DNA of 64,000 bases from positions 1 to 64,000 of the forward strand of contig NZ_JADKYW010000002.1 in assembly GCF_015355785.1 (NCBI RefSeq), read 5' to 3'. Below are positions 1-64,000 of the stretch, piece by piece. A model generated the notes under the pieces. That model did no database searches. It was not told the origin of the DNA and was given only the letters and a program-made list of their open reading frames with translations. Both the position numbers and the translations under genes were made by a program. Every line of letters begins with the position of its first letter. The first letter of the stretch is position 1. The DNA is from Arthrobacter gandavensis. GTDB taxonomy: Bacteria; Actinomycetota; Actinomycetes; Actinomycetales; Micrococcaceae.

Positions 1-42
1 GCCAATTCAACCAATTAAAATAATCGGTATCAATAAACTTGG

Positions 43-170
43 CACACTATTGAGTTCTCAAACAACAGGCACATCCGGCACCGGGAGGGCTTGAATCCTT
101 GAGGATCCTGCGCTCTCCGTCGCTCCGGAGCAACTTTTCTAGCTTAGTACCACTCGGCAGTCCGTGTCAA
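43..170 (-). promoter_or_regulatory. rRNA operon promoter and leader (operon lies off the left edge)
   Basis: On the minus strand a TTGACA -35 (165-170) is followed by an 18-nt spacer and a TAAGCT -10 (141-146). Further downstream at 43-66 lies the block GTTTGAGAACTCAATAGTG, which resembles the conserved leader box found upstream of 16S rRNA in Arthrobacter and Streptomyces. The 16S gene itself is not in the window, so the assignment rests on the promoter and leader box. Bases 171-257 show nothing else clear. Confidence 0.7.
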
Positions 171-257
171 ACCGACTGTCTTCGCGATATCCGCTGCGGA
201 TCTTGCGATCCCCTACGCTTCCCGGTTCCCCGTTCTGCGCGGATATAAACTCTAACA

Positions 258-294
258 CGGTTTTGGGGAGGCTACGACCACCTCCCCAAAACCG
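258..294 (-). terminator. Terminator after mak-glgB
   Basis: A perfect 14-bp inverted repeat (arms 258-271 and 281-294, core GGTTTTGGGGAGG) with a 9-nt loop lies 13 nt past the glgB stop codon. It separates the glucan operon from the rRNA promoter that follows on the same strand. Confidence 0.75.
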
Positions 295-306
295 CCCGTT
301 GCGGCG

Positions 307-3300
307 CTACTTCCGCGGGGTGAGGTACAGCAGGCCCAGGGGCGGGAGCCGCAGCGACGCAGAGGCGGGCTGGCCCTGGAAGCCGCCTTCCTCTGCCTGG
401 ACTACCCCCATGTTGCCTACGCCCGAGCCGCCGTATTCGACGGCGTCGGTGTTCAGCCGCTCCACCCACTCCCCCGCCCAGGGCAGGCCAACCCGGATGC
501 CTTCATGCGGGCTGCCGGAGAAGTTGGCGATGCAGACCAGCGGATTGCCCTGTCCGTCCCACCGAATGAAGGAGAGCACGTTGCGCGCGCCGTCGTTCTC
601 ATTGATCCACTGGAAGCCGGAGGGTTCGTTGTCCCGGGCATACAGCGCCGGGGTTTCCCGGTAGATGGCGTTCAGTTCCCGGACCAGCAACTGCACGCCT
701 CGGTGCTGGGGGGTGTCGGTGAGATACCAGTCGAGGCCGTACTGCTCCGACCATTCGGCTTCCTGGCCGAACTCGGTTCCCATGAAGATCAGCTGCTTGC
801 CGGGGTGGGCCCACTGGAATGCCAGATAGGCGCGGACGTTGGCCAGCTGCTGCCACCGGTCGCCCGGCATCTTGCGCAGCAGGGATCCCTTTCCGTGCAC
901 CACTTCGTCATGCGAGATGGGCAGGAGGAAGTTCTCCGTGAACGCGTACACGAGCGAGAACGTGAGCTTCGCGTGGTGGTACATCCGGTTGATCGGATCC
1001 TCGGACATGTACTCGAGGGTGTCGTTCATCCAGCCCATGTTCCACTTGAGCCCGAAGCCGAGGCCGCCGGTGTTCGTGGGGGCAGTAACGCCGGGAAACG
1101 CCGTCGACTCTTCCGCGATCATTACGATGCCCGGTACCCGCCGGTAGGCGGTGGCGTTGACTTCCTGCAGGAAGGAAATCGCCTCGAGGTTCTCGCGTCC
1201 GCCGAACTCGTTTGGCCGCCACTGGTCTGCCGGCCGGGAGTAGTCCAGGTAGAGCATGGAGGCTACGGCGTCCACCCGCAGGCCGTCGATGTGGAACTCC
1301 TCCAGCCAGTAGACGGCGTTGGCGACCAGGAAGTTACGGACCTCGCGGCGTCCGTAGTCGAAGATGAGTGTTCCCCAGTCTGGCTGTTCGCCGCGCAGGG
1401 GATCGCCGTGTTCGTAGAGCGGCTGGCCGTCAAAATTGGCCAGCGCCCAGGAGTCCTTGGGGAAGTGGCCGGGTACCCAGTCCAGGATGACGCCGATGCC
1501 CGCCTGGTGCAGGGTGTCCACAAGGTAGCGGAAGTCATCCGGGTGCCCGAAGCGCGCGGTCGGGGCGAAGTAGCTGGTGATCTGGTAGCCCCACGAACCG
1601 CCGAAGGGGTGCTCGGCCACGGGCATGAACTCAACATGGGTGAACCCCTGCCAGGTGACGTACTCCGCCAGCTGGCGCGCCAGTTCCCGGTAGTCCAGGC
1701 CGAGGCGCCAGGAGCCGAGGTGGACTTCGTAGACGCTCATCGGGGTGTTGTGCGGATCGCGTTCGGCGCGCGCGGCCATCCAGTCCTGGTCCTCAAACCG
1801 GTAGGTGGATTCAACAACCCTGGACCCGGTCAGCGGCGGAGCCTCCGTTCCCTTGGCCATTGGGTCGGCTTTCTCCCGCCAGACGCCGTCCTGGCCGAGG
1901 ATTTCGAACTTGTAGCGCGAGCCGGGTTCGACGTCCGGGATGAAGATCTCCCAGACACCGGAGCTTCCCAGCGAACGCATCGCATGGACTCGCCCGTCCC
2001 AGGCGTTGAAGTCACCCTCGACCCGCACGGCCTTGGCGTTCGGGGCCCAGACCGCAAAGCTGACGCCGTCCACTTCTCCGAGCACCGAGTTGTAGTGGTG
2101 CGGATTGGCTCCCAGCACGGTCCAGAGCTTCTCGTGCCGTCCCTCACCGATGAGGTAAAGGTCCATTTCTCCGAGGCTGGGCAGGAACCGGTAAGGATCG
2201 TCCACGACTGCCGGCGGAACGCCGTCGTACGTCACTTCCAGGCGGTAGTCGGGCACCTGTCCCGGAACCGGTGCCGGCATCGTCCCTGCCCAGATGCCGT
2301 TGTGCTCATGCTGCAGCGGTACCCGGCCCTCCGGGGTGATGGCCGCGACTTCGCCGGCCAGGGGGCGCAGCGTACGGATAGTCACCGTTCCGTGGTCATC
2401 CAGATGGGCGCCCAGCACTGCGTGCGGCTGGTAGTAGCTCCCGCTGGACACGGCGTCCAGGACGTCCTGCGCCACGGGCAGCGGGGTGCCGGTGCCCGCC
2501 GGTACGGCGGCGGGTGAAGCTGCGGCAGTGCCCGACGGCGATGCCCCCGACGCGGCACCCGCGGCCGCGGCGGTGCCGCCGGTGCCCCTGGGGTGGACGG
2601 GGTCGGACTCTGGGGTTGTGTTCACGTGGTTCGTTTCCTGTCCGTTCGGCGGGTTTTGCTGCAACCTGAGTTCTTCCAGCACCTGGCGGGCGGCTGTCGC
2701 CGGCACCTCGATCCAGGCCGGGCGGTTGCGGATCTCATAGACGACCTCATACAGGGCCTTGTCCAGCCAGAGCGCTATGTAGAGCGGATCGGCACGGTTG
2801 ACCTGCTTTCCGGTCTCCTTCTCGTAGCCGCGCAGGAAGGCGTCGGCTGCGGCCTGCGTCCAGAGGGCCGCCTGGACCCTGCGGGCCGTGTGCTCGTCCA
2901 GGTCCTCCGGACCGGCCCCGGAAGACCCGATGACCGCAACGGCCGCGGCGTAGTCGATGGACCGGAGCATTCCGACGACGTCGCGCAGGGCAACGTCCGG
3001 GAGGCTCCGTTCAGCGGCGGGCCGGAGCGGCTCTCCCTCAAAATCCAGCACCGTCCAGCCGCGGGCAGCGGAGTGGAGCACTTGGCCCAAATGGTAATCC
3101 GCGTGGATGCGCTGCAGGCTGGGCAGGGAAGACAGCTGCTCCACGGTCTCCACCAGATGCTCGAACGTCTCGTCATACGGGCCCACGTAGCTGCGGGCTT
3201 CCTCCCACTCCCACGTGAGCCTGCGTACCAGGGAGTCGATGAACTCCTGCTGCTCGGCCGGCGTGGGCTGGCGGGCGCCGAAGGCGGCTTCAAGCTGTGA

Positions 3301-4095
3301 ATGGATCCGTCCCGTCACTGCTCCGAGCTCTTCGGCTTCGGCTGAGAAATCGCGTCCGGCGACGGCGGCGGACGAGGCGGTGCGCCACGCGTCCTCGCTG
3401 TCCGGAATGAATTCCCGGAGCACGCTTACGTCGCCGGTGACCCAGGCGCCTGCACCGGCGTCGTCATACACGTCTTCCCAGCTGCCGGTGACCCAGCCCA
3501 GCGTGGCGGGGACGTCCTGGGAACCGCCCTCCGTGAGCTTGGCACTGACCACTACGTCGGGGCTTTCCCCCGCGGCAAGCACGCGGTAGAACTTCACGAT
3601 CACCGGAGCCTTGCTGGTCGCCGCAATAACCGAGGTATTGGACTGCTCGCCCTTGAGGACCCGGATGGCGAGGGTTTCAGTAAAGGCATCCCAGTCCCCG
3701 AAACCGTCCAGGGCGTATCCGTGCGTGCGGCCGTCCAGCGAACTGGACTGCGAGCGCATGCTTTCAAGCCAGGCCGTGACGAACACGGGATCCGCGGTGG
3801 CGTCGTACAGCCATTGCCGGCCCTTGTCCGGATGCTCGACGATGCCCAGGAGCGAGTCGCCGAGTTCCTCCACCGGATCGGCCCGGGTGCTGACAGGCAC
3901 GCTGATGACGTCCACGCGCCGCCCGGATTCAACCGAGACAAAGTGCACGTGCATTTCCACCGCGCCCTGGGGGTCTGCCAGTTCAATACCGCCGACGCGG
4001 CGAAGGACCACATCCTTTCCCTTGGCCGGAAACCATCGCTGCCGGGGCAGCCAGGCAGTGAGGAGTTCGGGCAGGGTCGGGATGGTTTCTGTCAT
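307..4095 (-). CDS. glgB: Fused maltokinase / 1,4-alpha-glucan branching enzyme (Mak-GlgB)
   Basis: This 1262-residue protein joins two enzymes of the trehalose-to-glucan (GlgE) pathway. Residues 1 to about 482 are a maltokinase (Pep2/Mak) that phosphorylates maltose with ATP; the kinase catalytic motif HADYHLGQ is at 331-338. An Ala/Pro/Gly-rich linker runs to about 540. The rest is a GH13 branching enzyme with nucleophile D942 (VDAVAS), acid/base E995 (AEEST) and D1063 (SHDEV); their spacing equals that of E. coli GlgB D405/E458/D526. The start overlaps the treS stop by ATGA. A GTG at codon 491, preceded by AGGA 10 nt upstream, sits at the domain junction and could allow separate GlgB translation. 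Confidence 0.95.
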
Positions 4096-5861
4096 TTCGC
4101 CGTGGCCTCCGGGGCAAGTATCAGTGGGATTGCTTCGGTCTGCGGTGAGCTGGTGTTCGATCGCGGCGAGCGCAGGCGGAGCCAGTAGAAGTCGTGGCTG
4201 CCGAGGGTCAGGGTCAGTGACCCGTCCTTGCCGAAGGTGGGGAAAGGTGTTCCGCCGAAGGCATCCCGCAGTCCCCGCTCGGCGAACTCCGGCAGCTTGA
4301 CGGTGGCAGCCACCGGATGCTGGGAGAGGTTGAACATGCAGAACATGGTCTCCCCCACCTCGCCTTCGGGGTTGTCGTCCGGCAGCTCACGCAGGAACGC
4401 CAGGACGGCCTCGCTGTCCGTGGGGACATTGCGGTAGGAACCCATGCCAAAAGCCGGATGGGTCTTGCGGACCATGATCATCTGCCGCAGCCAGTGCAGC
4501 AGCGAACTGGAGCTGGCCAGCTGCGCCTCGACGTTCACATGGTTGTAGTGGTAGACCAGCGACTGCACTACCGGAAGGTAGACCTTGCCCGGGTCTGCCG
4601 TGGAGAAGCCGGCGTTGCGGTCCGGGTTCCACTGCATGGGGGTGCGTGAGGAGTCGCGGTCCTCCAGCCAGATGTTGTCTCCCATGCCGATCTCGTCCCC
4701 GTAGTACAGAAACGGACTGCCGGGCAGCGAGAGCAGCATCGCGTGGATCAGTTCGATCTCCGCCCGGGAATTGTCCAGCAGGGGCGCCAGCCGGCGCCGG
4801 ATGCCGATGTTGGCTCGCATCCGGGAGTCCGGCGCGTACCACCCCAGCATGGCCTGGCGTTCCTCATTGGTAACCATTTCAAGCGTCAGCTCGTCATGGT
4901 TGCGCAGGAAAGTGCCCCACTGGCCGCCCTGGGGGATGTCCGGGGTCTCTTCCATGGTCTGGATGATCGGCGCAGCCTTCTGGTCACGCAGGGCGTAGAA
5001 CAGGCGCGGCATGATCGGGAAGTGGAAGCACATATGGCATTCCGGCCCGGTCTCGTCGCCAAAGTATTCAACTACCTCGTGCGGCATCTGGTTGGCTTCC
5101 GCCACGATCACCCGGCCGGGGTAGTTTTCGTCCACCATGGTCCGCAGGTCCTTCAGGAACCGGTGGGTTGCCGGGAGGTTCTCGCAGTTGGTCCCGTCCT
5201 CCTCGAACAGGTACGGGATGGCATCTGCGCGGAAGCCGTCAATGCCCTGGTCGAGCCAGAACCGCACGACGTCGAACACCGCCTCGACGACCTTCGGGTT
5301 CTCGAAATTCAGGTCCGGCTGGTGGCTGAAGAACCGGTGCCAGTAGAACTGCCGGCGTACCGGGTCGAAGGCCCAGTTCGATTCTTCCGTATCCACGAAG
5401 ATGATCCGGGCGTCTTCGTACTTCTGGTCGGTGTCTGACCAGACGTAGAAATCGCCGTAGGGACCGTCCGGGTCGTTGCGGGATTCCTCGAACCAGGGAT
5501 GCTTGTCCGAGGTGTGGTTCAGCGGCAGGTCGATGATGACCCGCAGGCCGCGGGCGTGGGCCTCTGCCACGAGCCGCTTGAAGTCGCTGATGGTGCCGAA
5601 CTCGCTGAGCACGTCGTAATAATCGGAGATGTCGTATCCGCCGTCACGCAGCGGGGACTTGAAGAACGGCGGGAGCCAGAGGCAGTCCACGCCCAGCCAC
5701 TGCAGGTAGTCAAGCTGGGAGATCAGGCCGGTGAAGTCCCCGTTGCCGTCTCCGTTCGAGTCGCGGAAGCCCCGGACCAGGACTTCGTAGAACACTGCCT
5801 TGCGGTACCAGTTCGGGTCGTTCGTCAGTCCTGGAGCGTGCAGCTGGAAGGGATTTACCAT
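4092..5861 (-). CDS. treS: Trehalose synthase (maltose alpha-D-glucosyltransferase)
   Basis: TreS interconverts trehalose and maltose and feeds maltose to the downstream maltokinase. The 589-residue GH13 protein has the catalytic set D213 (GFRADAIP), E255 (VAEAN) and D323 (RNHDE), plus the TreS-typical N-terminal sequence [11 protein letters not shown]. Its length fits stand-alone TreS; the kinase often fused to its C-terminus in other bacteria is instead attached to GlgB here. It overlaps glgE by 7 nt upstream and mak-glgB by 4 nt downstream, so the three genes are probably translationally coupled. Confidence 0.96.
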
Positions 5862-7912
5862 GCCGATCCCCTCCGCACGGCGAACACGTGGGCCGGTTCG
5901 TAGTGTGCGTCCAGGCGCACGTAGTTGTACTGTCCCCAGCGGTAGCTTGCGCCGCTGATCAGGTCGTCCACCCAGAACGTGCCGTCTTCGTTGAAGTCCT
6001 GGGGATCAAGATGCAGGGCATCCATATCCAGGGTTACGGTGCACTCGCGGGCACTGTGCGGGTCCGTGTTCACCACGATGATGAGCGTGTCCTTACTGCT
6101 TGGATCGGAAAGATCGACGTGCTTGTGCTTGGAGTAGGCGACCGTGGCTTCGTCAGTGCTCGAATGCACCGTGAGGTTCTGCAGGTCTCCCAGCGCCGGA
6201 TGGTCGCGCCGGATCTGGTTCAGCCGGGCGATGTACGGGGCCAGGCTGCGGTTCTCGGCTTCGGCTGCCGCGAAGTCACGCTGCTTGTACTCGAACTTCT
6301 CGTTGTCGATGTACTCCTCCGCGCCGGGACGGGCCACGTGCTCGTAGAGTTCATACCCGGCGTACATGCCCCACAGCGGGCTGGCCGTGGAGGCCAGCAC
6401 GGCCCGGATCTTGAACGCGGGCGGGCCGCCGTACTGGAGGAACTCCGTGAGGATGTCCGGGGTGTTCACGAAGAAGTTGGGCCGGAAGAACGCCGCGGTC
6501 TCGTGTGAGACCTCGGTGAAGTACTCCTCGATTTCCTTGCGGGTGTTCCTCCAGGTGAAGTACGTGTAGGACTGCTGGAAACCGGCCATGCCCAGCGCGT
6601 GCATCATCGGCGGGCGGGTGAAGGCCTCGGCCAGGAACACCACGTCCGGGTGCTGCTTGTTGACGGTGCCGATGAGCCATTCCCAGAACTGCAGGGGCTT
6701 GGTGTGCGGGTTGTCCACGCGGAAGATCTTCACGCCGTGGCTGATCCACATCAGGACGATCCGAAGGATCTCCTGGGAGAGGCCCTCGTAGTCGTTGTCG
6801 AAGTTGAGCGGATAGATGTCCTGGTACTTCTTGGGCGGGTTCTCCGCGTACGCGATGCTGCCGTCCACCCGGGTGGTGAACCATTCCGGATGCTCGGCCA
6901 CCCAGGGATGGTCCGGGGATGCCTGCAGTGCCAGGTCGATGGCGACTTCGAGCCCCAGCCCCGAAGCGGCCTCGACAAAGAAGTCGAAGTCCTCGAAGGT
7001 GCCCAGGTCCGGGTGGATCGCGTCGTGTCCGCCTTCCGCGGCCCCGATCGCCCAGGGCGACCCGGGGTCCTGCGGGCCGGCAACCAGCGTGTTGTTCGGC
7101 CCCTTGCGGAAGTTGGTGCCGATGGGGTGGATGGGCGGGAGGTAGATGACATCGAAGTTCATCCGGGCAACCCGGTCCAGGCTGCGCGCTGCGGTGCGGA
7201 AGTTCCCCGAGGTCCAGGAAGCGGTGGCGGGGTCGAAGGAAGCGCCTTCGGAGCGCGGGAAGAACTCGTACCAGGCGCCGCGCCCTGCCCGGTCGCGTTC
7301 AACGTAGATGGGGAAGCGCCGGGAGGCGGTCACGAGGTCGCGGATCGGCTCCTGCTCCAGCAGCCGGACCAGTTCCGGACGGCTGGCAGCGGCCAGCCGC
7401 ATGCCCGGATCCAGTGCCTGGTCCTCGAGCACCCTGGCGGTCTCCCGCAGCACGGCGGCGCCGTCTTCGTTCCGGCCGGCTGCGGCAGCCGTGAAGAGGG
7501 CCCCGCCTTCGGCCAGCATCAGCTCGACGTCGATCCCGGCGCCGATTTTTACTTCGGCGTTGTGGTGCCAGGTGCCGAACACATCAGCCCAGCCTTCCAC
7601 CGTAAAGGTGTACTCGCCGGTCGACGGGGGGCGGAGCAAACCCTCCCACCGGTCCAGGCCCTGTCCCACGGGGTGCATTCTCCGGCGCTCGACTTCCTGC
7701 CCCTGCGGGTCGTAGAGCACGGCCGTGACACCTACGAGGTCATGCCCTTCACGGAAAACCGTTGCCCCGATGACTAGGTCTTCTCCCGGGACTGCCTTGG
7801 CAGCGAAGCGGCCGCACTGGATCACCGGAGACACATTGAGGATCGGAATCCGGCCGAACCGGAGTTCCGCGGCGGGCTGGACATTAGCTGGCAACGCGCT
7901 GGATGTGGTCAC
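5855..7912 (-). CDS. glgE: Alpha-1,4-glucan:maltose-1-phosphate maltosyltransferase
   Basis: GlgE transfers maltose from maltose-1-phosphate to the end of an alpha-1,4-glucan. The 685-residue protein has the GlgE N-terminal sandwich domain, the IYLPPIHPIG signature, nucleophile D400 (FRVDNPHTKP) and acid/base E429 (LAEAF), 29 residues apart as in Streptomyces GlgE. It is first in the glgE-treS-mak::glgB operon. The start is GTG 7912; a TAACGT box (7920-7925 on the plus strand, reversed) ends 7 nt before it, so the mRNA is probably leaderless. It is divergent from glgP, with the promoters in 7913-8102. Confidence 0.96.
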   Translation of the reverse strand: MTTSSALPANVQPAAELRFGRIPILNVSPVIQCGRFAAKAVPGEDLVIGATVFREGHDLVGVTAVLYDPQGQEVERRRMHPVGQGLDRWEGLLRPPSTGEYTFTVEGWADVFGTWHHNAEVKIGAGIDVELMLAEGGALFTAAAAGRNEDGAAVLRETARVLEDQALDPGMRLAAASRPELVRLLEQEPIRDLVTASRRFPIYVERDRAGRGAWYEFFPRSEGASFDPATASWTSGNFRTAARSLDRVARMNFDVIYLPPIHPIGTNFRKGPNNTLVAGPQDPGSPWAIGAAEGGHDAIHPDLGTFEDFDFFVEAASGLGLEVAIDLALQASPDHPWVAEHPEWFTTRVDGSIAYAENPPKKYQDIYPLNFDNDYEGLSQEILRIVLMWISHGVKIFRVDNPHTKPLQFWEWLIGTVNKQHPDVVFLAEAFTRPPMMHALGMAGFQQSYTYFTWRNTRKEIEEYFTEVSHETAAFFRPNFFVNTPDILTEFLQYGGPPAFKIRAVLASTASPLWGMYAGYELYEHVARPGAEEYIDNEKFEYKQRDFAAAEAENRSLAPYIARLNQIRRDHPALGDLQNLTVHSSTDEATVAYSKHKHVDLSDPSSKDTLIIVVNTDPHSARECTVTLDMDALHLDPQDFNEDGTFWVDDLISGASYRWGQYNYVRLDAHYEPAHVFAVRRGSAW

Positions 7913-8102
7913 AGACTAGACGTTAGCGACATTCAGGGCAGATTGCTAAGGGCACGTACTTTTTGGCGCATCGTCACAAGTCAGGGTGGGTATGCCCGAA
8001 ATCCCCGCATGTCCGGGCAGGGTTGGGGAAAATGGGTTAAATCCTCGTTGCTTTTGCGTGACGGAGGACACTGCCGATGCGTTCTGCGCTAGCCTAACCG
8101 GG

Positions 8103-10727
8103 GTGAAGGCAATCCGAAGGTTTACCGTCCGAACCGTCCTCCCCGACAGCATTGCACCGCTGGCGAGACTTGCAGGAAACCTGCGCTGGAGCTGGCACCA
8201 GCCCACCCGGGAGCTCTTCAACGACCTCGATCCGCGGATCTGGGCACAGAGCGGACACGATCCCGTGCGGGCCCTGGGCATGGTCAGCCGCCAGACCCTT
8301 GAGCGAATCTCCGGCGACGCGGGATTGGTGGACCGCATCCGGTCCCTGGACGAGAGCCTGGAGCACTACCTGACCGAGCCCCGCTGGTATCAGTCCCTCG
8401 GTGAGGACGCTCCCCGCTCGATCGCCTACTTCTCCCCCGAGTACGGCATCTCCGCGGTGCTGCCGCAGTATTCGGGCGGCCTCGGGATCCTGGCCGGGGA
8501 CCATTTGAAATCAGCCTCGGATCTTGGCGTTCCGCTGATCGGTGTGGGCCTGCTGTACCAGGCCGGCTACTTCAAGCAGTCCCTCTCCCGCGACGGCTGG
8601 CAGCAGGAGACATACCCGGTCCTGGACCCCAACGGCCTGCCGCTGACCCTGCTGCGTGAAGAAGACGGAACTCCCGCACGCATCAGCCTGCCCCTGCCCA
8701 ACGGGCGGCACCTCATGGCACAGATCTGGCGTGCCGACGTCGGCCGCGTTCCGCTGCTGCTCCTGGACACGGACGTGCGCGGAAACGACGACGCCGCCCG
8801 CGGCATCACGGACCGCCTCTACGGCGGCGGCGGAGACCACCGGCTGCAGCAGGAGCTGCTGCTGGGCATGGGCGGCGTGAAGGCGCTGCGCGTCTTTGAA
8901 CGCCTTACCGGAGCGCCGGCACCCGAGGTCTTCCACACCAATGAGGGCCACGCCGGGTTCCTTGGGGTGGAACGAATCCGGGAGCTCATGGACACCGGGA
9001 TGCACTGGGAGGAAGCGCTCACCGCTGCCCGTGCCTCCACCATTTTCACCACGCACACTCCGGTTCCCGCCGGCATCGACCGCTTTGACGCGGGCGAGGT
9101 GCGGCACTTCCTGAACGCGGGCCTGGCGCAGTCGGTGCCGACGAACAAGGTGCTGGCGCTGGGCGCGGAGGACTATGAGGGCGGGGATCCGCATGTCTTC
9201 AACATGGCCGTGATGGGACTGCGGCTGGCCCAGCGGGCGAACGGCGTGGCCAAGCTGCACGGCCAGGTGTCCCGTGCCATGTTCTCCGGGCTCTGGCCCG
9301 GGTTCGATGTCTCGGAAATCCCGATCACGTCGGTGACCAACGGCGTGCACGTGCCCACCTGGGTGGATCCGGAGCTGACCCGGCTGGCGCAGGAAGAATT
9401 CGGCGTCGCCACGGTGCACGACCGCGATTGGACCCGTGCCTATGAAGTCAGCGACGAGCGTTTATGGGACCTGCGGCGCAGGCTGCGGAGCAACCTGATC
9501 GACGACGTCCGCCGCCGCGTCCGGGCCGCCTGGCGCAAGCGCGGCACCCCTGACGCCTCCCTCGGCTGGACCGACGACGTCCTGGACCCGGACATCCTGA
9601 CCATTGGTTTTGCCCGCCGGGTGCCCACCTACAAGCGTCTGACGCTGATGCTGCGGGACCCTGCCCGGCTCAAGGCGCTGCTGCTGCATCCGGAGCACCC
9701 GGTGCAGCTGGTGGTGGCCGGCAAGTCCCATCCCGCGGATGAGCAGGGCAAGCGGATGATCCAGGACCTGGTGCAGTTCACCGACGATCCCGAGGTGCGG
9801 CACCGGATCGTTTTCCTGCCCAACTACGACATCGCCATGGCGCGCACCCTGTTCCCTGGCTGCGACGTATGGCTGAACAACCCCATCCGGCCGCTGGAGG
9901 CCTCCGGCACGTCCGGTATGAAGTCCGCCATCAACGGCGGCCTGAACCTGTCAGTCATGGACGGCTGGTGGGACGAGATGTACGACGGCGAGAACGGCTG
10001 GGCGATCCCCTCGGCCAATCCCCGTGAAGGCATCCACACCCGGGAGCTGTACACCGCGGACCAGCGCGACGACATTGAGGCTGCCGCACTGTACGACCTG
10101 CTGGAGAAGACCGTTGCGCCGCTGTTCTACGGCCAGGAACCCTCCTCTGACGCCGGCTCGGCCGGCCCCTCGGAAGCCCCGGCGGATGCGCTGCCGCACG
10201 AGTGGCTTGAAATGGTCAAGCACACGCTGGCCGAGCTGGGCCCGAAGGTCTCCGCCAACCGGATGCTGCGGGACTACGTCAACAACCTGTATCGTCCGGC
10301 CTGCCAGTCCGGCCGGGCTGCCGCCGCGGACCAGTACCAGGCGGCAAGGGACCTGGCAGCGTGGATCCTGCGGGTCCGCGATGCCTGGGGCGGCGTGGCG
10401 GTGGAGCATGTCGACTCCATCGGTATCTCCGATGCCCCCCAGATCGGCGACCGGCTCACCGTCCAGGCCTACGTGAACCTCGGTTCGCTCAAGCCTTCGG
10501 ACGTGGTGGTGGAAGCCGCCTACGGACAGGTGTCCGAGGCGGACAACCTCAGCGACCACCAGCTTCTGGAGCTCCGCGTGGCGGAGGACCTTGGCTCCGG
10601 CCGGTACCTCTACTCGGGGGAAATGAACATCGAGCTGGCCGGCCCGTTCGGTTACACCGTCCGGGCGCTGCCAAACCACCCGGGGCTGGCGTCAAAGGCC
10701 GAACTTGGCCTGGTGGCGAACGCCTAA
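8103..10727 (+). CDS. glgP: Alpha-glucan (glycogen) phosphorylase, GT35
   Basis: This enzyme releases glucose-1-phosphate from alpha-1,4-glucans using pyridoxal phosphate. The 874-residue protein begins VKAIRRFTVRTVLP and carries the PLP-site sequence EASGTSGMKSAINGG, with the lysine near residue 607. The GTG at 8103 is preferred over an in-frame extension to 7986 because family members start here and a TAGCCT -10 (8090-8095) ends 7 nt upstream, giving a leaderless message; the extra 39 residues are Cys-rich and unlike the family. It is convergent with glgX and divergent from glgE, so glucan synthesis and breakdown are encoded together. Confidence 0.93.
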   Translation: MKAIRRFTVRTVLPDSIAPLARLAGNLRWSWHQPTRELFNDLDPRIWAQSGHDPVRALGMVSRQTLERISGDAGLVDRIRSLDESLEHYLTEPRWYQSLGEDAPRSIAYFSPEYGISAVLPQYSGGLGILAGDHLKSASDLGVPLIGVGLLYQAGYFKQSLSRDGWQQETYPVLDPNGLPLTLLREEDGTPARISLPLPNGRHLMAQIWRADVGRVPLLLLDTDVRGNDDAARGITDRLYGGGGDHRLQQELLLGMGGVKALRVFERLTGAPAPEVFHTNEGHAGFLGVERIRELMDTGMHWEEALTAARASTIFTTHTPVPAGIDRFDAGEVRHFLNAGLAQSVPTNKVLALGAEDYEGGDPHVFNMAVMGLRLAQRANGVAKLHGQVSRAMFSGLWPGFDVSEIPITSVTNGVHVPTWVDPELTRLAQEEFGVATVHDRDWTRAYEVSDERLWDLRRRLRSNLIDDVRRRVRAAWRKRGTPDASLGWTDDVLDPDILTIGFARRVPTYKRLTLMLRDPARLKALLLHPEHPVQLVVAGKSHPADEQGKRMIQDLVQFTDDPEVRHRIVFLPNYDIAMARTLFPGCDVWLNNPIRPLEASGTSGMKSAINGGLNLSVMDGWWDEMYDGENGWAIPSANPREGIHTRELYTADQRDDIEAAALYDLLEKTVAPLFYGQEPSSDAGSAGPSEAPADALPHEWLEMVKHTLAELGPKVSANRMLRDYVNNLYRPACQSGRAAAADQYQAARDLAAWILRVRDAWGGVAVEHVDSIGISDAPQIGDRLTVQAYVNLGSLKPSDVVVEAAYGQVSEADNLSDHQLLELRVAEDLGSGRYLYSGEMNIELAGPFGYTVRALPNHPGLASKAELGLVANA

Positions 10728-10735
10728 GTCCGCGC

Positions 10736-10758
10736 AGGAACACCGAAGTCCGGTTCCT
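10736..10758. terminator. Possible weak bidirectional terminator between glgP and glgX
   Basis: An imperfect hairpin (ACCG/CGGT inner stem, AGGA/TCCT outer stem, two bulged bases) fills the 39-nt gap between the two convergent genes. There is no clear T tract, so this is a tentative call. Confidence 0.3.
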
Positions 10759-10766
10759 CCGGGAGA

Positions 10767-12875
10767 TCAGATGCGGTAGACGCTGACGGAATTCCCGGCG
10801 GCACGGTCCTTCTCCCCGCAGGCCAGGCGGGCGCCGTTCCGGCGCCCGTCCGGGTCTGCCGTGGAGAAAACCAGCTCATAGAGGTCCCCCTCATTCGCGG
10901 TGACTCCGGCTTCATCCAGCGTCCGGCGCTCGGGCAGTACAATGTCTTCCGGCTGCGGTCCACCGTTGATGACCACCAGACCGGCGCGCTCGCCCTTTTC
11001 TGAGCCAATGAGCAGCTGCAGCACCCGGCAGCCCGGATCGTGCCAGGCGGCGTCAGTCATCGGCTCGCCCGCGGCGTCGAACCAGAGCAGGAACGCATCC
11101 TGCGGATCTGCCGGGAATGCGTACGGCTGCCGGGACAGAAACTCGCGGCGCAGGCGCAGCAGGGCTGCGGTGGCTGCGAACATGCGCTTCGCGGCGTCGT
11201 CGTGGTCCCAGGAAAGCCAGGCCGTCGCATTGTCCTGGCAGTAGGCGTTGTTGTTGCCGTGCTGGGTGCGGCCGGTTTCATCGCCGGCGGTGATCATCGG
11301 AACGCCGACGGACAGCAGCACGGTGGCCATCAGGTTCCGGGCGGTCTGTTCGCGGTGCTCCCGCAACTGCGGATCCTGCGTCTCGCCTTCAGCCCCGTGG
11401 TTCCAGCTTCGGTTGTGGCTCGACCCGTCGCGGTTCTCTTCGCCGTTAGCCTCGTTATGCTTGTGGTTGTAGGCCGTCAGATCCGCAAGGGTGAACCCGT
11501 CGTGGGCGGTCACCAGGTTCACGGAGGCCAGCGGGCTGCGCCCGGAACGGGCGAACAGGTCCGCCGATCCGGCCAGCGCGGTTCCCAGCCGGGCCAGCGA
11601 ACCCGCCGGCTCCCCTGCCGCCGTGGCTGCTTGGTCCACCAGCCAGAAATCGCGGGCGGTGTCGCGGAAGTGGTCGTTCCAGTCGGCCCAGCCGGGCGGG
11701 AAGTTCCCGGTCTGCCAGCCGTCCGGACCAAGGTCCCAGGGCTCGGCAATCAGCTTGACGCCGTGCATCACGGGGTCCGCCGCGAGGGCAACCAGCAGCG
11801 GGTGCCTGCGGTCGTAGTGGTTTGCGGCGTCCCGGGCCATAGTCGGAGCCAGGTCGAAGCGGAATCCGTCCACGTGGTACTCGGTGACCCAGTAACGCAG
11901 CGAATCGAGCGCCAGCTGGATCACGCGGGGTTCACTGAAGTCCAGGCTGTTGCCGCAGCCGGTGGTGTCGATGTACCGGCCCTCCGCGTCGTGCCGGTAG
12001 TAGGTCTCCTCGCCCAGGCCGCGCCAGCACAATGCGGGTTCGTCCTGCCCGCCTTCGGCCGTGTGGTTGTAGACGACGTCCAGGAACACTTCGATCCCCG
12101 CAGCGTGCAGGTCCCGAACCATGGTCTTGAACTCGTCCTGCACAGCCTGGGGGCCGGCTGCCTGCGCCGTGGGGGTGGCGTAGTCCAGGTGCGGGGCGAA
12201 GTAGCCCAGCGTGTTGTAGCCCCAGTAGTTGCTCAGCCCCAGTTCCCGGAGGTGGCGTTCGTCGATGTGGAAGTGGACCGGCAGCAGTTCCACCGCGGTG
12301 ATTCCCAGTTCCTTCAGGTACCGGATAGTTTCGATATGGCCCATTCCCGCGTAGGTGCCGCGCAGGTCCTCAGGGAGTGCCGGGTTCAGCCTGGTCATGC
12401 CCCGGACGTGGGCTTCGTAGATCACCGAGTCCCGCCAGCGGGTGTGCGGCTGCTGGTCGCCGTCCCAGTCGAAGCGGTTTGACGTGGCAACGGAGAAATA
12501 GAGAGGTTTATCCCCCGCCCGTTCAACGGTGTCGATGCCGCGCCCATAAGGATCGAGGAGCAGCTGGAAGGACCCCGGATCAGCAGGCAGGGGCGTTCCG
12601 TGGCCCCAGAACCCGTAGCGGATTCCTGGACGCAGTCCTTCCACGCGGCCGTGATGCACTCCGGCCGAACGTCCCTCCAGCAGGGTGGAGGTCCACTGCC
12701 CGGGCTGGACTTCAAACCAGACGTCCACGGCTTCCAGGCCGGGTGCGTAGACGGACACGTTGACGGCGCCCGGAACATCCTGGACGCCCGCCACACTGTC
12801 GTGGACGCCCAGGGGGAAAGCCCGGGAGACGCGTTCTGAAGGGGTCTGCCTACCTCCGGTTACGACATGTGCCAT
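10767..12875 (-). CDS. glgX: Glycogen debranching enzyme (isoamylase-type, GlgX)
   Basis: GlgX hydrolyses alpha-1,6 branches of glycogen limit dextrins left by the phosphorylase. The 702-residue protein has an N-terminal CBM48-like domain (about 20-120), then a GH13 barrel with D341 (GFRFDLAPT), E378 (IAEPWDLG) and D459 (TAHDGFT). The motif SNYWGYNTLGYFAPH near 215-229 is typical of the isoamylase/GlgX subfamily. It is transcribed alone and converges on glgP, its functional partner. A GAGG element 5 nt before the ATG can serve as ribosome binding site. Confidence 0.95.
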   Translation of the reverse strand: MAHVVTGGRQTPSERVSRAFPLGVHDSVAGVQDVPGAVNVSVYAPGLEAVDVWFEVQPGQWTSTLLEGRSAGVHHGRVEGLRPGIRYGFWGHGTPLPADPGSFQLLLDPYGRGIDTVERAGDKPLYFSVATSNRFDWDGDQQPHTRWRDSVIYEAHVRGMTRLNPALPEDLRGTYAGMGHIETIRYLKELGITAVELLPVHFHIDERHLRELGLSNYWGYNTLGYFAPHLDYATPTAQAAGPQAVQDEFKTMVRDLHAAGIEVFLDVVYNHTAEGGQDEPALCWRGLGEETYYRHDAEGRYIDTTGCGNSLDFSEPRVIQLALDSLRYWVTEYHVDGFRFDLAPTMARDAANHYDRRHPLLVALAADPVMHGVKLIAEPWDLGPDGWQTGNFPPGWADWNDHFRDTARDFWLVDQAATAAGEPAGSLARLGTALAGSADLFARSGRSPLASVNLVTAHDGFTLADLTAYNHKHNEANGEENRDGSSHNRSWNHGAEGETQDPQLREHREQTARNLMATVLLSVGVPMITAGDETGRTQHGNNNAYCQDNATAWLSWDHDDAAKRMFAATAALLRLRREFLSRQPYAFPADPQDAFLLWFDAAGEPMTDAAWHDPGCRVLQLLIGSEKGERAGLVVINGGPQPEDIVLPERRTLDEAGVTANEGDLYELVFSTADPDGRRNGARLACGEKDRAAGNSVSVYRI

Positions 12876-12902
12876 GCTGCCTCTTCCGGCGCTCAGCTGG
12901 AT

Positions 12903-13889
12903 TCAGGCGGAGCGCTGACGTGAAACTTCGTACAGGGTGATCCCGACGGCCATGGAGGCGTTCAGGGATTCCATGGCCGAGTCGATTGGGATTGAAACAA
13001 TCTGGTCGCAGTTTTCGCCCACGAGGCGGGATAGTCCCTTGCCCTCGGAGCCGACCACGATGCACACAGGTTCCTTGGCCAGCGCCAGGTCCGGCAGCGA
13101 AACGTCGCCGTCGCCGTCCAGGCCGAGGACAAAGATGCCCATCTTCTTGAAAGTCTTCAGCGTGTTGTTCAGGTTTCCGGCGCGGGCCACGGGGACGCGC
13201 ACGGCTGCACCGGCACTGGTCTTCCAGGCCGAGGCCGTTACGCCGACGGACCGGCGCTCGGGAACAATCACGCCGTGGGCGCTGAAGGCAGATGCGGAGC
13301 GGATGATCGCGCCGAGATTGCGCGGATCGGTGATGCCGTCCAGTGCCACGAAGAGCGGCGCATTGGCAATGTGGCCCTTCTTCCAGGCCTGGATGGTCTC
13401 TTCGGCGAGGTCGATCGGATCCGCGTATTCGTAGGGCGGGATCTGCAGGACCAGGCCCTGGTGGACAGCCTCATTGGTCATGCGGTCAAGCTCGGGCTTG
13501 TGCGTTTCCAGAACGGGCAGGCCGCGCTCGGCTGCCATCTTCAGGGACTCACGCACGCGGTCGTCCATGTCGATCCGCACGGCCACGTGCAGGGCCTTCG
13601 CCGGGATGCCGGCGCGCAGGGCCTCGACCACCGAGTTGCGGCCGGTGACCACTTCTTCGGCTACCTTGCCGCGCGCAGGGGCACTGCGGCTGCCGGAGCG
13701 CTGTCCGCCGTGCTTGGCGGCGGAACGCTCGGACAGCTGCTTGTTCTTGTATGCCTTGTGGTAGGGCCGGTCTTCAGCCTTGGGCGTCGGTCCCTTACCT
13801 TCGAGGGCTTTGCGCCCGAGGCCGCCGGTGCCCTGGCTGGGGCCCTTTTTGGCTTTGCGAATCGCGCCGGGTCGTCCGTGGTTGGCCAT
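12903..13889 (-). CDS. rlmB: 23S rRNA (guanosine-2'-O-)-methyltransferase, SpoU/TrmH family
   Basis: This SPOUT enzyme is expected to methylate the ribose of G2251 in the peptidyl-transferase loop. The 328-residue protein has a basic, Gly/Lys-rich N-terminal tail (1-75) of the kind common in actinobacterial homologues, an L30e-like substrate domain from about 78, and the three SpoU motifs: TDPRNLGAIIRSA, VVGSEGKGLSR and MESLNASMAVGI, which form the AdoMet-binding trefoil knot. It lies downstream of cysS on the same strand, the same order as in many Actinobacteria. AAGGTG 8 nt before the ATG is a good ribosome site. Confidence 0.92.
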   Translation of the reverse strand: MANHGRPGAIRKAKKGPSQGTGGLGRKALEGKGPTPKAEDRPYHKAYKNKQLSERSAAKHGGQRSGSRSAPARGKVAEEVVTGRNSVVEALRAGIPAKALHVAVRIDMDDRVRESLKMAAERGLPVLETHKPELDRMTNEAVHQGLVLQIPPYEYADPIDLAEETIQAWKKGHIANAPLFVALDGITDPRNLGAIIRSASAFSAHGVIVPERRSVGVTASAWKTSAGAAVRVPVARAGNLNNTLKTFKKMGIFVLGLDGDGDVSLPDLALAKEPVCIVVGSEGKGLSRLVGENCDQIVSIPIDSAMESLNASMAVGITLYEVSRQRSA

Positions 13890-13989
13890 GGGTAATACAC
13901 CTTAAGTAGAAGAAAGCACTACTTCTAGTCTACGCAGGCCGTCCAAACCCGCGTGCCCGGCGCCCGGGGTGTTAGCCCCGAGCTAACGG

Positions 13990-15435
13990 CTACCCCTGTT
14001 CCAGCGACCAGACGGCCCCGTCAGCAGTGTCTTCGACGACTACTCCGGCAGCGGTCAGGGCGTCGCGGATGGCATCCGCACGGGCCCAGTCCTTCGCGGC
14101 ACGGGCCTGGCTGCGTTCGAGCAGCCGGTCCTGGATCAGGCTGTCCAGCGCTGCGTGTTCAGGCCCGGCTGCCGTCCCCGCGGACTGGACCGCGTCCAGT
14201 CCCAGGACAGCGGTCATGGCGCGAACCTGGAATAGTGCGGTGCGGACTGCGTCGAGGTCCGACGCCGCCAGCGCGGTGTTGCCGGCACGCACCGTTTCGT
14301 GCAGCACGGCCAGCGCCTGAGGCACATTCAGGTCATCATCCATGGCTGCACCGAAAGCTTCGGGGAGATGCTGCGGGCCGGCGGCGGCGCCGTCGTTCCC
14401 CGTCTTGACCGCTGCCTTGGCGATGAACCCGTCGATTCGTTCCACGGCCGCTGCCGCTTCCTGCAGGGAGGTGGGCCGGTAGTCCAGGACGGAGCGGTAG
14501 TGCGCCTGTCCCAGGTAGTAGCGCACCACGCGCGGGGATGCTTCGGCGAGCATCTGCGCCGGGCTGACGGTGTTGCCAATGGACTTGGACATCTTTTCGC
14601 CCTCGAAGGTGACCATGCCGTTGTGCATCCAGAAGTTGGCGAATCCGTCGCCGGCAGCCTGGGACTGGGCCATTTCGTTCTCGTGGTGCGGGAAGCGCAG
14701 GTCCAGGCCGCCTCCGTGGATGTCGAAGCGGGGGCCGAGGTACCTGGTGACCATGGCGGAGCATTCAAGGTGCCAGCCGGGCCGGCCGCGGCCCCAGGGG
14801 CTGTCCCAGGCGGCGGTCTCCGGGTCGGTGTCCTTGTGTCCCTTCCACAGCGCGAAGTCCCGCGGATCGCGCTTGCCGCGCGGATCGGCGTCGGGCGCGG
14901 CCTGCATGTCGTCAATGTTTTGCCGGGTCAGTGACCCGTAAGCGGGCCAGGACCGCACATCGAAGTACACGTCCCCGGAGTCGTCCAGGGCCGGGTACGC
15001 GTGCCCTGCTTCGATGAGGCGCTGGATCAGGGCGTGCATTTCGGGAATGTGGCCGGTGGCGCGCGGCTCATAGGTGGGCCGCTGGACGCCCAGTGCGTCA
15101 TACGCGCGGGAGAATTCCTGTTCAAAGCGGTAGGCCAGCGCCCACCACGGTTCGTCGGGAACAACGCCGTCGGCGGGCTCCGCGCCTACTGACGCGGCGG
15201 CCTTGGCCAGGATCTTGTCATCGATGTCCGTGACGTTGCGGACGGTGTTTACCCGAAAACCGCGTGCCTGCAGCCAGCGCGTGAGCTGATCGAACGCGAT
15301 CGCGGAGCGGATGTGCCCCACATGCGGCAGGCCCTGGACGGTGGCACCGCAGTAGTACAGGCTGACCTGCCCCGGAACGAGGGGCTCAAAGTCCCGGACC
15401 TGCGCGCTTGCTGTGTCATAGAATCTCAGGCTCAC
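13990..15435 (-). CDS. cysS: Cysteinyl-tRNA synthetase
   Basis: CysS charges tRNA-Cys with cysteine. The 481-residue class I synthetase has the HIGH-type motif in [11 protein letters not shown] (about 37-47), KMSKS, and zinc-binding Cys/His positions (YYCG near 28-31 and the LECSAM segment). The start GTG 15435 lies 6 nt after a TAGCCT -10 (plus-strand 15442-15447), so the message is probably leaderless. The order ispD-ispF-cysS-rlmB on one strand is common in Actinobacteria. The 100-nt gap to rlmB holds a small GTTAG/CTAAC hairpin after the stop. Confidence 0.96.
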
Positions 15436-15498
15436 TGCTCTAGGCTACCGCGTGCTGCCAGCCGCCCCCGCAGGCAGGTTACGCTTCCGGCCAGCGGA

Positions 15499-15984
15499 TC
15501 AGACCGCGACGACGACGGCGGTCGCCACGGCGGCGATTCCCTCACCCCGGCCGGTGAAGCCCAGCCCGTCCGTGGTGGTGGCGGAGACGTTCACGGGAGC
15601 TCCGGCAGCCTCCGTCAGGACGGCTTCGGCCTCGCTTCGGCGGGGGCTGAACTTGGGCCGGTTGCCGATCAGCTGAACCGAAATGCTGCCGATCCGGTAA
15701 CCCGCTTCGCGGACCAGCCGCGCGGCGTGCGCCAGCAGCACTGTTCCCGCCGCTCCCGCGTACTCGGGGCGGTCGGTGCCGAAGTGCGTGCCAAGGTCCC
15801 CGATCCCCGCTGCGGAGAACAAGGCATCGGCGGCAGCGTGGGCTACCACGTCGCCGTCGGAATGCCCGGCGAGCCCGCGTTCGCCCTCCCACAGCAAACC
15901 GGCGACCCAGAGCGGCCGCGGCGCGTCCAGGGGTGCGAAGGCATGGACGTCGGTGCCGATGCCGGTGCGAGGCAGTGCTTCCAC
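15499..15984 (-). CDS. ispF: 2-C-methyl-D-erythritol 2,4-cyclodiphosphate synthase
   Basis: IspF makes the cyclodiphosphate intermediate of the MEP isoprenoid pathway. The 161-residue protein has the zinc ligands D12 and H14 (GTDVHAF) and H49 (in HSDGDVVAH), and the conserved stretches IGNRPK and [11 protein letters not shown]. It starts with GTG 5 nt after the ispD stop, with AGGAGG 10 nt upstream inside the ispD end, so the two MEP-pathway genes form one operon. Confidence 0.95.
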
Positions 15985-15989
15985 GGTTC

Positions 15990-16748
15990 TTAGTCCTCCT
16001 GCATGGTGGAGCCGCCGGACAGGACAGCTTCGGCAAGAAGCAGGTCCAGCGGAGTGGTGATCTTTAGGGACATGGCAGAACCTTCCACGACGTACACCGG
16101 GATGCCGAGGCTTTCCACCAGCATCGCGTCGTCCGTGATGGCGGAGGCCTGCTGGCCGTCGAATTCTGCAGCGGCGGCGTGCGCGCGGCGGAGGACACCC
16201 GCCTCGAATCCCTGCGGCGTCTGCACTGCACGCAGGGAAGAACGGTCCGGCGTGCCGGTGACCTGTGCCGGGGCCGGGGAGTTCCCGCCCGTTGGCTGGA
16301 CGGATTTGACGGTATCCACCACCGGAACGGCTGGAATAACCGCCTGGGCTCCGACCGCTAGGGCGGTGGTGACCCGGTGGAACACCTGGGCCGGTGTGAG
16401 CGCCCGGGCTGCGTCATGCACCAGCACCGCGTCAAGGTCCTCGGGGAGGGCATGAAGCGCTGCACGGACTGAATCGGCCCGTGTGGCACCCCCGTCCACT
16501 ACCTCGAGGGGGCAGCTGAGGGGCGTGGCTGCGCACAGGGCCCGCAGCGCAGTGTCCCCTGCGGGGACGGCTACGGCGATCACGGAGGCCACGCCGCTGG
16601 CATCGACTCCACGCAGCGCGTGGGCCAGGAGCATTTCCCCGGCCAGGGGGACCTGGGCTTTGGGCATGCCATAGCCGAGACGCTGGCCGGACCCGCCGGC
16701 CACCAGGATGACGCCCACACGGTAGGGGCCGGGAATGGAATCAGACAC
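15990..16748 (-). CDS. ispD: 2-C-methyl-D-erythritol 4-phosphate cytidylyltransferase
   Basis: IspD couples CTP to methylerythritol 4-phosphate in the MEP pathway. The 252-residue protein has the nucleotide-binding loop [28 protein letters not shown] and the C-terminal [10 protein letters not shown] segment. The GTG start at 16748 follows a TAGGCT -10 (plus-strand 16755-16760) by 6 nt and therefore looks leaderless. It lies directly downstream of carD, separated by a strong terminator. Confidence 0.94.
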
Positions 16749-16814
16749 GGCTCAAGCCTAGTGCCATGGCACGCGCAGCGCGCGGCACAGGGGCAAACGG
16801 AGTGTTAAACAGAC

Positions 16815-16846
16815 GTTGCCGGCCCGCTTGGCAGCGGGCCGGCAAC
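16815..16846 (-). terminator. Terminator after carD
   Basis: A perfect 14-bp GC-rich stem (arms 16815-16828 and 16833-16846) with a TGGC loop lies 12 nt past the carD stop, followed on the minus strand by GTCTGTTTAAC. Confidence 0.75.
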
Positions 16847-16858
16847 ATGAATCGTGAA

Positions 16859-17341
16859 TTAGCTGGAAAGGACCTCGTCCAATACAGCGGCAGCCTGGTC
16901 CTCGTCAGTCTTTTCGGCCAGGGCAAGCTCCGAAATGAGGATCTGGCGTGCCTTTGCAAGCATGCGCTTCTCGCCCGCGGAAAGACCGCGGTCGTGGTCG
17001 CGGCGCCACAGGTCGCGGACGACCTCGGCAACCTTGACGACGTCGCCCGAAGCGAGCTTCTCCAGATTTGCCTTGTAACGGCGTGACCAGTTTGTCGGTT
17101 CCTCAGTCAGTTCGGCACGGAGGACATCGAAGACGTGCTCGAGGCCTTCCTTGCCTACGACGTCACGAACCCCAACGAGGTCAACGTTCTCAGCCGGTAC
17201 TTCAATGGTCAGATCACCCTGTGCCACCTTGAGCTTGAGATACATCTTCTCTTCGCCCTTGATGGTCCGCATCTTGATCTCTTCGATCTTCGCGGCACCG
17301 TGGTGAGGGTAAACAACTGTTTCGCCAACCTCAAAAACCAT
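16859..17341 (-). CDS. carD: CarD-family RNA polymerase-binding transcription factor
   Basis: CarD binds the RNA polymerase beta subunit and stabilises open complexes, notably at rRNA promoters. From ATG 17341 the protein is 160 residues: an N-terminal RNAP-interaction Tudor-like domain starting [17 protein letters not shown] and a helical DNA-binding domain (about 65-160) with the WSRRYKAN segment. The usual actinobacterial length and an AAGGGG element 10 nt upstream favour this start over a 29-residue in-frame extension. A TAATAC-like -10 for this gene may lie near 17437-17442. It is divergent from the lipoprotein gene. Confidence 0.94.
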
Positions 17342-17582
17342 GTGGACTTTCCCCTTTCCCGAACCCCAGTTTAGCATGTGGACGACACGCCGAGAAGAGT
17401 TTCCGCAGGTCAGCGGGCCGAGGCCCAAAACTGAGTATTATTCGGCCTCCCGCCGGTAGCTTCGTGAGCACTTCGGAGCAGCCCCCTGACGTCGCTAAAT
17501 CCATGTTTTAGGGGGTTTGCCGATAGGCTAGGAGTAAACGTCCCCTCGGTCCTCCGACCGCCACCCCTCAGGAGTTTGTGCT

Positions 17583-18110
17583 GTGATTTTCACAACCAGG
17601 AACCGGACGCGGAACGCTGCCGCCGCCGGTGTTATTGCGCTGTCGCTGCTGGGCGCCACCGGCTGCAGTGCCGTGAACGATCAGGCCACCACCATGCAGT
17701 ACTCTCCGTCCGACGGCATTGTCCAGGATCTGGGGGACCTGCAGCTGCGCAACATCCTGGTTGTCAGCGACGGCGACGGCGAACCGGGACGCCTGATGGG
17801 CACCGTGGTCAACGATTCCTCGGACCCGATCAACCTCGAGCTCTCCATTGGCGGCTCAAACCTGACCTGGAACATCCCCGGCGGCGGCAAGGTTGTCTAC
17901 GACGACGCTCCGCAGTCCGAGGTACTGGTCGAGACGGTCAGCGTTGTTCCGGGCACCGGCATCCGCGCCGAAGCCAGCTACGGTTCGGAGAGCGCCGAAC
18001 TGAACGTGCCCGTCGTTGACGGCCAGGTTCCCTACTACCGCGATTACCTCCCCACCGCCGAGCCGTCACCGGAACCCAGCGGCGAGGCCTCGGAGACTCC
18101 GGCTCCGTAA
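17583..18110 (+). CDS. Small secreted lipoprotein, function unknown
   Basis: I do not recognise a named family. The 175-residue product starts with a signal peptide (basic n-region to R10, hydrophobic core AAAAGVIALSLLGA) ending in a lipobox with Cys28 (GATGC), so it is expected to be anchored on the outer face of the membrane. The remainder looks like a compact beta-rich domain; the last 20 residues are Pro/Glu/Ser-rich. GTG 17583 follows AGGAG by 8 nt. Upstream a TAGGCT box at 17524-17529 may be the -10. Similar lipoproteins beside carD are seen in related Actinobacteria, but no role can be read from the sequence. Confidence 0.85.
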   Translation: MIFTTRNRTRNAAAAGVIALSLLGATGCSAVNDQATTMQYSPSDGIVQDLGDLQLRNILVVSDGDGEPGRLMGTVVNDSSDPINLELSIGGSNLTWNIPGGGKVVYDDAPQSEVLVETVSVVPGTGIRAEASYGSESAELNVPVVDGQVPYYRDYLPTAEPSPEPSGEASETPAP

Positions 18111-18144
18111 GAAGCCGAGAACACTCAACAAGCCCACAACATGG

Positions 18145-18180
18145 GAAAGGGTCCGTCCGGTTCTCCGGACGGACCCTTTC
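18145..18180. terminator. Bidirectional terminator between lipoprotein gene and regX3
   Basis: A perfect 16-bp inverted repeat (arms 18145-18160 and 18165-18180) with a 4-nt TTCT loop sits between the two convergent genes. GAAAGGG at one end and CCCTTTC at the other give short A/T flanks on both strands. Confidence 0.85.
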
Positions 18181-18201
18181 GCATGCCTGTGCTGCCTGGG
18201 C

Positions 18202-18882
18202 TCAGGCTTCGAACTTGTAGCCCAGCCCGCGCACCGTCACCAGGTGCTGCGGCGCGGAGGGATCGGGCTCAATCTTTGCCCGGAGGCGCTTGACGTGGAC
18301 ATCCAGGGTTTTGGTGTCCCCCACGTAGTCCGCTCCCCACACCCGCTCGATGAGCTGGCCTCGCGTCATCACGCGCCCGGAGTTCCGCAGCAGCATCTCC
18401 AGCAGCTCGAACTCCTTCAGCGGCAGGGAGACAGGTGTGCCGTCAACGCTCACCACGTGGCGGTCCACGTCCATCCGGACCGGGCCTGCCTGGACCGTGG
18501 AGCCGCTGAGGTCCCCCGAATCGCTGCGGCGGCGCAGCACCGCCCGCACCCGGGCCAGCAGTTCGCGGGAGGAATACGGCTTTGTCACGTAGTCATCGGC
18601 GCCGAGCTCCAGCCCCACCACTTTGTCGATCTCCGCGTCACGCGCCGTGAGCATGATGACGGGCACGTCCGACCGCTGGCGCAGCTGCCGGCACACCTCG
18701 GTGCCGGACTGCCCCGGCAGCATCAGGTCCAGGAGCACCAGGTCCGCTCCGGAACGGTCAAACTCCGCAACGGCGTCCAGGCCGTTGTCCACCACTGCGA
18801 CGTCGAACCCCTCGCGTTCCAGGAGGTAGGACAATGGGTCGCTGAAGGACTCTTCGTCCTCCACAATCAGGATCCTGCTCAA
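18202..18882 (-). CDS. regX3: Two-component response regulator RegX3 (OmpR/PhoB family)
   Basis: This 226-residue DNA-binding regulator is expected to control the phosphate-starvation response with SenX3. The receiver domain (1-115) has acidic residues D9/E10, phospho-acceptor D52 in LLDLMLPG, T79 and K101 in YVTKPYS. A winged-helix effector domain follows (about 130-226; KTLDVHVKRLRAKIE is the recognition region). It begins 1 nt after the senX3 stop, so the pair is co-transcribed. A divergent PHO box lies upstream of senX3. Confidence 0.94.
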   Translation of the reverse strand: MSRILIVEDEESFSDPLSYLLEREGFDVAVVDNGLDAVAEFDRSGADLVLLDLMLPGQSGTEVCRQLRQRSDVPVIMLTARDAEIDKVVGLELGADDYVTKPYSSRELLARVRAVLRRRSDSGDLSGSTVQAGPVRMDVDRHVVSVDGTPVSLPLKEFELLEMLLRNSGRVMTRGQLIERVWGADYVGDTKTLDVHVKRLRAKIEPDPSAPQHLVTVRGLGYKFEA

Positions 18883-18883
18883 C

Positions 18884-20077
18884 TTACTCCTTGCCGGCCG
18901 GCGTGGATGCGCCGCCTGTCCGCGGCGGGCTGTCCGCCGGGTCCTCGCTGTCCGCGGCTTCCATTTCCGGAAGCCGCACGGTGAAGGTCGATCCTTGTCC
19001 CGGCTGGGACCATAGGCTCACTTCGCCGCCGTGGTTGGAGACCACGTGTTTCACAATGCTCAGGCCCAGCCCGGTGCCGCCGGTGTTGCGGGAACGGGCT
19101 GCATCGATGCGGTAAAAGCGCTCGAAGACCCGTTCCTGGTCCTCGGCGGCGATGCCGGGGCCGCGGTCCGTGACCGTCACCTGGGCCAGGCCGTCACGGG
19201 ACCGGATGCCCACGCCCACCTGGCTGCCCTCCGGCGAATACCGGATCGCGTTGTCGATCAGGTTCCGGAAGGCAGTGGTCAGCATGGGACCGTCGGCGTA
19301 AACCGGGTTCTCCGCGGACCCGCCCACCACCACGGTGATGTTCCGCCGTTCCGCGGACAACCGGTTGGCTTCGACGGCGTCGTGCACCAGCTCCGTGATG
19401 TCCACCGGCTCGGCGTGGTCCACCATATCGGTGCCCTGGAGCCTTGAAAGTTCAATGATGTCCTGCACCAGGGCGGAGAGGCGCACCGTTTCCTTGTGCA
19501 TCCGCTTCGCAAACCGGCGCACTGCTTCCTCGTCCGCAGCGGCGTCGTCGATTGCCTCCGCCAGCAGGGAAATGGCGCCCACCGGCGTCTTGAGTTCGTG
19601 GGAGACGTTGGCAACGAAGTCGTTGCGCATTTCCTCGGTCCGGGTAGCTTCCGTGCGGTCATCGGCCAGGATGAGGATGTACTCCTCGGCAATCGGTGCG
19701 ATCCGCAGCTGCAGGATCAGGCTCCCCTGCCCCATCAGGCCGCGGTTCAGCTCTACGTTCCGGTCTTCGATGACGCCGTCGCGCCGCACCCTGGCGGTGA
19801 GCTCCAGCACCTCTTCCTGCATCAGGGTGTGCCCCCGCACCAAGCCAAAGGCGTAGGCGCCCGGGCTGGCCCGCACCACGCCGTCGATGCCGTCCACCAC
19901 GATGTAGGCGCGCCCGAGGACGCCCAGGATTTCTGCTGCGCCTTCGGACAGGGCCGGCTCGTCCACCTCGGCCAGGTCACGGCGGTGCCGCTGGCTGGAG
20001 ATATAGGCGACGACGCCGAATACACCCACGGCCAGGCCGAGGATGCCTGAGAGCAGGCCCAGGAGTACAGGATTCAC
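18884..20077 (-). CDS. senX3: Sensor histidine kinase SenX3
   Basis: This 397-residue membrane histidine kinase phosphorylates RegX3 and, with PhoU, senses phosphate status. There is one clear N-terminal transmembrane helix (about 3-27), a PAS-like domain (about 45-140), the H-box NVSHELKTPVGA with H160, and a HATPase domain with DNAIRYSPEG, DRGPGIA and GTGLGLSIVKH. The start GTG 20077 is 6 nt after a TAAGCT -10 (plus-strand 20084-20089), giving a leaderless message. The PHO box at 20138-20181 suggests autoregulation. Confidence 0.94.
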   Translation of the reverse strand: MNPVLLGLLSGILGLAVGVFGVVAYISSQRHRRDLAEVDEPALSEGAAEILGVLGRAYIVVDGIDGVVRASPGAYAFGLVRGHTLMQEEVLELTARVRRDGVIEDRNVELNRGLMGQGSLILQLRIAPIAEEYILILADDRTEATRTEEMRNDFVANVSHELKTPVGAISLLAEAIDDAAADEEAVRRFAKRMHKETVRLSALVQDIIELSRLQGTDMVDHAEPVDITELVHDAVEANRLSAERRNITVVVGGSAENPVYADGPMLTTAFRNLIDNAIRYSPEGSQVGVGIRSRDGLAQVTVTDRGPGIAAEDQERVFERFYRIDAARSRNTGGTGLGLSIVKHVVSNHGGEVSLWSQPGQGSTFTVRLPEMEAADSEDPADSPPRTGGASTPAGKE

Positions 20078-20137
20078 AGTCCTAGCTTAGGCTGACGCAT
20101 TTGTTCCGGCGGGCACTGCGGTGGCATTCGACCAACC

Positions 20138-20181
20138 GTTAAACTAACGTTCACTTCAAGAGGGCCGACCGTTAACCAGAC
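20138..20181. promoter_or_regulatory. PHO box: four 11-bp direct-repeat units
   Basis: Between divergent senX3 and phoU lie four head-to-tail 11-mers: GTTAAACTAAC (20138), GTTCACTTCAA (20149), GAGGGCCGACC (20160) and GTTAACCAGAC (20171). Three start GTTMAM and the third is degenerate. The 11-bp phasing and GTTCAC core match the direct-repeat units bound by actinobacterial PhoP/RegX3-type regulators. The last unit is placed to overlap the -35 of a possible phoU promoter whose -10 would be TAAATG at about 20192-20197. Confidence 0.75.
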
Positions 20182-20252
20182 GCTGGCAGCATAAATGCAG
20201 CCGCGGATCTGCTTCCGCAGCCCTGAAAGAGTTGATCGAAAGGACGCATTCA

Positions 20253-20915
20253 GTGCGCAAGGTTTTCCAGGCCGAGCTTCACCAGATCGGTGAGGAGCTG
20301 ACCCAGATTTCACAGCTCGTCACCGAGGCGATGAAGAAAGCCACGCAGGCGTTCGAGACTGCCGACACTGAGCTGGCTCAGGATGTCATCGCTGCTGATG
20401 CCCGCATCGACTTCCTCCAGAACGACCTCGACGAGCGGGCCATCGACGTCCTCGCCCTGCAGGGACCGGTGGCTAGCGACCTGCGGATGATTGTCGGTTC
20501 CCTGCGGATGAGCGCTTCCCTGGAGCGCATGGGGGACCTGGCCCGCCACATTGCCCAGCTTGCCCGCCTGCGCTACCCGGCCAACGTTGTGCCGGAGAAC
20601 ATGGTGGAAACGTTCAGCGAAATGGCGCGCCTGGACATCGCCATTTCCGAGCTGCTCACCGAATTGCTTGAGACCCGCAACCTGGAGCTGAGCAAGGACA
20701 TTTACGCGCACAACACGCGCATCAACGAGCTGCACGCGGGCGTGTTCAAGGCCGTGGCTTCCGCGGACTGGAACAACTCCCCCGTGACCACGGTGGACCT
20801 GACCCTGGCCAGCCGGTACTTCGAGCGCTTCGCTGACCACGGTGTATCCGTAACCCGCAAGGTCAACTACCTGGTGACCGGCGAATGGCAGCCGATTTCC
20901 GAGAGCTCGCTCTAG
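20253..20915 (+). CDS. phoU: Phosphate-signalling protein PhoU
   Basis: PhoU links phosphate uptake through the Pst transporter to the SenX3-RegX3 sensor. From GTG 20253 the protein is 220 residues, starting VRKVFQAELHQIG, with the two three-helix PhoU repeats (about 15-105 and 118-210) and the metal-cluster signatures SLRMSASLERMGDLARHI and SRYFERFADH. The GTG is chosen because GAAAGGA lies about 9 nt upstream; a TTG 21 nt earlier is less likely. It is divergent from senX3 across the PHO box. Confidence 0.94.
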   Translation: MRKVFQAELHQIGEELTQISQLVTEAMKKATQAFETADTELAQDVIAADARIDFLQNDLDERAIDVLALQGPVASDLRMIVGSLRMSASLERMGDLARHIAQLARLRYPANVVPENMVETFSEMARLDIAISELLTELLETRNLELSKDIYAHNTRINELHAGVFKAVASADWNNSPVTTVDLTLASRYFERFADHGVSVTRKVNYLVTGEWQPISESSL

Positions 20916-20926
20916 CCCTTCCCCCC

Positions 20927-20986
20927 ATCGAGATGACAGAAACTGCCCGTATGAACTCTCATACGGGCAGTTTCTGTCATCTCGAT
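20927..20986. repeat. Palindromic repeat copy A (28-bp perfect stem), probable bidirectional terminator
   Basis: The arms 20927-20954 and 20959-20986 are perfect reverse complements around a 4-nt ACTC loop. The outer arm contains CGAGATGACAGAAACTGC, shared with copies at 60046 and 62596. It sits exactly between convergent phoU and gpmA, 11 nt after the first stop and 9 nt before the second, so it can end both transcripts. Confidence 0.9.
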
Positions 20987-20995
20987 TAGTGAGGG

Positions 20996-21751
20996 CTACT
21001 TCTTCTGCTTGCCCTGATTGGCGACGGCCTGGATGGACGCGGCTGCAGCTTCCGGATCCAGGTAGGTGCCGCCGGCCTTGACCGGCTTGAGCTCTTCATC
21101 GAGTTCGTAGACCAGCGGGATGCCGGTGGGGATGTTCACGGCGGCGATGTCGGCGTCGGAAATCCCGTCCAGGTGCTTGACAAGTGCACGCAGCGAGTTG
21201 CCGTGGGCGGCGATCATCACGGTCTTCCCGGACTTGATGTCCTGCGAGATTTCGTTCTCCCAGTACGGCAGGAAGCGTTCCAGGACGTCCTTGAGGCACT
21301 CGGTGCGCGGCAGTTCGTCCCCGCTGAGGTCCGCGTACCGGGCGTCATGCGCCTGGGAAAAGTCGCTGTCATCCGGCAGGGGCGGCGGCGGGGTGTCGTA
21401 GGAGCGGCGCCAGAGCATGAACTGCTCCTCCCCGTACTCCGCCAGGGTCTGTGCCTTGTCCTTGCCCTGGAGGGCGCCGTAGTGGCGCTCGTTCAGGCGC
21501 CAGCTGCGCTTGACGTCGATCCAGATGCGGTCGGCTTCACCCAGGGCGATGTTGGCCGTGTTGATGGCCCGCTGCAGCCGCGAGGTGTACAGAATGTCGG
21601 GGAGGACATCGTTCTCAACCAGCAGCTCTCCGGCACGCTGTGCCTCGGCCCGGCCCAGGTCCGTGAGATCCACATCCACCCAGCCGGTGAAGAGGTTCTT
21701 TTCATTCCATTCACTCTGCCCGTGGCGCAGAAGGATCACTTTGTAGGTCAT
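20996..21751 (-). CDS. gpmA: 2,3-bisphosphoglycerate-dependent phosphoglycerate mutase
   Basis: GpmA interconverts 3- and 2-phosphoglycerate in glycolysis. The 251-residue protein begins [16 protein letters not shown] with catalytic H10 in the RHG motif; [24 protein letters not shown] and [10 protein letters not shown], which carries the second catalytic His, complete the family signature. The start at 21751 is set by family alignment and by a TACGAT box that ends 6 nt upstream (a leaderless-type promoter). The 61-codon in-frame extension is non-conserved. Confidence 0.95.
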
Positions 21752-21878
21752 AAAAGCATCGTAGCCGCAGAGCAGGGACACATGGCAGGGCGGTGCGTAA
21801 CCAACGGGCGGAGACCGCTTCATTCGCCCGGGCCGGCTCTGGTCAGGAGCATCCAGTGCGGGCCGGTAACATTGTTTG

Positions 21879-22703
21879 GTGAAAATCGCGTCAAAACCCG
21901 TAGGAAATGTGACCCGGGGCACTACAAACCCCAACAGGCTCCGACGGGTTGACCGATGGCTTTCAGGCCCCGAGGGGTGGCGCCTGCGCCGGGCGGAGGA
22001 CCCGCTGGTGATCGATCTGGGCTACGGCGCAGCGCCCGTGACGGCCGTGGAACTGCACTCAAGGATTAGCGGGGTGCGGGCAGACGTCAGCGTGGTGGGC
22101 ATCGAAATCGACCCCGAGCGGGTGCGGGCCGCCAAACCGCTGGAACGCCAGGGACTCAGCTTCCGGCAGGGCGGGTTCGAGCTGCCGCTGGGCGGTAGGC
22201 GTCCGGTCATGGTGCGGGCCTTCAACGTCCTGCGGCAGTACGGCGAGGACGAGTACGCCGCCCACTGGGATATGGTGTGCAGCCGGCTGGCGGACGGCGG
22301 GATTTTCGTTGACGGAACCTGCGACGAGATTGGCCGCCGCTCCACGTGGGTGGTCCTGGAGGCCCACGGGCCGGTGTCGCTGAGCATTTCGCTGCGTTTC
22401 GGGGCCTTCGACCGGCCGTCCGACGTCGCGGAGCGGCTTCCCAAGGCGCTGATCCACCGGAACGTTCCCGGGGAGCGCGTGCATACGTTCCTCCAGGCGA
22501 TGGACAAGGCCTGGACGGCCGCCGCGCCGATGGCGTCCTACGGCAACCGGCAGCGCTGGATCGCGATGTGCCGCGCACTGCGCAGCGAGGGCTGGCCGCT
22601 GCTGACCGGGCCTGCCCGGTGGCGCCTGGGCGAAATCACCGTCGCGTGGAACGCCGTCGCACCCTCAGCTGGGCTGGAACCAGGCGGACAGGAACGGAAC
22701 TAG
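21879..22703 (+). CDS. Class I SAM-dependent methyltransferase-like protein
   Basis: The 274-residue product has a Rossmann-type AdoMet-binding fold: motif I reads [16 protein letters not shown], and an acidic residue follows in [13 protein letters not shown]. The substrate is not evident. Homologues sit beside gpmA in other Micrococcaceae. The GTG at 21879 is preferred to the TTG one codon earlier because a TAACAT -10 (21867-21872) ends 6 nt upstream. It is divergent from gpmA and converges on the DUF2516 gene with a 10-nt gap. Confidence 0.85.
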
Positions 22704-22713
22704 GAGCGCAGCC

Positions 22714-23037
22714 CTACCAGGAACCGTAGGCTCCGCCGCGTCCCTTGGATTCGTTGAGCGCCGGGCGCACGTCGGCGAGGTAGACGGATGCGGCTACAAC
22801 GGCTGCCAGTTCAAAGAGGAGCAGGGCCAGCGGGCCGAAGAGCAGCAGGGACAGCAGTCCGACGGCGGCAGCACCGCCGGTCAGGCCCAGCCAGAAACCC
22901 TTGGTGCGCTTGTAGGCACGCTCAAACTCCGCAGGCTTGCGCCGGGCGCAGTCGGCAAACGCCCACAGCTCGATTCCCAGCGCCACGATTCCCAGCGCCA
23001 GGTAGATAAGGTCCCGCAACAATTCAACAAGTGCCAC
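22714..23037 (-). CDS. DUF2516-family small membrane protein
   Basis: This 107-residue protein has two or three hydrophobic segments (about 5-27, 47-68 and 68-88) separated by a charged loop with the conserved CARRKPAEF motif, which matches the actinobacterial DUF2516 family. No function is known. It starts with GTG 9 nt after the stop of the upstream PLP enzyme gene and is probably co-transcribed with it. Confidence 0.85.
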   Translation of the reverse strand: MALVELLRDLIYLALGIVALGIELWAFADCARRKPAEFERAYKRTKGFWLGLTGGAAAVGLLSLLLFGPLALLLFELAAVVAASVYLADVRPALNESKGRGGAYGSW

Positions 23038-23046
23038 GGGACCACC

Positions 23047-24201
23047 CTACCGTGGAAGCGCCTGGTCCAGGTCCCTCCAGAGGTCCTCGACGTTTTCGAT
23101 TCCAACCGAGAGCCGCAGCAGGTTCTCCGGAACTGAGACCGGCTCCGAAGGCTGGCGCCGGCGCCGCTCGATCAGCGATTCAACACCGCCGAGCGACGTG
23201 GCCGGCAGCCAGAGCCCAACCTTCTCGGTGACGGCGTCCGCGGCTTCGGCGCCCCCGGCCACCTCAATGCAGACGATCGAGCCGAAGCCGTCCATCTGCG
23301 CTGCGGCGCGGGCATGGCCCGGGTCCTGCGGCAGTCCGGGATAACGGACGGCTTCCACGCCGGGGTGGGATGCCAGCCGGGCGGCAAGGTCCATCGCCGA
23401 TTCCATCGAGCGCTGCACCCGCAGGGCCAGCGTCCGCAGTCCGCGCAGGGCCAGCCACACCTCGAACGGACCGCCGACGGCTCCGTGCAGGGACCGGTAG
23501 GTGAGCAGCCGGGCGCGCAGCTCCGGATCGGAGGTCACCGTGGCGCCGAGGATGACGTCCGAGTGCCCCGAAAGGTATTTCGTCACCGAATGGACTACGA
23601 CGTCGGCGCCGAGCTCCAGCGGGCGGGTCACCAGGGGCGTGGAGAAGGTGTTGTCCACGACCACCAGGGCCCCGGCCCGGTGCGCGGCGGCCGCCAGGAC
23701 AGCGAGTTCGGCTACCTCGAGCATTGGATTGGTGGGGCTTTCCAGCCAGAGCATGGCAGCGCCGTCGAGCGCCGCGATAACCTCTTCGGTATCCGCAATG
23801 TCCACGGTGCGCACGTTGATGCGGCCGTCGCGGGCGTCTCCGGCAGCGAGCAGGAGCGAACCCTGGTAGCTGTGCCGGGGCATCACCAGCGTGCCGCCGG
23901 CCGGAATCAGGGACATGGCGGCAATGACGGCAGCGAGACCGGAGGAGAAGACCAGTGCCGGAAGCTCGGCACTTTCGAGCGCGCCGAGGGCTTCCTCGAA
24001 CGGGTCCCAGGTGGGGTTTGAATAGCGGCCGTAGACCCGGTCCCCGTCCTTGGTCTCCCGGGTGCCCAGGAAGGTTGAGGTCAGGACGATCGGCGGGTTG
24101 ACGGCGGCATCCGCGGCGCGTTCGGGGCGCCCCGCGGAGACGACGGTGGTTTCCACCGATAGCTGTCCTGCTGCGTGCCCGTGTCCGGTTGCTGTGCTCA
24201 T
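23047..24201 (-). CDS. Trans-sulfuration enzyme family PLP protein (cystathionine gamma-synthase/lyase-like)
   Basis: The 384-residue protein belongs to the Cys/Met-metabolism PLP family. It has VYGRYSNPTWDPFE, the PLP-stacking SSGLAA segment, ESPTNP, DNTF and the PLP lysine K208 in SVTKYLSGHSD. The family includes MetB, MetC, Mgl and homocysteine synthases; the exact reaction cannot be fixed from sequence alone. ATG 24201 is chosen because a TAGGCT -10 (plus-strand 24209-24214) ends 7 nt upstream (leaderless); a 20-residue extension upstream is possible but lacks support. It is followed at 9 nt by the DUF2516 gene. Confidence 0.9.
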   Translation of the reverse strand: MSTATGHGHAAGQLSVETTVVSAGRPERAADAAVNPPIVLTSTFLGTRETKDGDRVYGRYSNPTWDPFEEALGALESAELPALVFSSGLAAVIAAMSLIPAGGTLVMPRHSYQGSLLLAAGDARDGRINVRTVDIADTEEVIAALDGAAMLWLESPTNPMLEVAELAVLAAAAHRAGALVVVDNTFSTPLVTRPLELGADVVVHSVTKYLSGHSDVILGATVTSDPELRARLLTYRSLHGAVGGPFEVWLALRGLRTLALRVQRSMESAMDLAARLASHPGVEAVRYPGLPQDPGHARAAAQMDGFGSIVCIEVAGGAEAADAVTEKVGLWLPATSLGGVESLIERRRRQPSEPVSVPENLLRLSVGIENVEDLWRDLDQALPR

Positions 24202-24395
24202 GGGTTTCAGCCTAGACCGCGGGCCATCCCTGTGCTGGCCACCCGGCGGCGCGGCCGTCATGTTCCTTCACCAACCCGTCACACCCACCGGGACCCAGCG
24301 CACGGCGCCGCCGGCAGGAACCGCCCGAAGCCCGGCGCTGCGGACCATCCCGAACGCCGCAGCAGTTTCCCAGCATGACTGGGTAGGCTATGCGG

Positions 24396-25037
24396 GTGAG
24401 TATTTCTGAACCCCGCACCGGACTTTTCATCGCTTTCGAGGGCGGCGACGGCGCGGGCAAGTCGACCCAGACGGCGCTGCTCACCGAAGCCCTGCAGGAC
24501 ACCGGACGCATGGTGGTCCGCACCCGCGAGCCGGGCGGCACACCCGTTGGCGAGAAGCTGCGCTCACTGGTCCTGGAGCACGGCCACGGCCAGATCGACG
24601 CGCGCACGGAGGCCCTGATCTTCGCGGCATCCCGTGCGGCACACGTTGAACAGGTGATCCGGCCCGCCCTGGACCGCGGCGACGTCGTTGTCTGTGACCG
24701 CTACATCGATTCCTCAGTTGCCTATCAGGGAGCGGGACGGAACCTCGGCACGGATGAGGTGCGCTCCGTCAACGAGTGGGCCACCGGCGGACTGGTGCCG
24801 GACCTCACCGTCCTGCTGGACGTTGATCCGGAAGCCGGCCGCAGCCGCCGCACCGCAGTAGACGGAGCCGAGGATCGGCTCGAATCCGAACCCGACAGTT
24901 TCCACGGCAGCATCCGCTCCGCTTTCCTCGCCCTGGCCGGGGACTCCCCCGGCCGGTACCTGGTCCTGGATGCCGCTGCGCCCGTGCCGGAGCTGGCGCA
25001 GGAGATCCTTGCCCGGGTGGAGGAACTGCTGCCATGA
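24396..25037 (+). CDS. tmk: Thymidylate kinase
   Basis: Tmk phosphorylates dTMP to dTDP. The 213-residue protein has the P-loop EGGDGAGKST, the DR(Y/H) motif in VVCDRYIDSSVAYQG, and TREPGGTPVGE for substrate binding. A TAGGCT -10 at 24384-24389 places transcription start at or near GTG 24396, which I take as the leaderless start; ATG 24390, two codons earlier, directly abuts the -10 and is less likely. It overlaps holB by ATGA; tmk-holB is a common pairing. Confidence 0.95.
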   Translation: MSISEPRTGLFIAFEGGDGAGKSTQTALLTEALQDTGRMVVRTREPGGTPVGEKLRSLVLEHGHGQIDARTEALIFAASRAAHVEQVIRPALDRGDVVVCDRYIDSSVAYQGAGRNLGTDEVRSVNEWATGGLVPDLTVLLDVDPEAGRSRRTAVDGAEDRLESEPDSFHGSIRSAFLALAGDSPGRYLVLDAAAPVPELAQEILARVEELLP

Positions 25038-26176
25038 GCGTCTGGGAAGACCTCCAGGGCCAGGCGCCGGTAGTCGAGCAGCTGCGCCGCGCCGCCGCGC
25101 AGGAGCGTCCCACGCATGCCTGGCTGTTTACCGGCCCGCCCGGTTCCGGCCGGTCCAATGCTGCCCGTGCCTTTGCCGCCGCGCTGCTGTGCGAAGTGCC
25201 CGATCCGGACCTGCGCGGCTGCGGTGTGTGCCGCCCCTGCCGCACGGCGATGTCCGGTTCGCACGCCGATGTGTCCTCGGTGACCACGGAAAAGGTCACC
25301 ATCAGCATCGAAGAAGCGCGCGACCTGGTCAAGAAGGCGCAGGACAAGCCTTCCACCGGACGGTGGCGCGTCCTGATTGTCGAAGACGCGGACCGTATGC
25401 AGGAACGCAGCACCAACGTGCTGCTCAAGGCGATCGAGGAACCTCCGCCGCGGACCATCTGGCTGCTGTGCGCCCCGAGCCCGGGAGACGTGCTGGTAAC
25501 CATCCGCTCCCGCTGCCGGCCAGTGGGCCTGCGGCTGCCTCCGGTGCAGGACGTAGCCCAGCTGCTGGTGCGCCGGGACGGAATCGATCCGGAGGTAGCC
25601 GCTGATGCTGCCCGCTCTGCGCAGAGCCATGTGGGCGTGGCCAAGCGGCTGGCCACCGATGAAGGAGCACGGCAGCGCCGGGAGAAGATCGTCCGGCTGC
25701 CGCTGTCTCTGCGCAGTGTTTCCGGGGCCATGAAGGCCGCTGCTGACTTGGTGGCGCTCGCCGAGGCGGAGGCCGCCAGCTCTTTTGAGGCACGCGACGC
25801 CGAGGAGAAGGCCGCGCTGGTGGCGTCCCTGGGCGCCCCCGAATCCGGGACCCTGCCGCCATCGATGCGCAGCCAGGTCAAACGCCTTGAGGAAGACCAG
25901 CTGCGCCGGGCCAAGCGCTCAAAGAACGACTATTTCGACCGCGCGCTGACCGATCTGCTTTCCTTCTACCGCGACGCCCTGGTGCTGGCGCTGAACTCCG
26001 GCACGGACCTGGTGAACGAACCTCTGCGCTCCGACTTGGAGGCCTTTGCCGGCTCTACCACGCCGGAGGCCATCCTGTCCCGAATGGAAGAAATCAACGA
26101 GGTGCGGCGGCGTCTGGTTACCACCAACGTCGCCCCGCTGCTCGCCATCGAAGCAATGGCTGTCAGCCTTTTGTGA
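25034..26176 (+). CDS. holB: DNA polymerase III subunit delta'
   Basis: HolB is a clamp-loader subunit that helps place the beta clamp on primed DNA. The 380-residue AAA+ protein has a P-loop-like GPPGSGRS with Arg in place of the catalytic Lys, as expected for the non-hydrolysing delta' subunit. A four-Cys zinc module follows (CEVPDPDLRGCGVCRPC region, about 52-68), then VEDADRMQ (modified Walker B) and the SRC motif in TIRSRC. It is translationally coupled to tmk. Confidence 0.94.
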   Translation: MSVWEDLQGQAPVVEQLRRAAAQERPTHAWLFTGPPGSGRSNAARAFAAALLCEVPDPDLRGCGVCRPCRTAMSGSHADVSSVTTEKVTISIEEARDLVKKAQDKPSTGRWRVLIVEDADRMQERSTNVLLKAIEEPPPRTIWLLCAPSPGDVLVTIRSRCRPVGLRLPPVQDVAQLLVRRDGIDPEVAADAARSAQSHVGVAKRLATDEGARQRREKIVRLPLSLRSVSGAMKAAADLVALAEAEAASSFEARDAEEKAALVASLGAPESGTLPPSMRSQVKRLEEDQLRRAKRSKNDYFDRALTDLLSFYRDALVLALNSGTDLVNEPLRSDLEAFAGSTTPEAILSRMEEINEVRRRLVTTNVAPLLAIEAMAVSLL

Positions 26177-26226
26177 AGCCCGCGAACCACACCCCAATCG
26201 ACGCACCTGGACCAGGAGCCGCCGCA

Positions 26227-27795
26227 ATGACCCTTGAACGACGCCGATTCCGGGCCGGGAGCCGTTCCGTGCGCCGTGCCTGTGCCTCCGCGGCTGCCGC
26301 ACTGATGGTGGCCGGCCTGGTCGCCTGCACGCCCGGAAAAACCGATGATCCGTCCGAGGGAACGCAGACCGCCGCCCCCGAAGTGATCGGCGACGTACCC
26401 GGAAACCTGCGGGAGTTCTACGAGCAGGAAGTCGTCTGGGAATCCTGCGAAGGAGAGTTCCTCTGCGCCACCATTGACGTTCCGCTGGATTATGCAAATC
26501 CGGAAAAACGCAGCATCGAGCTGGCCGTGATCCTCGCTGAAGCCGGAGGCTCTCCTGAGGGAACGGTCCTGGTCAACCCAGGTGGCCCGGGCGGTTCCGG
26601 CTACGCCACCGTGCGGGACTCGCTGCAGGGAGTGACCACTGACCGGCTGCGCGGCGAGTTCAACATCCTGGGGTTCGACCCCCGCGGCGTTGGCCGGTCC
26701 ACTCCGGTGGACTGCCTCAGTGATGAGGAAGTGGACCAGGCCCGTGCGGAGATCCTCGACCCCTCGACGGAGGCCGGGCTGGAGGAAGCCAGGGCCGGCG
26801 CCGCCGAGTATGCCGGCGCCTGTGCAGAAACTTCCGGGGAGCTGCTTGGCTTCGTGGACACCCAAAGCGCCGCCAGGGACATGGACATCCTGCGTGCCGT
26901 AGCCGGGGACCAGAAGCTAAACTACCTCGGCTTCTCCTACGGCACCTTCCTGGGCGCCACGTACGCCGAGCTGTTCCCGGAGAAGGTGGGACGCATGGTG
27001 CTGGACGGCGGACTGGATCCGGCCGCCAGCAACGAGGAAGTGACCCTGGGGCAGGCCCGCGCGTTCGAAAAGGCGATCCGCGCCTACGTCCGGGACTGCC
27101 AGAGCTCGTCCAACTGCCCGCTGAAGGGTTCAGTGGACGACGGCATCCAAACGATCCGGGACCTCATCGCCTCCGTTGAGACCAGCCCCCTCACTGCTGC
27201 GGACGGCCGCCCGGTCACCGTCTCCGTGTTTATCAGCGGGTTCATCCTGCCGCTCTACAACGACGCCAACTGGCCCGCGCTCACCGAGGCCCTGGATGCG
27301 GCACTCCGCGGCGATCCCACCATGATGCTGATGCTTGCGGACCTGGGCGCGGTGCGGAACGAGGACGGAACCTACGAGTCCAACTCCTTTGAGGTCTTCA
27401 GCGCCGTAAACTGCCTGGACTATCCCATGGAAGCGGATCCCGCGCAGATGGCCGCCGACGCCGCGGAACTCGAGGAAGCCTCCCCCACCCTGGGCCGTTT
27501 CCTCGCCTACGGCGGCGTGACGTGTGAGGCGTGGCCCTACGCCCCGGTCAACGAACCCCGCCCGTTCACCGCCGAAGGCGCCGATCCGATCGTGGTCGTC
27601 GGCACCACCGGCGACCCCGCCACTCCGTACGAATGGTCCCAGGCGCTGGCCGGCCAGCTGGACTCCGCCGTACTGGTGACCTGGGAGGCCGAAGGACACA
27701 CCGCGTATGGCCGGGGGAACCAGTGCATCGCGGACGCCGTGGATGACTACTTCATGGACGGAACGGTGCCCGAGGACGGACTCACCTGTTCGTAG
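26227..27795 (+). CDS. Secreted lipoprotein alpha/beta hydrolase, tripeptidyl-aminopeptidase (TAP) type
   Basis: The 522-residue product is an exported peptidase-like hydrolase. Residues 1-33 form a signal peptide with a lipobox at Cys34 (GLVAC). The alpha/beta-hydrolase core has the oxyanion NPGGPGGSG segment, nucleophile S237 in GFSYG, and a C-terminal TAP-like domain carrying the Asp in GTTGDPATP and the His in EGHTAYG. Paired cysteines suggest disulphides. I prefer ATG 26227, with AGGAG 8 nt upstream, over a GTG at 26173 that overlaps the holB stop; the shorter form gives a normal signal peptide. Family members cleave proline- or tripeptide-type substrates; the substrate here is unknown. 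Confidence 0.88.
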   Translation: MTLERRRFRAGSRSVRRACASAAAALMVAGLVACTPGKTDDPSEGTQTAAPEVIGDVPGNLREFYEQEVVWESCEGEFLCATIDVPLDYANPEKRSIELAVILAEAGGSPEGTVLVNPGGPGGSGYATVRDSLQGVTTDRLRGEFNILGFDPRGVGRSTPVDCLSDEEVDQARAEILDPSTEAGLEEARAGAAEYAGACAETSGELLGFVDTQSAARDMDILRAVAGDQKLNYLGFSYGTFLGATYAELFPEKVGRMVLDGGLDPAASNEEVTLGQARAFEKAIRAYVRDCQSSSNCPLKGSVDDGIQTIRDLIASVETSPLTAADGRPVTVSVFISGFILPLYNDANWPALTEALDAALRGDPTMMLMLADLGAVRNEDGTYESNSFEVFSAVNCLDYPMEADPAQMAADAAELEEASPTLGRFLAYGGVTCEAWPYAPVNEPRPFTAEGADPIVVVGTTGDPATPYEWSQALAGQLDSAVLVTWEAEGHTAYGRGNQCIADAVDDYFMDGTVPEDGLTCS

Positions 27796-27844
27796 GGGGT
27801 TGGACACCGGTGGAGGCCGGGACGCTGATCGCCGGCGGCCGCTT

Positions 27845-27873
27845 TTGACCACGCTGCCCGCGCCGTATAAAGT
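27845..27873 (+). promoter_or_regulatory. tRNA-Thr promoter
   Basis: TTGACC (27845-27850) and TAAAGT (27868-27873) are separated by 17 nt and lie 43 nt before the tRNA. The rest of 27796-27916 shows only short GC-rich repeats near the hydrolase stop. Confidence 0.6.
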
Positions 27874-27916
27874 AGTTCCTTGTGGATTCTGGCCGGTGAA
27901 CGGTTAGAGGAAGCCC

Positions 27917-27992
27917 GCCTCCTTAGCTCAGTTGGTAGAGCGTCTCACTCGTAATGAGAAGGTCGCCAGTTCGATTCTGGCAGGAGGCTCCA
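27917..27992 (+). tRNA. tRNA-Thr (anticodon CGT)
   Basis: The 76-nt cloverleaf has acceptor arms GCCTCCT (27917-27923) and AGGAGGC (27982-27988), a discriminator T and an encoded CCA. The D-arm is AGCTCAGTTGGTAGAGC, the anticodon stem TCTCA/TGAGA encloses the loop CTCGTAA (anticodon CGT, reading ACG), and the T-arm contains GTTCGATTC. Confidence 0.96.
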
Positions 27993-27997
27993 CTTTC

Positions 27998-28033
27998 GAA
28001 GCCCCCGGAACCAGCACTGGTTCCGGGGGCTTC
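27998..28033 (+). terminator. Terminator after tRNA-Thr
   Basis: A perfect 17-bp stem (arms 27998-28014 and 28017-28033, core GCCCCCGGAACCAG) lies 5 nt after the tRNA CCA end. The nominal 2-nt loop will open to 4 or more. Confidence 0.85.
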
Positions 28034-28129
28034 TGCGCAGCTTCAGCAATTGACTTCCCGGGGGCCGTCATCACCTTCTTTCGCAGAGCGCTCCGGACGC
28101 ATCCCCGCACCGCGCAGGCAGCCGGCTAC

Positions 28130-28291
28130 GTGCTGCATATTTTCTTCGGGGTCTGCATCCTGACCTTCGTGAAGGACCCGGTAGCGGGCATCATCGCCGT
28201 CATGCCCATCGTCTTTGGGCTGATTGGGCTGGTGCGCCTGCTCAGGCGGGTGCTCACGGAGCGCCGGAACAGCGGCTCCAGCACCGGCTGA
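28130..28291 (+). CDS. Small hypothetical membrane protein
   Basis: An open frame running through 28291 encodes a clearly hydrophobic, protein-like stretch: HIFFGVCILTFV, a KDP turn, then AGIIAVMPIVFGLIGLVRLL and a basic tail RRVLTERR, that is, two probable membrane helices. The frame extends upstream into the tRNA with no usual start between the tRNA and GTG 28130, so 28130 (53 residues) is the only conventional start, with a poor ribosome site. A non-standard ATT start near 28050 would give about 80 residues. Function unknown. Confidence 0.4.
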   Translation: MLHIFFGVCILTFVKDPVAGIIAVMPIVFGLIGLVRLLRRVLTERRNSGSSTG

Positions 28292-28487
28292 GGGGCCGGG
28301 AACAGACGTGGCTTTGCCCGTGCGCAAAGCTCAAGATAAACGCAAGAAAATTCTTGGGGAAACATTGCGGGTTCCGCGCGCCGAACTTGAGCGTTTGTTT
28401 CGGTGAGCGCCTATATCGTTCTAAGCATCAGCTAACGCGGGCCAGGCCGAACGCAAGGACCGCGAAGACTAATTGGGGGGTTAGCAC

Positions 28488-28835
28488 GTGAACGCATGGA
28501 ACGCAGGCACGGATGTTCTGGTCAAGCGCTACACGGATGTCCAGCGGGACAGCCACGTTGCCGGCCTCTGCGCGGAATGCGGCCGCCGTCTGGTCCCCGA
28601 ATGGGCCAATGACAAGCGCCCTACCGACAAGACCGGCTACTGGGTAATCCGCGGCTACCGCTACCCCGGAGTCCGCTGCTCCACCCACGAGCGGCGCCTT
28701 CTGCAGGACTACTACGGAACCCGCACCGATAAGGGCCAGGCTGAGCGCCATGTTGCAGGCTCCCGGGCCCGCATGGCTGCCCCTGCACGCCGCACCATCC
28801 GCCTCTTTGGAACCAAGGTCCGCTCAGGCAGCTAA
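28488..28835 (+). CDS. Hypothetical protein with CxxC...CxxH motif
   Basis: I do not recognise this 115-residue protein. It has CAEC (about 28-31) and, some 36 residues later, a CSTH pair, a spacing that could bind one zinc. The C-terminal third is basic (RHVAGSRARMAAPARRT), which might contact nucleic acid. It starts with GTG in GTTAGCACGTGAAC without a strong ribosome site. It stands alone between the tRNA region and the end of the flagellar cluster. Upstream 28292-28487 contains an AT-richer stretch with a TATATC-like box at about 28411, possibly its promoter, but nothing firm. Confidence 0.65.
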   Translation: MNAWNAGTDVLVKRYTDVQRDSHVAGLCAECGRRLVPEWANDKRPTDKTGYWVIRGYRYPGVRCSTHERRLLQDYYGTRTDKGQAERHVAGSRARMAAPARRTIRLFGTKVRSGS

Positions 28836-28950
28836 GTTTCCCCCCAAGAAAAACTGCAGTATGTATCCCAATTAATTACTGCACCAAACGAGCCACACAG
28901 TTGCATGTGGTGCGCTGACCGCCCGTCCGCGGAAGGCGCCTGGCTCGCGG

Positions 28951-28980
28951 CCCCGGCTTCCACCCCAATGGTTGCCGGGG
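28951..28980. terminator. Possible bidirectional terminator between the small gene and csrA
   Basis: CCCCGGC (28951-28957) and GCCGGGG (28974-28980) can pair around a 16-nt loop; TTTGGCCTTT follows on the plus strand. It is the best candidate terminator in the 218-nt gap 28836-29053, where I see no gene. Confidence 0.4.
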
Positions 28981-29053
28981 TTTGGCCTTTAAGGACTGTG
29001 CGGGCGCGCAGAGGCGCCGGAAGGGGTTTTCCTGTCCGGGCGGCCTAAAACGG

Positions 29054-29299
29054 CTATTCCGCGTCGGGCCGGCGCAAACCAAGCAGGTTCTTGATCCGCT
29101 CTTCATCTTCGGGGCCCGCAGCAGCAGCGGCTACGTTTGCTTCCTCGACAGCGCGGACAACTTCGTTGCGCTGGATCTTCACGCCGCGGGGGGCATCAAT
29201 GCCAATTCGGACGCCGTCGCCCCGCGAATCGAGCACGGTAATGACAATGTCATCACCTATCAGGATCTGCTCTCCCGATTTCCGCGTTAGCACGAGCAT
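29054..29299 (-). CDS. csrA: Carbon storage regulator CsrA (translational repressor)
   Basis: CsrA is a small dimeric RNA-binding protein that blocks translation by binding ANGGA motifs in hairpin loops and at ribosome sites. The 81-residue product opens MLVLTRKSGEQILIG and contains the VRIGIDAP and RNEV (R/E) elements of the RNA-binding surface. A 20-residue C-terminal extension beyond the E. coli length resembles that of Gram-positive CsrA. It is last in the large flagellar operon, while its antagonist fliW ends the divergent flgN-flgK-flgL operon. Candidate targets are the fliC and flgB leaders in this window. Confidence 0.95.
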   Translation of the reverse strand: MLVLTRKSGEQILIGDDIVITVLDSRGDGVRIGIDAPRGVKIQRNEVVRAVEEANVAAAAAGPEDEERIKNLLGLRRPDAE

Positions 29300-29363
29300 T
29301 TATTCACTCTATCGCAAGCACACCCGGCCCTATTGTTTCGGCGTAGGGCCGGAGGATGAAACG

Positions 29364-30317
29364 TCATAGGACCGCAGAACCGGACGCGGCGCCGTCGAGC
29401 CAGCCAACCGGGAGTCCGAGGGTGTTGACGGTCTGCGGCGTGGCCGTTCCTTCCAGGCCTTCGACAGCCACCGCGTCAACGACTGACGCTGCGCGGATCT
29501 CTCCGACCCAGGCCGCGGTGTCCTCGGCCTTCCGCCCGGCATCAACGGCAACCCACAGCTGGTCCGGGGCGAGGGCAGCAATCAGGGTGGTGTGCCTGCC
29601 GATTTCGCTGACGCCCCGGCCAATCCCGTACGCGAGAAAGATGGGGTGTCCGGCCAGCACCCCGGCTGCCCGTGCGGTCGCGACGGCGCGGCGGTCCCCC
29701 GCGCGCCCCACGCCCGACCCGTCAACCGCTCCGGCTGCGCGCAGGGTCTGGGCACTGAATCCGGCGGCCGCGGCCATTGACTCGCAGACCAGCAGCGGGT
29801 CTTGTCCCAGCCCCACGACAATCACCAGGTCCCCGGCGCCGGCGAGCGGAACCGGGACTTCCTGGCGCGGCGCGGGGAAACCGGCACCGGCCCCGGGTGG
29901 GAGCTGCGGGAAGGACGCCGGAACGGGTGCCGGTGCGCTTGCCGGAGCACGTGCAGGGGCGCCGGTGTTCTGGGACAGATCGGCCATCAGCTCGGCAAAC
30001 GCGTTCGTGCCGGTGGAGACGTCCGGAAGGGCCGGTTCGGCCGGGCGGTACCCGCCCTCGGCTTCCTCCGCCAGGGCCAGCAGTGCACCGATTCCGGCGC
30101 GGCTGGGCAGGTCCGCATCCACCGGAGCTGCCCGGCGTCCGCGCGGCGGGAGCTCCACCGTCACCTCGTAGTGGTGGCGGGCGAGGAACCCGCCGATGCC
30201 GCCTACGGTAACCTTTTCGGCAGCGATGATCCGGGCCCGCGGTCCGTGCTCGGCAAGGACCTGCGCTTTCAGCGCATCAAGGGACGGGCCCTCAAGCTGA
30301 AATCGTCTCGGTTCCAC
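29364..30317 (-). CDS. FlhF-like protein with degenerate GTPase site
   Basis: The 317-residue protein occupies the flhF position after flhA. Its start MEPRRFQLEGPSLDALKAQV...GGFLARHHYEVTVE matches the FlhF N-terminal domain, and its end (DAVAVEGLEGTATPQTVNTLGLPVGWLDG, given here in parts) parallels the FlhF TKLDE to polar-localisation end region. The P-loop is lost: VVGLGQDPLLV replaces GPTGVGKTTT, with no Lys or Ser/Thr for phosphate and Mg binding. A Pro/Ala-rich linker (about 115-160) separates the halves. GTG 30317 lies inside flhA (26-nt overlap). It is probably a structural or regulatory pseudo-GTPase; no flhG is seen. Confidence 0.75.
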   Translation of the reverse strand: MEPRRFQLEGPSLDALKAQVLAEHGPRARIIAAEKVTVGGIGGFLARHHYEVTVELPPRGRRAAPVDADLPSRAGIGALLALAEEAEGGYRPAEPALPDVSTGTNAFAELMADLSQNTGAPARAPASAPAPVPASFPQLPPGAGAGFPAPRQEVPVPLAGAGDLVIVVGLGQDPLLVCESMAAAAGFSAQTLRAAGAVDGSGVGRAGDRRAVATARAAGVLAGHPIFLAYGIGRGVSEIGRHTTLIAALAPDQLWVAVDAGRKAEDTAAWVGEIRAASVVDAVAVEGLEGTATPQTVNTLGLPVGWLDGAASGSAVL

Positions 30318-32343
30318 GGAGCACTCCTACTGTTTCAATGTTCACGTTCGCGGCGGTTGCCTCCTGGTAGGAGAGCACCGGAAGTCCGTTGGCCTGCGCC
30401 GAAACGAGCCGGCGGATGGCCGGCCGCAGGGCTGGCGCGCACACCAGGACCGCGCTGTGGCCGGCGTTTTCCACTGTGGCCACAGTGGACTTAAGTGATC
30501 CTATGATGCTTTCGATTCGTGCGGGGTCCAGGAGGATCTGCGTGCCCTGGTCCGAGGGGCGCAGGCTCTCCAGCATGGCCTGTTCCAGGGACGGGTCGAT
30601 CATGATCACCCTCAGGACACCTGACTCCACGTACTGGGCTGCCAGGGCCGGGCCAAGGGCCTGCCGGGCCGCCTCGATGAGGCCTTCGGGATCCGGAGAC
30701 GTCTTGGCCTTCAGCAGCAGCGATTCATAGATACGCGGCAGGTCATTAATGGGAATCTGCTCCGCGAGCAGGCCCTGCAGCACGCGCTGCACCTCGGCCA
30801 GCGAGAGCACGTTTGGAACCAGTTCATCCACGGCGGAGGGGCTGACCTGCTTGACCCCTTCGGTGAGCACCCGCACGTCTTCACGGGTGAGCAGCCGGGC
30901 GGCATTGGCTGTGATGATCGCGGAGAGGTGGGTGACCAGGACGGATACCCGGTCAATGACGGTGGCACCGGCCATTTCCGCGGCATGGCGCATTTCGGCG
31001 GGAACCCATTTTCCGGAGAGTCCGAACACAGGTTCAACGGTGGCGGTGCCGGGGAGCCCGTCCAGGAAGTCGCCCAGCGCCAGCACCTTGCCCGCCGGCG
31101 CCTCGCCGCGTCCCGCTTCGACGCCGGCAATCCGGATCACGTAGGTGGATGCGGGCAGGTCTACGCTGTCCCGGGTCCGGACCGGCGGAACCACAATGCC
31201 GAGCTCCAGGGCGATTTTGCGGCGCAGGGCCCGGACGCGGGCCAGGAGGTCATCCGAGCCGCCGGTGACGATGTCCACCAGGTCCGGGGAGAGCATCACT
31301 TCGAGGGCGTGGACCCGCATCTGTTCGATCAGGTCCTCGGTGGTGTCCGAGGCCGGTGCCGCGGTCAGCTGCGCCACCGGATCTGCAGCGGCCGCTTCTT
31401 CCGCGGCCTGGCGGGCCTTGACCCGCTGGCTGGCGAAGATCAGCAGTGCGCCAATAACAATGAACGGAATCTTCGGCATGCCCGGAATCAGCGCCATCAC
31501 GATCGCGGCGGCACCTGCGATCATCAGCGCGTTCCGTGACTGGCTGAGCTCGGCAGACGCCGTCGAGGCCATATCCGATTCGGCGTTGGACCGGGTGACG
31601 ATCATGCCGGTGGAAACGGCCATGAGCAGGGCCGGGATCTGGGTGACCAGGCCGTCGCCGATGGTCAGCAGCGTGTAGGTGTCGATGGCTTCACCGGCGG
31701 ACATGCCGCGCTGCAGCATACCGATCGCGATGCCGCCCACAACGTTGATGATGATGATGATCAGGCCGGCGATGGCATCGCCCTTCACGAACTTGGACGC
31801 ACCGTCCATGGCGCCATAGAAGTCGGCCTCCGCGGAGACCTCGGCACGGCGTTCCCGTGCCTGGATGTCCGTGATGAGCCCCGCGTTCAGATCTGCGTCG
31901 ATCGCCATCTGCTTGCCCGGCATGGCATCCAGGGTGAAGCGCGCACCGACTTCGGCCACACGCTCGGCGCCCTTGGTGACCACCACGAACTGGATCACCA
32001 CCAGAATCAGGAAGATCACCGCGCCGATGATCAGGGAGCCGCCCACGGCCACGTGCCCAAACGCCTCGATCACCTGGCCGGCGTAGCCGTCGCCGAGCAC
32101 AAGCCGGGTCGAGGCAACGTTCAGGCCAAGCCGGAACAGGGTGGCGACCAGCAGCATTGAAGGGAACACGGAGAAGTCCAGCGGCTTCTTCACGAACATG
32201 GTGGTCAGCAGGATCACCAGTGCCAGCAGGATGTTGATGATGATCAGGAAGTCCAGCAGCCCGGCGGGCACGGGGACCACCAGCAGCAGGATAATTCCGA
32301 TCACGCCCACGGGGATTGTGAGCTTCAGGAGGTTGCGGTTCAC
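30292..32343 (-). CDS. flhA: Flagellar type III export gate protein FlhA
   Basis: FlhA forms the nonameric ring of the flagellar export gate. The 683-residue protein has about eight N-terminal membrane helices (to about 320), the FHIPEP-family signature region around RLGLNVASTRLVL, the cytoplasmic LDAMPGKQMAIDADLNAG segment, and a four-subdomain cytoplasmic tail that docks chaperone-substrate complexes. It overlaps flhB by ATGA and the FlhF-like gene by 26 nt. Confidence 0.97.
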   Translation of the reverse strand: MNRNLLKLTIPVGVIGIILLLVVPVPAGLLDFLIIINILLALVILLTTMFVKKPLDFSVFPSMLLVATLFRLGLNVASTRLVLGDGYAGQVIEAFGHVAVGGSLIIGAVIFLILVVIQFVVVTKGAERVAEVGARFTLDAMPGKQMAIDADLNAGLITDIQARERRAEVSAEADFYGAMDGASKFVKGDAIAGLIIIIINVVGGIAIGMLQRGMSAGEAIDTYTLLTIGDGLVTQIPALLMAVSTGMIVTRSNAESDMASTASAELSQSRNALMIAGAAAIVMALIPGMPKIPFIVIGALLIFASQRVKARQAAEEAAAADPVAQLTAAPASDTTEDLIEQMRVHALEVMLSPDLVDIVTGGSDDLLARVRALRRKIALELGIVVPPVRTRDSVDLPASTYVIRIAGVEAGRGEAPAGKVLALGDFLDGLPGTATVEPVFGLSGKWVPAEMRHAAEMAGATVIDRVSVLVTHLSAIITANAARLLTREDVRVLTEGVKQVSPSAVDELVPNVLSLAEVQRVLQGLLAEQIPINDLPRIYESLLLKAKTSPDPEGLIEAARQALGPALAAQYVESGVLRVIMIDPSLEQAMLESLRPSDQGTQILLDPARIESIIGSLKSTVATVENAGHSAVLVCAPALRPAIRRLVSAQANGLPVLSYQEATAANVNIETVGVLRGTETISA

Positions 32344-33473
32344 GGCGCTGCCTTACGGTGTTGTGGGGCGGAAGCGGGGACGGTAGCTGAGGGGTCGGGG
32401 GCCATGGTGTGCACCCCCGCGGCGGCGCCGCGGTTTTTCAGGGCCATGACAAAGGCCAGGACCCGGGCCACGGCGCTGTAGAGCTCCACCGGGATTTCCT
32501 GGCCCAGTTCACAGGCCGAGTGGAGGGCGCGGGCCAGCGGAACGTCTCGCACCATCGGCACGCCCTTGGCTTCGGCTTCCTCGCGGATTCGGGCGGCAAT
32601 GGTTCCGGAACCCTTGGCCACCACACGCGGCGCGGACTTGCCCGGCTCATATTTCAGGGCGACGGCCACGTGTGTGGGGTTCAGGAGCACGACGTCGGAG
32701 TCCCCCACCGCGGCCATCATGCGGTTCCGGCTCATGGCCAATTGACGGGAACGCCGCTGCGATTTGATCAGCGGATCGCCGTCGGTGTTCTTGTTCTCGT
32801 CCTTGACCTCTTTCTTGGTCATGCGGGTCCGCTTGCGGTTGCGGCGCATCACCATCATGATGTCCGCAGCCGCGAGGGCCAGGCCCGCCGCCACGGCGAA
32901 CTGCAGCAGGGTGGCAACTCCCCCGCCGGCCTCAGCGACCAGGGCCGTGATGGACATGCCGCCGGCGGTCATCAGGGCAGGCATCAGGTTCTGGACAACG
33001 GCGTAGAGCACCAGTCCTACGACGGCGGTCTTCAGCAGCGCCTTCACGCCGTTCCAGATGGCCTGGCCGCCGAAAACCCGCTTGGTGCCCTTGACCAGGT
33101 CAAACTGCTCGTACTTGCCCTTGAACTTCTTGAAGTGGATTCCACCCTGCAGGGCAGCGGTGGCGAGCACGGCAACCACCACCACCGCTAGCATCGGCCC
33201 CATGATGTAAACCAGCCCGCCAACCCCCTGCTCGAACATCCGCAGCGCTGCCTCCGGACTGGGATTCGACGCCAGCGAGTCAACGCGCATGAGGCTTTCA
33301 GCGCCTTTGTCCGAGCCTCGGCTGATGGTCGCCGGCATCATGGCCGCGGCGGCACCAACGCCCACCCAGGCGGTGAGGTCGTCAGACCGGGAAAGCTGGC
33401 CTTTTTCCCGGACTTCCTTCATCCGTTTCGGGGTGGCGGCTTCTGACCGCTCTCCTGAGTCCTGCTCCGGCAT
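32340..33473 (-). CDS. flhB: Flagellar export switch protein FlhB
   Basis: FlhB switches export from hook/rod to filament substrates after self-cleavage. The 377-residue protein has four membrane helices (about 33-50, 88-108, 143-165 and 180-208), a basic linker and the autocleavage motif NPTH at 265-268. The N-terminus EATPKRMKEVREKGQ is typical. The C-terminus carries an extra Pro/Ala tail of about 20 residues. It is directly adjacent to fliR upstream and overlaps flhA downstream. Confidence 0.97.
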   Translation of the reverse strand: MPEQDSGERSEAATPKRMKEVREKGQLSRSDDLTAWVGVGAAAAMMPATISRGSDKGAESLMRVDSLASNPSPEAALRMFEQGVGGLVYIMGPMLAVVVVAVLATAALQGGIHFKKFKGKYEQFDLVKGTKRVFGGQAIWNGVKALLKTAVVGLVLYAVVQNLMPALMTAGGMSITALVAEAGGGVATLLQFAVAAGLALAAADIMMVMRRNRKRTRMTKKEVKDENKNTDGDPLIKSQRRSRQLAMSRNRMMAAVGDSDVVLLNPTHVAVALKYEPGKSAPRVVAKGSGTIAARIREEAEAKGVPMVRDVPLARALHSACELGQEIPVELYSAVARVLAFVMALKNRGAAAGVHTMAPDPSATVPASAPQHRKAAP

Positions 33474-34232
33474 CTATCCCACCCCCGCCAGCGTGCGCAC
33501 TATCAGGTCCACCAGGACCGACACCACGCGGGGCAGCGCCACGAACACCACGGACACGAGCGTCAGGGTCAGCAGGATCTTCAGCGGGAAACCCAGTGCG
33601 AAGGCGTTCAGTGCCGGGGCCACCCGGGTCAGCAGGCCCAGTCCGGCATCGGCGAGGAACAGCACCACCAGCAGCGGGCCGGCAATCTGCACCGCCGCGA
33701 TGAACATCTGCGTCACGCCCGCAATGATGGCCTGGACCGGTTCGGCCAGGTCGATTCCGCCGGCCAGCGGCAGCGCGGTGAAACTGCGGGCAAGCCCGGA
33801 GATGATCATCTGGTAACCGTCCGAGGCGAAGAGCAGCGCCAGTGCGGTGATCTGGAACAGCCGGGTGAACTGGGCACCGTTGACCATGGACTGCGGATCG
33901 AAGCCCTGGGCCAGGGAGAAACCACCGAACAGGTCGATCAGCTGGCCTGCCGACTGCACGGCGGAGAACACCAGCAGCACCAGGAAGCCCAGCACCGCGC
34001 CCACCACGAATTCAAGCACCAGGCCGGTGATGAACGCCGCTGTTCCCAGGCTGGTGTAACCCTCGGAGACCTGCGGAGCCACGGCCAGGGCCAGTCCGAT
34101 GGCAAGCATGGCCTTTACCCGGCCGGGAAACGCGTTGTAGGAGAACGGCGGGGCGATGACCAGGAACGCCACCATCCGCACGCCGGCCAGCATCACCGCT
34201 TCCAGCCAGGCCTGGTCCAGGGTGATGGACAT
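33474..34232 (-). CDS. fliR: Flagellar export gate protein FliR
   Basis: FliR is part of the FliPQR export channel. The 252-residue protein is almost entirely hydrophobic with about six membrane helices and the family segment GGFSLAQGFDPQSM followed by a conserved helix pair. ATG 34232 lies 1 nt from the fliQ stop, and flhB follows without a gap, consistent with the fliPQR-flhBA order. Confidence 0.96.
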   Translation of the reverse strand: MSITLDQAWLEAVMLAGVRMVAFLVIAPPFSYNAFPGRVKAMLAIGLALAVAPQVSEGYTSLGTAAFITGLVLEFVVGAVLGFLVLLVFSAVQSAGQLIDLFGGFSLAQGFDPQSMVNGAQFTRLFQITALALLFASDGYQMIISGLARSFTALPLAGGIDLAEPVQAIIAGVTQMFIAAVQIAGPLLVVLFLADAGLGLLTRVAPALNAFALGFPLKILLTLTLVSVVFVALPRVVSVLVDLIVRTLAGVG

Positions 34233-34233
34233 G

Positions 34234-34509
34234 TCATCCCCCGCCGAGCAGGGACGGTATTTTCTCGAACAGCTGCTGGGTGAAGGTGATCATTTCGGTG
34301 ATCATCCAGTGCCCACAGACCAGCAGCGCGATGCACACAGCGATTGCCTTCGGTACGAAGGAGAGCGTGATTTCCTGAATCTGGGTAATTGACTGCAGCA
34401 GGGAGATGGCGAAACCTACGGTCAGGGCGGTCAGCAGCACCGGGGCAGCGAGTTTCGCCGCGACCCAGAGTCCCTGGAGGCCGATGTCCAGGACAGCGCT
34501 TGTATCCAT
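34234..34509 (-). CDS. fliQ: Flagellar export gate protein FliQ
   Basis: FliQ packs four copies around the FliP5-FliR1 channel. This 91-residue protein has two membrane helices (about 17-40 and 53-77) and the conserved SITQIQEITLSFVPK loop. Its ATG overlaps the fliP stop by one base. Confidence 0.96.
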   Translation of the reverse strand: MDTSAVLDIGLQGLWVAAKLAAPVLLTALTVGFAISLLQSITQIQEITLSFVPKAIAVCIALLVCGHWMITEMITFTQQLFEKIPSLLGGG

Positions 34510-35399
34510 CAGCCACCGCCCTGGTAGCTGTTCACCAGCGAGGTGATGATCAGCCCCCAGCCGTCCACCAGCACAAACAGCAGGATCTTGAACGGCAGGG
34601 AAATCATGACCGGCGGAAGCATCATCATGCCCATGGACATCAGGGCGGCGGACACCACCAGGTCGATGACCAGGAACGGAATGAAGATCACGAACCCGAT
34701 GATGAACGCTGCGCGCAGCTCCGAGATCATGAACGCCGGGATCAGAGTCAGCAGCGGCACCGCTTCCGGGCTCTCCGGGTTCGGCTGGCCCGCGGCACGG
34801 GTCATCAGGGCTATGTCCTCTTCACGGGTGTGCGCGAGCATGAACTGCTGCAGCGGGCCGGCTCCGGTGTTGAGCGCTTCGGTGAAGGTGAACTCACCTT
34901 CCAGATAGGGCTGCACGGCAAGGTTGTTAATCTCGGTCAGCACCGGCGCCATGATGAACAGTGAAAGGAAGAGGGCCAGGCCTGCCAGCACCTGGTTGGG
35001 CGGGATGGACGGAAGCGACAGGGCGTTCCGGGTCATGGCCAGCACCACGAAGATCTTGGTGAAGGACGTCATCATCAGCAGCAGAGCCGGTGCCACGGAC
35101 AGCAGGGTGATGCCGATCAGGGTGACGACGGCGGTGGAGGGGGTTCCGTCCACGCCGTTAATGTCAACGGAGAACCCGCCGGTTTCCTCGGGGCTCCCCG
35201 GCTGGGTGGGCGCCGCCGGATCGGCCGGCGCCACCGGATCAAAGGTGGTGGCGTGGCCGGCAGCGGTGCCTGCCAGCATCAGGGCCAGGGTGGCGGCGAG
35301 GACCAGCAATGCGCCAAGCAGGAACCTGCGGAGTCCGGGCCGGGCAAGTATGCCGGAGGAAAGGCGTGCCGGCGTAACCGGAGAGAGGATGACAGCCAT
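34509..35399 (-). CDS. fliP: Flagellar export gate protein FliP
   Basis: FliP forms the core of the export channel. The 296-residue protein begins with a cleavable-type hydrophobic segment (about 24-46), then has the family signatures MMTSFTKIFVVLAMTRNAL, PPNQVLAGLALFLS and the C-terminal FKILLFVLVDGW. Length and order (fliO-fliP-fliQ-fliR) are standard. Confidence 0.97.
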   Translation of the reverse strand: MAVILSPVTPARLSSGILARPGLRRFLLGALLVLAATLALMLAGTAAGHATTFDPVAPADPAAPTQPGSPEETGGFSVDINGVDGTPSTAVVTLIGITLLSVAPALLLMMTSFTKIFVVLAMTRNALSLPSIPPNQVLAGLALFLSLFIMAPVLTEINNLAVQPYLEGEFTFTEALNTGAGPLQQFMLAHTREEDIALMTRAAGQPNPESPEAVPLLTLIPAFMISELRAAFIIGFVIFIPFLVIDLVVSAALMSMGMMMLPPVMISLPFKILLFVLVDGWGLIITSLVNSYQGGG

Positions 35400-35863
35400 C
35401 AGTCCGGCCGTCCGCGGCGGATGAACGCGGCACTCTGCCGCCAGGTGTCCGGGGACAGGATGGAGCCGTTGAGCACGGAGGTTCCACTGCCCGGCGCAGC
35501 GCGGCGGGTATCACGGCGGCGCGGCAGGCCGCCGTCGTCCGTTCCCGCCTGGCTGCCGGCAGTTGTGGCAGCGTCCTGGAGGGAAGCGGCGAAGCCGGCG
35601 TCCGGGGCGGGTTCCGCCTCTGAGGTGTGGAGCACGTTGACGTTCGCTTCGGTGACGCCCAGCAGGAAGCGCTGGCCTCCGGTTTCCAGGACGACGACGG
35701 AGGCCTTGGGGCTGATCGCCTGCCGGCTGATGACCCTGATGGGTGCTTCGGCGCCGGCGGAAACGCGTCCCCGGATCAGGCGGCGCTGGAGCCACCACAG
35801 GAGCCCCAGGACCACACCGAGCGATACCAGGACCCGCAGCGCCATGACTGCGGAATCGTCCAT
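35399..35863 (-). CDS. fliO: Flagellar export assembly protein FliO
   Basis: FliO helps assemble FliP into the export gate. The 154-residue protein has one N-terminal membrane helix (about 7-24), the RRLIRG basic turn, and a small beta domain with ISPKASVVVLETGGQRFLLGVTE, followed by a low-complexity tail. Weak conservation is normal for FliO; position between fliN and fliP supports the call. Confidence 0.88.
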   Translation of the reverse strand: MDDSAVMALRVLVSLGVVLGLLWWLQRRLIRGRVSAGAEAPIRVISRQAISPKASVVVLETGGQRFLLGVTEANVNVLHTSEAEPAPDAGFAASLQDAATTAGSQAGTDDGGLPRRRDTRRAAPGSGTSVLNGSILSPDTWRQSAAFIRRGRPD

Positions 35864-36559
35864 TTAGCCCAGGCCCTCGGCTACGTCCAGGATCTTGGTG
35901 ATGCGGACTGCGTAGTCCTGGTCCACGACGACGATCTCACCGTGGGCGATCATCCGCCCGTTGAGCAGTATGTCAGCGGGCGCGCCGGCGGAACGGTCCA
36001 GCTCCACGACGCGGCCCGGTTCCAGGTTCAGCACGTCACGCACGGCCATGCGGGTCCGTCCGATCTCCACGGTCAGCGCCATCTCAACGTTGTTGATGCG
36101 GCCCAGCTTGCCCACGACGGACTGGGCGGCGGTGCTGCCCTGGCCGCCGGAACGCATGCGGACGGCGAACCAGCCCGCGGTGCCCTCGGGGCCGCGCAGT
36201 TCGAAGACGGAGGTTTCCATGTGCCCGAAGAGCGCGGAGGCGTCTTCGGTGCGTGCATCACCGAGCACTCCGGCGCCGAGGGTGGCACTCGCGGCTTCCA
36301 GGGCCGGGCGGAGGACATCAGCGGTGGAGACAGCGGGCGAATCCGATCCGGCGGCGTCCAAGACGCTGGCGCCGGAGAGCAGGACGACGGCCAGGTCCGC
36401 GGAGACGGACCCTACGAAGGAAGCGGTGACAGCCTGGGACATCTGTTCCAGCGGCAGGCCCAGCTGGGAATGCGGGGCGGGCTGCAGCGGTGCGGGGGTG
36501 GGCAGCAGTCCTACCAGGGCTGCTGCGGCTTCGGCGTGCTGGGCCAGGGTGGTGCTCAT
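35864..36559 (-). CDS. fliN: Flagellar motor switch protein FliN
   Basis: FliN lies at the base of the C-ring, binding FliM and FliH. The C-terminal 75 residues are the SpoA domain (VEMALTVEIGRTRMAVRDVL, LNGRMIAHGEIVVVDQDYAVRIT in parts). The N-terminal 150 residues form a CheC-like region similar in layout to FliY, although I see no clear phosphatase motif. At 231 residues it is longer than proteobacterial FliN. Directly adjacent to fliO and overlapping fliM by one base. Confidence 0.94.
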   Translation of the reverse strand: MSTTLAQHAEAAAALVGLLPTPAPLQPAPHSQLGLPLEQMSQAVTASFVGSVSADLAVVLLSGASVLDAAGSDSPAVSTADVLRPALEAASATLGAGVLGDARTEDASALFGHMETSVFELRGPEGTAGWFAVRMRSGGQGSTAAQSVVGKLGRINNVEMALTVEIGRTRMAVRDVLNLEPGRVVELDRSAGAPADILLNGRMIAHGEIVVVDQDYAVRITKILDVAEGLG

Positions 36560-37464
36560 TAGATGTTCTCCTCGGTGCTTACGATCACTCCGGCCAGACG
36601 GGAGCCGCTGGCCCCCACCGCGGCTTGGGCCAGCGTCTGGCCGTCGACTGTGACATTCAGGGGTCGGTGCTGCGGATGGTCAAGGTTCAGGACGTCTCCC
36701 ACGGCGAGGTCGAGCACCAGGCCGGGCTTCACCCGGATGGGGTTCAGCTGCAGGGACACGTCCACCGGCAGGTTGGCCAGCTGCTCGGTGACCAGTTCGG
36801 CCGGAGTGGCGTCGGATAGATTCGGCCGGACCGGGCCCAGCTGCGGCAGGATCGCTTCGGCGGGAAGGGCCACTGTGGCCGGGGCAGCGGCGTCGCCCAC
36901 CACCATCTCGAAGCGGGCCACGATCATGGGCACCGTGGAGCCGGCGGCCTGCGCGAACTGGGAGTTGTACTGGATGGAAGACGGTGAGAGCGGCGCGGCA
37001 AGCAGGCTTCCCAGCGCGTAGTGCAGGTCTTCGAGGGCCTCGTCCATGATCCGGCTCAGCAGCGCCTGTTCAATATGGGTCAGCTTGCGTTCCGGGGCCG
37101 GCTGGTTGCCCGTTCCGCCGAGCATGTGCCGCACCCAGGACAGCGCGGCCGCCATGGGGAACTGGATGACCGCCTTGGCAGAGATGTTCGGCATGGAGAA
37201 GAGCACCATGCCCGTGTCTTCGGGAAGGGATGCGACGTACTCGTCGTACGTCATGGTCTGGACCTGCTCGGAGGTGACCTGGGAAAGCACGCGGACCTTC
37301 GCCGTCAGCTGGGTACCCCACTGGCGGCCGAAAGTATCGAAGGCCATTTCAAGGACCCGGGCATGCTCGCGGGCAAGGGTGGTAGGGCGCCGAAAATCAT
37401 AGGCTTCAACCTGCCGCAGGGCTTTTGGGGGCATGCCAAGGGATACATCTTGCTGGACCGTCAC
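36559..37464 (-). CDS. fliM: Flagellar motor switch protein FliM
   Basis: FliM is the C-ring protein that receives CheY-P and sets rotation direction. The 301-residue protein has a CheC-like middle domain (about 45-215) and a C-terminal SpoA domain (about 220-300; VSLQLNPIRVKPGLVLDLAVG). The N-terminus lacks the usual LSQxEIDALL CheY-binding peptide; with GTG 37464 it starts VTVQQDVSLGMPPKALR. A sigma-28-type -10 ends 8 nt upstream of this GTG, implying a leaderless message; ATG at codon 11 is an alternative start. Confidence 0.93.
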   Translation of the reverse strand: MTVQQDVSLGMPPKALRQVEAYDFRRPTTLAREHARVLEMAFDTFGRQWGTQLTAKVRVLSQVTSEQVQTMTYDEYVASLPEDTGMVLFSMPNISAKAVIQFPMAAALSWVRHMLGGTGNQPAPERKLTHIEQALLSRIMDEALEDLHYALGSLLAAPLSPSSIQYNSQFAQAAGSTVPMIVARFEMVVGDAAAPATVALPAEAILPQLGPVRPNLSDATPAELVTEQLANLPVDVSLQLNPIRVKPGLVLDLAVGDVLNLDHPQHRPLNVTVDGQTLAQAAVGASGSRLAGVIVSTEENI

Positions 37465-37472
37465 GCAGGGAA

Positions 37473-37499
37473 CTATCGGCGGCGGGAACTGCTTGGTTA
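37473..37499 (-). promoter_or_regulatory. Sigma-28 (FliA/WhiG)-type promoter for fliM operon
   Basis: Reads TAAC (37496-37499), N15, GCCGATAG (37473-37480) on the minus strand. The -35 element includes the motB stop codon. The match to the fliC and flgN sites is exact in both boxes. Confidence 0.75.
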
Positions 37500-38379
37500 G
37501 TGGTTCGAAGCGGGCAGAACTTCCTTCTCCGGACCCTCGTCGCCGGCCGGTGCTTCCGGCTCCGCCGGGAAGGTGATCTGGCCGTTGACGACGGCGGGCA
37601 TCAGCTGCCGGACGGCCTCGGACTGGCCGGAGAGCACCACAATGTCCACGCGCCGGTTCTGCGCCAGCTCGGCCGCCGTGCTGCCGGCGTTCAGCGGCCT
37701 TGATTCGCCGTAGCCGACTGCCTTGATCCTGCTGTAGTCGATGCCTCCGGGATCCATCAGGTAGCGCAGCACATTCACCGACCTCGAGGAGGACAGCTCC
37801 CAGTCCAGTGCCGAATCGGTGTACTGGCGAACCTGTGCGGTGTGGCCTTCGACGGAGAGGTCGTAGGCGGTGGGCTGCAGGATGGGACCAATCACGTTCA
37901 GGACGTCGCGGGCTTCCGCGGTCAGGTCAGCGACGTCGGGTTCAAAGAACATTTCGGAGCTGACCAGTCGGATGGTCAGGCCGCGTTCATCGATTTCGAA
38001 GCGGACGTCGTCCTGCAGGCCCTTGTCTTCCAGGCCGTCCTGCAGGCGGTCGCGCAGGGCCGTCAGGTCCTGGACTTCCATGGCCGCCAGCATGGCCAGG
38101 TCCGCGTCCGGGTCCAGGACTTCTTCGGTTTCGACCATGGCGGGGGGGCACCACCACACCCTTGGCCGTGTCAACGGTGTTGGATTCCGCCTGACCGAAG
38201 CCGGTGGCCAGGGAGGCCTTGAGCTGTTCGAACTTGGCCTGGTCCACGGTGGACATCGCGAAGAGCACAATGAACATGCACATCAGGACGGTGACCATGT
38301 CCATGTAGGAAGCCATCCAGCGTTCGTCCGGGTGGTTCTCTTCCTCGTCCCGGCGCTTGCGGCGGCGTGCGGCACTCAT
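37497..38379 (-). pseudogene. motB: Flagellar stator protein MotB, split by a frameshift in a C7 tract
   Basis: MotB anchors the stator to peptidoglycan and carries the proton path. From ATG 38379 the frame encodes the basic N-terminus and membrane helix with the critical Asp at D27 (SYMDMVTVL), then reads out of frame after VVVPP at a run of seven C (G7 at 38142-38148 on the plus strand). The downstream frame continues with AMVETEEVLD and a complete OmpA-like peptidoglycan-binding domain (VEGHTAQVRQY, YGESRPL). Deleting one C gives a 293-residue MotB. It could be a sequencing error, a mutation, or a phase-variable OFF state. It overlaps motA by ATGA. Confidence 0.9.
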
Positions 38380-39161
38380 GCTGCGTCGCTGGTCTCGCGC
38401 GTTGTGGAAGCCAGTTCATGTGCCGGAACCATGGCCCGCAGCCGCTCGCCGAGCAGGCGCGGCTGGCTTCCGGCCTGGAGGGCGAGGACGCCTTCCATCA
38501 GCAGGGTCATCTGCTCGACTTCCAGGTCGCTGAGCCGCTTGAGCCGTGCACTAATGGGCAGCCAGATGAAGTTGGCTGAAAGCAGTCCCCAGAGGGTGGC
38601 TACGAAAGCGGTGGCGATCATGGGCCCCAGCGTGTCCGGCGTGGAGAGGTTCTCGAGCACGTGGGTCAGCGAGACGACGGTGCCGATGATGCCGATCGTG
38701 GGAGCGTAGCCGCCCAGGCTGTTGAAGAACTTGATGGCGACCTTGTCGCTCGAGGCCTTTGTGTTGATTTCGTCTTCCAGCAGGATCCGCAGGTCTTCGC
38801 CGTCGGTGCCGTCGGCAATGTTCTGCAGTGCCACCTTGAGGAACGGGTCATCCACCTCAGCGGCGTTCTGTTCAAGGGAGAGCAGCCCTTCAGAACGTGC
38901 CTTTTCGGCCAGCTCCACCACGTTGTCGATGGTTTCCTGCGGATTGGGCTTCTTGCCCATGAAGGCCCGGGGCAGCGCCTTGAAGGAAAAGATGAAGTCC
39001 TTCAGCGTGCCGCCTGCCAGTCCTACGGCGATGGTTGCTCCAAAGACCAGGATCATGGGGGCGGGCAGCAGCAGGGCACTGAGGTGCGCGCCTTCGAGGG
39101 TGATCATTGCATACAGCGACCCGAAGGCCAGCACTAGGCCGATGATTGTTGCCGGATCCAT
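38376..39161 (-). CDS. motA: Flagellar stator protein MotA
   Basis: MotA forms the pentameric part of the proton-driven stator. The 261-residue protein has four membrane helices (about 4-22, 34-53, 150-170 and 185-205), the cytoplasmic loop with RSEGLLSLE, and the helix-3 sequence LGGYAPTIGIIGTVVSL with the conserved proline. It shares one base with flbD upstream and overlaps motB by ATGA. Confidence 0.96.
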   Translation of the reverse strand: MDPATIIGLVLAFGSLYAMITLEGAHLSALLLPAPMILVFGATIAVGLAGGTLKDFIFSFKALPRAFMGKKPNPQETIDNVVELAEKARSEGLLSLEQNAAEVDDPFLKVALQNIADGTDGEDLRILLEDEINTKASSDKVAIKFFNSLGGYAPTIGIIGTVVSLTHVLENLSTPDTLGPMIATAFVATLWGLLSANFIWLPISARLKRLSDLEVEQMTLLMEGVLALQAGSQPRLLGERLRAMVPAHELASTTRETSDAA

Positions 39162-39472
39162 TATTTGTTCCTCGGACGAAGGGGCACGGTCTTGGTACTG
39201 TTTGCTTCCGGCGTCCCCCCGGCGCCCGCATCGGGAACCAGCCCAAGTCCAGTTCCCGGCCGCAACGGTACCTGCGGGATGTCGCGTGCCATGGAGATCA
39301 CCCTTGCCCGGAACTGGGCTATCAGCGCGATCACTTCTTCCATGGACTCCGTGACGATGTACTTGGCTCCGTCCACCATCACCAGGGTGGTGTCCGGATT
39401 GGCGTGGATGCGTTCAATCAGGTCAGGGTTGATCGCAAACTGAGCATCGTTCAGTCGCGTAAGAACAATCAT
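39161..39472 (-). CDS. flbD: FlbD-family flagellar protein
   Basis: The first 65 residues match the small FlbD family found next to motA in Gram-positive and spirochaete flagellar operons (MIVLTRLN, AINPDLIERIHANPDT, GAKYIVTESMEEV). This is not the Caulobacter NtrC-type regulator of the same name. The function is unclear; a role in motor assembly or regulation is usually assumed. A 35-residue Pro/Gly-rich tail extends the usual length. It is first in the flbD-motAB-fliM operon. Confidence 0.88.
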   Translation of the reverse strand: MIVLTRLNDAQFAINPDLIERIHANPDTTLVMVDGAKYIVTESMEEVIALIAQFRARVISMARDIPQVPLRPGTGLGLVPDAGAGGTPEANSTKTVPLRPRNK

Positions 39473-39521
39473 GTGCCCGTCCCGGTTGCAGCGTCCGGCT
39501 TGGCTAAGCCGTCACCCCTTA

Positions 39522-39548
39522 CTTTCGGCAGAGGGGCGGTCACCGTAA
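39522..39548 (-). promoter_or_regulatory. Sigma-28-type promoter for flbD-motAB
   Basis: Reads TTAC (39545-39548), N15, GCCGAAAG (39522-39529), one base off GCCGATAG in the -10. It lies about 50 nt before flbD. The -10 overlaps the AAAGTAAGGGGTGA motif (39512-39525) that recurs upstream of the sigma gene, so it could instead be part of another regulator's site. Confidence 0.55.
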
Positions 39549-39606
39549 GGAAGCCGGGGCCAGGGCGCCCGGGAGGCTGGGCCTGGTGCCCTCCCGGCGC
39601 AAACAC

Positions 39607-39640
39607 GGCCGGCCCCCGCACGATGGTGCGGGGGCCGGCC
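39607..39640 (-). terminator. Terminator after flgE
   Basis: A perfect 15-bp GC-rich stem (arms 39607-39621 and 39626-39640) with a GATG loop lies 22 nt past the flgE stop. It separates the flgB-to-flgE operon from the flbD operon. Confidence 0.85.
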
Positions 39641-39661
39641 GGAGTGTCCCGGAGGGACGAG

Positions 39662-40870
39662 CTAGCGCTTGAGGTTGGTCAGTTCCTGGAGCACTTCGTC
39701 AGAGGTGGTGATGATGCGGGCGTTTGCCTGGAAGCCGCGCTGGGCGACGATCAGGTTGGTGAATTCCTGGGACAGGTCCACGTTGGACATTTCCAGCGAG
39801 CCGGCAATGGCGCTGCCCATGCCTGGATCGCCCGGGCCGCCCAGGACGGGGTTGCCGGAGTTCACGGTGGCGGTGTAGCCGGAGTTGCCGGCCTTCTCCA
39901 GGCCTGCGGGGTTGGTGAAGGTGGCGACGGCGATGCGGGCCAGGGACTGCTTGGCACCGTTGGTGAAGGATCCGACGATGGTGCCGTCCTTGGAGATGGA
40001 GAAGGACTCCAGGGTTCCGGCCGCGCGGCCGTTCTGTCCGATCACCGATGCGGTGCTGACTCCGGCGTAGCTGGTCAGACCGGTGAGGTCCACGTTGACG
40101 GTATTCCCCGCAGCGGTGGTAACGGCCAGGGTGGCCGGGTTGCCTGCAACTTGGGTTCCATTCGTGAAGGCAAGATCGACCGATGCCCCTCCAGCGGAAG
40201 CCGTCCAGCCGCCCGGGGTGCGGGTGAAGGTCAGCGGAACAACGGTCGCGTTTCCGTTGGCGTCGTATACGTCCATGTCACGGACGAACGTTCCAGCTGC
40301 CCTGGGCGGAACAGCCGCCGGGTCCGCAGGCAGCGTCTCCGACGGCAGGTTGCCGCCGACGGCAGCCTGTGAGGTAGCAACGGCAGGGGCGATCGCGCCG
40401 TCGGGCAGCTGCACGTTGCCCACGGCGCCGCCGGTGTTGATGACGCCGTTCACTCCGGTCCAGCCCTGGACGATCTTCCCGTCCGTGGTGACCAGGCGGC
40501 CCTCGGCGTCGAGGTCGAAGGCGCCGGCACGGGTGTAGGTGGTCTGGGTGCCCTGCTTCGTCACGAAGTAGCCGTCGCCGGAAATCATCATGTCCGTGGC
40601 GCGGCCGGTGGACTGCGCGGAGCCCTGGGTGAAGTTGGTGGTGATGCCGGAGACCAGCACGCCCAGGCCTACCTGCGCCGGGTTTCCGCCGCCGTTGTTT
40701 GCGCCGGGGGCCGTGGCGCCCTGGGTCAGCTGGGACAGCGTGTCCTGGAACTGCACAGCGGTCGCTTTGTAACCGGTGGTGTTGACGTTGGCGATGTTGT
40801 TGCCGGTGACATCCAGCATGGTCTGGTGGGAACGGAGTCCGGAGATTCCGGAGTACAGGGAGCGGAGCAT
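39662..40870 (-). CDS. flgE: Flagellar hook protein FlgE
   Basis: FlgE builds the hook. The 402-residue protein starts with the rod/hook N-terminal domain (LRSLYSGISGLRSHQTMLDVTGNNIANVNTTGYK in parts), contains the hook-specific central domains, and ends with the C-terminal heptad region (LSQEFTNLIVAQRGFQANARIITTSDEVLQEL in parts). It is the only FlgE/F/G-type gene in the window, so distal rod proteins FlgF and FlgG are not represented separately here. Follows flgD with a 79-nt gap. Confidence 0.95.
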   Translation of the reverse strand: MLRSLYSGISGLRSHQTMLDVTGNNIANVNTTGYKATAVQFQDTLSQLTQGATAPGANNGGGNPAQVGLGVLVSGITTNFTQGSAQSTGRATDMMISGDGYFVTKQGTQTTYTRAGAFDLDAEGRLVTTDGKIVQGWTGVNGVINTGGAVGNVQLPDGAIAPAVATSQAAVGGNLPSETLPADPAAVPPRAAGTFVRDMDVYDANGNATVVPLTFTRTPGGWTASAGGASVDLAFTNGTQVAGNPATLAVTTAAGNTVNVDLTGLTSYAGVSTASVIGQNGRAAGTLESFSISKDGTIVGSFTNGAKQSLARIAVATFTNPAGLEKAGNSGYTATVNSGNPVLGGPGDPGMGSAIAGSLEMSNVDLSQEFTNLIVAQRGFQANARIITTSDEVLQELTNLKR

Positions 40871-40949
40871 TGGATACGCCTTTCAGCTGATGGGTCTGGA
40901 AGCTTGTAAGACCTGATGGATCGGGAGTGCAGGCTCGGCAGGAGCCGGG

Positions 40950-41420
40950 TTACGCCGTCGTACCCGGGTTGTCGGATCCGTCGTTTCCGCCGGGGGCGGG
41001 AGCCGGGACGCCTGCAGCCACTACTCCGGAGATCGCGTCCAGGAGGACGTCCACACCGTCAACGCTCACTGTCGGCACCCCGTAGAGATATGAAACCGAT
41101 CTGGCCGTACCGGTTACGGACTCTCCGGCTTCGTTGGTGTAGCTGACGGTCTGGCCAATGAGGCCCGCCGCCGCCATGCGCATTTGCAGGGAGAAGTTCT
41201 CCTCGCTCATGGTGGCCATATTGGTGAGCTGTTCCATGGTGGCCAGCTGGGTGGTCTGGCCGATCATCTCGTTCGTGTCCATGGGCGAGCTGGGGTCCTG
41301 GTTGCGCAGCTGGGTGACCAGCAGGGTCAGGAACAGTTCGCTGTCCATGACCTGTTTGGGTGCGCGCACGGGCTGCGTGGCGGTGGCCCCGCTGGCTGGT
41401 GCTACTGCTTCTACCGGCAT
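40950..41420 (-). CDS. flgD: Flagellar hook-capping protein FlgD
   Basis: FlgD forms the cap needed to polymerise the hook. The 156-residue protein has the family core FLTLLVTQLRNQDPSSPMDTNEMIGQ in its N-terminal half and a short C-terminal beta domain (IGQTVSY, TVSVDGVDVLL). It is shorter than proteobacterial FlgD, lacking the full FnIII/tudor insert, as is common in Gram-positives. It lies 15 nt after fliK. Confidence 0.93.
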   Translation of the reverse strand: MPVEAVAPASGATATQPVRAPKQVMDSELFLTLLVTQLRNQDPSSPMDTNEMIGQTTQLATMEQLTNMATMSEENFSLQMRMAAAGLIGQTVSYTNEAGESVTGTARSVSYLYGVPTVSVDGVDVLLDAISGVVAAGVPAPAPGGNDGSDNPGTTA

Positions 41421-41435
41421 GGGTGGTTCTCCTTC

Positions 41436-42845
41436 TCAGGCCAGGATGTCGAGGGTTGTGAACGGACCGCGTTCCGCGGCCCGGTAGATCTGCTGGACCG
41501 GCAGCGGTGCCGCGTCGGGTTCCGTCCGGTGGCGTCCGGCACCGGAGTCCGCAGCTTCACCACGCTGGTCTGTTTCCGATCCCGGCTGGTCCTGCGCCGA
41601 GAGGGACAGTGAAGTGTTCATTCCCGCCCCGGAAAGGTCCCGGCGGAGGTCGGTGAGGATGGTCCGGAGCGCTTCGCGTCCCGCGTCATTCGGTGCGAAG
41701 AGCTCCACACGGATGCCGTCCCCGCTGACGTGGGCGCGGACCGTGACCGGGCCAAGGTTCTCCGGCGTCACACTCAGCGTCATCACGTGTTCGCCGGTAG
41801 ACGCGGCGCTGAGGCTGAACAGCGGCTGGCTGACCTGTGCCAGGAAAGGAGCGGGCTGTGCCGGCGCCGGAGCCTGGACCGGAGCCGGTGCGGAGGCCTG
41901 CACTACCGGCACGGAGACGGCCGGAACGGCCAGTGCGGCAGCAGCGGGCTGCGTCGGCGCCGAACCCGCCTTGCCCGGCTCGACGACGGCGACGGCGTCA
42001 GTGCCGGCGTCCGCTGCCGGTGGCGCGGGCTGGTGTCCTGTCCCGGTGCCGGGAACCGGAGCAGCGGGTGCCGCCGGAACCTGGTCGGCTCGTACTGCGC
42101 CTGCGGCCGAAGTGCGGGCCACGACTGCGTCTGCGGCCGGGGCAGCGGGCGCAGCCGCCGCGGTCAGCGGGGCAGGAGACATGGGGAGCTGCCCAGCCTG
42201 CTCCCCCGGAACGGCAGCCGGGACCGGTGTCTCTTCGGTGCCCGCTCCGCCGGCAGGAACCGCAGCTGCGGCAGGTGCTGCGCCTGCGGCAGGTGCAGCG
42301 GCGGCCGCTGCCGGCGCACCAGCGACGGGCACGGCGACAACTGGAGCTGCGGCGTCCATTGCGGCGGCGGCTGTGTCGGCCGTTTCCGGCACCGCCGTTC
42401 CTGCGGCGGTGCCGGGCAGCTGGCCCCGGAACGTCCCGGATTCCGCCGGTCCCCCGGCCGTACCTTCCGCTTCCGCGGGAACAGCGCCTGCCCCGGGCAC
42501 CGGCAATGAAAGCTGCAGTTCAGGGTCCACTGGAAGACCAAGTCCGTCCAGCACGGGAGCAGCGGCGAAGGGCAGACCGGCGGCAGCGGCAGTGTCGGCT
42601 GCGGTGTCGGCTGCAGTGTCGGCCGTTGGGCCGACCGTTAGGTTAGCCGCGTCGTCGTCAGTCCCTGAGCCGTTCCCCGCGCCACTGTCCGCGTAGCCGG
42701 ATTGCCCCCGGAGACCGGGCAGTGCTTCGGCTGCGGCCTCGAGTGCCGTGCCGAATCCTGCACCGGCGTCCGCACTGCCGGAGGATGCGCTGCCGGAGGA
42801 GGCCGCTGCCGGCCGCGCGGTCAGGAAGGCTGCGGGTACGCTCAT
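41436..42845 (-). CDS. fliK: Flagellar hook-length control protein FliK
   Basis: FliK measures hook length and triggers the FlhB substrate switch. Most of the 469 residues (about 20-340) are extremely low-complexity Ala/Pro/Gly/Val sequence, suited to an extended ruler. A conserved Flg_hook C-terminal domain (about 350-430; TLSVTPENLGPVTVRAH and DLRRDLSGAGMN) makes the assignment. It overlaps the NlpC/P60 gene upstream by ATGA and precedes flgD. Confidence 0.9.
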   Translation of the reverse strand: MSVPAAFLTARPAAASSGSASSGSADAGAGFGTALEAAAEALPGLRGQSGYADSGAGNGSGTDDDAANLTVGPTADTAADTAADTAAAAGLPFAAAPVLDGLGLPVDPELQLSLPVPGAGAVPAEAEGTAGGPAESGTFRGQLPGTAAGTAVPETADTAAAAMDAAAPVVAVPVAGAPAAAAAAPAAGAAPAAAAVPAGGAGTEETPVPAAVPGEQAGQLPMSPAPLTAAAAPAAPAADAVVARTSAAGAVRADQVPAAPAAPVPGTGTGHQPAPPAADAGTDAVAVVEPGKAGSAPTQPAAAALAVPAVSVPVVQASAPAPVQAPAPAQPAPFLAQVSQPLFSLSAASTGEHVMTLSVTPENLGPVTVRAHVSGDGIRVELFAPNDAGREALRTILTDLRRDLSGAGMNTSLSLSAQDQPGSETDQRGEAADSGAGRHRTEPDAAPLPVQQIYRAAERGPFTTLDILA

Positions 42846-43510
42846 GCGCCCGCTCCCATCAGCGAGGCCTGCATGGCACGTGCTGAGGCAACCATGTCAG
42901 TGATGGCGGCAGCGGCGGCCGGTGAGGCGGCGCCCGGAACCGATGCGGCGCTTTCGGCAGGCAGGATCCGCCGGATCGTGGTGATGTTGGCGTCGGTTTC
43001 CCAGGCGTCGCGGATCTGGATGGTCTTACCCGGCTGCGGGGCATCCACCACCTTGCCGTTGCCCAGGTAAATGGAGACGTGGCCGCCGTCGTGCGTGAAG
43101 AGCAGGTCACCCGGCTGCGCCTGCGCCATGGAGTCCACCTTGGTTCCGGCGTTCATCTGGTCCCAGGTGACCCGGGGAAGGGTATGCCCGAGGTCCTTGA
43201 ACACGTTCTGCACGAAGGAGGAGCAGTCCAGGCCTACAGCCGGGTCGTTGCCGCCCCAGATGTAGGGAAGGCCAAGGTACTTTTCCACCGATCCCATCAG
43301 CGCTTCGTTCGTTGCGCCGTCGGGCAGGCCGGACGTGGTGCCGGTGAGCGCGGACAGGGTGGCCGCGAAACCGGCTCCGCCGGTACCGGCGGCCTGGGTA
43401 CCCGAAGCGCTGCCGGCGGCTGTGGCTGCCGCGGGGGCTTTTGTTCCGGCGAGGGCGTCTATCGTGGAGCGGATTTCCTGGATCCGGCCGATGGCGTCGG
43501 TCATGCTCAT
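42842..43510 (-). CDS. NlpC/P60 (C40) peptidoglycan endopeptidase in the flagellar operon
   Basis: The C-terminal half of this 222-residue protein is a NlpC/P60 domain: catalytic C96 in VGLDCSSFVQ, H144 in GGHVSIYL and a polar third residue near D156. It should cleave peptide stems of peptidoglycan. There is no Sec signal peptide; the N-terminus MTDAIGRIQEIRSTIDAL is an amphipathic helix followed by an Ala/Gly/Thr linker, as expected of a substrate of the flagellar export machine. It overlaps fliJ and fliK by 4 nt on each side. It probably opens the cell wall for the rod, the job done by FlgJ muramidase in proteobacteria. Confidence 0.92.
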   Translation of the reverse strand: MSMTDAIGRIQEIRSTIDALAGTKAPAAATAAGSASGTQAAGTGGAGFAATLSALTGTTSGLPDGATNEALMGSVEKYLGLPYIWGGNDPAVGLDCSSFVQNVFKDLGHTLPRVTWDQMNAGTKVDSMAQAQPGDLLFTHDGGHVSIYLGNGKVVDAPQPGKTIQIRDAWETDANITTIRRILPAESAASVPGAASPAAAAAITDMVASARAMQASLMGAGA

Positions 43511-43941
43511 GAGGAAGCTTCTTTCTGCCGGCGGTGCCAGGCGGTGCCGGCAAGTTCATCCAGGACGTTCTGTTCGGTGCGCAGGTCCTCCACCGCAACG
43601 GCGTCGGAATGCTTGGTCTCCAGCTTTTCCAGCCCCACCGAACGTGCGCGGGCTGCCTGGAACTCGGCCTGGGCAGTGCTCGCTGCCGCATCCTTCAGCT
43701 GCTCCGCCGCCAGCAGGTCCGCCAGCATGCTGCGCGAAGAAGCACGTGCCGCTGCAATGGCGTTCAGCGTCGCGGCGTCGGCTGCCTCGAGCGGCGTCGC
43801 GGCCAGGGAACCGTAGGCCTCGATCCTGGCTTCTGCAGCCCGGCGAAGGTCCGCGTTGGCTGCAGCCAGCGTGCCGGCAGCGCTGTCCTGCTGCAGGCGG
43901 CGCAGCCTTAGCAGTCCGGCGAGCGGAAAGTCCCGTCCCAT
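43507..43941 (-). CDS. fliJ: Flagellar export chaperone/ATPase stalk FliJ
   Basis: This 144-residue protein is predicted to be all helical, with long Ala/Glu/Arg-rich coiled-coil segments (about 20-60 and 65-125) as in FliJ, the central stalk of the FliI ring. Sequence identity to FliJ is weak, as usual; the position after fliI and before fliK supports it. It ends with an ATGA overlap into the NlpC/P60 gene. Confidence 0.85.
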   Translation of the reverse strand: MGRDFPLAGLLRLRRLQQDSAAGTLAAANADLRRAAEARIEAYGSLAATPLEAADAATLNAIAAARASSRSMLADLLAAEQLKDAAASTAQAEFQAARARSVGLEKLETKHSDAVAVEDLRTEQNVLDELAGTAWHRRQKEASS

Positions 43942-43943
43942 AC

Positions 43944-45365
43944 CTAAACCCCCAGATTCATCGTGAGCCGCTGCAGCTGGTCCCAGGCGCTGTCCGCCGG
44001 AGTCTGCTCATCCATCCGCTGCTGCAGGAACGCGTTGATGGTGTCCTCGTGGTCCACCGCCGCGTCCACCAGCGGGTTGGTCCCGCGTTGGTAGGCGCCG
44101 ACGTCGATCAGGTCCTGCGCGGAACGGCGGGCGGCCAGGACCCGGCGCAGGCCAGATGCGGCGTGGCTGCGGTCCTTGGGGTTGACCCGTGACGCTACGC
44201 GGGAGATCGAGCCGAGGGCATCCACCGAGGGGAAGTGCCCGGCTACGGCTAGCTTGCGGTCCAGCACCACGTGGCCGTCCAGGATGGAGCGGGCCGAGTC
44301 GGCGATCGGCTCGTTGTGGTCGTCTCCGTCCACCAGGACGGTGTACATGCCGGTGACCGAACCGGTTTTGTCCGTTCCGGCGCGTTCCAGCAGCTGGGCC
44401 AGCAGGGAGAAGGTCGACGGCGGGTAGCCGCGGGTCGCGGGCGGCTCGCCGACGGACAAACCGATTTCCCGCTGGGCCATCGCCACGCGGGTCAGCGAGT
44501 CCATCATGAGCATCACGTCCGCGCCCCGGTCGCGGAACGACTCGGCAATGCGGGTGGCCACGAACGCTGCGCGCAGGCGCATCAGGGCGGGCTCATCGGA
44601 AGTGGAGACGACGACGATGGAGCGGGCCAGCCCCTCCTCACCGAGGTCATCCTCGAGGAACTCGCGGACTTCACGGCCGCGCTCTCCCACGAGGGCTATG
44701 ACGGACACTTCGGCGTCCGTGCCGCGGGCAATCATTGAAAGCAGGGAGGACTTGCCCACGCCGGAGCCGGCGAACAAGCCCATGCGCTGGCCCTTGCCCA
44801 CGGTGGTCAGGGTGTCCAGGACCCGGACGCCAAGCTGCAGCGGCTCGGTGATGCGGGACCGCTGCATCGCCGGGGGCGTGTCATGGTCCAGCGGAACGAA
44901 CTGCTCAACCTGGAGCGGACCCTTCCCGTCGATCGGGCGGCCGAGGCCGTCCAGGACCCGGCCGAACAGGCCGTTTCCGGTGGGGACACGGATCGGCATG
45001 CCCTTGGACCTGGCGAGGCTGCCGGCGGTGAGTCCGGCCAGGCGCCCGAAGGGCATGCAGCGCACGCCGTCGCGGGTCGCCGCCACCACTTCGGCGTCAA
45101 CCTCTGCGCCTGGGGCGCCCAGGCTGATGAGGTCCCCGACTGCGCAGTCCAGCCCGGTGACTTCAACACTGAGCCCGACGACGGTGGAGACTTTGCCGAC
45201 CCGCTGCGGCCGGGCCGCGGCCAGCGCGTGTCCGAATGCCTCGCCGCGGGGCCTGAACAGGGCGGTCGGCGATACCTGGGCGCGGCGGCGTTCCCGGCGG
45301 GACGGCAGCGGAGCGGATGCGGCACCTTCCTGCGCCTGGGCCTGCGGATTGGCGGTGAGCGTCAT
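43944..45365 (-). CDS. fliI: Flagellum-specific ATPase FliI
   Basis: FliI energises protein export into the flagellar channel. The 473-residue F1-beta-like ATPase has Walker A AGSGVGKSS (about 199-207), Walker B DVMLMMDSLTR, and the family segment GERGREVREF. The N-terminal 30 residues include a basic RRERRR stretch for FliH or membrane contact. It overlaps fliH by ATGA and is 2 nt from fliJ. Confidence 0.97.
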   Translation of the reverse strand: MTLTANPQAQAQEGAASAPLPSRRERRRAQVSPTALFRPRGEAFGHALAAARPQRVGKVSTVVGLSVEVTGLDCAVGDLISLGAPGAEVDAEVVAATRDGVRCMPFGRLAGLTAGSLARSKGMPIRVPTGNGLFGRVLDGLGRPIDGKGPLQVEQFVPLDHDTPPAMQRSRITEPLQLGVRVLDTLTTVGKGQRMGLFAGSGVGKSSLLSMIARGTDAEVSVIALVGERGREVREFLEDDLGEEGLARSIVVVSTSDEPALMRLRAAFVATRIAESFRDRGADVMLMMDSLTRVAMAQREIGLSVGEPPATRGYPPSTFSLLAQLLERAGTDKTGSVTGMYTVLVDGDDHNEPIADSARSILDGHVVLDRKLAVAGHFPSVDALGSISRVASRVNPKDRSHAASGLRRVLAARRSAQDLIDVGAYQRGTNPLVDAAVDHEDTINAFLQQRMDEQTPADSAWDQLQRLTMNLGV

Positions 45366-45979
45366 GCCGCATCACCCAGCAGCGCAGCCCTGGCCCGGAA
45401 CAGGGCCGTGGCAAGCGTGGCGTCAAGGAAACCGTCGGGGAACTCGGTGACTGCGTCTCCGCGCTTCAGCGAGGAATCGGCAGTGAATGCCACGCCGGCC
45501 TGGTTCAGCACGTCGTCGCCCAGGACGGCGAGGTCTGCAGGATGCATCCGTACCGTCTGGACCAGCCGCACGTCAACGCCGGAGAGGGCGCGGTCGAGGG
45601 CGGCCCGGGAGGATGTCTCGCCATTGGCGAGTTCGCGGCCGAGCAGCGCTTCTGCAAGTTCCAGGGCAGCGGCGGCCAGTGAATCCTGCACTTCGGCGAT
45701 GACCGGCACGGTCTGCTGAGCCACGCTTTGCTCCGCGGCGTTCAGCAGGGCCAGCGCGTGGTCGGCGCGGGCACGCAGCGCGGCGGTTTCGGCGTCGAAC
45801 CGGGTTTTGAGTTCCTGCCGCAGGCGCGCCGTCTCGGCGGCAGCGGCATGCAGCCCGGCTGCGTAGCCGGCCGCGTGGCCCTGCGCCCGTCCGCGTTCCG
45901 CGGCACGCTCCGCATCGTGCCCGCCCAGCGCGGGGTAGGCCATGCGTGAGAAGGTGCGTTCCGGGGACTCAGTAGACAT
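45362..45979 (-). CDS. fliH: Flagellar export regulator FliH
   Basis: FliH binds FliI and tethers it to the C-ring. From ATG 45979 the protein is 205 residues: an Ala/Arg/Glu-rich helix with repeated GxxxA/G-like spacing (GRAQGHAAGYAAGLHAA) and a C-terminal domain with VRLVQTVRMHPADLAVL. This start overlaps fliG by 11 nt and opens MSTESPERTFSRM; a longer 54-codon extension is the wrong-frame shadow of fliG. Confidence 0.88.
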   Translation of the reverse strand: MSTESPERTFSRMAYPALGGHDAERAAERGRAQGHAAGYAAGLHAAAAETARLRQELKTRFDAETAALRARADHALALLNAAEQSVAQQTVPVIAEVQDSLAAAALELAEALLGRELANGETSSRAALDRALSGVDVRLVQTVRMHPADLAVLGDDVLNQAGVAFTADSSLKRGDAVTEFPDGFLDATLATALFRARAALLGDAA

Positions 45980-47093
45980 ACTCTTCCTCGTCCGCGTGGT
46001 GGATGGTGATCGCGCCCTGGGCTTCCAGGTCGCGGATCGCCCGCACGATCGTGGCGCGGGCCTCCTCCACCTGGGACAGGCGGGCGGGACCCGATGCGGC
46101 GATCTCGTCGTCCAGGATTTCGCGGTTGCGTTCGGAGACATTGGTCCGCACGGTTTCCAGCACGGTTTCGCTGGCGCCCTTCATGGCCAGGGCCAGGACG
46201 GCGACGTCGATGCCGCGCAGCACCAGTTGCACGTCGCGGCGTTCGAGCTTGGTGAGGTCGGCGAAGGTGAGCATCCGCGAACGGACTTCCTCGGCCAGGT
46301 CCGGATCCCGGGCGTCCAGCGCCTCGAGGATGGCGCGCTCGGTGGCCGCGTCGGCACGGTTGATGATGTCCACCAGCGGCTGGATGCCGCCAACCTGGTC
46401 CGCGGCTTCACGGGCGGCGCCGACCGCGGTGGCACGGGCCTTGAGCGTCTCCGCCACAATGCGGATCGCCTCGGGAGTGGCCCGGGACATGTTGGCGATG
46501 CACTGGGCAATGTCCGTGCGCAGCTGGTCCGGGAACCCGCTGATCACCGCGGAGGCACGCTGCGGGCGCATGTGCGCCAGGACCAGGGCGATAGTCTGCG
46601 GCAGTTCGTTCTCCAGCAGGCTCACCACCTGGGGGGCTTCGGCGCGTTCCAGGAATTCGAAGGACTTGCCCGCCATCGAGGAGGCCAGTCGGTCCATCAC
46701 CCCGGATGCGCGTTCGGTACCGAAAGAGGCTTCCAGCAGTCCCATGGCGACGTCGCGTCCGCCGTGGGCGCGGCGTCGTCCGTCCACCGTCATCTCGTAG
46801 AACTCGTTGATGACCGCCTCAACCGCGTTGACGTCAACGCGGCGCAGGTTCACGATCTCCGCGGCCAGTTCCTGCGCCTCGGCCTCGGTGAACTGCTGCA
46901 GCACGGTCGCCGCGCGTGAGGTCTCCAGCTGCATCAGGATGACGGCGGCCTTCTGCATGCCGGTCAATTTGGGCAGCATCGGCGCGGACACAGGGGGGCG
47001 GACCGCAGGAACTGCCGCGGTGGGCGCTTCCTGCAGTTCGGTCTCGGGGGCCGTCATCGTGGCCACTGCTGTTCCGGAACTCTGTTCGGTCAT
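45969..47093 (-). CDS. fliG: Flagellar motor switch protein FliG
   Basis: FliG links the MS-ring to the C-ring and contacts MotA to produce torque. The 374-residue protein has N, middle and C domains. The middle domain has the EHPQ-equivalent region (LPQTIALVLAHMRPQRAS), and the C-terminal torque helix contains the charged set in RMLTFADLTKLERRDVQ. A 40-residue N-terminal Ala/Pro extension precedes the FliG core beginning TGMQKAAVILM. Coupled to fliF by ATGA. Confidence 0.96.
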   Translation of the reverse strand: MTEQSSGTAVATMTAPETELQEAPTAAVPAVRPPVSAPMLPKLTGMQKAAVILMQLETSRAATVLQQFTEAEAQELAAEIVNLRRVDVNAVEAVINEFYEMTVDGRRRAHGGRDVAMGLLEASFGTERASGVMDRLASSMAGKSFEFLERAEAPQVVSLLENELPQTIALVLAHMRPQRASAVISGFPDQLRTDIAQCIANMSRATPEAIRIVAETLKARATAVGAAREAADQVGGIQPLVDIINRADAATERAILEALDARDPDLAEEVRSRMLTFADLTKLERRDVQLVLRGIDVAVLALAMKGASETVLETVRTNVSERNREILDDEIAASGPARLSQVEEARATIVRAIRDLEAQGAITIHHADEEEYVY

Positions 47094-48703
47094 ACCCGCT
47101 GCCCCTCATCCATGAAGTTGCGCAGATAGTCCGCCGTGCGGACCGGATCCTGCAGGGCCAGGTGGTCGAGTTCCTCAAGCTTGCGCTCGGAACCGGCGGC
47201 ATTCGCCACGATCCGCAGGGATGCGGTGTCCACGGGAGGCTCCAGGACGGCCCGGCCCTGGTCCTGCCCGATCATCGCCAGACCGGCGGGCGGTGCCAGC
47301 GGATCGAGTTCCGGCAGGATGCCGATGTCCACGGCTTCGCGGTTCTGGCGGCGGGAGCGGATGGCGTAGGCCACCAGGGCAATGATGACGGCCAGCACGA
47401 TGCCGGCGGCCAGGATGCCCATGCGGACCAGTTCGGCCCGGCGTTCAGCCGCTTCTGCCGCTTCGGCGGCGGCCAGCGCTTCCTGTGCTGCTTCGGCGCC
47501 GGTGGCGTTGAAGGCCATCATTTCCACCGTGAGCTGGTCCCCGCGGGCGGTGTCGATGCCGGCCGCGTTGGAGACAAGTGCCCGGATGTCCGCGACGTTC
47601 ATGCCTGCGGCAGTGGCGGAGTTCAGCGCCACTGAAACCGTCTGCCGGTTCAGGGCGCCAGCGGGAATTTCCCGGGTTTCCGTCACCTTGTTCACCGCGT
47701 TGTTCTTGGTGGTGGATTCGGAGGTGTAGGCGCCGTCGTCGTTGCCGCCGTTGGGCACGGCGATGTTGTCCGGGCCCAGGACGCCGGCCGCGGTGTTGCC
47801 GTTGGCTCCGCCGCCGGTGTATTCCTCGGTGGTGGTGGCTTCGTTCAGTGCGGGGGTGCCGTCCGGGTTGGTGAAGGTTTCCTCCACCCGGTTCGCGGAT
47901 TCGTAGCTCATGTCAGCGGCAACGGCCACGGTTGCGTTGCCCGGGCCCACAACCTTGTCCAGCATGGTCTGGACGGAGGAGGCGATCCGCTCCTCGTAGT
48001 CGGTGGCCTGCTTGTCCGCGGAACCGGTGGCGCCCACGCCGACGGCGGAGAGTACCGTCCCGGCCGAGTCGATGACGGCCACGTTGGTGGCCTTCATGCC
48101 GTCGATGGCGGCGGAGGTGAGGTGCACGATTGCCTGCACCTGGTCCCCGCTCAGGGTCACTCCGCTCTCGGTATCGATGAACACGGAGGCAGTGGGGTCC
48201 ACCTTTTCGGAGACGAAGACCGTCTGCTCCGGCAGCGCGAGCTGCACGGAAGCGGTCTTGACCCCGTTCAGCGCGCCGATGGTCTTGGCGAGTTCGCCTT
48301 CAAGCGCCCGCTTGTAGGTCACTGACTGCTGGAACTCGGAGGAGGTGACTCCCATGTTGTCCAGCAGCGAGTAGCCGCCCGTGGAGGATGCGGGCAGCCC
48401 GGCGCCGGCGGCCTTGAGCCGCTGGTCGTAGACGTTCTGTTCCGGAACCATGATGGTTCCGCCGCCGTTGGCAATCTCGTACGGAACGCCGTCGGCCTGC
48501 AGCTGCTCAACGATGGTGTTCGCATCGGAGGGCTGGAGGCCGGAGAAAAGCGGCGAATAGGAGGGCTTTGATGCCCAGCTGGCCAGGGCGAAGATGCCCA
48601 GCCCCAGGACAGCGATACCAATCAGCGCAAGGGTCTTCTGCGCCAGGGTGAACTGGCCAATGGTTTTCCCCAAACGGCCAAATGCCGCGTTCACCTGTGT
48701 CAT
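47090..48703 (-). CDS. fliF: Flagellar MS-ring protein FliF
   Basis: FliF forms the membrane ring on which the rod and C-ring assemble. The 537-residue protein has two membrane helices (about 25-46 and 432-453) flanking the periplasmic ring-building motifs (FSGLQPSDANTIVEQL, YKRALEGELAKTIGAL, VQLALPEQTVFV), and a C-terminal cytoplasmic tail that binds FliG. The fliE stop overlaps the ATG (TAATG). Confidence 0.97.
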   Translation of the reverse strand: MTQVNAAFGRLGKTIGQFTLAQKTLALIGIAVLGLGIFALASWASKPSYSPLFSGLQPSDANTIVEQLQADGVPYEIANGGGTIMVPEQNVYDQRLKAAGAGLPASSTGGYSLLDNMGVTSSEFQQSVTYKRALEGELAKTIGALNGVKTASVQLALPEQTVFVSEKVDPTASVFIDTESGVTLSGDQVQAIVHLTSAAIDGMKATNVAVIDSAGTVLSAVGVGATGSADKQATDYEERIASSVQTMLDKVVGPGNATVAVAADMSYESANRVEETFTNPDGTPALNEATTTEEYTGGGANGNTAAGVLGPDNIAVPNGGNDDGAYTSESTTKNNAVNKVTETREIPAGALNRQTVSVALNSATAAGMNVADIRALVSNAAGIDTARGDQLTVEMMAFNATGAEAAQEALAAAEAAEAAERRAELVRMGILAAGIVLAVIIALVAYAIRSRRQNREAVDIGILPELDPLAPPAGLAMIGQDQGRAVLEPPVDTASLRIVANAAGSERKLEELDHLALQDPVRTADYLRNFMDEGQRV

Positions 48704-49011
48704 TACGCCTGCATCCGCATGATCTCGTTGAAGGCGTCAACGCTCTTGTTGCGCACGGCAGCCACCAGTTCCAGGGTTACGGAGGCGCGGGTGGAGGCGA
48801 TGGTCGCGGCATGGATGTCATCCAGGTCACCGGTGACGGCCTGGACGGCCAGCTCCTTGGACGCGGAGGAAAGCTGCTGCGCATTGTCCACGGCTCCGGC
48901 GAGCTGGGTCGCGAAACCCGAGCCGTCCGTGGCCGGAACGGCCGGAGCCGTGTTTTCGAGGTAGGCGGTGGGCAGAGTGCCGGCAACGGCTGCGATGGCT
49001 GGTACGGGCAT
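48703..49011 (-). CDS. fliE: Flagellar rod-MS-ring junction protein FliE
   Basis: FliE joins the rod to the MS-ring and is an early export substrate. The 102-residue protein matches the family over FATQLAGAVDNAQQLSSASKELAVQ and the C-terminal VAAVRNKSVDAFNEIMRMQ. It shares one base with flgC upstream and with fliF downstream. Confidence 0.94.
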   Translation of the reverse strand: MPVPAIAAVAGTLPTAYLENTAPAVPATDGSGFATQLAGAVDNAQQLSSASKELAVQAVTGDLDDIHAATIASTRASVTLELVAAVRNKSVDAFNEIMRMQA

Positions 49012-49403
49012 CAGGAGCGTCCAATCTGGAGGGCGGCTTCATAGGTGGCCTTGGCGCGGTCAACGACGGCGGCATTCGCCTCGTAGCCGCGCTGCGCCAT
49101 GATCAGCGCGCTCATTTGTTCGGCCATGTCAATGTCCGGGTAGCGGACGTATCCGTCTTCGTCGGCGAGGGGATGGTTCGGTTCGTGGACCATCCGGCCC
49201 TCAGCATCCCCGTATTCGACGCCGGAGACGTAGACGCCGGTGTTCGCCGCGCCTTCCTGCGCGACGACGTACCGGGCCTGGAAGGCCGCGCCGTCGGTGG
49301 AAGAGGCATTGTTCATGTTCGCGAGATTGTCCGAGACAGCGTCCAGCCACTTGCGGTGGACGGTCAGGGAGCTGCCGGCAATGCCGATGGCGTCGAATGT
49401 CAT
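49011..49403 (-). CDS. flgC: Flagellar proximal rod protein FlgC
   Basis: FlgC is a proximal rod subunit. The 130-residue protein carries the rod signature SDNLANMNNASSTDGAAF and the C-terminal DIDMAEQMSALIMAQRGYEANAAV region. It shares one base with flgB and with fliE, in the standard flgB-flgC-fliE order. Confidence 0.96.
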   Translation of the reverse strand: MTFDAIGIAGSSLTVHRKWLDAVSDNLANMNNASSTDGAAFQARYVVAQEGAANTGVYVSGVEYGDAEGRMVHEPNHPLADEDGYVRYPDIDMAEQMSALIMAQRGYEANAAVVDRAKATYEAALQIGRS

Positions 49404-49747
49404 TACTGGGTCCTCATGGCAGTGCGGAGGGAGTTCGCTTCTCCGCCAACGGCCTGGGAAGCGAACTGGAAGCGCAGGACGGTGTCAATGTTGGACAGGG
49501 TTTCGGTGTCCAGGTTGACGTTGGAGCCGTCGAGCCGCGTGGGTTCCAGGGAGCGGGCGGTGCTCACGTCGGTGAAGGCTTTGTTGCCGGCCTTGACCGA
49601 CTTGGCAAGGGCGTCTTCGAAACTGACCCGCTGGGCGTGGTAGCCGGGGGTGTTCACGTTGGCGATGTTGTTCGCAATGCTGCGCTGGCGCAGGGCCAGG
49701 CCATTGAGCGCGCTTTGCAGCGCCACCGAGGACACGGAGTCGAACAC
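49403..49747 (-). CDS. flgB: Flagellar proximal rod protein FlgB
   Basis: FlgB is a proximal rod subunit and the first gene of the basal-body operon. The 114-residue protein has ALRQRSIANNIANVNTPGYH and a C-terminal helix. GTG 49747 has only a weak ribosome site (no GGAGG within 15 nt). The leader holds a sigma-28-type promoter at 49824-49850 and two hairpins with ANGGA loops, suggesting post-transcriptional control of the operon's entry gene. Confidence 0.95.
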   Translation of the reverse strand: MFDSVSSVALQSALNGLALRQRSIANNIANVNTPGYHAQRVSFEDALAKSVKAGNKAFTDVSTARSLEPTRLDGSNVNLDTETLSNIDTVLRFQFASQAVGGEANSLRTAMRTQ

Positions 49748-49777
49748 AGGAAACCCGCTTCTTATGGGGAACGGAGC

Positions 49778-49817
49778 GGCCGATCCGTGGCCTGTTGCGT
49801 GAGCGATCCATGCTCAC
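49778..49817 (-). promoter_or_regulatory. Two tandem CsrA-type hairpins in the flgB leader
   Basis: In the transcript, GUGAGC-AUGGAUC-GCUCAC (49817 to 49799; 6-bp stem) is followed after 6 nt by GGCC-ACGGAUC-GGCC (49792 to 49778; 4-bp stem). Both loops present ANGGA, the core recognised by CsrA. The first hairpin begins at or near the transcription start predicted from the upstream GCCGATAA box. Confidence 0.6.
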
Positions 49818-49823
49818 TGGTGG

Positions 49824-49850
49824 TTATCGGCGGCCCGACGGCGCGTGTAA
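49824..49850 (-). promoter_or_regulatory. Sigma-28-type promoter for the flgB operon
   Basis: Reads TTAC (49847-49850), N15, GCCGATAA (49824-49831); the -10 equals the classical FliA/WhiG consensus. GGCGAAAGTA (49852-49861) just upstream resembles part of the flbD motif. Confidence 0.7.
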
Positions 49851-49983
49851 GTACTTTCGCCTTTGTTCTAGGTAATTCGTCGCGGGCATCCAGGTAGGAA
49901 TCCGATCAGGAACAAAGAAGCGCAGTGTCCGTCCGCACAGGTAACGTGGCATTTCACACCGCGGAACCTTCCAGGGAGAAACC

Positions 49984-52374
49984 ATGAGCACGGCTACGGA
50001 TCCGGCAACCCAGTCCTCCACCGTCCACCCTGCGGACAGCCACGGCCTGATCCGGGTTATCGGAGCACGGGAAAACAACCTCAAAGACATCAGCGTGGAG
50101 ATTCCCAAACGCCGCCTGACGGTCTTTACCGGGGTTTCCGGGTCGGGGAAAAGCTCCCTGGTCTTCGCGACCATTGCCGCCGACTCCCAGCGCATGATCA
50201 ACGAGACCTACAGCGCCTTCGTCCAGGGGTTCATGCCGAACCTCTCCCGCCCCGACGTAGACCGCCTTGACGGGCTGACGACGGCGATCATCGTGGACCA
50301 GGAGCGGATGGGCGCCAATCCGCGGTCCACCGTGGGAACGGCCACCGATGCCAACGCCATGCTGCGCATTCTTTTCAGCAGGCTCGGTGATCCGCACATC
50401 GGCTCCCCCAACGCGTACTCCTTCAACGTCCCCTCCGTGAAGGCGTCCGGCGCCATCACCGTAGAGCGCGGCGGCAAGACCAAAGCTGAGAAGGCCACCT
50501 TCAACCGGCTGGGCGGGATGTGCCCGCGCTGCGAGGGCATGGGGTCCGTCAGCGATTTCGATCTGGCCGTGCTTTTCGATGATTCCAAGTCCATCCTGGA
50601 GGGCGCCCTCACGATTCCCGGCTACAGCATGGACGGCTGGTACGGGCGGATCTTCGCCAACACCGGACTCTTTGACCCGAACAAGCCGATTGCGAAGTTC
50701 ACGAAGAAGGAGCTTCAGGCCCTCCTGTATGCGGAGCCGACGAAGCTCAAGGTGGACGGCATCAACGTCACCTTCGAGGGCTTGATCCCCAAGATCCAGA
50801 AGTCGATGCTGTCCAAGGACCGCGAGGCCATGCAGCCGCATATTCGAGCCTTCGTGGACCGTGCCATCACCTTCAGCACCTGCCCTGAGTGCGGCGGAAC
50901 CCGGCTGGCGCAGGAGGCGCTCTCCTCGAAGATCAAGGGGAAGAACATCGCGGACCTGTGCTCCATGCAGATCAGCGACCTGGCTGAGTGGGTCCGGAAG
51001 CTGGAGGAACCGTCGGTGGCGCCTTTGCTGGCCGGGCTGCAGCATCTGCTGGACTCCTTCACGGAGATCGGCCTGGGCTACCTCTCGCTCGACCGTCCGG
51101 CGGGAACCCTGTCCGGCGGTGAATCCCAGCGAACCAAGATGATCCGCCACCTCGGCTCCTCGCTGACCGATGTCACCTACGTCTTCGATGAACCGAGCAT
51201 CGGGCTGCATCCGCATGACATTGAGCGGATGAACCTGCTGCTGGTGGCCCTGCGGGACAAGGGCAACACGGTGCTGGTGGTTGAACACAAGCCGGAGATG
51301 ATCGTGGTGGCGGACCACGTGGTGGACCTTGGCCCCGGAGCCGGAACCGGCGGCGGGGAAATCTGTTTCGAGGGCACCGTGGAAGGGCTGCGCGCGTCCG
51401 GGACCGTTACCGGCCGCCATCTGGATGACCGGGCACAGTTGAAGGAGTCAGTGCGTACGGTGTCCGGCGTGCTGGAGGTGCGCGGCGCGTCCGCCAATAA
51501 CCTGCAGGACGTCGACGTCGATATTCCGCTTGGCGTGTTCTGTGCCCTGACCGGTGTGGCCGGCTCGGGGAAGAGTTCCCTGATCCGCGGGTCGGTGGCG
51601 AAGCGGGACGGCGTCGTCGTCATTGACCAGAGCGGGATCAAGGGGTCCCGGCGGTCCAACCCCGCCACGTACACCGGGCTGCTGGAACCCATCCGGAAGG
51701 CGTTCGCCAAGGCCAACGGGGTGAAGCCGGCGCTGTTCAGTTCAAATTCGGAGGGCGCCTGTCCGGTCTGCAACGGCGCCGGGGTCATCTACACGGACCT
51801 CGGAGTCATGGCCACCGTGGAGTCCACCTGCGAGGAATGCGGCGGCAAGCGCTTCCAGGCCGCCGTACTGGAGTTCACCCTGGGCGGGCGGAACATCGCG
51901 GAGGTCCTGGCGATGTCCGCCGCGGAAGCGCTCACGTTCTTCGCCGGCGGCGACGCCAAGACCCCCGCAGCGCACAAGGTCCTGGAGCGGCTCTGTGACG
52001 TGGGGCTGGGCTACCTGACCCTTGGTCAGCCGCTGACCACGCTTTCCGGCGGCGAACGCCAGCGCTTGAAGCTGGCGGCGCAGATGGCGGAAAAGGGGGA
52101 CATCTACATCCTCGATGAGCCCACCACGGGTTTGCACCTGGCGGACGTGCAGCAGCTGCTCGGGCTGCTGGACCGGCTGGTCGATTCCGGGAAGTCGGTG
52201 ATTGTGATCGAGCACCACCAGGCGGTCATGGCGCACGCGGACTGGATCATCGATCTGGGTCCGGGGGCAGGGCACGACGGCGGACGGATCGTTTTTGAGG
52301 GCACGCCATCCGAGTTGGTGGCGGGGCGGTCAACCCTTACGGGGGAACACCTCGCCGCTTACGTGGGCGCCTAG
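49984..52374 (+). CDS. UvrA-like ABC-ATPase (stand-alone UvrA paralogue)
   Basis: The 796-residue protein has the UvrA layout in duplicate: Walker A GVSGSGKSS (50-58) and GVAGSGKSS, signatures LSGGESQRTKM and LSGGERQRLKL, and zinc-type pairs CPRC/CPEC and CPVC/CEEC. It is about 150 residues shorter than housekeeping UvrA, apparently missing part of the UvrB-binding and insertion regions. This resembles UvrA2/DrrC-type paralogues linked to tolerance of DNA-binding drugs or damage. GGGAG lies just upstream of the ATG. It is transcribed against its neighbours, between flgB and the fliD-fliS group, and looks inserted into the flagellar locus. Confidence 0.88.
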   Translation: MSTATDPATQSSTVHPADSHGLIRVIGARENNLKDISVEIPKRRLTVFTGVSGSGKSSLVFATIAADSQRMINETYSAFVQGFMPNLSRPDVDRLDGLTTAIIVDQERMGANPRSTVGTATDANAMLRILFSRLGDPHIGSPNAYSFNVPSVKASGAITVERGGKTKAEKATFNRLGGMCPRCEGMGSVSDFDLAVLFDDSKSILEGALTIPGYSMDGWYGRIFANTGLFDPNKPIAKFTKKELQALLYAEPTKLKVDGINVTFEGLIPKIQKSMLSKDREAMQPHIRAFVDRAITFSTCPECGGTRLAQEALSSKIKGKNIADLCSMQISDLAEWVRKLEEPSVAPLLAGLQHLLDSFTEIGLGYLSLDRPAGTLSGGESQRTKMIRHLGSSLTDVTYVFDEPSIGLHPHDIERMNLLLVALRDKGNTVLVVEHKPEMIVVADHVVDLGPGAGTGGGEICFEGTVEGLRASGTVTGRHLDDRAQLKESVRTVSGVLEVRGASANNLQDVDVDIPLGVFCALTGVAGSGKSSLIRGSVAKRDGVVVIDQSGIKGSRRSNPATYTGLLEPIRKAFAKANGVKPALFSSNSEGACPVCNGAGVIYTDLGVMATVESTCEECGGKRFQAAVLEFTLGGRNIAEVLAMSAAEALTFFAGGDAKTPAAHKVLERLCDVGLGYLTLGQPLTTLSGGERQRLKLAAQMAEKGDIYILDEPTTGLHLADVQQLLGLLDRLVDSGKSVIVIEHHQAVMAHADWIIDLGPGAGHDGGRIVFEGTPSELVAGRSTLTGEHLAAYVGA

Positions 52375-52388
52375 GCTATGTGGGTCGC

Positions 52389-52733
52389 TTAGCCGGCGAC
52401 GTCGAGGTAGACCGCTCCGCCGGAGGAGGCGCTGGGGACGCTGCGGATCAGTTCCGCCTGCTTCCGGATCATCCTGGATTCGTTGCGCAGCTGCGCGTAG
52501 GCGCGCTGCTGGGCCATTGAGAGCAGCCGGGCGCGTGTGGCGAATTCAGCCGGCAGCGGTCCCAGCTCGTGCGGCGGATGCCAGGCGCTGGCGACGGTGC
52601 GGGCCTGGTCCAGGACAGTGGAGCCGTCCAGGAACGCTTCCAGGTTGTCCTCGAGCTGGGTGAGGACTTCATCCCAGCGTTCAAGGTTCTCCTGGTGCGG
52701 GGTCAGGTATTCCCCCACTGGTTCAGCCGACAC
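52389..52733 (-). CDS. Hypothetical FliT-position protein downstream of fliS
   Basis: The 114-residue product is acidic and mainly helical (HQENLERWDEVLTQLEDNLEAF; RARLLSMAQQRAYAQLRNESRMIRKQAEL, given in parts). It overlaps the end of fliS by 11 nt, in the slot where fliT, the FliD chaperone, lies in fliD-fliS-fliT operons. Size and helical pattern fit a FliT analogue, but I see no conserved FliT motif, so the role is inferred from position only. Confidence 0.75.
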   Translation of the reverse strand: MSAEPVGEYLTPHQENLERWDEVLTQLEDNLEAFLDGSTVLDQARTVASAWHPPHELGPLPAEFATRARLLSMAQQRAYAQLRNESRMIRKQAELIRSVPSASSGGAVYLDVAG

Positions 52734-53163
52734 CGAGGGTACCGCCGGTTCCGGTTGTACCGGCGGAGGGCGCCTGGGCGGGCAGCTGGGCGGCGGCTTC
52801 GTGCCAGGCGTCCCGCAGCGGTTCGAGCAGGTTGATGCATTCGCGGGTCATGGCGGCGCTGTGCTGCAGGTTGGCTTCCACCATGGCCTTCATCACGTAG
52901 CCGTAGATGGCCTGGAGGTTCTCGCCGCCCTCCCATTCGTCGACCTTCAGCGTGCCGCTCAGTTCGGCGACAATGCTCTGGGCGTGCACCAGCTGTTCGC
53001 TGGCGGCCTTCCAGTTTCCGGCCTGCTGGGCGGCTTCGGCGCGGTTGAGGTCCAGCAGCATCCGGTCATAGAGCATGGTCAGGAGACGGACCGGTGACGC
53101 AGACATGACGGCGTCACGGATGAATTCGGCGCGTTTGGCCTGCAGCCCGTAGCTCACGGTCAC
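52723..53163 (-). CDS. fliS: Flagellin export chaperone FliS
   Basis: FliS binds the flagellin C-terminus in the cytosol until export, and in B. subtilis also influences FliW availability. The 146-residue four-helix protein matches the family over ASPVRLLTMLYDRMLLDLNRAE and LVHAQSIVAELSGTL. It overlaps fliD by ATGA. The C-terminal Gly/Thr tail is not conserved. Confidence 0.93.
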   Translation of the reverse strand: MTVSYGLQAKRAEFIRDAVMSASPVRLLTMLYDRMLLDLNRAEAAQQAGNWKAASEQLVHAQSIVAELSGTLKVDEWEGGENLQAIYGYVMKAMVEANLQHSAAMTRECINLLEPLRDAWHEAAAQLPAQAPSAGTTGTGGTLGVG

Positions 53164-54500
53164 TTCTTTCCCGAGTTGGAGGAATTGAGCGAGGCAAGCT
53201 GGCCGGTCAGCCAGTCCTGCTGGCTCTGCAGCTGGCTCAGCTTCACTTCAAGGTTGCCCCAGATTAGTTTGAGGGTTGATTCGCGGCTGGCCAGGCGGCG
53301 GTCCCAGTCTTCGATCTGGGTGTTCAGCGAACGGACTGTCGATTCCTGGCCGGTAATGCGCTGGGTGAGCAGGCCGTCGTACTTGTCCGACGCCACCTTG
53401 CCGGCGGCTTCGACGCGACCCGCGATGGCCTGCAGGGTCTCCTGCGTCTTGGTCGGATCAGCCTCCATGGCCGCGGCGAATTTCTCCGCGTTGAACTCCA
53501 CCGTTCCGTCTTTGGTGATCACCACGCCGATCTCCGACGGAGAGCGTCCGTCGACGGGTGACGTAGCGGCTTCCATGATCTGGCGCTTGATGTCCCGGAT
53601 ACCGGCGTCGCCGGTGAACACTCCGCCTGAGGCGGCCGTGTTGCCTGAAGACGTGGAGACGGTGACGGCGCTATTGCGGTTGATGTAGGCAAAGACATCG
53701 GCCAGTCCGGCCACCAGGTCCGAAGCGACCTTGGAGATCGCCTCGTCGTCGCGCGCAACGTTGACGGTCAGCGCGGTGTTGGCCGGGGTGTCTGCGGCGA
53801 GGGTGATATCCACCCCGGGCATCAGGGCCTTGAAGGTATTGGTGGAAGAGGTGATCTCCTGGGCGGCCGGAGTGCCTGCCCACAGGGTGAGCTTCGCGTC
53901 CTGTGCCGGCTTCAGGACGTCCATGTCCGTTCCGCCGAGGCTGGCCGTGAAGGCTCCCTCGGAGCCGGTCTTAGCAGCTGTGAACTGAACCCGGTACTGC
54001 TGGATGCCGTCCACGCTCCCGGTAGCAATCTTCACGCCGGTAACGCCGAGGTTGGCCTTGTTGACTTCGCTGATGACCTCATCCATGGACTTGTCCGTGG
54101 TGTCAAAGGAGGTGACCGTGCCGTTGGCGGAGATCGCGAGGACACTGTTCGACGGCCAGGCTGCCATGGCGCCGGAGAGAGAAACCTGAGCTGTGGCCGT
54201 CTGCGATACGGAAATGTCCAGGGAGCCGGCCGCAGCGCCCGCCGTGGTTGTAGCCGTGACTTTTTCGGAGGTGGTGCTGGCTTTGAACAGGTCCGTGCCC
54301 GCTGGCTTGGATACCTTGGCAGCGTTTTCAGCTAACGAGGCGATCTTGGTGTTGAGGTTCTGCAGGCCGGTAATGAAGGTCTGTGTGCTGCTGACCCTGT
54401 TTTTGAGCAGGACCTGCGGACGTGCCTCAATGTCCATGAGCTGCTTGATCATTTCGGACGTCTTGATCCCGCTGATCAGTCCGTCAATGCCTAGCGCCAT
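53160..54500 (-). CDS. fliD: Flagellar filament cap protein FliD
   Basis: FliD caps the filament and guides flagellin folding. The 446-residue protein has the FliD N-terminal domain (DGLISGIKTSEMIKQLMDIEARP), variable middle domains, and a C-terminal coiled coil (LTQRITGQESTVRSLNTQIEDWDRRLASRES in parts). The start ATG 54500 has AAGGAG 8 nt upstream. No sigma-28-type box lies in 54501-54751; the gene may depend on read-through from fliC or on another promoter. Confidence 0.95.
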   Translation of the reverse strand: MALGIDGLISGIKTSEMIKQLMDIEARPQVLLKNRVSSTQTFITGLQNLNTKIASLAENAAKVSKPAGTDLFKASTTSEKVTATTTAGAAAGSLDISVSQTATAQVSLSGAMAAWPSNSVLAISANGTVTSFDTTDKSMDEVISEVNKANLGVTGVKIATGSVDGIQQYRVQFTAAKTGSEGAFTASLGGTDMDVLKPAQDAKLTLWAGTPAAQEITSSTNTFKALMPGVDITLAADTPANTALTVNVARDDEAISKVASDLVAGLADVFAYINRNSAVTVSTSSGNTAASGGVFTGDAGIRDIKRQIMEAATSPVDGRSPSEIGVVITKDGTVEFNAEKFAAAMEADPTKTQETLQAIAGRVEAAGKVASDKYDGLLTQRITGQESTVRSLNTQIEDWDRRLASRESTLKLIWGNLEVKLSQLQSQQDWLTGQLASLNSSNSGKK

Positions 54501-54630
54501 GCGAAATGCTCCTTGTACGTTTCCCTCAGACTCTGCCTCGCTGCTGCGGAGGGACTAAGCCGGTTTGGTTCTAGCTGAAAGTTTGAGACCGCGGACCGAG
54601 GCCGGATAAAACACCGCAGGCAGGGAATGG

Positions 54631-54676
54631 GCTGGCGGGAAAAGTGTGAGGTCCAAGTCATTCTTTTCCCGCCAGC
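54631..54676 (-). terminator. Terminator after fliC
   Basis: A perfect 14-bp stem GCTGGCGGGAAAAG / CTTTTCCCGCCAGC (54631-54644 and 54663-54676) with an 18-nt loop lies about 75 nt past the fliC stop and before fliD. Confidence 0.75.
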
Positions 54677-54751
54677 GGCCATTCACCTGCCGGTTCTGCG
54701 GTTACTGCTGGTTGCGGTTCAGCCGGAGCGTTCCCACGGATGGTCCCGTTA

Positions 54752-55576
54752 TTACTGCAGGAGCTGCATGACGCCGGAGTTCATCTGGTTGGCCTGGGCC
54801 AGCATTGCCGTGGCAGCGCTGGACAGAATCTGGGACTTGGTGAAGTTACCCATTTCCTGTGCCATGTCGGTGTCGCGGATACGGGAGTTGGCAGCTGAGA
54901 GGTTCTCGACCGAGACCGCGATGGAGCGTGCGGTGGACTCAAGGCGGTTCTGCTGTGCACCAAGGGATGCACGCTGATCGGAGATTGCCGCAATCGCAGT
55001 GTCCATAGCCAAAACTGATGTTGCGGCTGCGTCCGAGTCGGCAACGGACGCGCCCGTAACGGCAGTGACCACAGCTGTCATAGCCGTGAAAGCAACTTCC
55101 AGCTGATCTTCCGCTGCAACGCCGCCTGCGCCGATCTGAACGGTGATTGACGTGTCAGCATTGAGCAGTTTGATGCCGTTGAAGTTCGTTGAAGACTGGA
55201 TACGGCCAAGCTCGGCACCCAAGGCGTCGATTTCGTCCTTGATGGCGTCACGGGACTTGGTGTTGTTGGAATCGTTACCACCCTGAACAGCGAGATCGCG
55301 CACTCGGTTCAGGATGTTGTGGACCTCGGTCAGAGCGCCTTCAGCGGTCTGGATGAGGCTGATGCCGTCCTGGGCATTGCGGCCGGCAACCTGCAGACCG
55401 GAGATCTGGTTCTTCAGACCTTCGGAGATAGCCAGGCCGGCGGCGTCGTCAGCTGCGCGGTTGATACGCAGGCCGCTGGAGAGGCGCTCCACCGACTTGG
55501 CCTGGTTGGTCTGGTTCAGGTTGAGGTTGCGCATCGCGTTGAGCGAAGAGACGTTAGTTGCAATTGTGAAACCCAT
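54752..55576 (-). CDS. fliC: Flagellin FliC
   Basis: This is the filament subunit. At 274 residues it is a minimal flagellin: conserved N-terminal D0/D1 (TNVSSLNAMRNLNLNQ, LSSGLRINRAADDAAGLAIS) and C-terminal D1/D0 (SRIRDTDMAQEMGNFTKSQIL, ending VMQLLQ) with only about 60 residues of central variable sequence, rich in Ala/Thr/Val, and no D2/D3 domains. GGAGGA 7 nt before the ATG is a strong ribosome site but is overlapped by a CsrA motif. A sigma-28-type promoter and a CsrA-type hairpin lie upstream. It is the only flagellin in the window. Confidence 0.97.
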   Translation of the reverse strand: MGFTIATNVSSLNAMRNLNLNQTNQAKSVERLSSGLRINRAADDAAGLAISEGLKNQISGLQVAGRNAQDGISLIQTAEGALTEVHNILNRVRDLAVQGGNDSNNTKSRDAIKDEIDALGAELGRIQSSTNFNGIKLLNADTSITVQIGAGGVAAEDQLEVAFTAMTAVVTAVTGASVADSDAAATSVLAMDTAIAAISDQRASLGAQQNRLESTARSIAVSVENLSAANSRIRDTDMAQEMGNFTKSQILSSAATAMLAQANQMNSGVMQLLQ

Positions 55577-55582
55577 GATGAA

Positions 55583-55627
55583 TTCCTCCGTGATTGGGCG
55601 ATTACTACGAGGCCCGTCCGTGGGCCT
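55583..55627 (-). promoter_or_regulatory. Two CsrA-type sites in the fliC leader
   Basis: Site 1 is the hairpin AGGCCC-ACGGAC-GGGCCU (55627 to 55610): a 6-bp stem whose hexaloop presents ACGGA. Site 2 is ACGGAGGAA (55591 to 55583), where ACGGA overlaps the GGAGGA ribosome site. This arrangement, an upstream hairpin plus a site over the Shine-Dalgarno, parallels the B. subtilis hag leader regulated by CsrA and FliW; both proteins are encoded in this window. Confidence 0.75.
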
Positions 55628-55637
55628 GTACCCCTAG

Positions 55638-55664
55638 CTATCGGCCCCAGTCACTGCGGTGTTA
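55638..55664 (-). promoter_or_regulatory. Sigma-28-type promoter for fliC
   Basis: Reads TAAC (55661-55664), N15, GCCGATAG (55638-55645); predicted start near 55631 gives a leader of about 55 nt. Confidence 0.8.
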
Positions 55665-55699
55665 GGAATTCGGGAAAGAATTTTCAAGCATTCTGAGAG

Positions 55700-56539
55700 C
55701 TAGGACACGGCAGCGTTCAGCCCGTGCCCCTGAACCTGGAAAGTGGGCCCATGGTGCGGATCCAGGCGGGTCAGGCCGCCCGCGGTCCACTCCCCCACCG
55801 AAGTGAGATAGGCGTTGCGGCGGGCCGGCGAAATCCGCGACTCGAGCGGCGCCGGAGTGTCAGTATCCGAGTAGTGGGTTCCCAGGCCGTCACGGAGCAG
55901 GCGGACAGCCTCGGCGCGCTGCTGCGAAATAGCAGAGTGTGTGGCTCCGAGCTCCGCGGCGAGATCCTTGACTGAACGGTCGTGGAAGTAGACCTGCTCC
56001 ACGATGTACCGCATCTTTTCCGGCAGGGCCGCCACGGCGGCACGCAGGTACTGCAGGCGCTCGGTGGAGAGAGCTGAGCCTTCAGGTGACGGCAGGGCAC
56101 TCACCAGCGACTCCGCGGCGGCGTCGTCCAGATGGGAGACGGTGCGCGAGGCGTCGGAAAGCGCGTCCTCCGCCGTCGAGCGGTCAACGCCCATGGCGGA
56201 AGCGATCTCGTCCACCTTCGGGCAGCGGCCCAGCGCAGCAGTCAGTGTTTCCTTGACTGCGAGGGTTTCCTTGATGCGCTTGCGGGCAGTCCTGGTGGCC
56301 CAGTCATTCGAACGCATTTCGTCGGCGAAGGCGCCGACAATCCGCCGTCGGGCGTAGGCACCGAACGGCACCCCCAGCTCCGGATTAAAGGAGTCGGCGG
56401 ACGTAATCAGGGCAATAGCCCCAACCGACGCAAGGTCATCCCTGGACAGATGCGTGGCTTTGGCACACACCTCTGAGACCAGATAACCAACCAAAGGTAA
56501 GTTCTCCACAACCAAAAGGTTGCGTTCATCGCGATTCAA
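55700..56539 (-). CDS. fliA: FliA/WhiG-type RNA polymerase sigma factor (sigma-28 class)
   Basis: The 279-residue sigma-70-family protein has region 2 (VENLPLVGYLVSEV, DLASVGAIALITSADSF, GVPFGAYARRRIVGAFADEMR), region 3 (TRTARKRIKET) and a region 4 helix-turn-helix (SVKDLAAELGATHSAISQQRAEAV). About 60 residues follow region 4, an unusual C-terminal tail. The start is TTG 56539, directly after an in-frame TAG, so no longer form exists; GGGGG 8 nt upstream may serve as ribosome site. GCCGAtAr boxes upstream of five flagellar operons fit this sigma class. No anti-sigma FlgM is recognised nearby. Confidence 0.88.
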   Translation of the reverse strand: MNRDERNLLVVENLPLVGYLVSEVCAKATHLSRDDLASVGAIALITSADSFNPELGVPFGAYARRRIVGAFADEMRSNDWATRTARKRIKETLAVKETLTAALGRCPKVDEIASAMGVDRSTAEDALSDASRTVSHLDDAAAESLVSALPSPEGSALSTERLQYLRAAVAALPEKMRYIVEQVYFHDRSVKDLAAELGATHSAISQQRAEAVRLLRDGLGTHYSDTDTPAPLESRISPARRNAYLTSVGEWTAGGLTRLDPHHGPTFQVQGHGLNAAVS

Positions 56540-56649
56540 CTAGTGGACCCCCAAGTCCTTGTTCCCCAACAAAATACGCTGACCGCTGGGACAGGAGCTG
56601 AGTCTCCCGGTTCATCCCTTACTTTGGCGCAATAGCTGCAACATACCAC

Positions 56650-56676
56650 TAACATTGGAACCGCAGGTGCCGATAG
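56650..56676 (+). promoter_or_regulatory. Sigma-28-type promoter for flgN-flgK-flgL-fliW
   Basis: Reads TAAC (56650-56653), N15, GCCGATAG (56669-56676), identical in both boxes to the fliC and fliM sites. The rest of the 262-nt divergent region includes the AAAGTAAGGGATGA motif at 56612-56625 on the sigma gene's strand. Confidence 0.8.
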
Positions 56677-56801
56677 GGGTTTCTGACGGATTAAGTTTTC
56701 TGGGCCTGCACACGCGGGCGTCTTTGAACCCGTTGCCGGATGTGCCAACACGTCCGTCGGAGACAGAGACATTTGCGTGCGTCGCAGGAGGTGAGCAAGG
56801 C

Positions 56802-57287
56802 ATGGGAACCCAGAAATTATCCGCACTACTCTGGGAAGAACGGGAGCTGCTGGAGCTCCTAACCTTCAAGCTCGAAGAAGAACAACTGCTTCTAACCTCC
56901 GGTAAAACCCGCTGGCTGCAGCACGCCACGCGGGAAGTCGAACAGGTTTTGGAACGCCTGCGTGCCGCGAATCTGGCCAGGACGGTGGCCGTTTCCGAGC
57001 TCGCGCAGGAGTGGGGCATAGCCGAAGATGCAACTCTTCGGGAGATCATTGCCGCTGCTCCTCCCGGACCGTGGACTGAGATCTTCACGGCCCATCTGCA
57101 GGCGATGACTGAACTGACGGTAAAGATCCGCGATCTGCGCGACACGAACGAGCAGTTCCTGCGGACTGCTGCGCGCTCCGCCCAGGAAACCCTCGCGGGC
57201 CTGGGTACTGAAAGCAAGACGTACACGTCCAACGGCACTTCGGCCGGCACCGGCAGCGGCGCCCGGATCGTGGACAAGCAACTCTGA
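56802..57287 (+). CDS. flgN: FlgN-family chaperone for hook-filament junction proteins
   Basis: FlgN chaperones FlgK and FlgL to the export gate. From ATG 56802 the protein is 161 residues, starting MGTQKLSALLWEERELLELL, largely helical with the FlgN pattern of an N-terminal helix pair and a Ser/Thr/Gly-rich tail. GGAGGTG lies 8 nt upstream; the 49-codon upstream extension covers the promoter and is not coding. flgK follows after 28 nt. Confidence 0.88.
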   Translation: MGTQKLSALLWEERELLELLTFKLEEEQLLLTSGKTRWLQHATREVEQVLERLRAANLARTVAVSELAQEWGIAEDATLREIIAAAPPGPWTEIFTAHLQAMTELTVKIRDLRDTNEQFLRTAARSAQETLAGLGTESKTYTSNGTSAGTGSGARIVDKQL

Positions 57288-57315
57288 AGACCGTGAACAA
57301 AGGAACCAGCACGCC

Positions 57316-58716
57316 ATGAGCACCTTCAGCGGCCTGAACACCGCCTATACCGGTCTGAGCGCAGCCCGCAAGGGACTCGACGTCGTCGGGCAGAACATCG
57401 CCAACGTCAACACCCCCGGCTACACCCGCCAGCGAGTTACCACCTCCGCCATGGGCGGGGCGGCGGTCACTGGCAAGTTCGCCACCGGTGCCCGCGTGGG
57501 CCAGGGCGTCTCCGTTGACGGCATCGCCCGCTTGGGCAGCATGCAGCTGGACACCCGGGTACGGGCCACGGCAGCGGCGTCGGGCTTCTCTGCCGTACGC
57601 GCCAACGCCCTCGCCGGACTTGAGACCAGCCTCAACGAACCCGGCAAGAACGGTATTTCAGCCTCCCTCACAGAGTTTTGGGCAGCCTGGCAGGGTGTTG
57701 CCAACAAGCCCGGGAATGAGGCGGCTGCCACTGCGCTGATCGGGCAGGCCAACATCATCGCCACCCAGCTGGCCACGGGGTATAACTCCGTGAAGGAACA
57801 GTGGGCCGGTGCGCACAACCAGCTGACGGATATGGAAGCTGAGCTGAACGGCGCCGCCTCCCAAATCGCTTCGCTAAACGCTCAGATCCGCACCACCCTG
57901 GCCTCGGGCGGCACGGCCAACGAACTCATCGACCAGCGCAACGCCCTCACCACCACCATCGCCGCCCTCGCCGGCGGTACCGTCCGTGAATCGGACAACG
58001 GCATGGTGGACGTGCTGATCGACGGCAACGCCATCGTTTCGGGGGACCTTGTCCGCCCGGTAAAGGTTGCCGGCGGCAGCGAGATGGGTGGAGACGCGCC
58101 CCGGCTTGAGTGGGCGCACCGGCCCGGCAGCAACATGGCCGCCAGCGGCGAAATCGCCGGTGTGCTGAGCATCCTGGCCCCGGCCGCCGACGGCGGAATC
58201 CTCGCCTCCGCTGCAGAGGGCTACAACAAGTTCGCCAACGAGCTGGCCAGTGCGGTGAACGACGAGCATAACGGCGGCATCAACACGGCCGGGATTGCGG
58301 TAGGCAACTTCTTCAGCCACGACACCGATCCTGCGGCGCTGTCGCTCAAGGTCATACCGACCGATGCTTCAGGCATCGCCACCGGCGCGGCGAACCTGGG
58401 CAACCTGGACAGCTCCATCGCGGACAGAATCGCCCAGCTGGGAACCGGCCCGAAGTCCCCCGACTCCGCCTGGGCCAACTTCGTCAGCGGCATCGGCGCG
58501 AGCAGCCGCGTGGAGATGCAGCAGGCGGAGCTCGCCGGCGTCGCAGCCTCTGCCGCCGTCGACATGCAGCTCTCCAACTCCTCCGTGGACCTGGACGAGG
58601 AGAACCTGAACCTCCTGGCCTACCAGCACGCCTACCAGGGTGCGGCGCGGGTCATGACCGCCATCGACGAAATGCTCGACACCCTCATCAACCGCACCGG
58701 CATTGTGGGAAGGTAA
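57316..58716 (+). CDS. flgK: Flagellar hook-filament junction protein FlgK
   Basis: FlgK (HAP1) joins hook to filament. The 466-residue protein opens with the rod/hook-type N-terminus (AYTGLSAARKGLDVVGQNIANV, NTPGYTRQRV) and closes with the C-terminal SNSSVDLDEENLNLLAYQHAYQ region typical of FlgK. AAAGGA is about 12 nt before the ATG. Second gene in the flgN-flgK-flgL-fliW operon. Confidence 0.96.
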   Translation: MSTFSGLNTAYTGLSAARKGLDVVGQNIANVNTPGYTRQRVTTSAMGGAAVTGKFATGARVGQGVSVDGIARLGSMQLDTRVRATAAASGFSAVRANALAGLETSLNEPGKNGISASLTEFWAAWQGVANKPGNEAAATALIGQANIIATQLATGYNSVKEQWAGAHNQLTDMEAELNGAASQIASLNAQIRTTLASGGTANELIDQRNALTTTIAALAGGTVRESDNGMVDVLIDGNAIVSGDLVRPVKVAGGSEMGGDAPRLEWAHRPGSNMAASGEIAGVLSILAPAADGGILASAAEGYNKFANELASAVNDEHNGGINTAGIAVGNFFSHDTDPAALSLKVIPTDASGIATGAANLGNLDSSIADRIAQLGTGPKSPDSAWANFVSGIGASSRVEMQQAELAGVAASAAVDMQLSNSSVDLDEENLNLLAYQHAYQGAARVMTAIDEMLDTLINRTGIVGR

Positions 58717-58720
58717 CCCC

Positions 58721-59620
58721 GTGATCACCCGCACCTCCAACCTGATGCTGACGCGCAACGCGCAGCAGAACCTCCAGGCCAACATGTCCCGGCTGGCCAA
58801 GCTGCAGGAGCAGGCCCAGACCTCCGCAGCCATCACCCGCCCGTCGGACAACCCCACGGGAACCGCAGACGCCCTGAAGGTGCGCGCAGAAATGCGTGCC
58901 AACACCGCCCACAAGGGCAACATCTCGGATGCGAACGGCTGGCTGGCCACCCTGGACAATGCGCTGACCAGCACCAGCGACATCCTCACCCGGATCAAGG
59001 ACCTGTCCATCACGGCATCGACGGCAACAACGACGCCGGCCAGCAAGGCTGCGATCGCCACTGAGATCGAGGGCCTGAAGAAGGACCTGCTGGGCCAGGC
59101 CAACACCAGCTATCTGGGCCGGAACATTTTCGCCGGCAATTCCGACGCCGGTGCCGCCGTCGTCGAAAATCCGCCGGCCCCGCCGGCAACGGCACCGACC
59201 TACACCTTCGCCGGTGACGGTCACGGCCCGGTGAACCGCCGGATTGATGCCAACACCCTGGTCCGCGTCGACGCGAGTGCCAAGGAGGTCTTCGGAGACA
59301 TGCTCACCAGGATCGATTCCCTGGTCGCCGATCTGCGGGGCAACGGCAACATCAGTACCCACCTGGCCGGCATCGATGAGAGCATCAACACCGTGCTGAC
59401 TTCGCAGACCGACGTCGGTATCCGCCACGCCCGTGTCCTGAAAGCAGAGGAAGCCAACTTGGAGCAGTCCGTCAGCCTGGAGACCCGGCGCTCCGGCATC
59501 GAGGACCTGGACACGGCCCAGGTCATCCTGGACCTGAAGCTCCAGGAGCTCGCCTACCAGTCCTCCCTGGCTGTCACCGCGAAGGTACTCCAGCCCACCC
59601 TGATGGACTTCCTGCGATGA
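58721..59620 (+). CDS. flgL: Flagellar hook-filament junction protein FlgL
   Basis: FlgL (HAP3) is the second junction protein, related to flagellin. From GTG 58721 it is 299 residues, opening VITRTSNLMLTRNAQQNLQ and containing ITRPSDNPTGTADALKVR; the C-terminus (DLKLQELAYQSSLAVTAKVLQ) forms the D0-type helix. AAGG lies 8 nt upstream within the flgK end, 4 nt after its stop. It overlaps fliW by ATGA. Confidence 0.95.
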   Translation: MITRTSNLMLTRNAQQNLQANMSRLAKLQEQAQTSAAITRPSDNPTGTADALKVRAEMRANTAHKGNISDANGWLATLDNALTSTSDILTRIKDLSITASTATTTPASKAAIATEIEGLKKDLLGQANTSYLGRNIFAGNSDAGAAVVENPPAPPATAPTYTFAGDGHGPVNRRIDANTLVRVDASAKEVFGDMLTRIDSLVADLRGNGNISTHLAGIDESINTVLTSQTDVGIRHARVLKAEEANLEQSVSLETRRSGIEDLDTAQVILDLKLQELAYQSSLAVTAKVLQPTLMDFLR

Positions 59621-60015
59621 GCACCGTGACTCCCGTTTCCTTCCTTGCGCCGCCTCCGGGCCTGGAGCCGCTGACCGAATTCGCGCTGGAAGACGTCGAC
59701 GGCGCCACGGGACTCTACTCCCTCACCGGGACGGACGTCTCCGCTGGCGTGCGGCGCTTCTACGCCATCGACGCCGCGGTCTACCTGCCGGAGTACAACC
59801 CGGAGATCTCCGATGAGCAGGCCCGCCAGCTCCAGCTGGAGGATCCGGCCGAAGCGCGCGTCCTGGTGGTCGCGAATCCGTCCGACGCCGGCACCACCGT
59901 CAACCTGCTGGCCCCGGTGATCATCAACACCCGGACCTGGCAGTGCGCCCAGGTGATCCTCGAGGGCCGGGACCTTCCGCTGCGGGCACCGCTGGAAGCC
60001 GTCGCCGCTGCCTAG
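59617..60015 (+). CDS. fliW: FliW, flagellar assembly factor and CsrA antagonist
   Basis: FliW binds either flagellin or CsrA; when flagellin is exported, free FliW removes CsrA from the flagellin mRNA. The 132-residue protein matches the family over FLAPPPGLEPLTEFAL, GLYSLTG, VLVVANPSDAGTTVNLLAPVIINTRTWQCAQVIL (in parts). Its ATGA overlap with flgL places it in the late flagellar operon. csrA and fliC are both in the window, so the full three-part homeostatic loop is encoded. Confidence 0.95.
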   Translation: MSTVTPVSFLAPPPGLEPLTEFALEDVDGATGLYSLTGTDVSAGVRRFYAIDAAVYLPEYNPEISDEQARQLQLEDPAEARVLVVANPSDAGTTVNLLAPVIINTRTWQCAQVILEGRDLPLRAPLEAVAAA

Positions 60016-60045
60016 GCCCCCTCCCCTTCCCGTTCAACCCCCCAT

Positions 60046-60101
60046 CGAGATAGCAGAAAGTGCACGTCCCAGAGCTGGGACGTGCACTTTCTGCTATCTC
60101 G
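60046..60101. repeat. Palindromic repeat copy B (27-bp perfect stem), probable bidirectional terminator
   Basis: Arms 60046-60072 and 60075-60101 are perfect reverse complements; the outer part CGAGATAGCAGAAAGTGC matches copies A and C with two to three changes. A TTTTTGGGG run follows on the plus strand. It lies between convergent fliW and the aldo/keto reductase gene. Confidence 0.9.
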
Positions 60102-60116
60102 TTTTTGGGGTGGGAG

Positions 60117-60953
60117 TTAGGCGAAGTCGGACGTCGCCGGATCCGCGCCGAAGCGGGTGCCGTTGTCCAGGGCGTTGATTGCCTGGATGTCCTCATCGGA
60201 GAGCTTGAGGTCCAATGCTGCCCAGTTCTCACGGATGCGGGACTCAGTGACGGACTTCGGGATCACGATGTTGCCCAGTGCCAGGTGCCAGGCGATGACC
60301 ACCTGGGCGGGCGTGGCGCCGTCGTACTTTGCTGCGATGTCCTTGAGCACTGCATCATCCAGCAGGCCCTGGCCGGAGCCCAGCGGAGAGTAAGACTCGT
60401 GCTTGATGTTGTGCTTGGCCTCGAACTCACGCAGTTCCGTCTGGGCCAGGTACGGGTGGGTCTCCACCTGGTTCAGGACGGGGACCACGCCGGTGGCGTC
60501 GATGATCTCCTGCAGGGCCTCGACGGTGAAGTTGCAGACGCCGATGGACTTGACCCGGCCGGACTTCTGCAGCTCAACCAGTGCCTTCCAGGTGTCCACG
60601 TACTTGCCCTGCTTCGGCTGCAGCCAGTGGATCAGGTACAGGTCCAGGTATTCCAGCCCGAGGCGCTCCATGGAGGCGTCGAAGGCTGCCAGGGTCTCTT
60701 CGTAGCCCTGGTCTGCGTTCCAGACCTTGGTGGTGATGAACATGTCTTCACGCGGCAGGCTGGAGGCGGCGATGGCGCGGCCTACGCCTGCTTCGTTGTC
60801 GTAGATCTTGGCGGTGTCGATGTGGCGGTAACCGGCTTCGAAGGCCATACCAACGGTCTTTTCCGCGAGTTCGTCCTCAACCCGCCAGACGCCGTAGCCG
60901 AGCTGGGGGATGGTGTTGCCGTCGTTGAAGGTGACGAGAGGAGATGTAGTCAT
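60117..60953 (-). CDS. Aldo/keto reductase
   Basis: This 278-residue NADPH-dependent oxidoreductase of the AKR superfamily reduces carbonyls. The catalytic tetrad is D46, Y51, K76 and H109 (HIDTAKIYDNE, TTKVWN, YLIHW), and the NADPH-binding IPKSVTESRIREN is near the C-terminus. It is closest in pattern to 2,5-diketo-gluconate reductase-type AKRs; the substrate is unknown. ATG 60953 has GGAGG 9 nt upstream. It converges on fliW across repeat copy B. Confidence 0.94.
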   Translation of the reverse strand: MTTSPLVTFNDGNTIPQLGYGVWRVEDELAEKTVGMAFEAGYRHIDTAKIYDNEAGVGRAIAASSLPREDMFITTKVWNADQGYEETLAAFDASMERLGLEYLDLYLIHWLQPKQGKYVDTWKALVELQKSGRVKSIGVCNFTVEALQEIIDATGVVPVLNQVETHPYLAQTELREFEAKHNIKHESYSPLGSGQGLLDDAVLKDIAAKYDGATPAQVVIAWHLALGNIVIPKSVTESRIRENWAALDLKLSDEDIQAINALDNGTRFGADPATSDFA

Positions 60954-61051
60954 GGTCCCCATCCTCCACCCGGCATGCGCGTCCCGCAGACCAAAAGCGC
61001 CGGTGTTTGCTGGACGCGAAATCGCGGCCGCTGCTCTTGCGGCGTGCCGGC

Positions 61052-61510
61052 CTAGGTGCGGGAGGCCGCCAGGACGCGCTCTGCCTCTGCGACGTCGTCC
61101 TGGACCAGGGCCGCCCGGCGCCGGACATTCTCCACTCCTGCGGAGGCAATGCCCCAGCGCTCGCCTTCCAGCCGGGACATGGCGGCGGCCTCCGCGGCGG
61201 CTGCCAGCGAATTGCCGGAGCGGGAGAGCGCCCGGTGCACGGCGATCAATCCGCCGGGAATGTCCTGGCCGGAGCTGGGCAGCTGTTTCTGGGCTCCGGC
61301 ACAGACGGCCCGGACGCGCGGGAGCAGTGCGGCCAGGTCGTTGGCGACCAGCGCCAGGTCGTTGTACAGGGCGTCGTCTTCCACCCCTTCGAGCATCTGG
61401 TGGTAGCGGTCCAGCCCGCGGGTGAACCGGTCGTGGGCACGCCGCCACACACCCTTGCCGAGTTCGGTGTCGTCCTTGCGCCCCTGCCGGGCTGCTGCGA
61501 AAAGTGCCAT
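61052..61510 (-). CDS. Conserved hypothetical helical protein next to bpa
   Basis: I do not recognise a family. The 152-residue product is mostly helical and Ala/Arg/Leu-rich (RAHDRFTRGLDRYHQMLEGVED; DLAALLPRVRAVCAGAQ), with no signal peptide or membrane helix. It lies 26 nt after the proteasome activator gene on the same strand, so the two are probably co-transcribed. No function is proposed. Confidence 0.8.
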   Translation of the reverse strand: MALFAAARQGRKDDTELGKGVWRRAHDRFTRGLDRYHQMLEGVEDDALYNDLALVANDLAALLPRVRAVCAGAQKQLPSSGQDIPGGLIAVHRALSRSGNSLAAAAEAAAMSRLEGERWGIASAGVENVRRRAALVQDDVAEAERVLAASRT

Positions 61511-61536
61511 CCTGCGGGAAATTCTACAGACACACG

Positions 61537-62250
61537 CTACAAATACTGGCCCGGGCCGGCGTGGGGTTCCACGTGCGCACCCGCACCGGGCTGCTGGCCG
61601 GGCTGCGCGGCCGTGCCGGTCCGCTTCGGTTCACCGTTTTCACCGATGACGACGCCGGGTGCCAGCACAGTACCCGGCGGCAGCTGGCGCAGCTGGAGCC
61701 TGCTCTGCAGCTGCTGGTTGGCGGTCTGCTGGGCCGCGATCGCCGTCTGGATTCCGCGGAAAAGCCCTTCCAGCCAACCGACGAGCTGAGCCTGCGCAAT
61801 GCGCAGTTCCGCGTCGGTGGGCGTGGTGTCCTCCGGGAAGGGCAGGTTGATCCGCTCGAGTTCGGTCACCAGCTCCGGGGCGAGTCCGTCATAGAGCTCC
61901 GTGAGCGAGCGCTCATGGATTTCGGCAAGCCGGTTCCGCGCCGCGTCGTCCAGCGGCGCATTGCGGACTTCCTCCAGCAGCTGCTTGATCATGGTGCCTA
62001 TCCGCATGACCTTGGCCGGTTCATCGACCAGTTCATTGAGTTTGGCCGGCCCGGACCGGCCGCCGGCGGACGGGGCCGCTGAGGCATCCGGGGACTGTTC
62101 GCCGGTTTCGGACTGGCCGGTGCCTGCCGGGTCCGGGGCTTGGACCTGCTGGTCCGTGCCGTCCCGGTCCGGGGACTCCGACGGCCTGGCGGCCGGGTGG
62201 CCGGGATTTCCCGGTCCGGAGAATCGCGCAGATCCGTTCTGTTCAGTCAT
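61537..62250 (-). CDS. bpa: Bacterial proteasome activator Bpa (PafE), C-terminal GQYL
   Basis: Bpa forms a dodecameric ring that opens the 20S proteasome without ATP and feeds it unfolded proteins. The 237-residue protein has a disordered, Ser/Pro/Asp-rich N-terminus (1-65), a helical core (KLNELVDEPAKVMRIGTMIKQLL, ELVTELERINLPFPED, IAQAQLVGWLEGLFRGIQTA), and ends exactly GQYL, the motif that docks into proteasome pockets. This implies a 20S proteasome elsewhere in the genome. Confidence 0.93.
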   Translation of the reverse strand: MTEQNGSARFSGPGNPGHPAARPSESPDRDGTDQQVQAPDPAGTGQSETGEQSPDASAAPSAGGRSGPAKLNELVDEPAKVMRIGTMIKQLLEEVRNAPLDDAARNRLAEIHERSLTELYDGLAPELVTELERINLPFPEDTTPTDAELRIAQAQLVGWLEGLFRGIQTAIAAQQTANQQLQSRLQLRQLPPGTVLAPGVVIGENGEPKRTGTAAQPGQQPGAGAHVEPHAGPGQYL

Positions 62251-62291
62251 GAATTAATGCTCTCACGCCTGGTGCCGGTTAGGCCGGGGAT

Positions 62292-62543
62292 TCACTCGCT
62301 TTCAAGCTCTTCCTCGCGCTTTTGTGCGTACTCGCCGTCGGGGCTCAGCCCGGCAGCATACTGGCCCGCGTTGAGCTGGCCCGCGGTGTAGTGGTGCTCG
62401 TCGAACTCGGGGCCTGCGGCGGCGCCCTCCGGAATCCCGGCATCCTCCGCCAGGTGCGCAGCCTCGTCGTCCGGCTCGTGCAGCGGAAGGCTGATGTCTT
62501 CGCGCAGATGGGGATCGTCAGGAAGGTCCTTGTTGTCTGCCAT
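62292..62543 (-). CDS. Small acidic hypothetical protein
   Basis: The 83-residue product is very acidic and polar (DDPHLREDISLPLHEPDDEAAHLAEDAG), with repeated Gln/Tyr/Ala motifs (TAGQLNAGQYAAGLSPDGEYAQ) and no hydrophobic core, so it is probably disordered. It precedes bpa on the same strand with a 41-nt gap. No family is recognised. Confidence 0.65.
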   Translation of the reverse strand: MADNKDLPDDPHLREDISLPLHEPDDEAAHLAEDAGIPEGAAAGPEFDEHHYTAGQLNAGQYAAGLSPDGEYAQKREEELESE

Positions 62544-62595
62544 TCCTCCAGCAAAGCAGCATCCGGCAGCCGCCTCAACCTCCTCCCCTAACCAC

Positions 62596-62651
62596 CGAGA
62601 TGGCAGAAACTGCCCTTTTGAGACCTGTAACGTGCAGTTTCTGCCATCTCG
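62596..62651. repeat. Palindromic repeat copy C (18-bp stem)
   Basis: Arms 62596-62613 (CGAGATGGCAGAAACTGC) and 62634-62651 are perfect reverse complements around a 20-nt non-matching centre. The arm differs from copy A by one base. It lies between ybdD and the small acidic gene, both on the minus strand; it may end the cstA-ybdD transcript. Confidence 0.88.
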
Positions 62652-62678
62652 AGGGGGGGAAGGGAGGCTGCTACCGCA

Positions 62679-62870
62679 TCAGCAGCAGCGCCCGCCGGGG
62701 TTGGCGTCCTGGCGGTCCATCTTGTCCCGCCAGAATTCCCGCTCGGTCAGCGGCGGAGACGAACAGCCCGACGCCGCGTGGTGCGCCTGGTACTTGCGGT
62801 ACGCGTCCTCTCCCATCACGTCACGGAAGAAGCGGATGAATCCGCGCAGGTGCCCGACGACGGCGGTCAT
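62679..62870 (-). CDS. ybdD: YbdD/YjiX family (DUF466) small protein
   Basis: The 63-residue protein matches the YbdD family that is paired with CstA/BtsT pyruvate or peptide transporters: FIRFFRDVMGEDAYRKYQ and LTEREFWRDKM. The C-terminus GGRCC is Cys-rich. Its ATG overlaps the cstA stop (ATGA), so translation is coupled. It may be an accessory subunit of the transporter. Confidence 0.92.
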   Translation of the reverse strand: MTAVVGHLRGFIRFFRDVMGEDAYRKYQAHHAASGCSSPPLTEREFWRDKMDRQDANPGGRCC

Positions 62871-64000
62871 CAGTGACCCGTCCGCGCCGGCTGTTTCTCC
62901 TCCGGCAGGGCATCCCACTGTGCCTGGATTTCCTTTTCCTCCGGTGCGGCGAAGAAGCCTGCCGGCGCGAACGTCCGCGACGGCACGGCCAGGTCCTCGG
63001 CGCTCGGCGCTCCGCCGGACCGGAAGGAGCGGACCGAGGCCAGAACAGCCGTGACGATCACGATGATCGCCAGGGTCACGAACAGGATGGACAGGACACC
63101 CTGCACGAAGGTGTTCCGGACCACCGCCTCCATGGCCTCGACGGTCTTGGCCGTACCGAAGCTGGTTTCCCCGGCCTCCAGGGCGTTGCGGAAGGCGTTG
63201 TGCTGCGCCCAGTAGCCCACGGCCGGGACCGGGGAGAAGATCTTGTACATCGAGGCAGTGATGGTGACCACGGAGGCGAAGGCCAGCGGCAGCACCACCA
63301 CCCAGATGTACTTGAAGACGTTCTTCTTGGCCAGGATCGCCAGGCAGATCGCCAGCGCTATGGCAGCGAGCAGCTGGTTGGCGATGCCGAAGAGCGGGAA
63401 CAGCGTATTGATGCCACCCAGCGGATCGGTGACACCCATGATCAGGATCGAACCCCAGCCGGCAACCATGATCGCCGTGCAGATCCAGGCCCCTGTCCGC
63501 CACCCGGTATCCCTGAACTTCGGGACGAAGTTGCCGATCGAATCCTGCAGCATGAAGCGGGCGACGCGGGTGCCGGCGTCGACGGCGGTGAGGATGAACA
63601 GCGCCTCGAACATGATGGCGAAGTGGTACCAGAAGGCCATCATCGCCGGGCCGCCGATGAAGCTCTGCATGATCATCGCCAGGCCGACGGCGAGGGTGGG
63701 CGCACCGCCGGTGCGCGAGACCACCGACTCTTCACCGACGTCGGAGGCCAGGGAGGTGAGCATGTCCGGGGTGAGGTTCACGCCCGCCAGGCCCAGGGAG
63801 TTCACGAACGCGACGGCGCCCTCAACGGTTCCGCCGGTGGCGGCCGCCGAGGAGTTCATGGCGAAGTAGATGCCGCGGTCCAGGGAGATTGCTGCGACCA
63901 GCGCCATGATTGCCACGAAGGACTCCATCAGCATGCCGCCGTAGCCGATGAACCGGGTCTGGCGTTCCTTCATGATCATCTTCGGGGTGGTTCCCGAGGA
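62870..64000 (-). CDS. cstA: Carbon starvation protein CstA family transporter (partial, 5' end off the window)
   Basis: CstA-family proteins are multi-helix membrane transporters for pyruvate or peptides induced under carbon limitation. The visible 376 or so C-terminal residues have about nine membrane helices and the family stretches FIGYGGMLMESFVAIMAL, GGPAMMAFWYHFAIMFEALFILT (in parts) and LFPLFGIANQLLAAIAL. The frame continues upstream through SSGTTPKM at the edge, so the gene is truncated only by the window. It is followed by ybdD. Confidence 0.95.
   Translation of the reverse strand, partial: SSGTTPKMIMKERQTRFIGYGGMLMESFVAIMALVAAISLDRGIYFAMNSSAAATGGTVEGAVAFVNSLGLAGVNLTPDMLTSLASDVGEESVVSRTGGAPTLAVGLAMIMQSFIGGPAMMAFWYHFAIMFEALFILTAVDAGTRVARFMLQDSIGNFVPKFRDTGWRTGAWICTAIMVAGWGSILIMGVTDPLGGINTLFPLFGIANQLLAAIALAICLAILAKKNVFKYIWVVVLPLAFASVVTITASMYKIFSPVPAVGYWAQHNAFRNALEAGETSFGTAKTVEAMEAVVRNTFVQGVLSILFVTLAIIVIVTAVLASVRSFRSGGAPSAEDLAVPSRTFAPAGFFAAPEEKEIQAQWDALPEEKQPARTGH

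Follow-up and report, generated by a model that had tools for sequence, protein, structure and literature searches.

A covarying hairpin and a ribosome-site motif form a candidate pair of CsrA sites in the flagellin leader of Arthrobacter gandavensis and related actinobacteria

The flagellin locus of Arthrobacter gandavensis raises the question of whether an actinobacterium controls flagellin synthesis by the CsrA-FliW translational switch that has been demonstrated in Bacillus subtilis and Campylobacter jejuni (PMC7652899, PMC6529632, PMC4894983). The initial annotation of the stretch analysed here (the window, 64,000 nucleotides in full, from a genome of 3.37 Mb) had proposed a pair of CsrA sites in the fliC leader resembling those of B. 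subtilis hag, with csrA and fliW both encoded nearby. The genes concerned are the following.

29054..29299, minus strand: csrA, 81 aa, downstream of flhA (30292-32343) and of a 317-aa ORF (PF02599 6.6e-24)
54752..55576, minus strand: fliC, flagellin (PF00669 1.8e-42, PF00700 1.2e-23)
55700..56539, minus strand: FliA/WhiG-type sigma factor, directly upstream of fliC (TIGR02479 1.7e-34, below the curated cut-off; Sigma70_r2/r4)
58703..59620, plus strand: flgL-type gene with flagellin domains, upstream of fliW and after flgK 57316-58716 (PF00669 2.7e-17, PF00700 2.3e-7)
59617..60015, plus strand: fliW, 132 aa, overlapping the end of flgL (PF02623 1.3e-20, above the cut-off; PDB 5dmb chain A 7.8e-6)

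These domain matches confirmed that csrA and fliW are genuine, as annotated. csrA also matched one NCBIfam CsrA equivalog above its cut-off and TIGR00202 just below, while eight NCBIfam FliW models matched fliW, all below their cut-offs. The best PDB match of CsrA is a CsrA chain (5dmb chain D) from an entry that also contains FliW, and the FliW chain (A) of the same entry is the best match of FliW. The alignment with chain D extends to residue 71 of CsrA, apparently into the C-terminal extension, and alignment with solved CsrA/RsmE chains indicated that CsrA retains L4 and R44, which we take to be its RNA-contact residues. Among named fliC genes the closest, at 93% identity, is from Arthrobacter luteolus. 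fliC is the sole filament-type flagellin gene found in the genome, the one other match (2.2e-8) being weak and located at the flgL place; we read the ORF at 58703..59620 as flgL because of its domain matches and its place after flgK. For the ORFs beside csrA (29364-30317, minus strand, 317 aa) and fliW (60060-61055, plus strand, 331 aa), neither Pfam nor NCBIfam returned a match. About 30 kb separate csrA from fliW in the window, whereas in several other lineages of the phylum (e.g. genomes G331, G215 and G204) the two genes are neighbours; csrA seems to have moved.

Reading of the fliC leader (55645-55574, minus strand) revealed a sigma-28-like -10 element, a 6-bp hairpin with the loop ACGGAC and the ribosome site CACGGAGGA. 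The hairpin and the ribosome-site motif are both there on the minus strand as the initial annotation had described them.

55638..55664, minus strand: putative sigma-28-like promoter, TAAC 55664-55661, 15-nt spacer, GCCGATAG 55645-55638 (sequence read)
55610..55627, minus strand: upstream CsrA-type site (candidate), hairpin AGGCCC-ACGGAC-GGGCCU (conserved loop, covarying stem)
55627-55622, 55621-55616 and 55615-55610, minus strand: parts of the hairpin, AGGCCC, loop ACGGAC and GGGCCT (sequence read)
55619-55617, minus strand: GGA in the hexaloop of the hairpin
55584..55592, minus strand: downstream CsrA-type site (candidate) CACGGAGGA, overlapping the ribosome-binding site (sequence read and CANGGA enrichment)
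55576-55574, minus strand: fliC start codon ATG

Sigma-28 (FliA/SigD) promoters have TAAA-N14-16-GCCGATAA-type elements, and judged by this general-knowledge consensus TAAC-N15-GCCGATAG fits the type and is a putative promoter. The GGA of the hairpin loop and the GGA of the ribosome site are 30 nt apart. Folding predicted the inner pairs of the hairpin with probability 0.999 in the leader context, while the fold of the single leader was not exceptional among shuffles (z -0.81). A cmscan of the window against Rfam at gathering scores returned one tRNA only, the leader being without match.

Relatives of FliC were fetched by protein only and not by leader, from the genomes of the genus and from 80 loci with record titles in a collection scan, and this gave 105 leaders, duplicates between the two sets included. 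One flgL-type entry without fliC (L002) was dropped, and for five leaders (L053, L056, L102, L105 and L106) another flagellin copy of the locus was used. A GGA-hexaloop hairpin (score of 12 or more) was found in 104 of the 105 actinobacterial leaders, with the GGA 33-68 nt before the start, under a finder that demands GGA and takes the best-scoring stem, so that GGA is fixed by rule in the resulting alignment and pairing is somewhat favoured. Under the same rule the median score was 19 in the leaders against a mean of 2.9 in shuffled leaders. Of the 105 leaders, 97 scored 15 or more, 15 being the 99th percentile of shuffled leaders. Random windows drawn from these loci did so in 407 cases out of 21,000, and among 1,611 further ORFs of at least 80 codons (an uncurated set with a ribosome-site word) 71 had such a score upstream. 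Since the single-leader fold is unremarkable, it is this comparative sequence evidence by which we judge that the hairpin is not a chance product.

Stems are GC-rich, 6 bp in the window and mostly 5-9 bp in the relatives. The inner pairs were predicted in context at less than 0.5 in 16 of 104 leaders, two of them near zero. The leader without hairpin, L078, belongs to one of two flagellin copies of Dactylosporangium vinaceum, the other of which (L100) has it; L078 is possibly a natural escape from control. Within the genus, all 24 other leaders (L003-L026, from 23 genomes) retain the A(C/U)GGA hairpin loop and CACGGAGGA, and the conservation of ACGGA motifs and stem among close relatives, on which the initial annotation had staked its proposal, thus held throughout.

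Alignment of the 81 distinct sequences among the 104 leaders (A1; L078 left out for want of a hairpin) allowed the stem to be examined pair by pair. All seven tested pairs showed two-sided changes, in 119 of 476 cells from 68 distinct hairpins. The covariation score was 0.636 against 0.144 in shuffles, none of 500 shuffles being as high, and six slid-structure controls gave 0.05-0.16, all below the observed value; the covariation that the initial annotation had asked for among relatives is present. In the same hairpins 88.7% of the cells were paired against 58.2% in shuffles, a share that the stem preference of the finder raises somewhat and that is lowered by mismatches at pair 3 or pairs 3-4 in Geodermatophilus and kin. 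In Geodermatophilus, Blastococcus and kin (L047, L054, L063, L065 and similar) the arms read GCAGC/GCAGC or GCCAGC/GCCAGC, and the mismatch at these positions is symmetric and recurs throughout the group.

On a quick FliC tree (92 rows after removal of duplicates, without L078 and without L049, whose start codon was not found) the pair type changed 9, 15, 7, 16, 16 and 17 times for pairs 2 to 7, one-sided changes included, while the closing C-G pair did not change at all among the 92 rows; L049, outside the tree, has A-U. The A that opens the loop before GGA is present in 81 of 81 aligned rows, at a position outside the finder rule, and GGA is likewise invariant there but is demanded by the finder. 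As far as sequence comparison goes, drifting arms around a constant C-ANGGAN-G core are what is expected of a CsrA-type RNA site and not of a DNA operator. If the repeat were an operator, bound by a transcription factor from the flagellar cluster, its place just downstream of the promoter and its perfect symmetry in many species would fit; yet its arms, which an operator should conserve, vary through compensatory substitution, and the non-symmetric GGA at the centre is kept. We reject this explanation as having hardly any probability left.

We asked whether the proteins of the switch accompany flagellin. In a draw of 396 genomes from the phylum, 59 had a flagellin-domain match (FlgL counted too); of these, 58 had csrA and 57 had fliW, while of the 337 others 15 had csrA and 1 had fliW. 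Fisher values take no account of relatedness, and the genes often lie side by side, so these figures describe an association rather than a mechanism. The 15 genomes with a csrA match and no flagellin-domain match (G042, G044, G070, G083, G128 and ten others) may include some incomplete assemblies. In the genus, 24 of 29 genomes, that of the window counted, hold fliC, and the same 24 hold csrA, fliW and a strong element, while the remaining five lack all three genes; since csrA and fliW both lie within the flagellar cluster, their joint loss is not independent evidence.

Analysis of the ribosome site pointed to a second position under constraint. Of 62 distinct ribosome sites of fliC, 54 contain CANGGA; among the 1,077 other starts with a GGAR word in the same loci, 226 of them lacking a readable flank, the number is 72. 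Because the fliC sites are mutually related, these counts are not a probability. The same word CANGGA stands in the hairpin loop and at the ribosome site, and at the latter its conservation, judged by these sequence counts, exceeds the needs of translation. The distance from the loop GGA to the first ribosome-site GGA is 22-39 nt in 103 of 105 leaders, L049 and L078 deviating. The hag-like two-site arrangement is in this way supported by the sequences, one CANGGA lying in the loop of a covarying hairpin and the other over the ribosome site.

In fold predictions for 78 leaders the SD was enclosed by 6.6 expected pairs against 4.8 in shuffles, a modest excess, and was itself predicted to be less paired than in shuffles (0.46 against 0.59). 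A second helix, in which a CCC of the linker would pair with AUGGGU and put the ribosome site in a loop, is weakly suggested by the modelling; the linker CCC is found whether or not GGG follows the start, and it shows no clear link with the GGG of ATGGGT.

The repetition of CANGGA bears on the idea that CsrA plays no part and that the hairpin stabilises or insulates the 5' end in a general way, the GGA of its loop being incidental. The position at the 5' end and the GC-rich stems would fit. On the other hand, the stem drifts by compensation while A-N-GGA and the closing C-G are fixed, the opposite of what a mere stem needs; moreover the word recurs at the ribosome site, and csrA accompanies flagellin domains in all but one of the 59 genomes. 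This idea we also reject as very improbable.

The main rival keeps CsrA and reverses its effect: bound to the 5'-proximal hairpin, CsrA would mainly protect and stabilise the mRNA and so activate flagellin, as in the precedent described for E. coli flhDC (PMC2587704). A CCGAT-like -10 word precedes the hairpin in 97 of the 105 leaders and lies 24 or 25 nt from the loop GGA in 64 of those 97; from this nearly constant distance the hairpin is predicted to be placed near the 5' end of the fliC RNA. Protection would account for a spacing so much steadier than the 22-39 nt to the ribosome-site GGA. It would not account for a CANGGA kept over the ribosome site beyond what translation needs, nor for FliW, an antagonist of repression in B. 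subtilis, in 57 of the 59 flagellin-domain genomes, and we consider it improbable, if less so than the two explanations above.

The explanation that we prefer with considerable confidence is that the fliC leader is a two-site CsrA target under control of the hag/flaA type, in which CsrA would block translation until FliW removes it. One face of the CsrA dimer would bind the loop of the 5'-proximal hairpin (CANGGANG, the strong site) and the other the CANGGA over the ribosome site; the bridged dimer would block access of the ribosome. FliW, when free of cytoplasmic flagellin, would remove CsrA, and flagellin would be produced only during its export. The sites, their structure and covariation, the genes and their co-occurrence are seen in the DNA itself. 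Binding by CsrA, its repressive direction and the FliW switch are carried over by analogy from B. subtilis and C. jejuni.

In order to follow the element beyond the collected leaders, a covariance model of hairpin and ribosome site (R1) was built from 77 aligned fliC leaders (A2, from which L049, L052, L089 and L105 had additionally been removed). Fifteen of its rows come from the genus set and genomes that donated rows match by construction; the E-value calibration was short, and matches at E 0.0001 to 0.01 were treated as noise. In the genome of the window the model found fliC at 2.5e-14, the next match being at 0.14. In the genus it found the same 24 of 29 genomes, at fliC and at 1.2e-12 or better, while the best match in the five genomes lacking the genes was 0.002.

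In an even draw of 144 genomes from the order, we kept flagellin-domain rows at E 1.4e-38 or better; the rest, at 5e-24 or weaker, were assigned to FlgL and set aside, which drops a 51st genome (G479). A model match lies directly upstream of at least 66 of 69 filament-type flagellin genes, and in the other three (in G549, in G453 and one of six copies in G541) the hairpin is present on reading. Where flagellins stand in tandem, each carries its own element: the model finds all four in three genomes, all three in one and both in three, and in G541 it finds five of six, the sixth being seen by eye. At E 1e-6 or better 57 matches were listed; 56 lie at flagellins, and the other precedes an ORF of 113 aa, a flagellin remnant or reduced paralogue. 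This ORF (L176:643-984, minus strand, in G537) has a flagellin C-terminal match, lies between a sigma-factor-like ORF and fliC, and has its own leader with a GGA hairpin; from its sequence it is probably a reduced or decaying flagellin paralogue. Among the matches listed, none at 1e-6 fell in the 93 genomes without flagellin-domain match, where the best was 3.7e-6, an off-flagellin match in G515 that was not retained. At E 0.01 at least 90 of the 144 genomes had some match, such weak matches meaning little.

Across the 396 genomes of the phylum draw, 80 had some match at E 0.01 or better, most of them off flagellin, while the four best lay at flagellins from the order. Next in rank, a match at 4.7e-7 (L141 in G299) was taken as chance; this genome has no csrA, flagellin or fliW match, and we read the ORFs around the match as acyl-CoA dehydrogenase-like and CoA-transferase-like. 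A hand comparison placed a match directly upstream in 11 of the 59 flagellin-domain genomes, with stricter search filters and with leaders outside the order more divergent. The initial annotation had set the arrangement in an actinobacterium; it is present there, and the element extends far more widely than that single organism.

Outside the order, 19 of 27 leaders have a short hairpin with a GGA penta- or hexaloop, compared with 6.7% of random windows; L133, whose leader was truncated in this count, scores 0 there, while a hairpin is visible in its fuller form. These hairpins are often GGC-ANGGAN-GCC and mostly 3-5 bp, some of the 19 having other loops (L112, L114, L117, L128). In L112, L114, L115 and L125, from two other families, GGC-AUGAG-GCC or GGC-AUGAA-GCC hairpins carry UGA in place of the loop GGA. 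L127 and L135, leaders of flagellins directly after csrA, showed no hairpin of note. That the short hairpins belong with the element is suggestive, not established, on their sequences. The leader may represent an ancient and as yet unregistered RNA family that spans the whole phylum and consists of a GGA hairpin and a ribosome site placed once before each flagellin gene, tandem copies and the reduced flagellin included. CsrA would then be in effect a flagellin regulator with a single client, and the short GGC-ANGGAN-GCC hairpins would be the ancestral form, lengthened to hexaloop stems around Arthrobacter, Nocardioides, Geodermatophilus and Dactylosporangium. We offer this joint reading tentatively, at a little short of even confidence.

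Searches of the open literature, with subscription journals mostly outside their coverage, found no paper on the fliC-leader hairpin and no demonstrated CsrA target in Actinobacteria, nor any binding or expression results from an actinobacterium. A survey of FliW lists Actinobacteria among the phyla possibly using FliW on CsrA (PMC4682653), and in the accessible text of a 2023 survey of actinobacterial flagella CsrA and FliW are each named once, in the methods (PMC10746217). The conserved hairpin, without Rfam match at gathering scores, therefore appears to be new, while the CsrA-FliW pathway itself had already been suggested for actinobacteria. As far as the open literature shows, this is the first strong comparative evidence for a working CsrA-FliW-flagellin switch in actinobacteria. 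The covarying element could be developed into an RNA family and serve as a marker of flagellin genes, and the question of CsrA as a one-target flagellin regulator is made testable.

Among actinobacteria the nearest account is that of Kineococcus radiotolerans, where csrA lies a few genes after flhA and CsrA control of flagellin was suggested because 9 of 12 bases at the fliC ribosome site agree with hag BS2 (PMC2587704). Arthrobacter is alike in having csrA shortly after flhA; the cited portion of that account deals with the ribosome site alone, with no hairpin or relatives compared and FliW unnamed (PMC2587704). In the leader of Clostridioides difficile fliC two sites were predicted, TGACAAGGATGT and the ribosome site CTAAGGAGGG (PMC8523840). 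Arthrobacter shares the two predicted sites with that organism of another phylum, for which covariation is not mentioned in the text cited.

In B. subtilis fliW follows flgL, and the Arthrobacter locus resembles it in this order, in two leader sites of which one is over the ribosome site, and in a CsrA with a C-terminal extension. Unlike in B. subtilis, csrA is some 30 kb from fliW. The two CsrA sites of hag are BS1 at A51-A55 and BS2 at C75-G82 (PMC8523840), and FliW binds the extended C-terminus of CsrA (PMC7652899). The upstream site of Arthrobacter is the loop of a GC-rich hairpin, whereas the cited hag passages are silent on a hairpin at BS1. A parallel in form is C. jejuni flaA. Its leader of 45 nt has one ANGGA in a stem-loop and another at the ribosome site, an arrangement shown experimentally, and the gene has a sigma-28 promoter; the flaA leaders of Campylobacter species show compensatory changes (PMC4894983). 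The second flaA site lies in a probed stem-loop, whereas the second helix is only weakly suggested by prediction in Arthrobacter, and the phyla are different; both leaders have an ANGGA stem-loop, an ANGGA at the ribosome site, compensatory changes and a sigma-28-type promoter, the last being putative in Arthrobacter.
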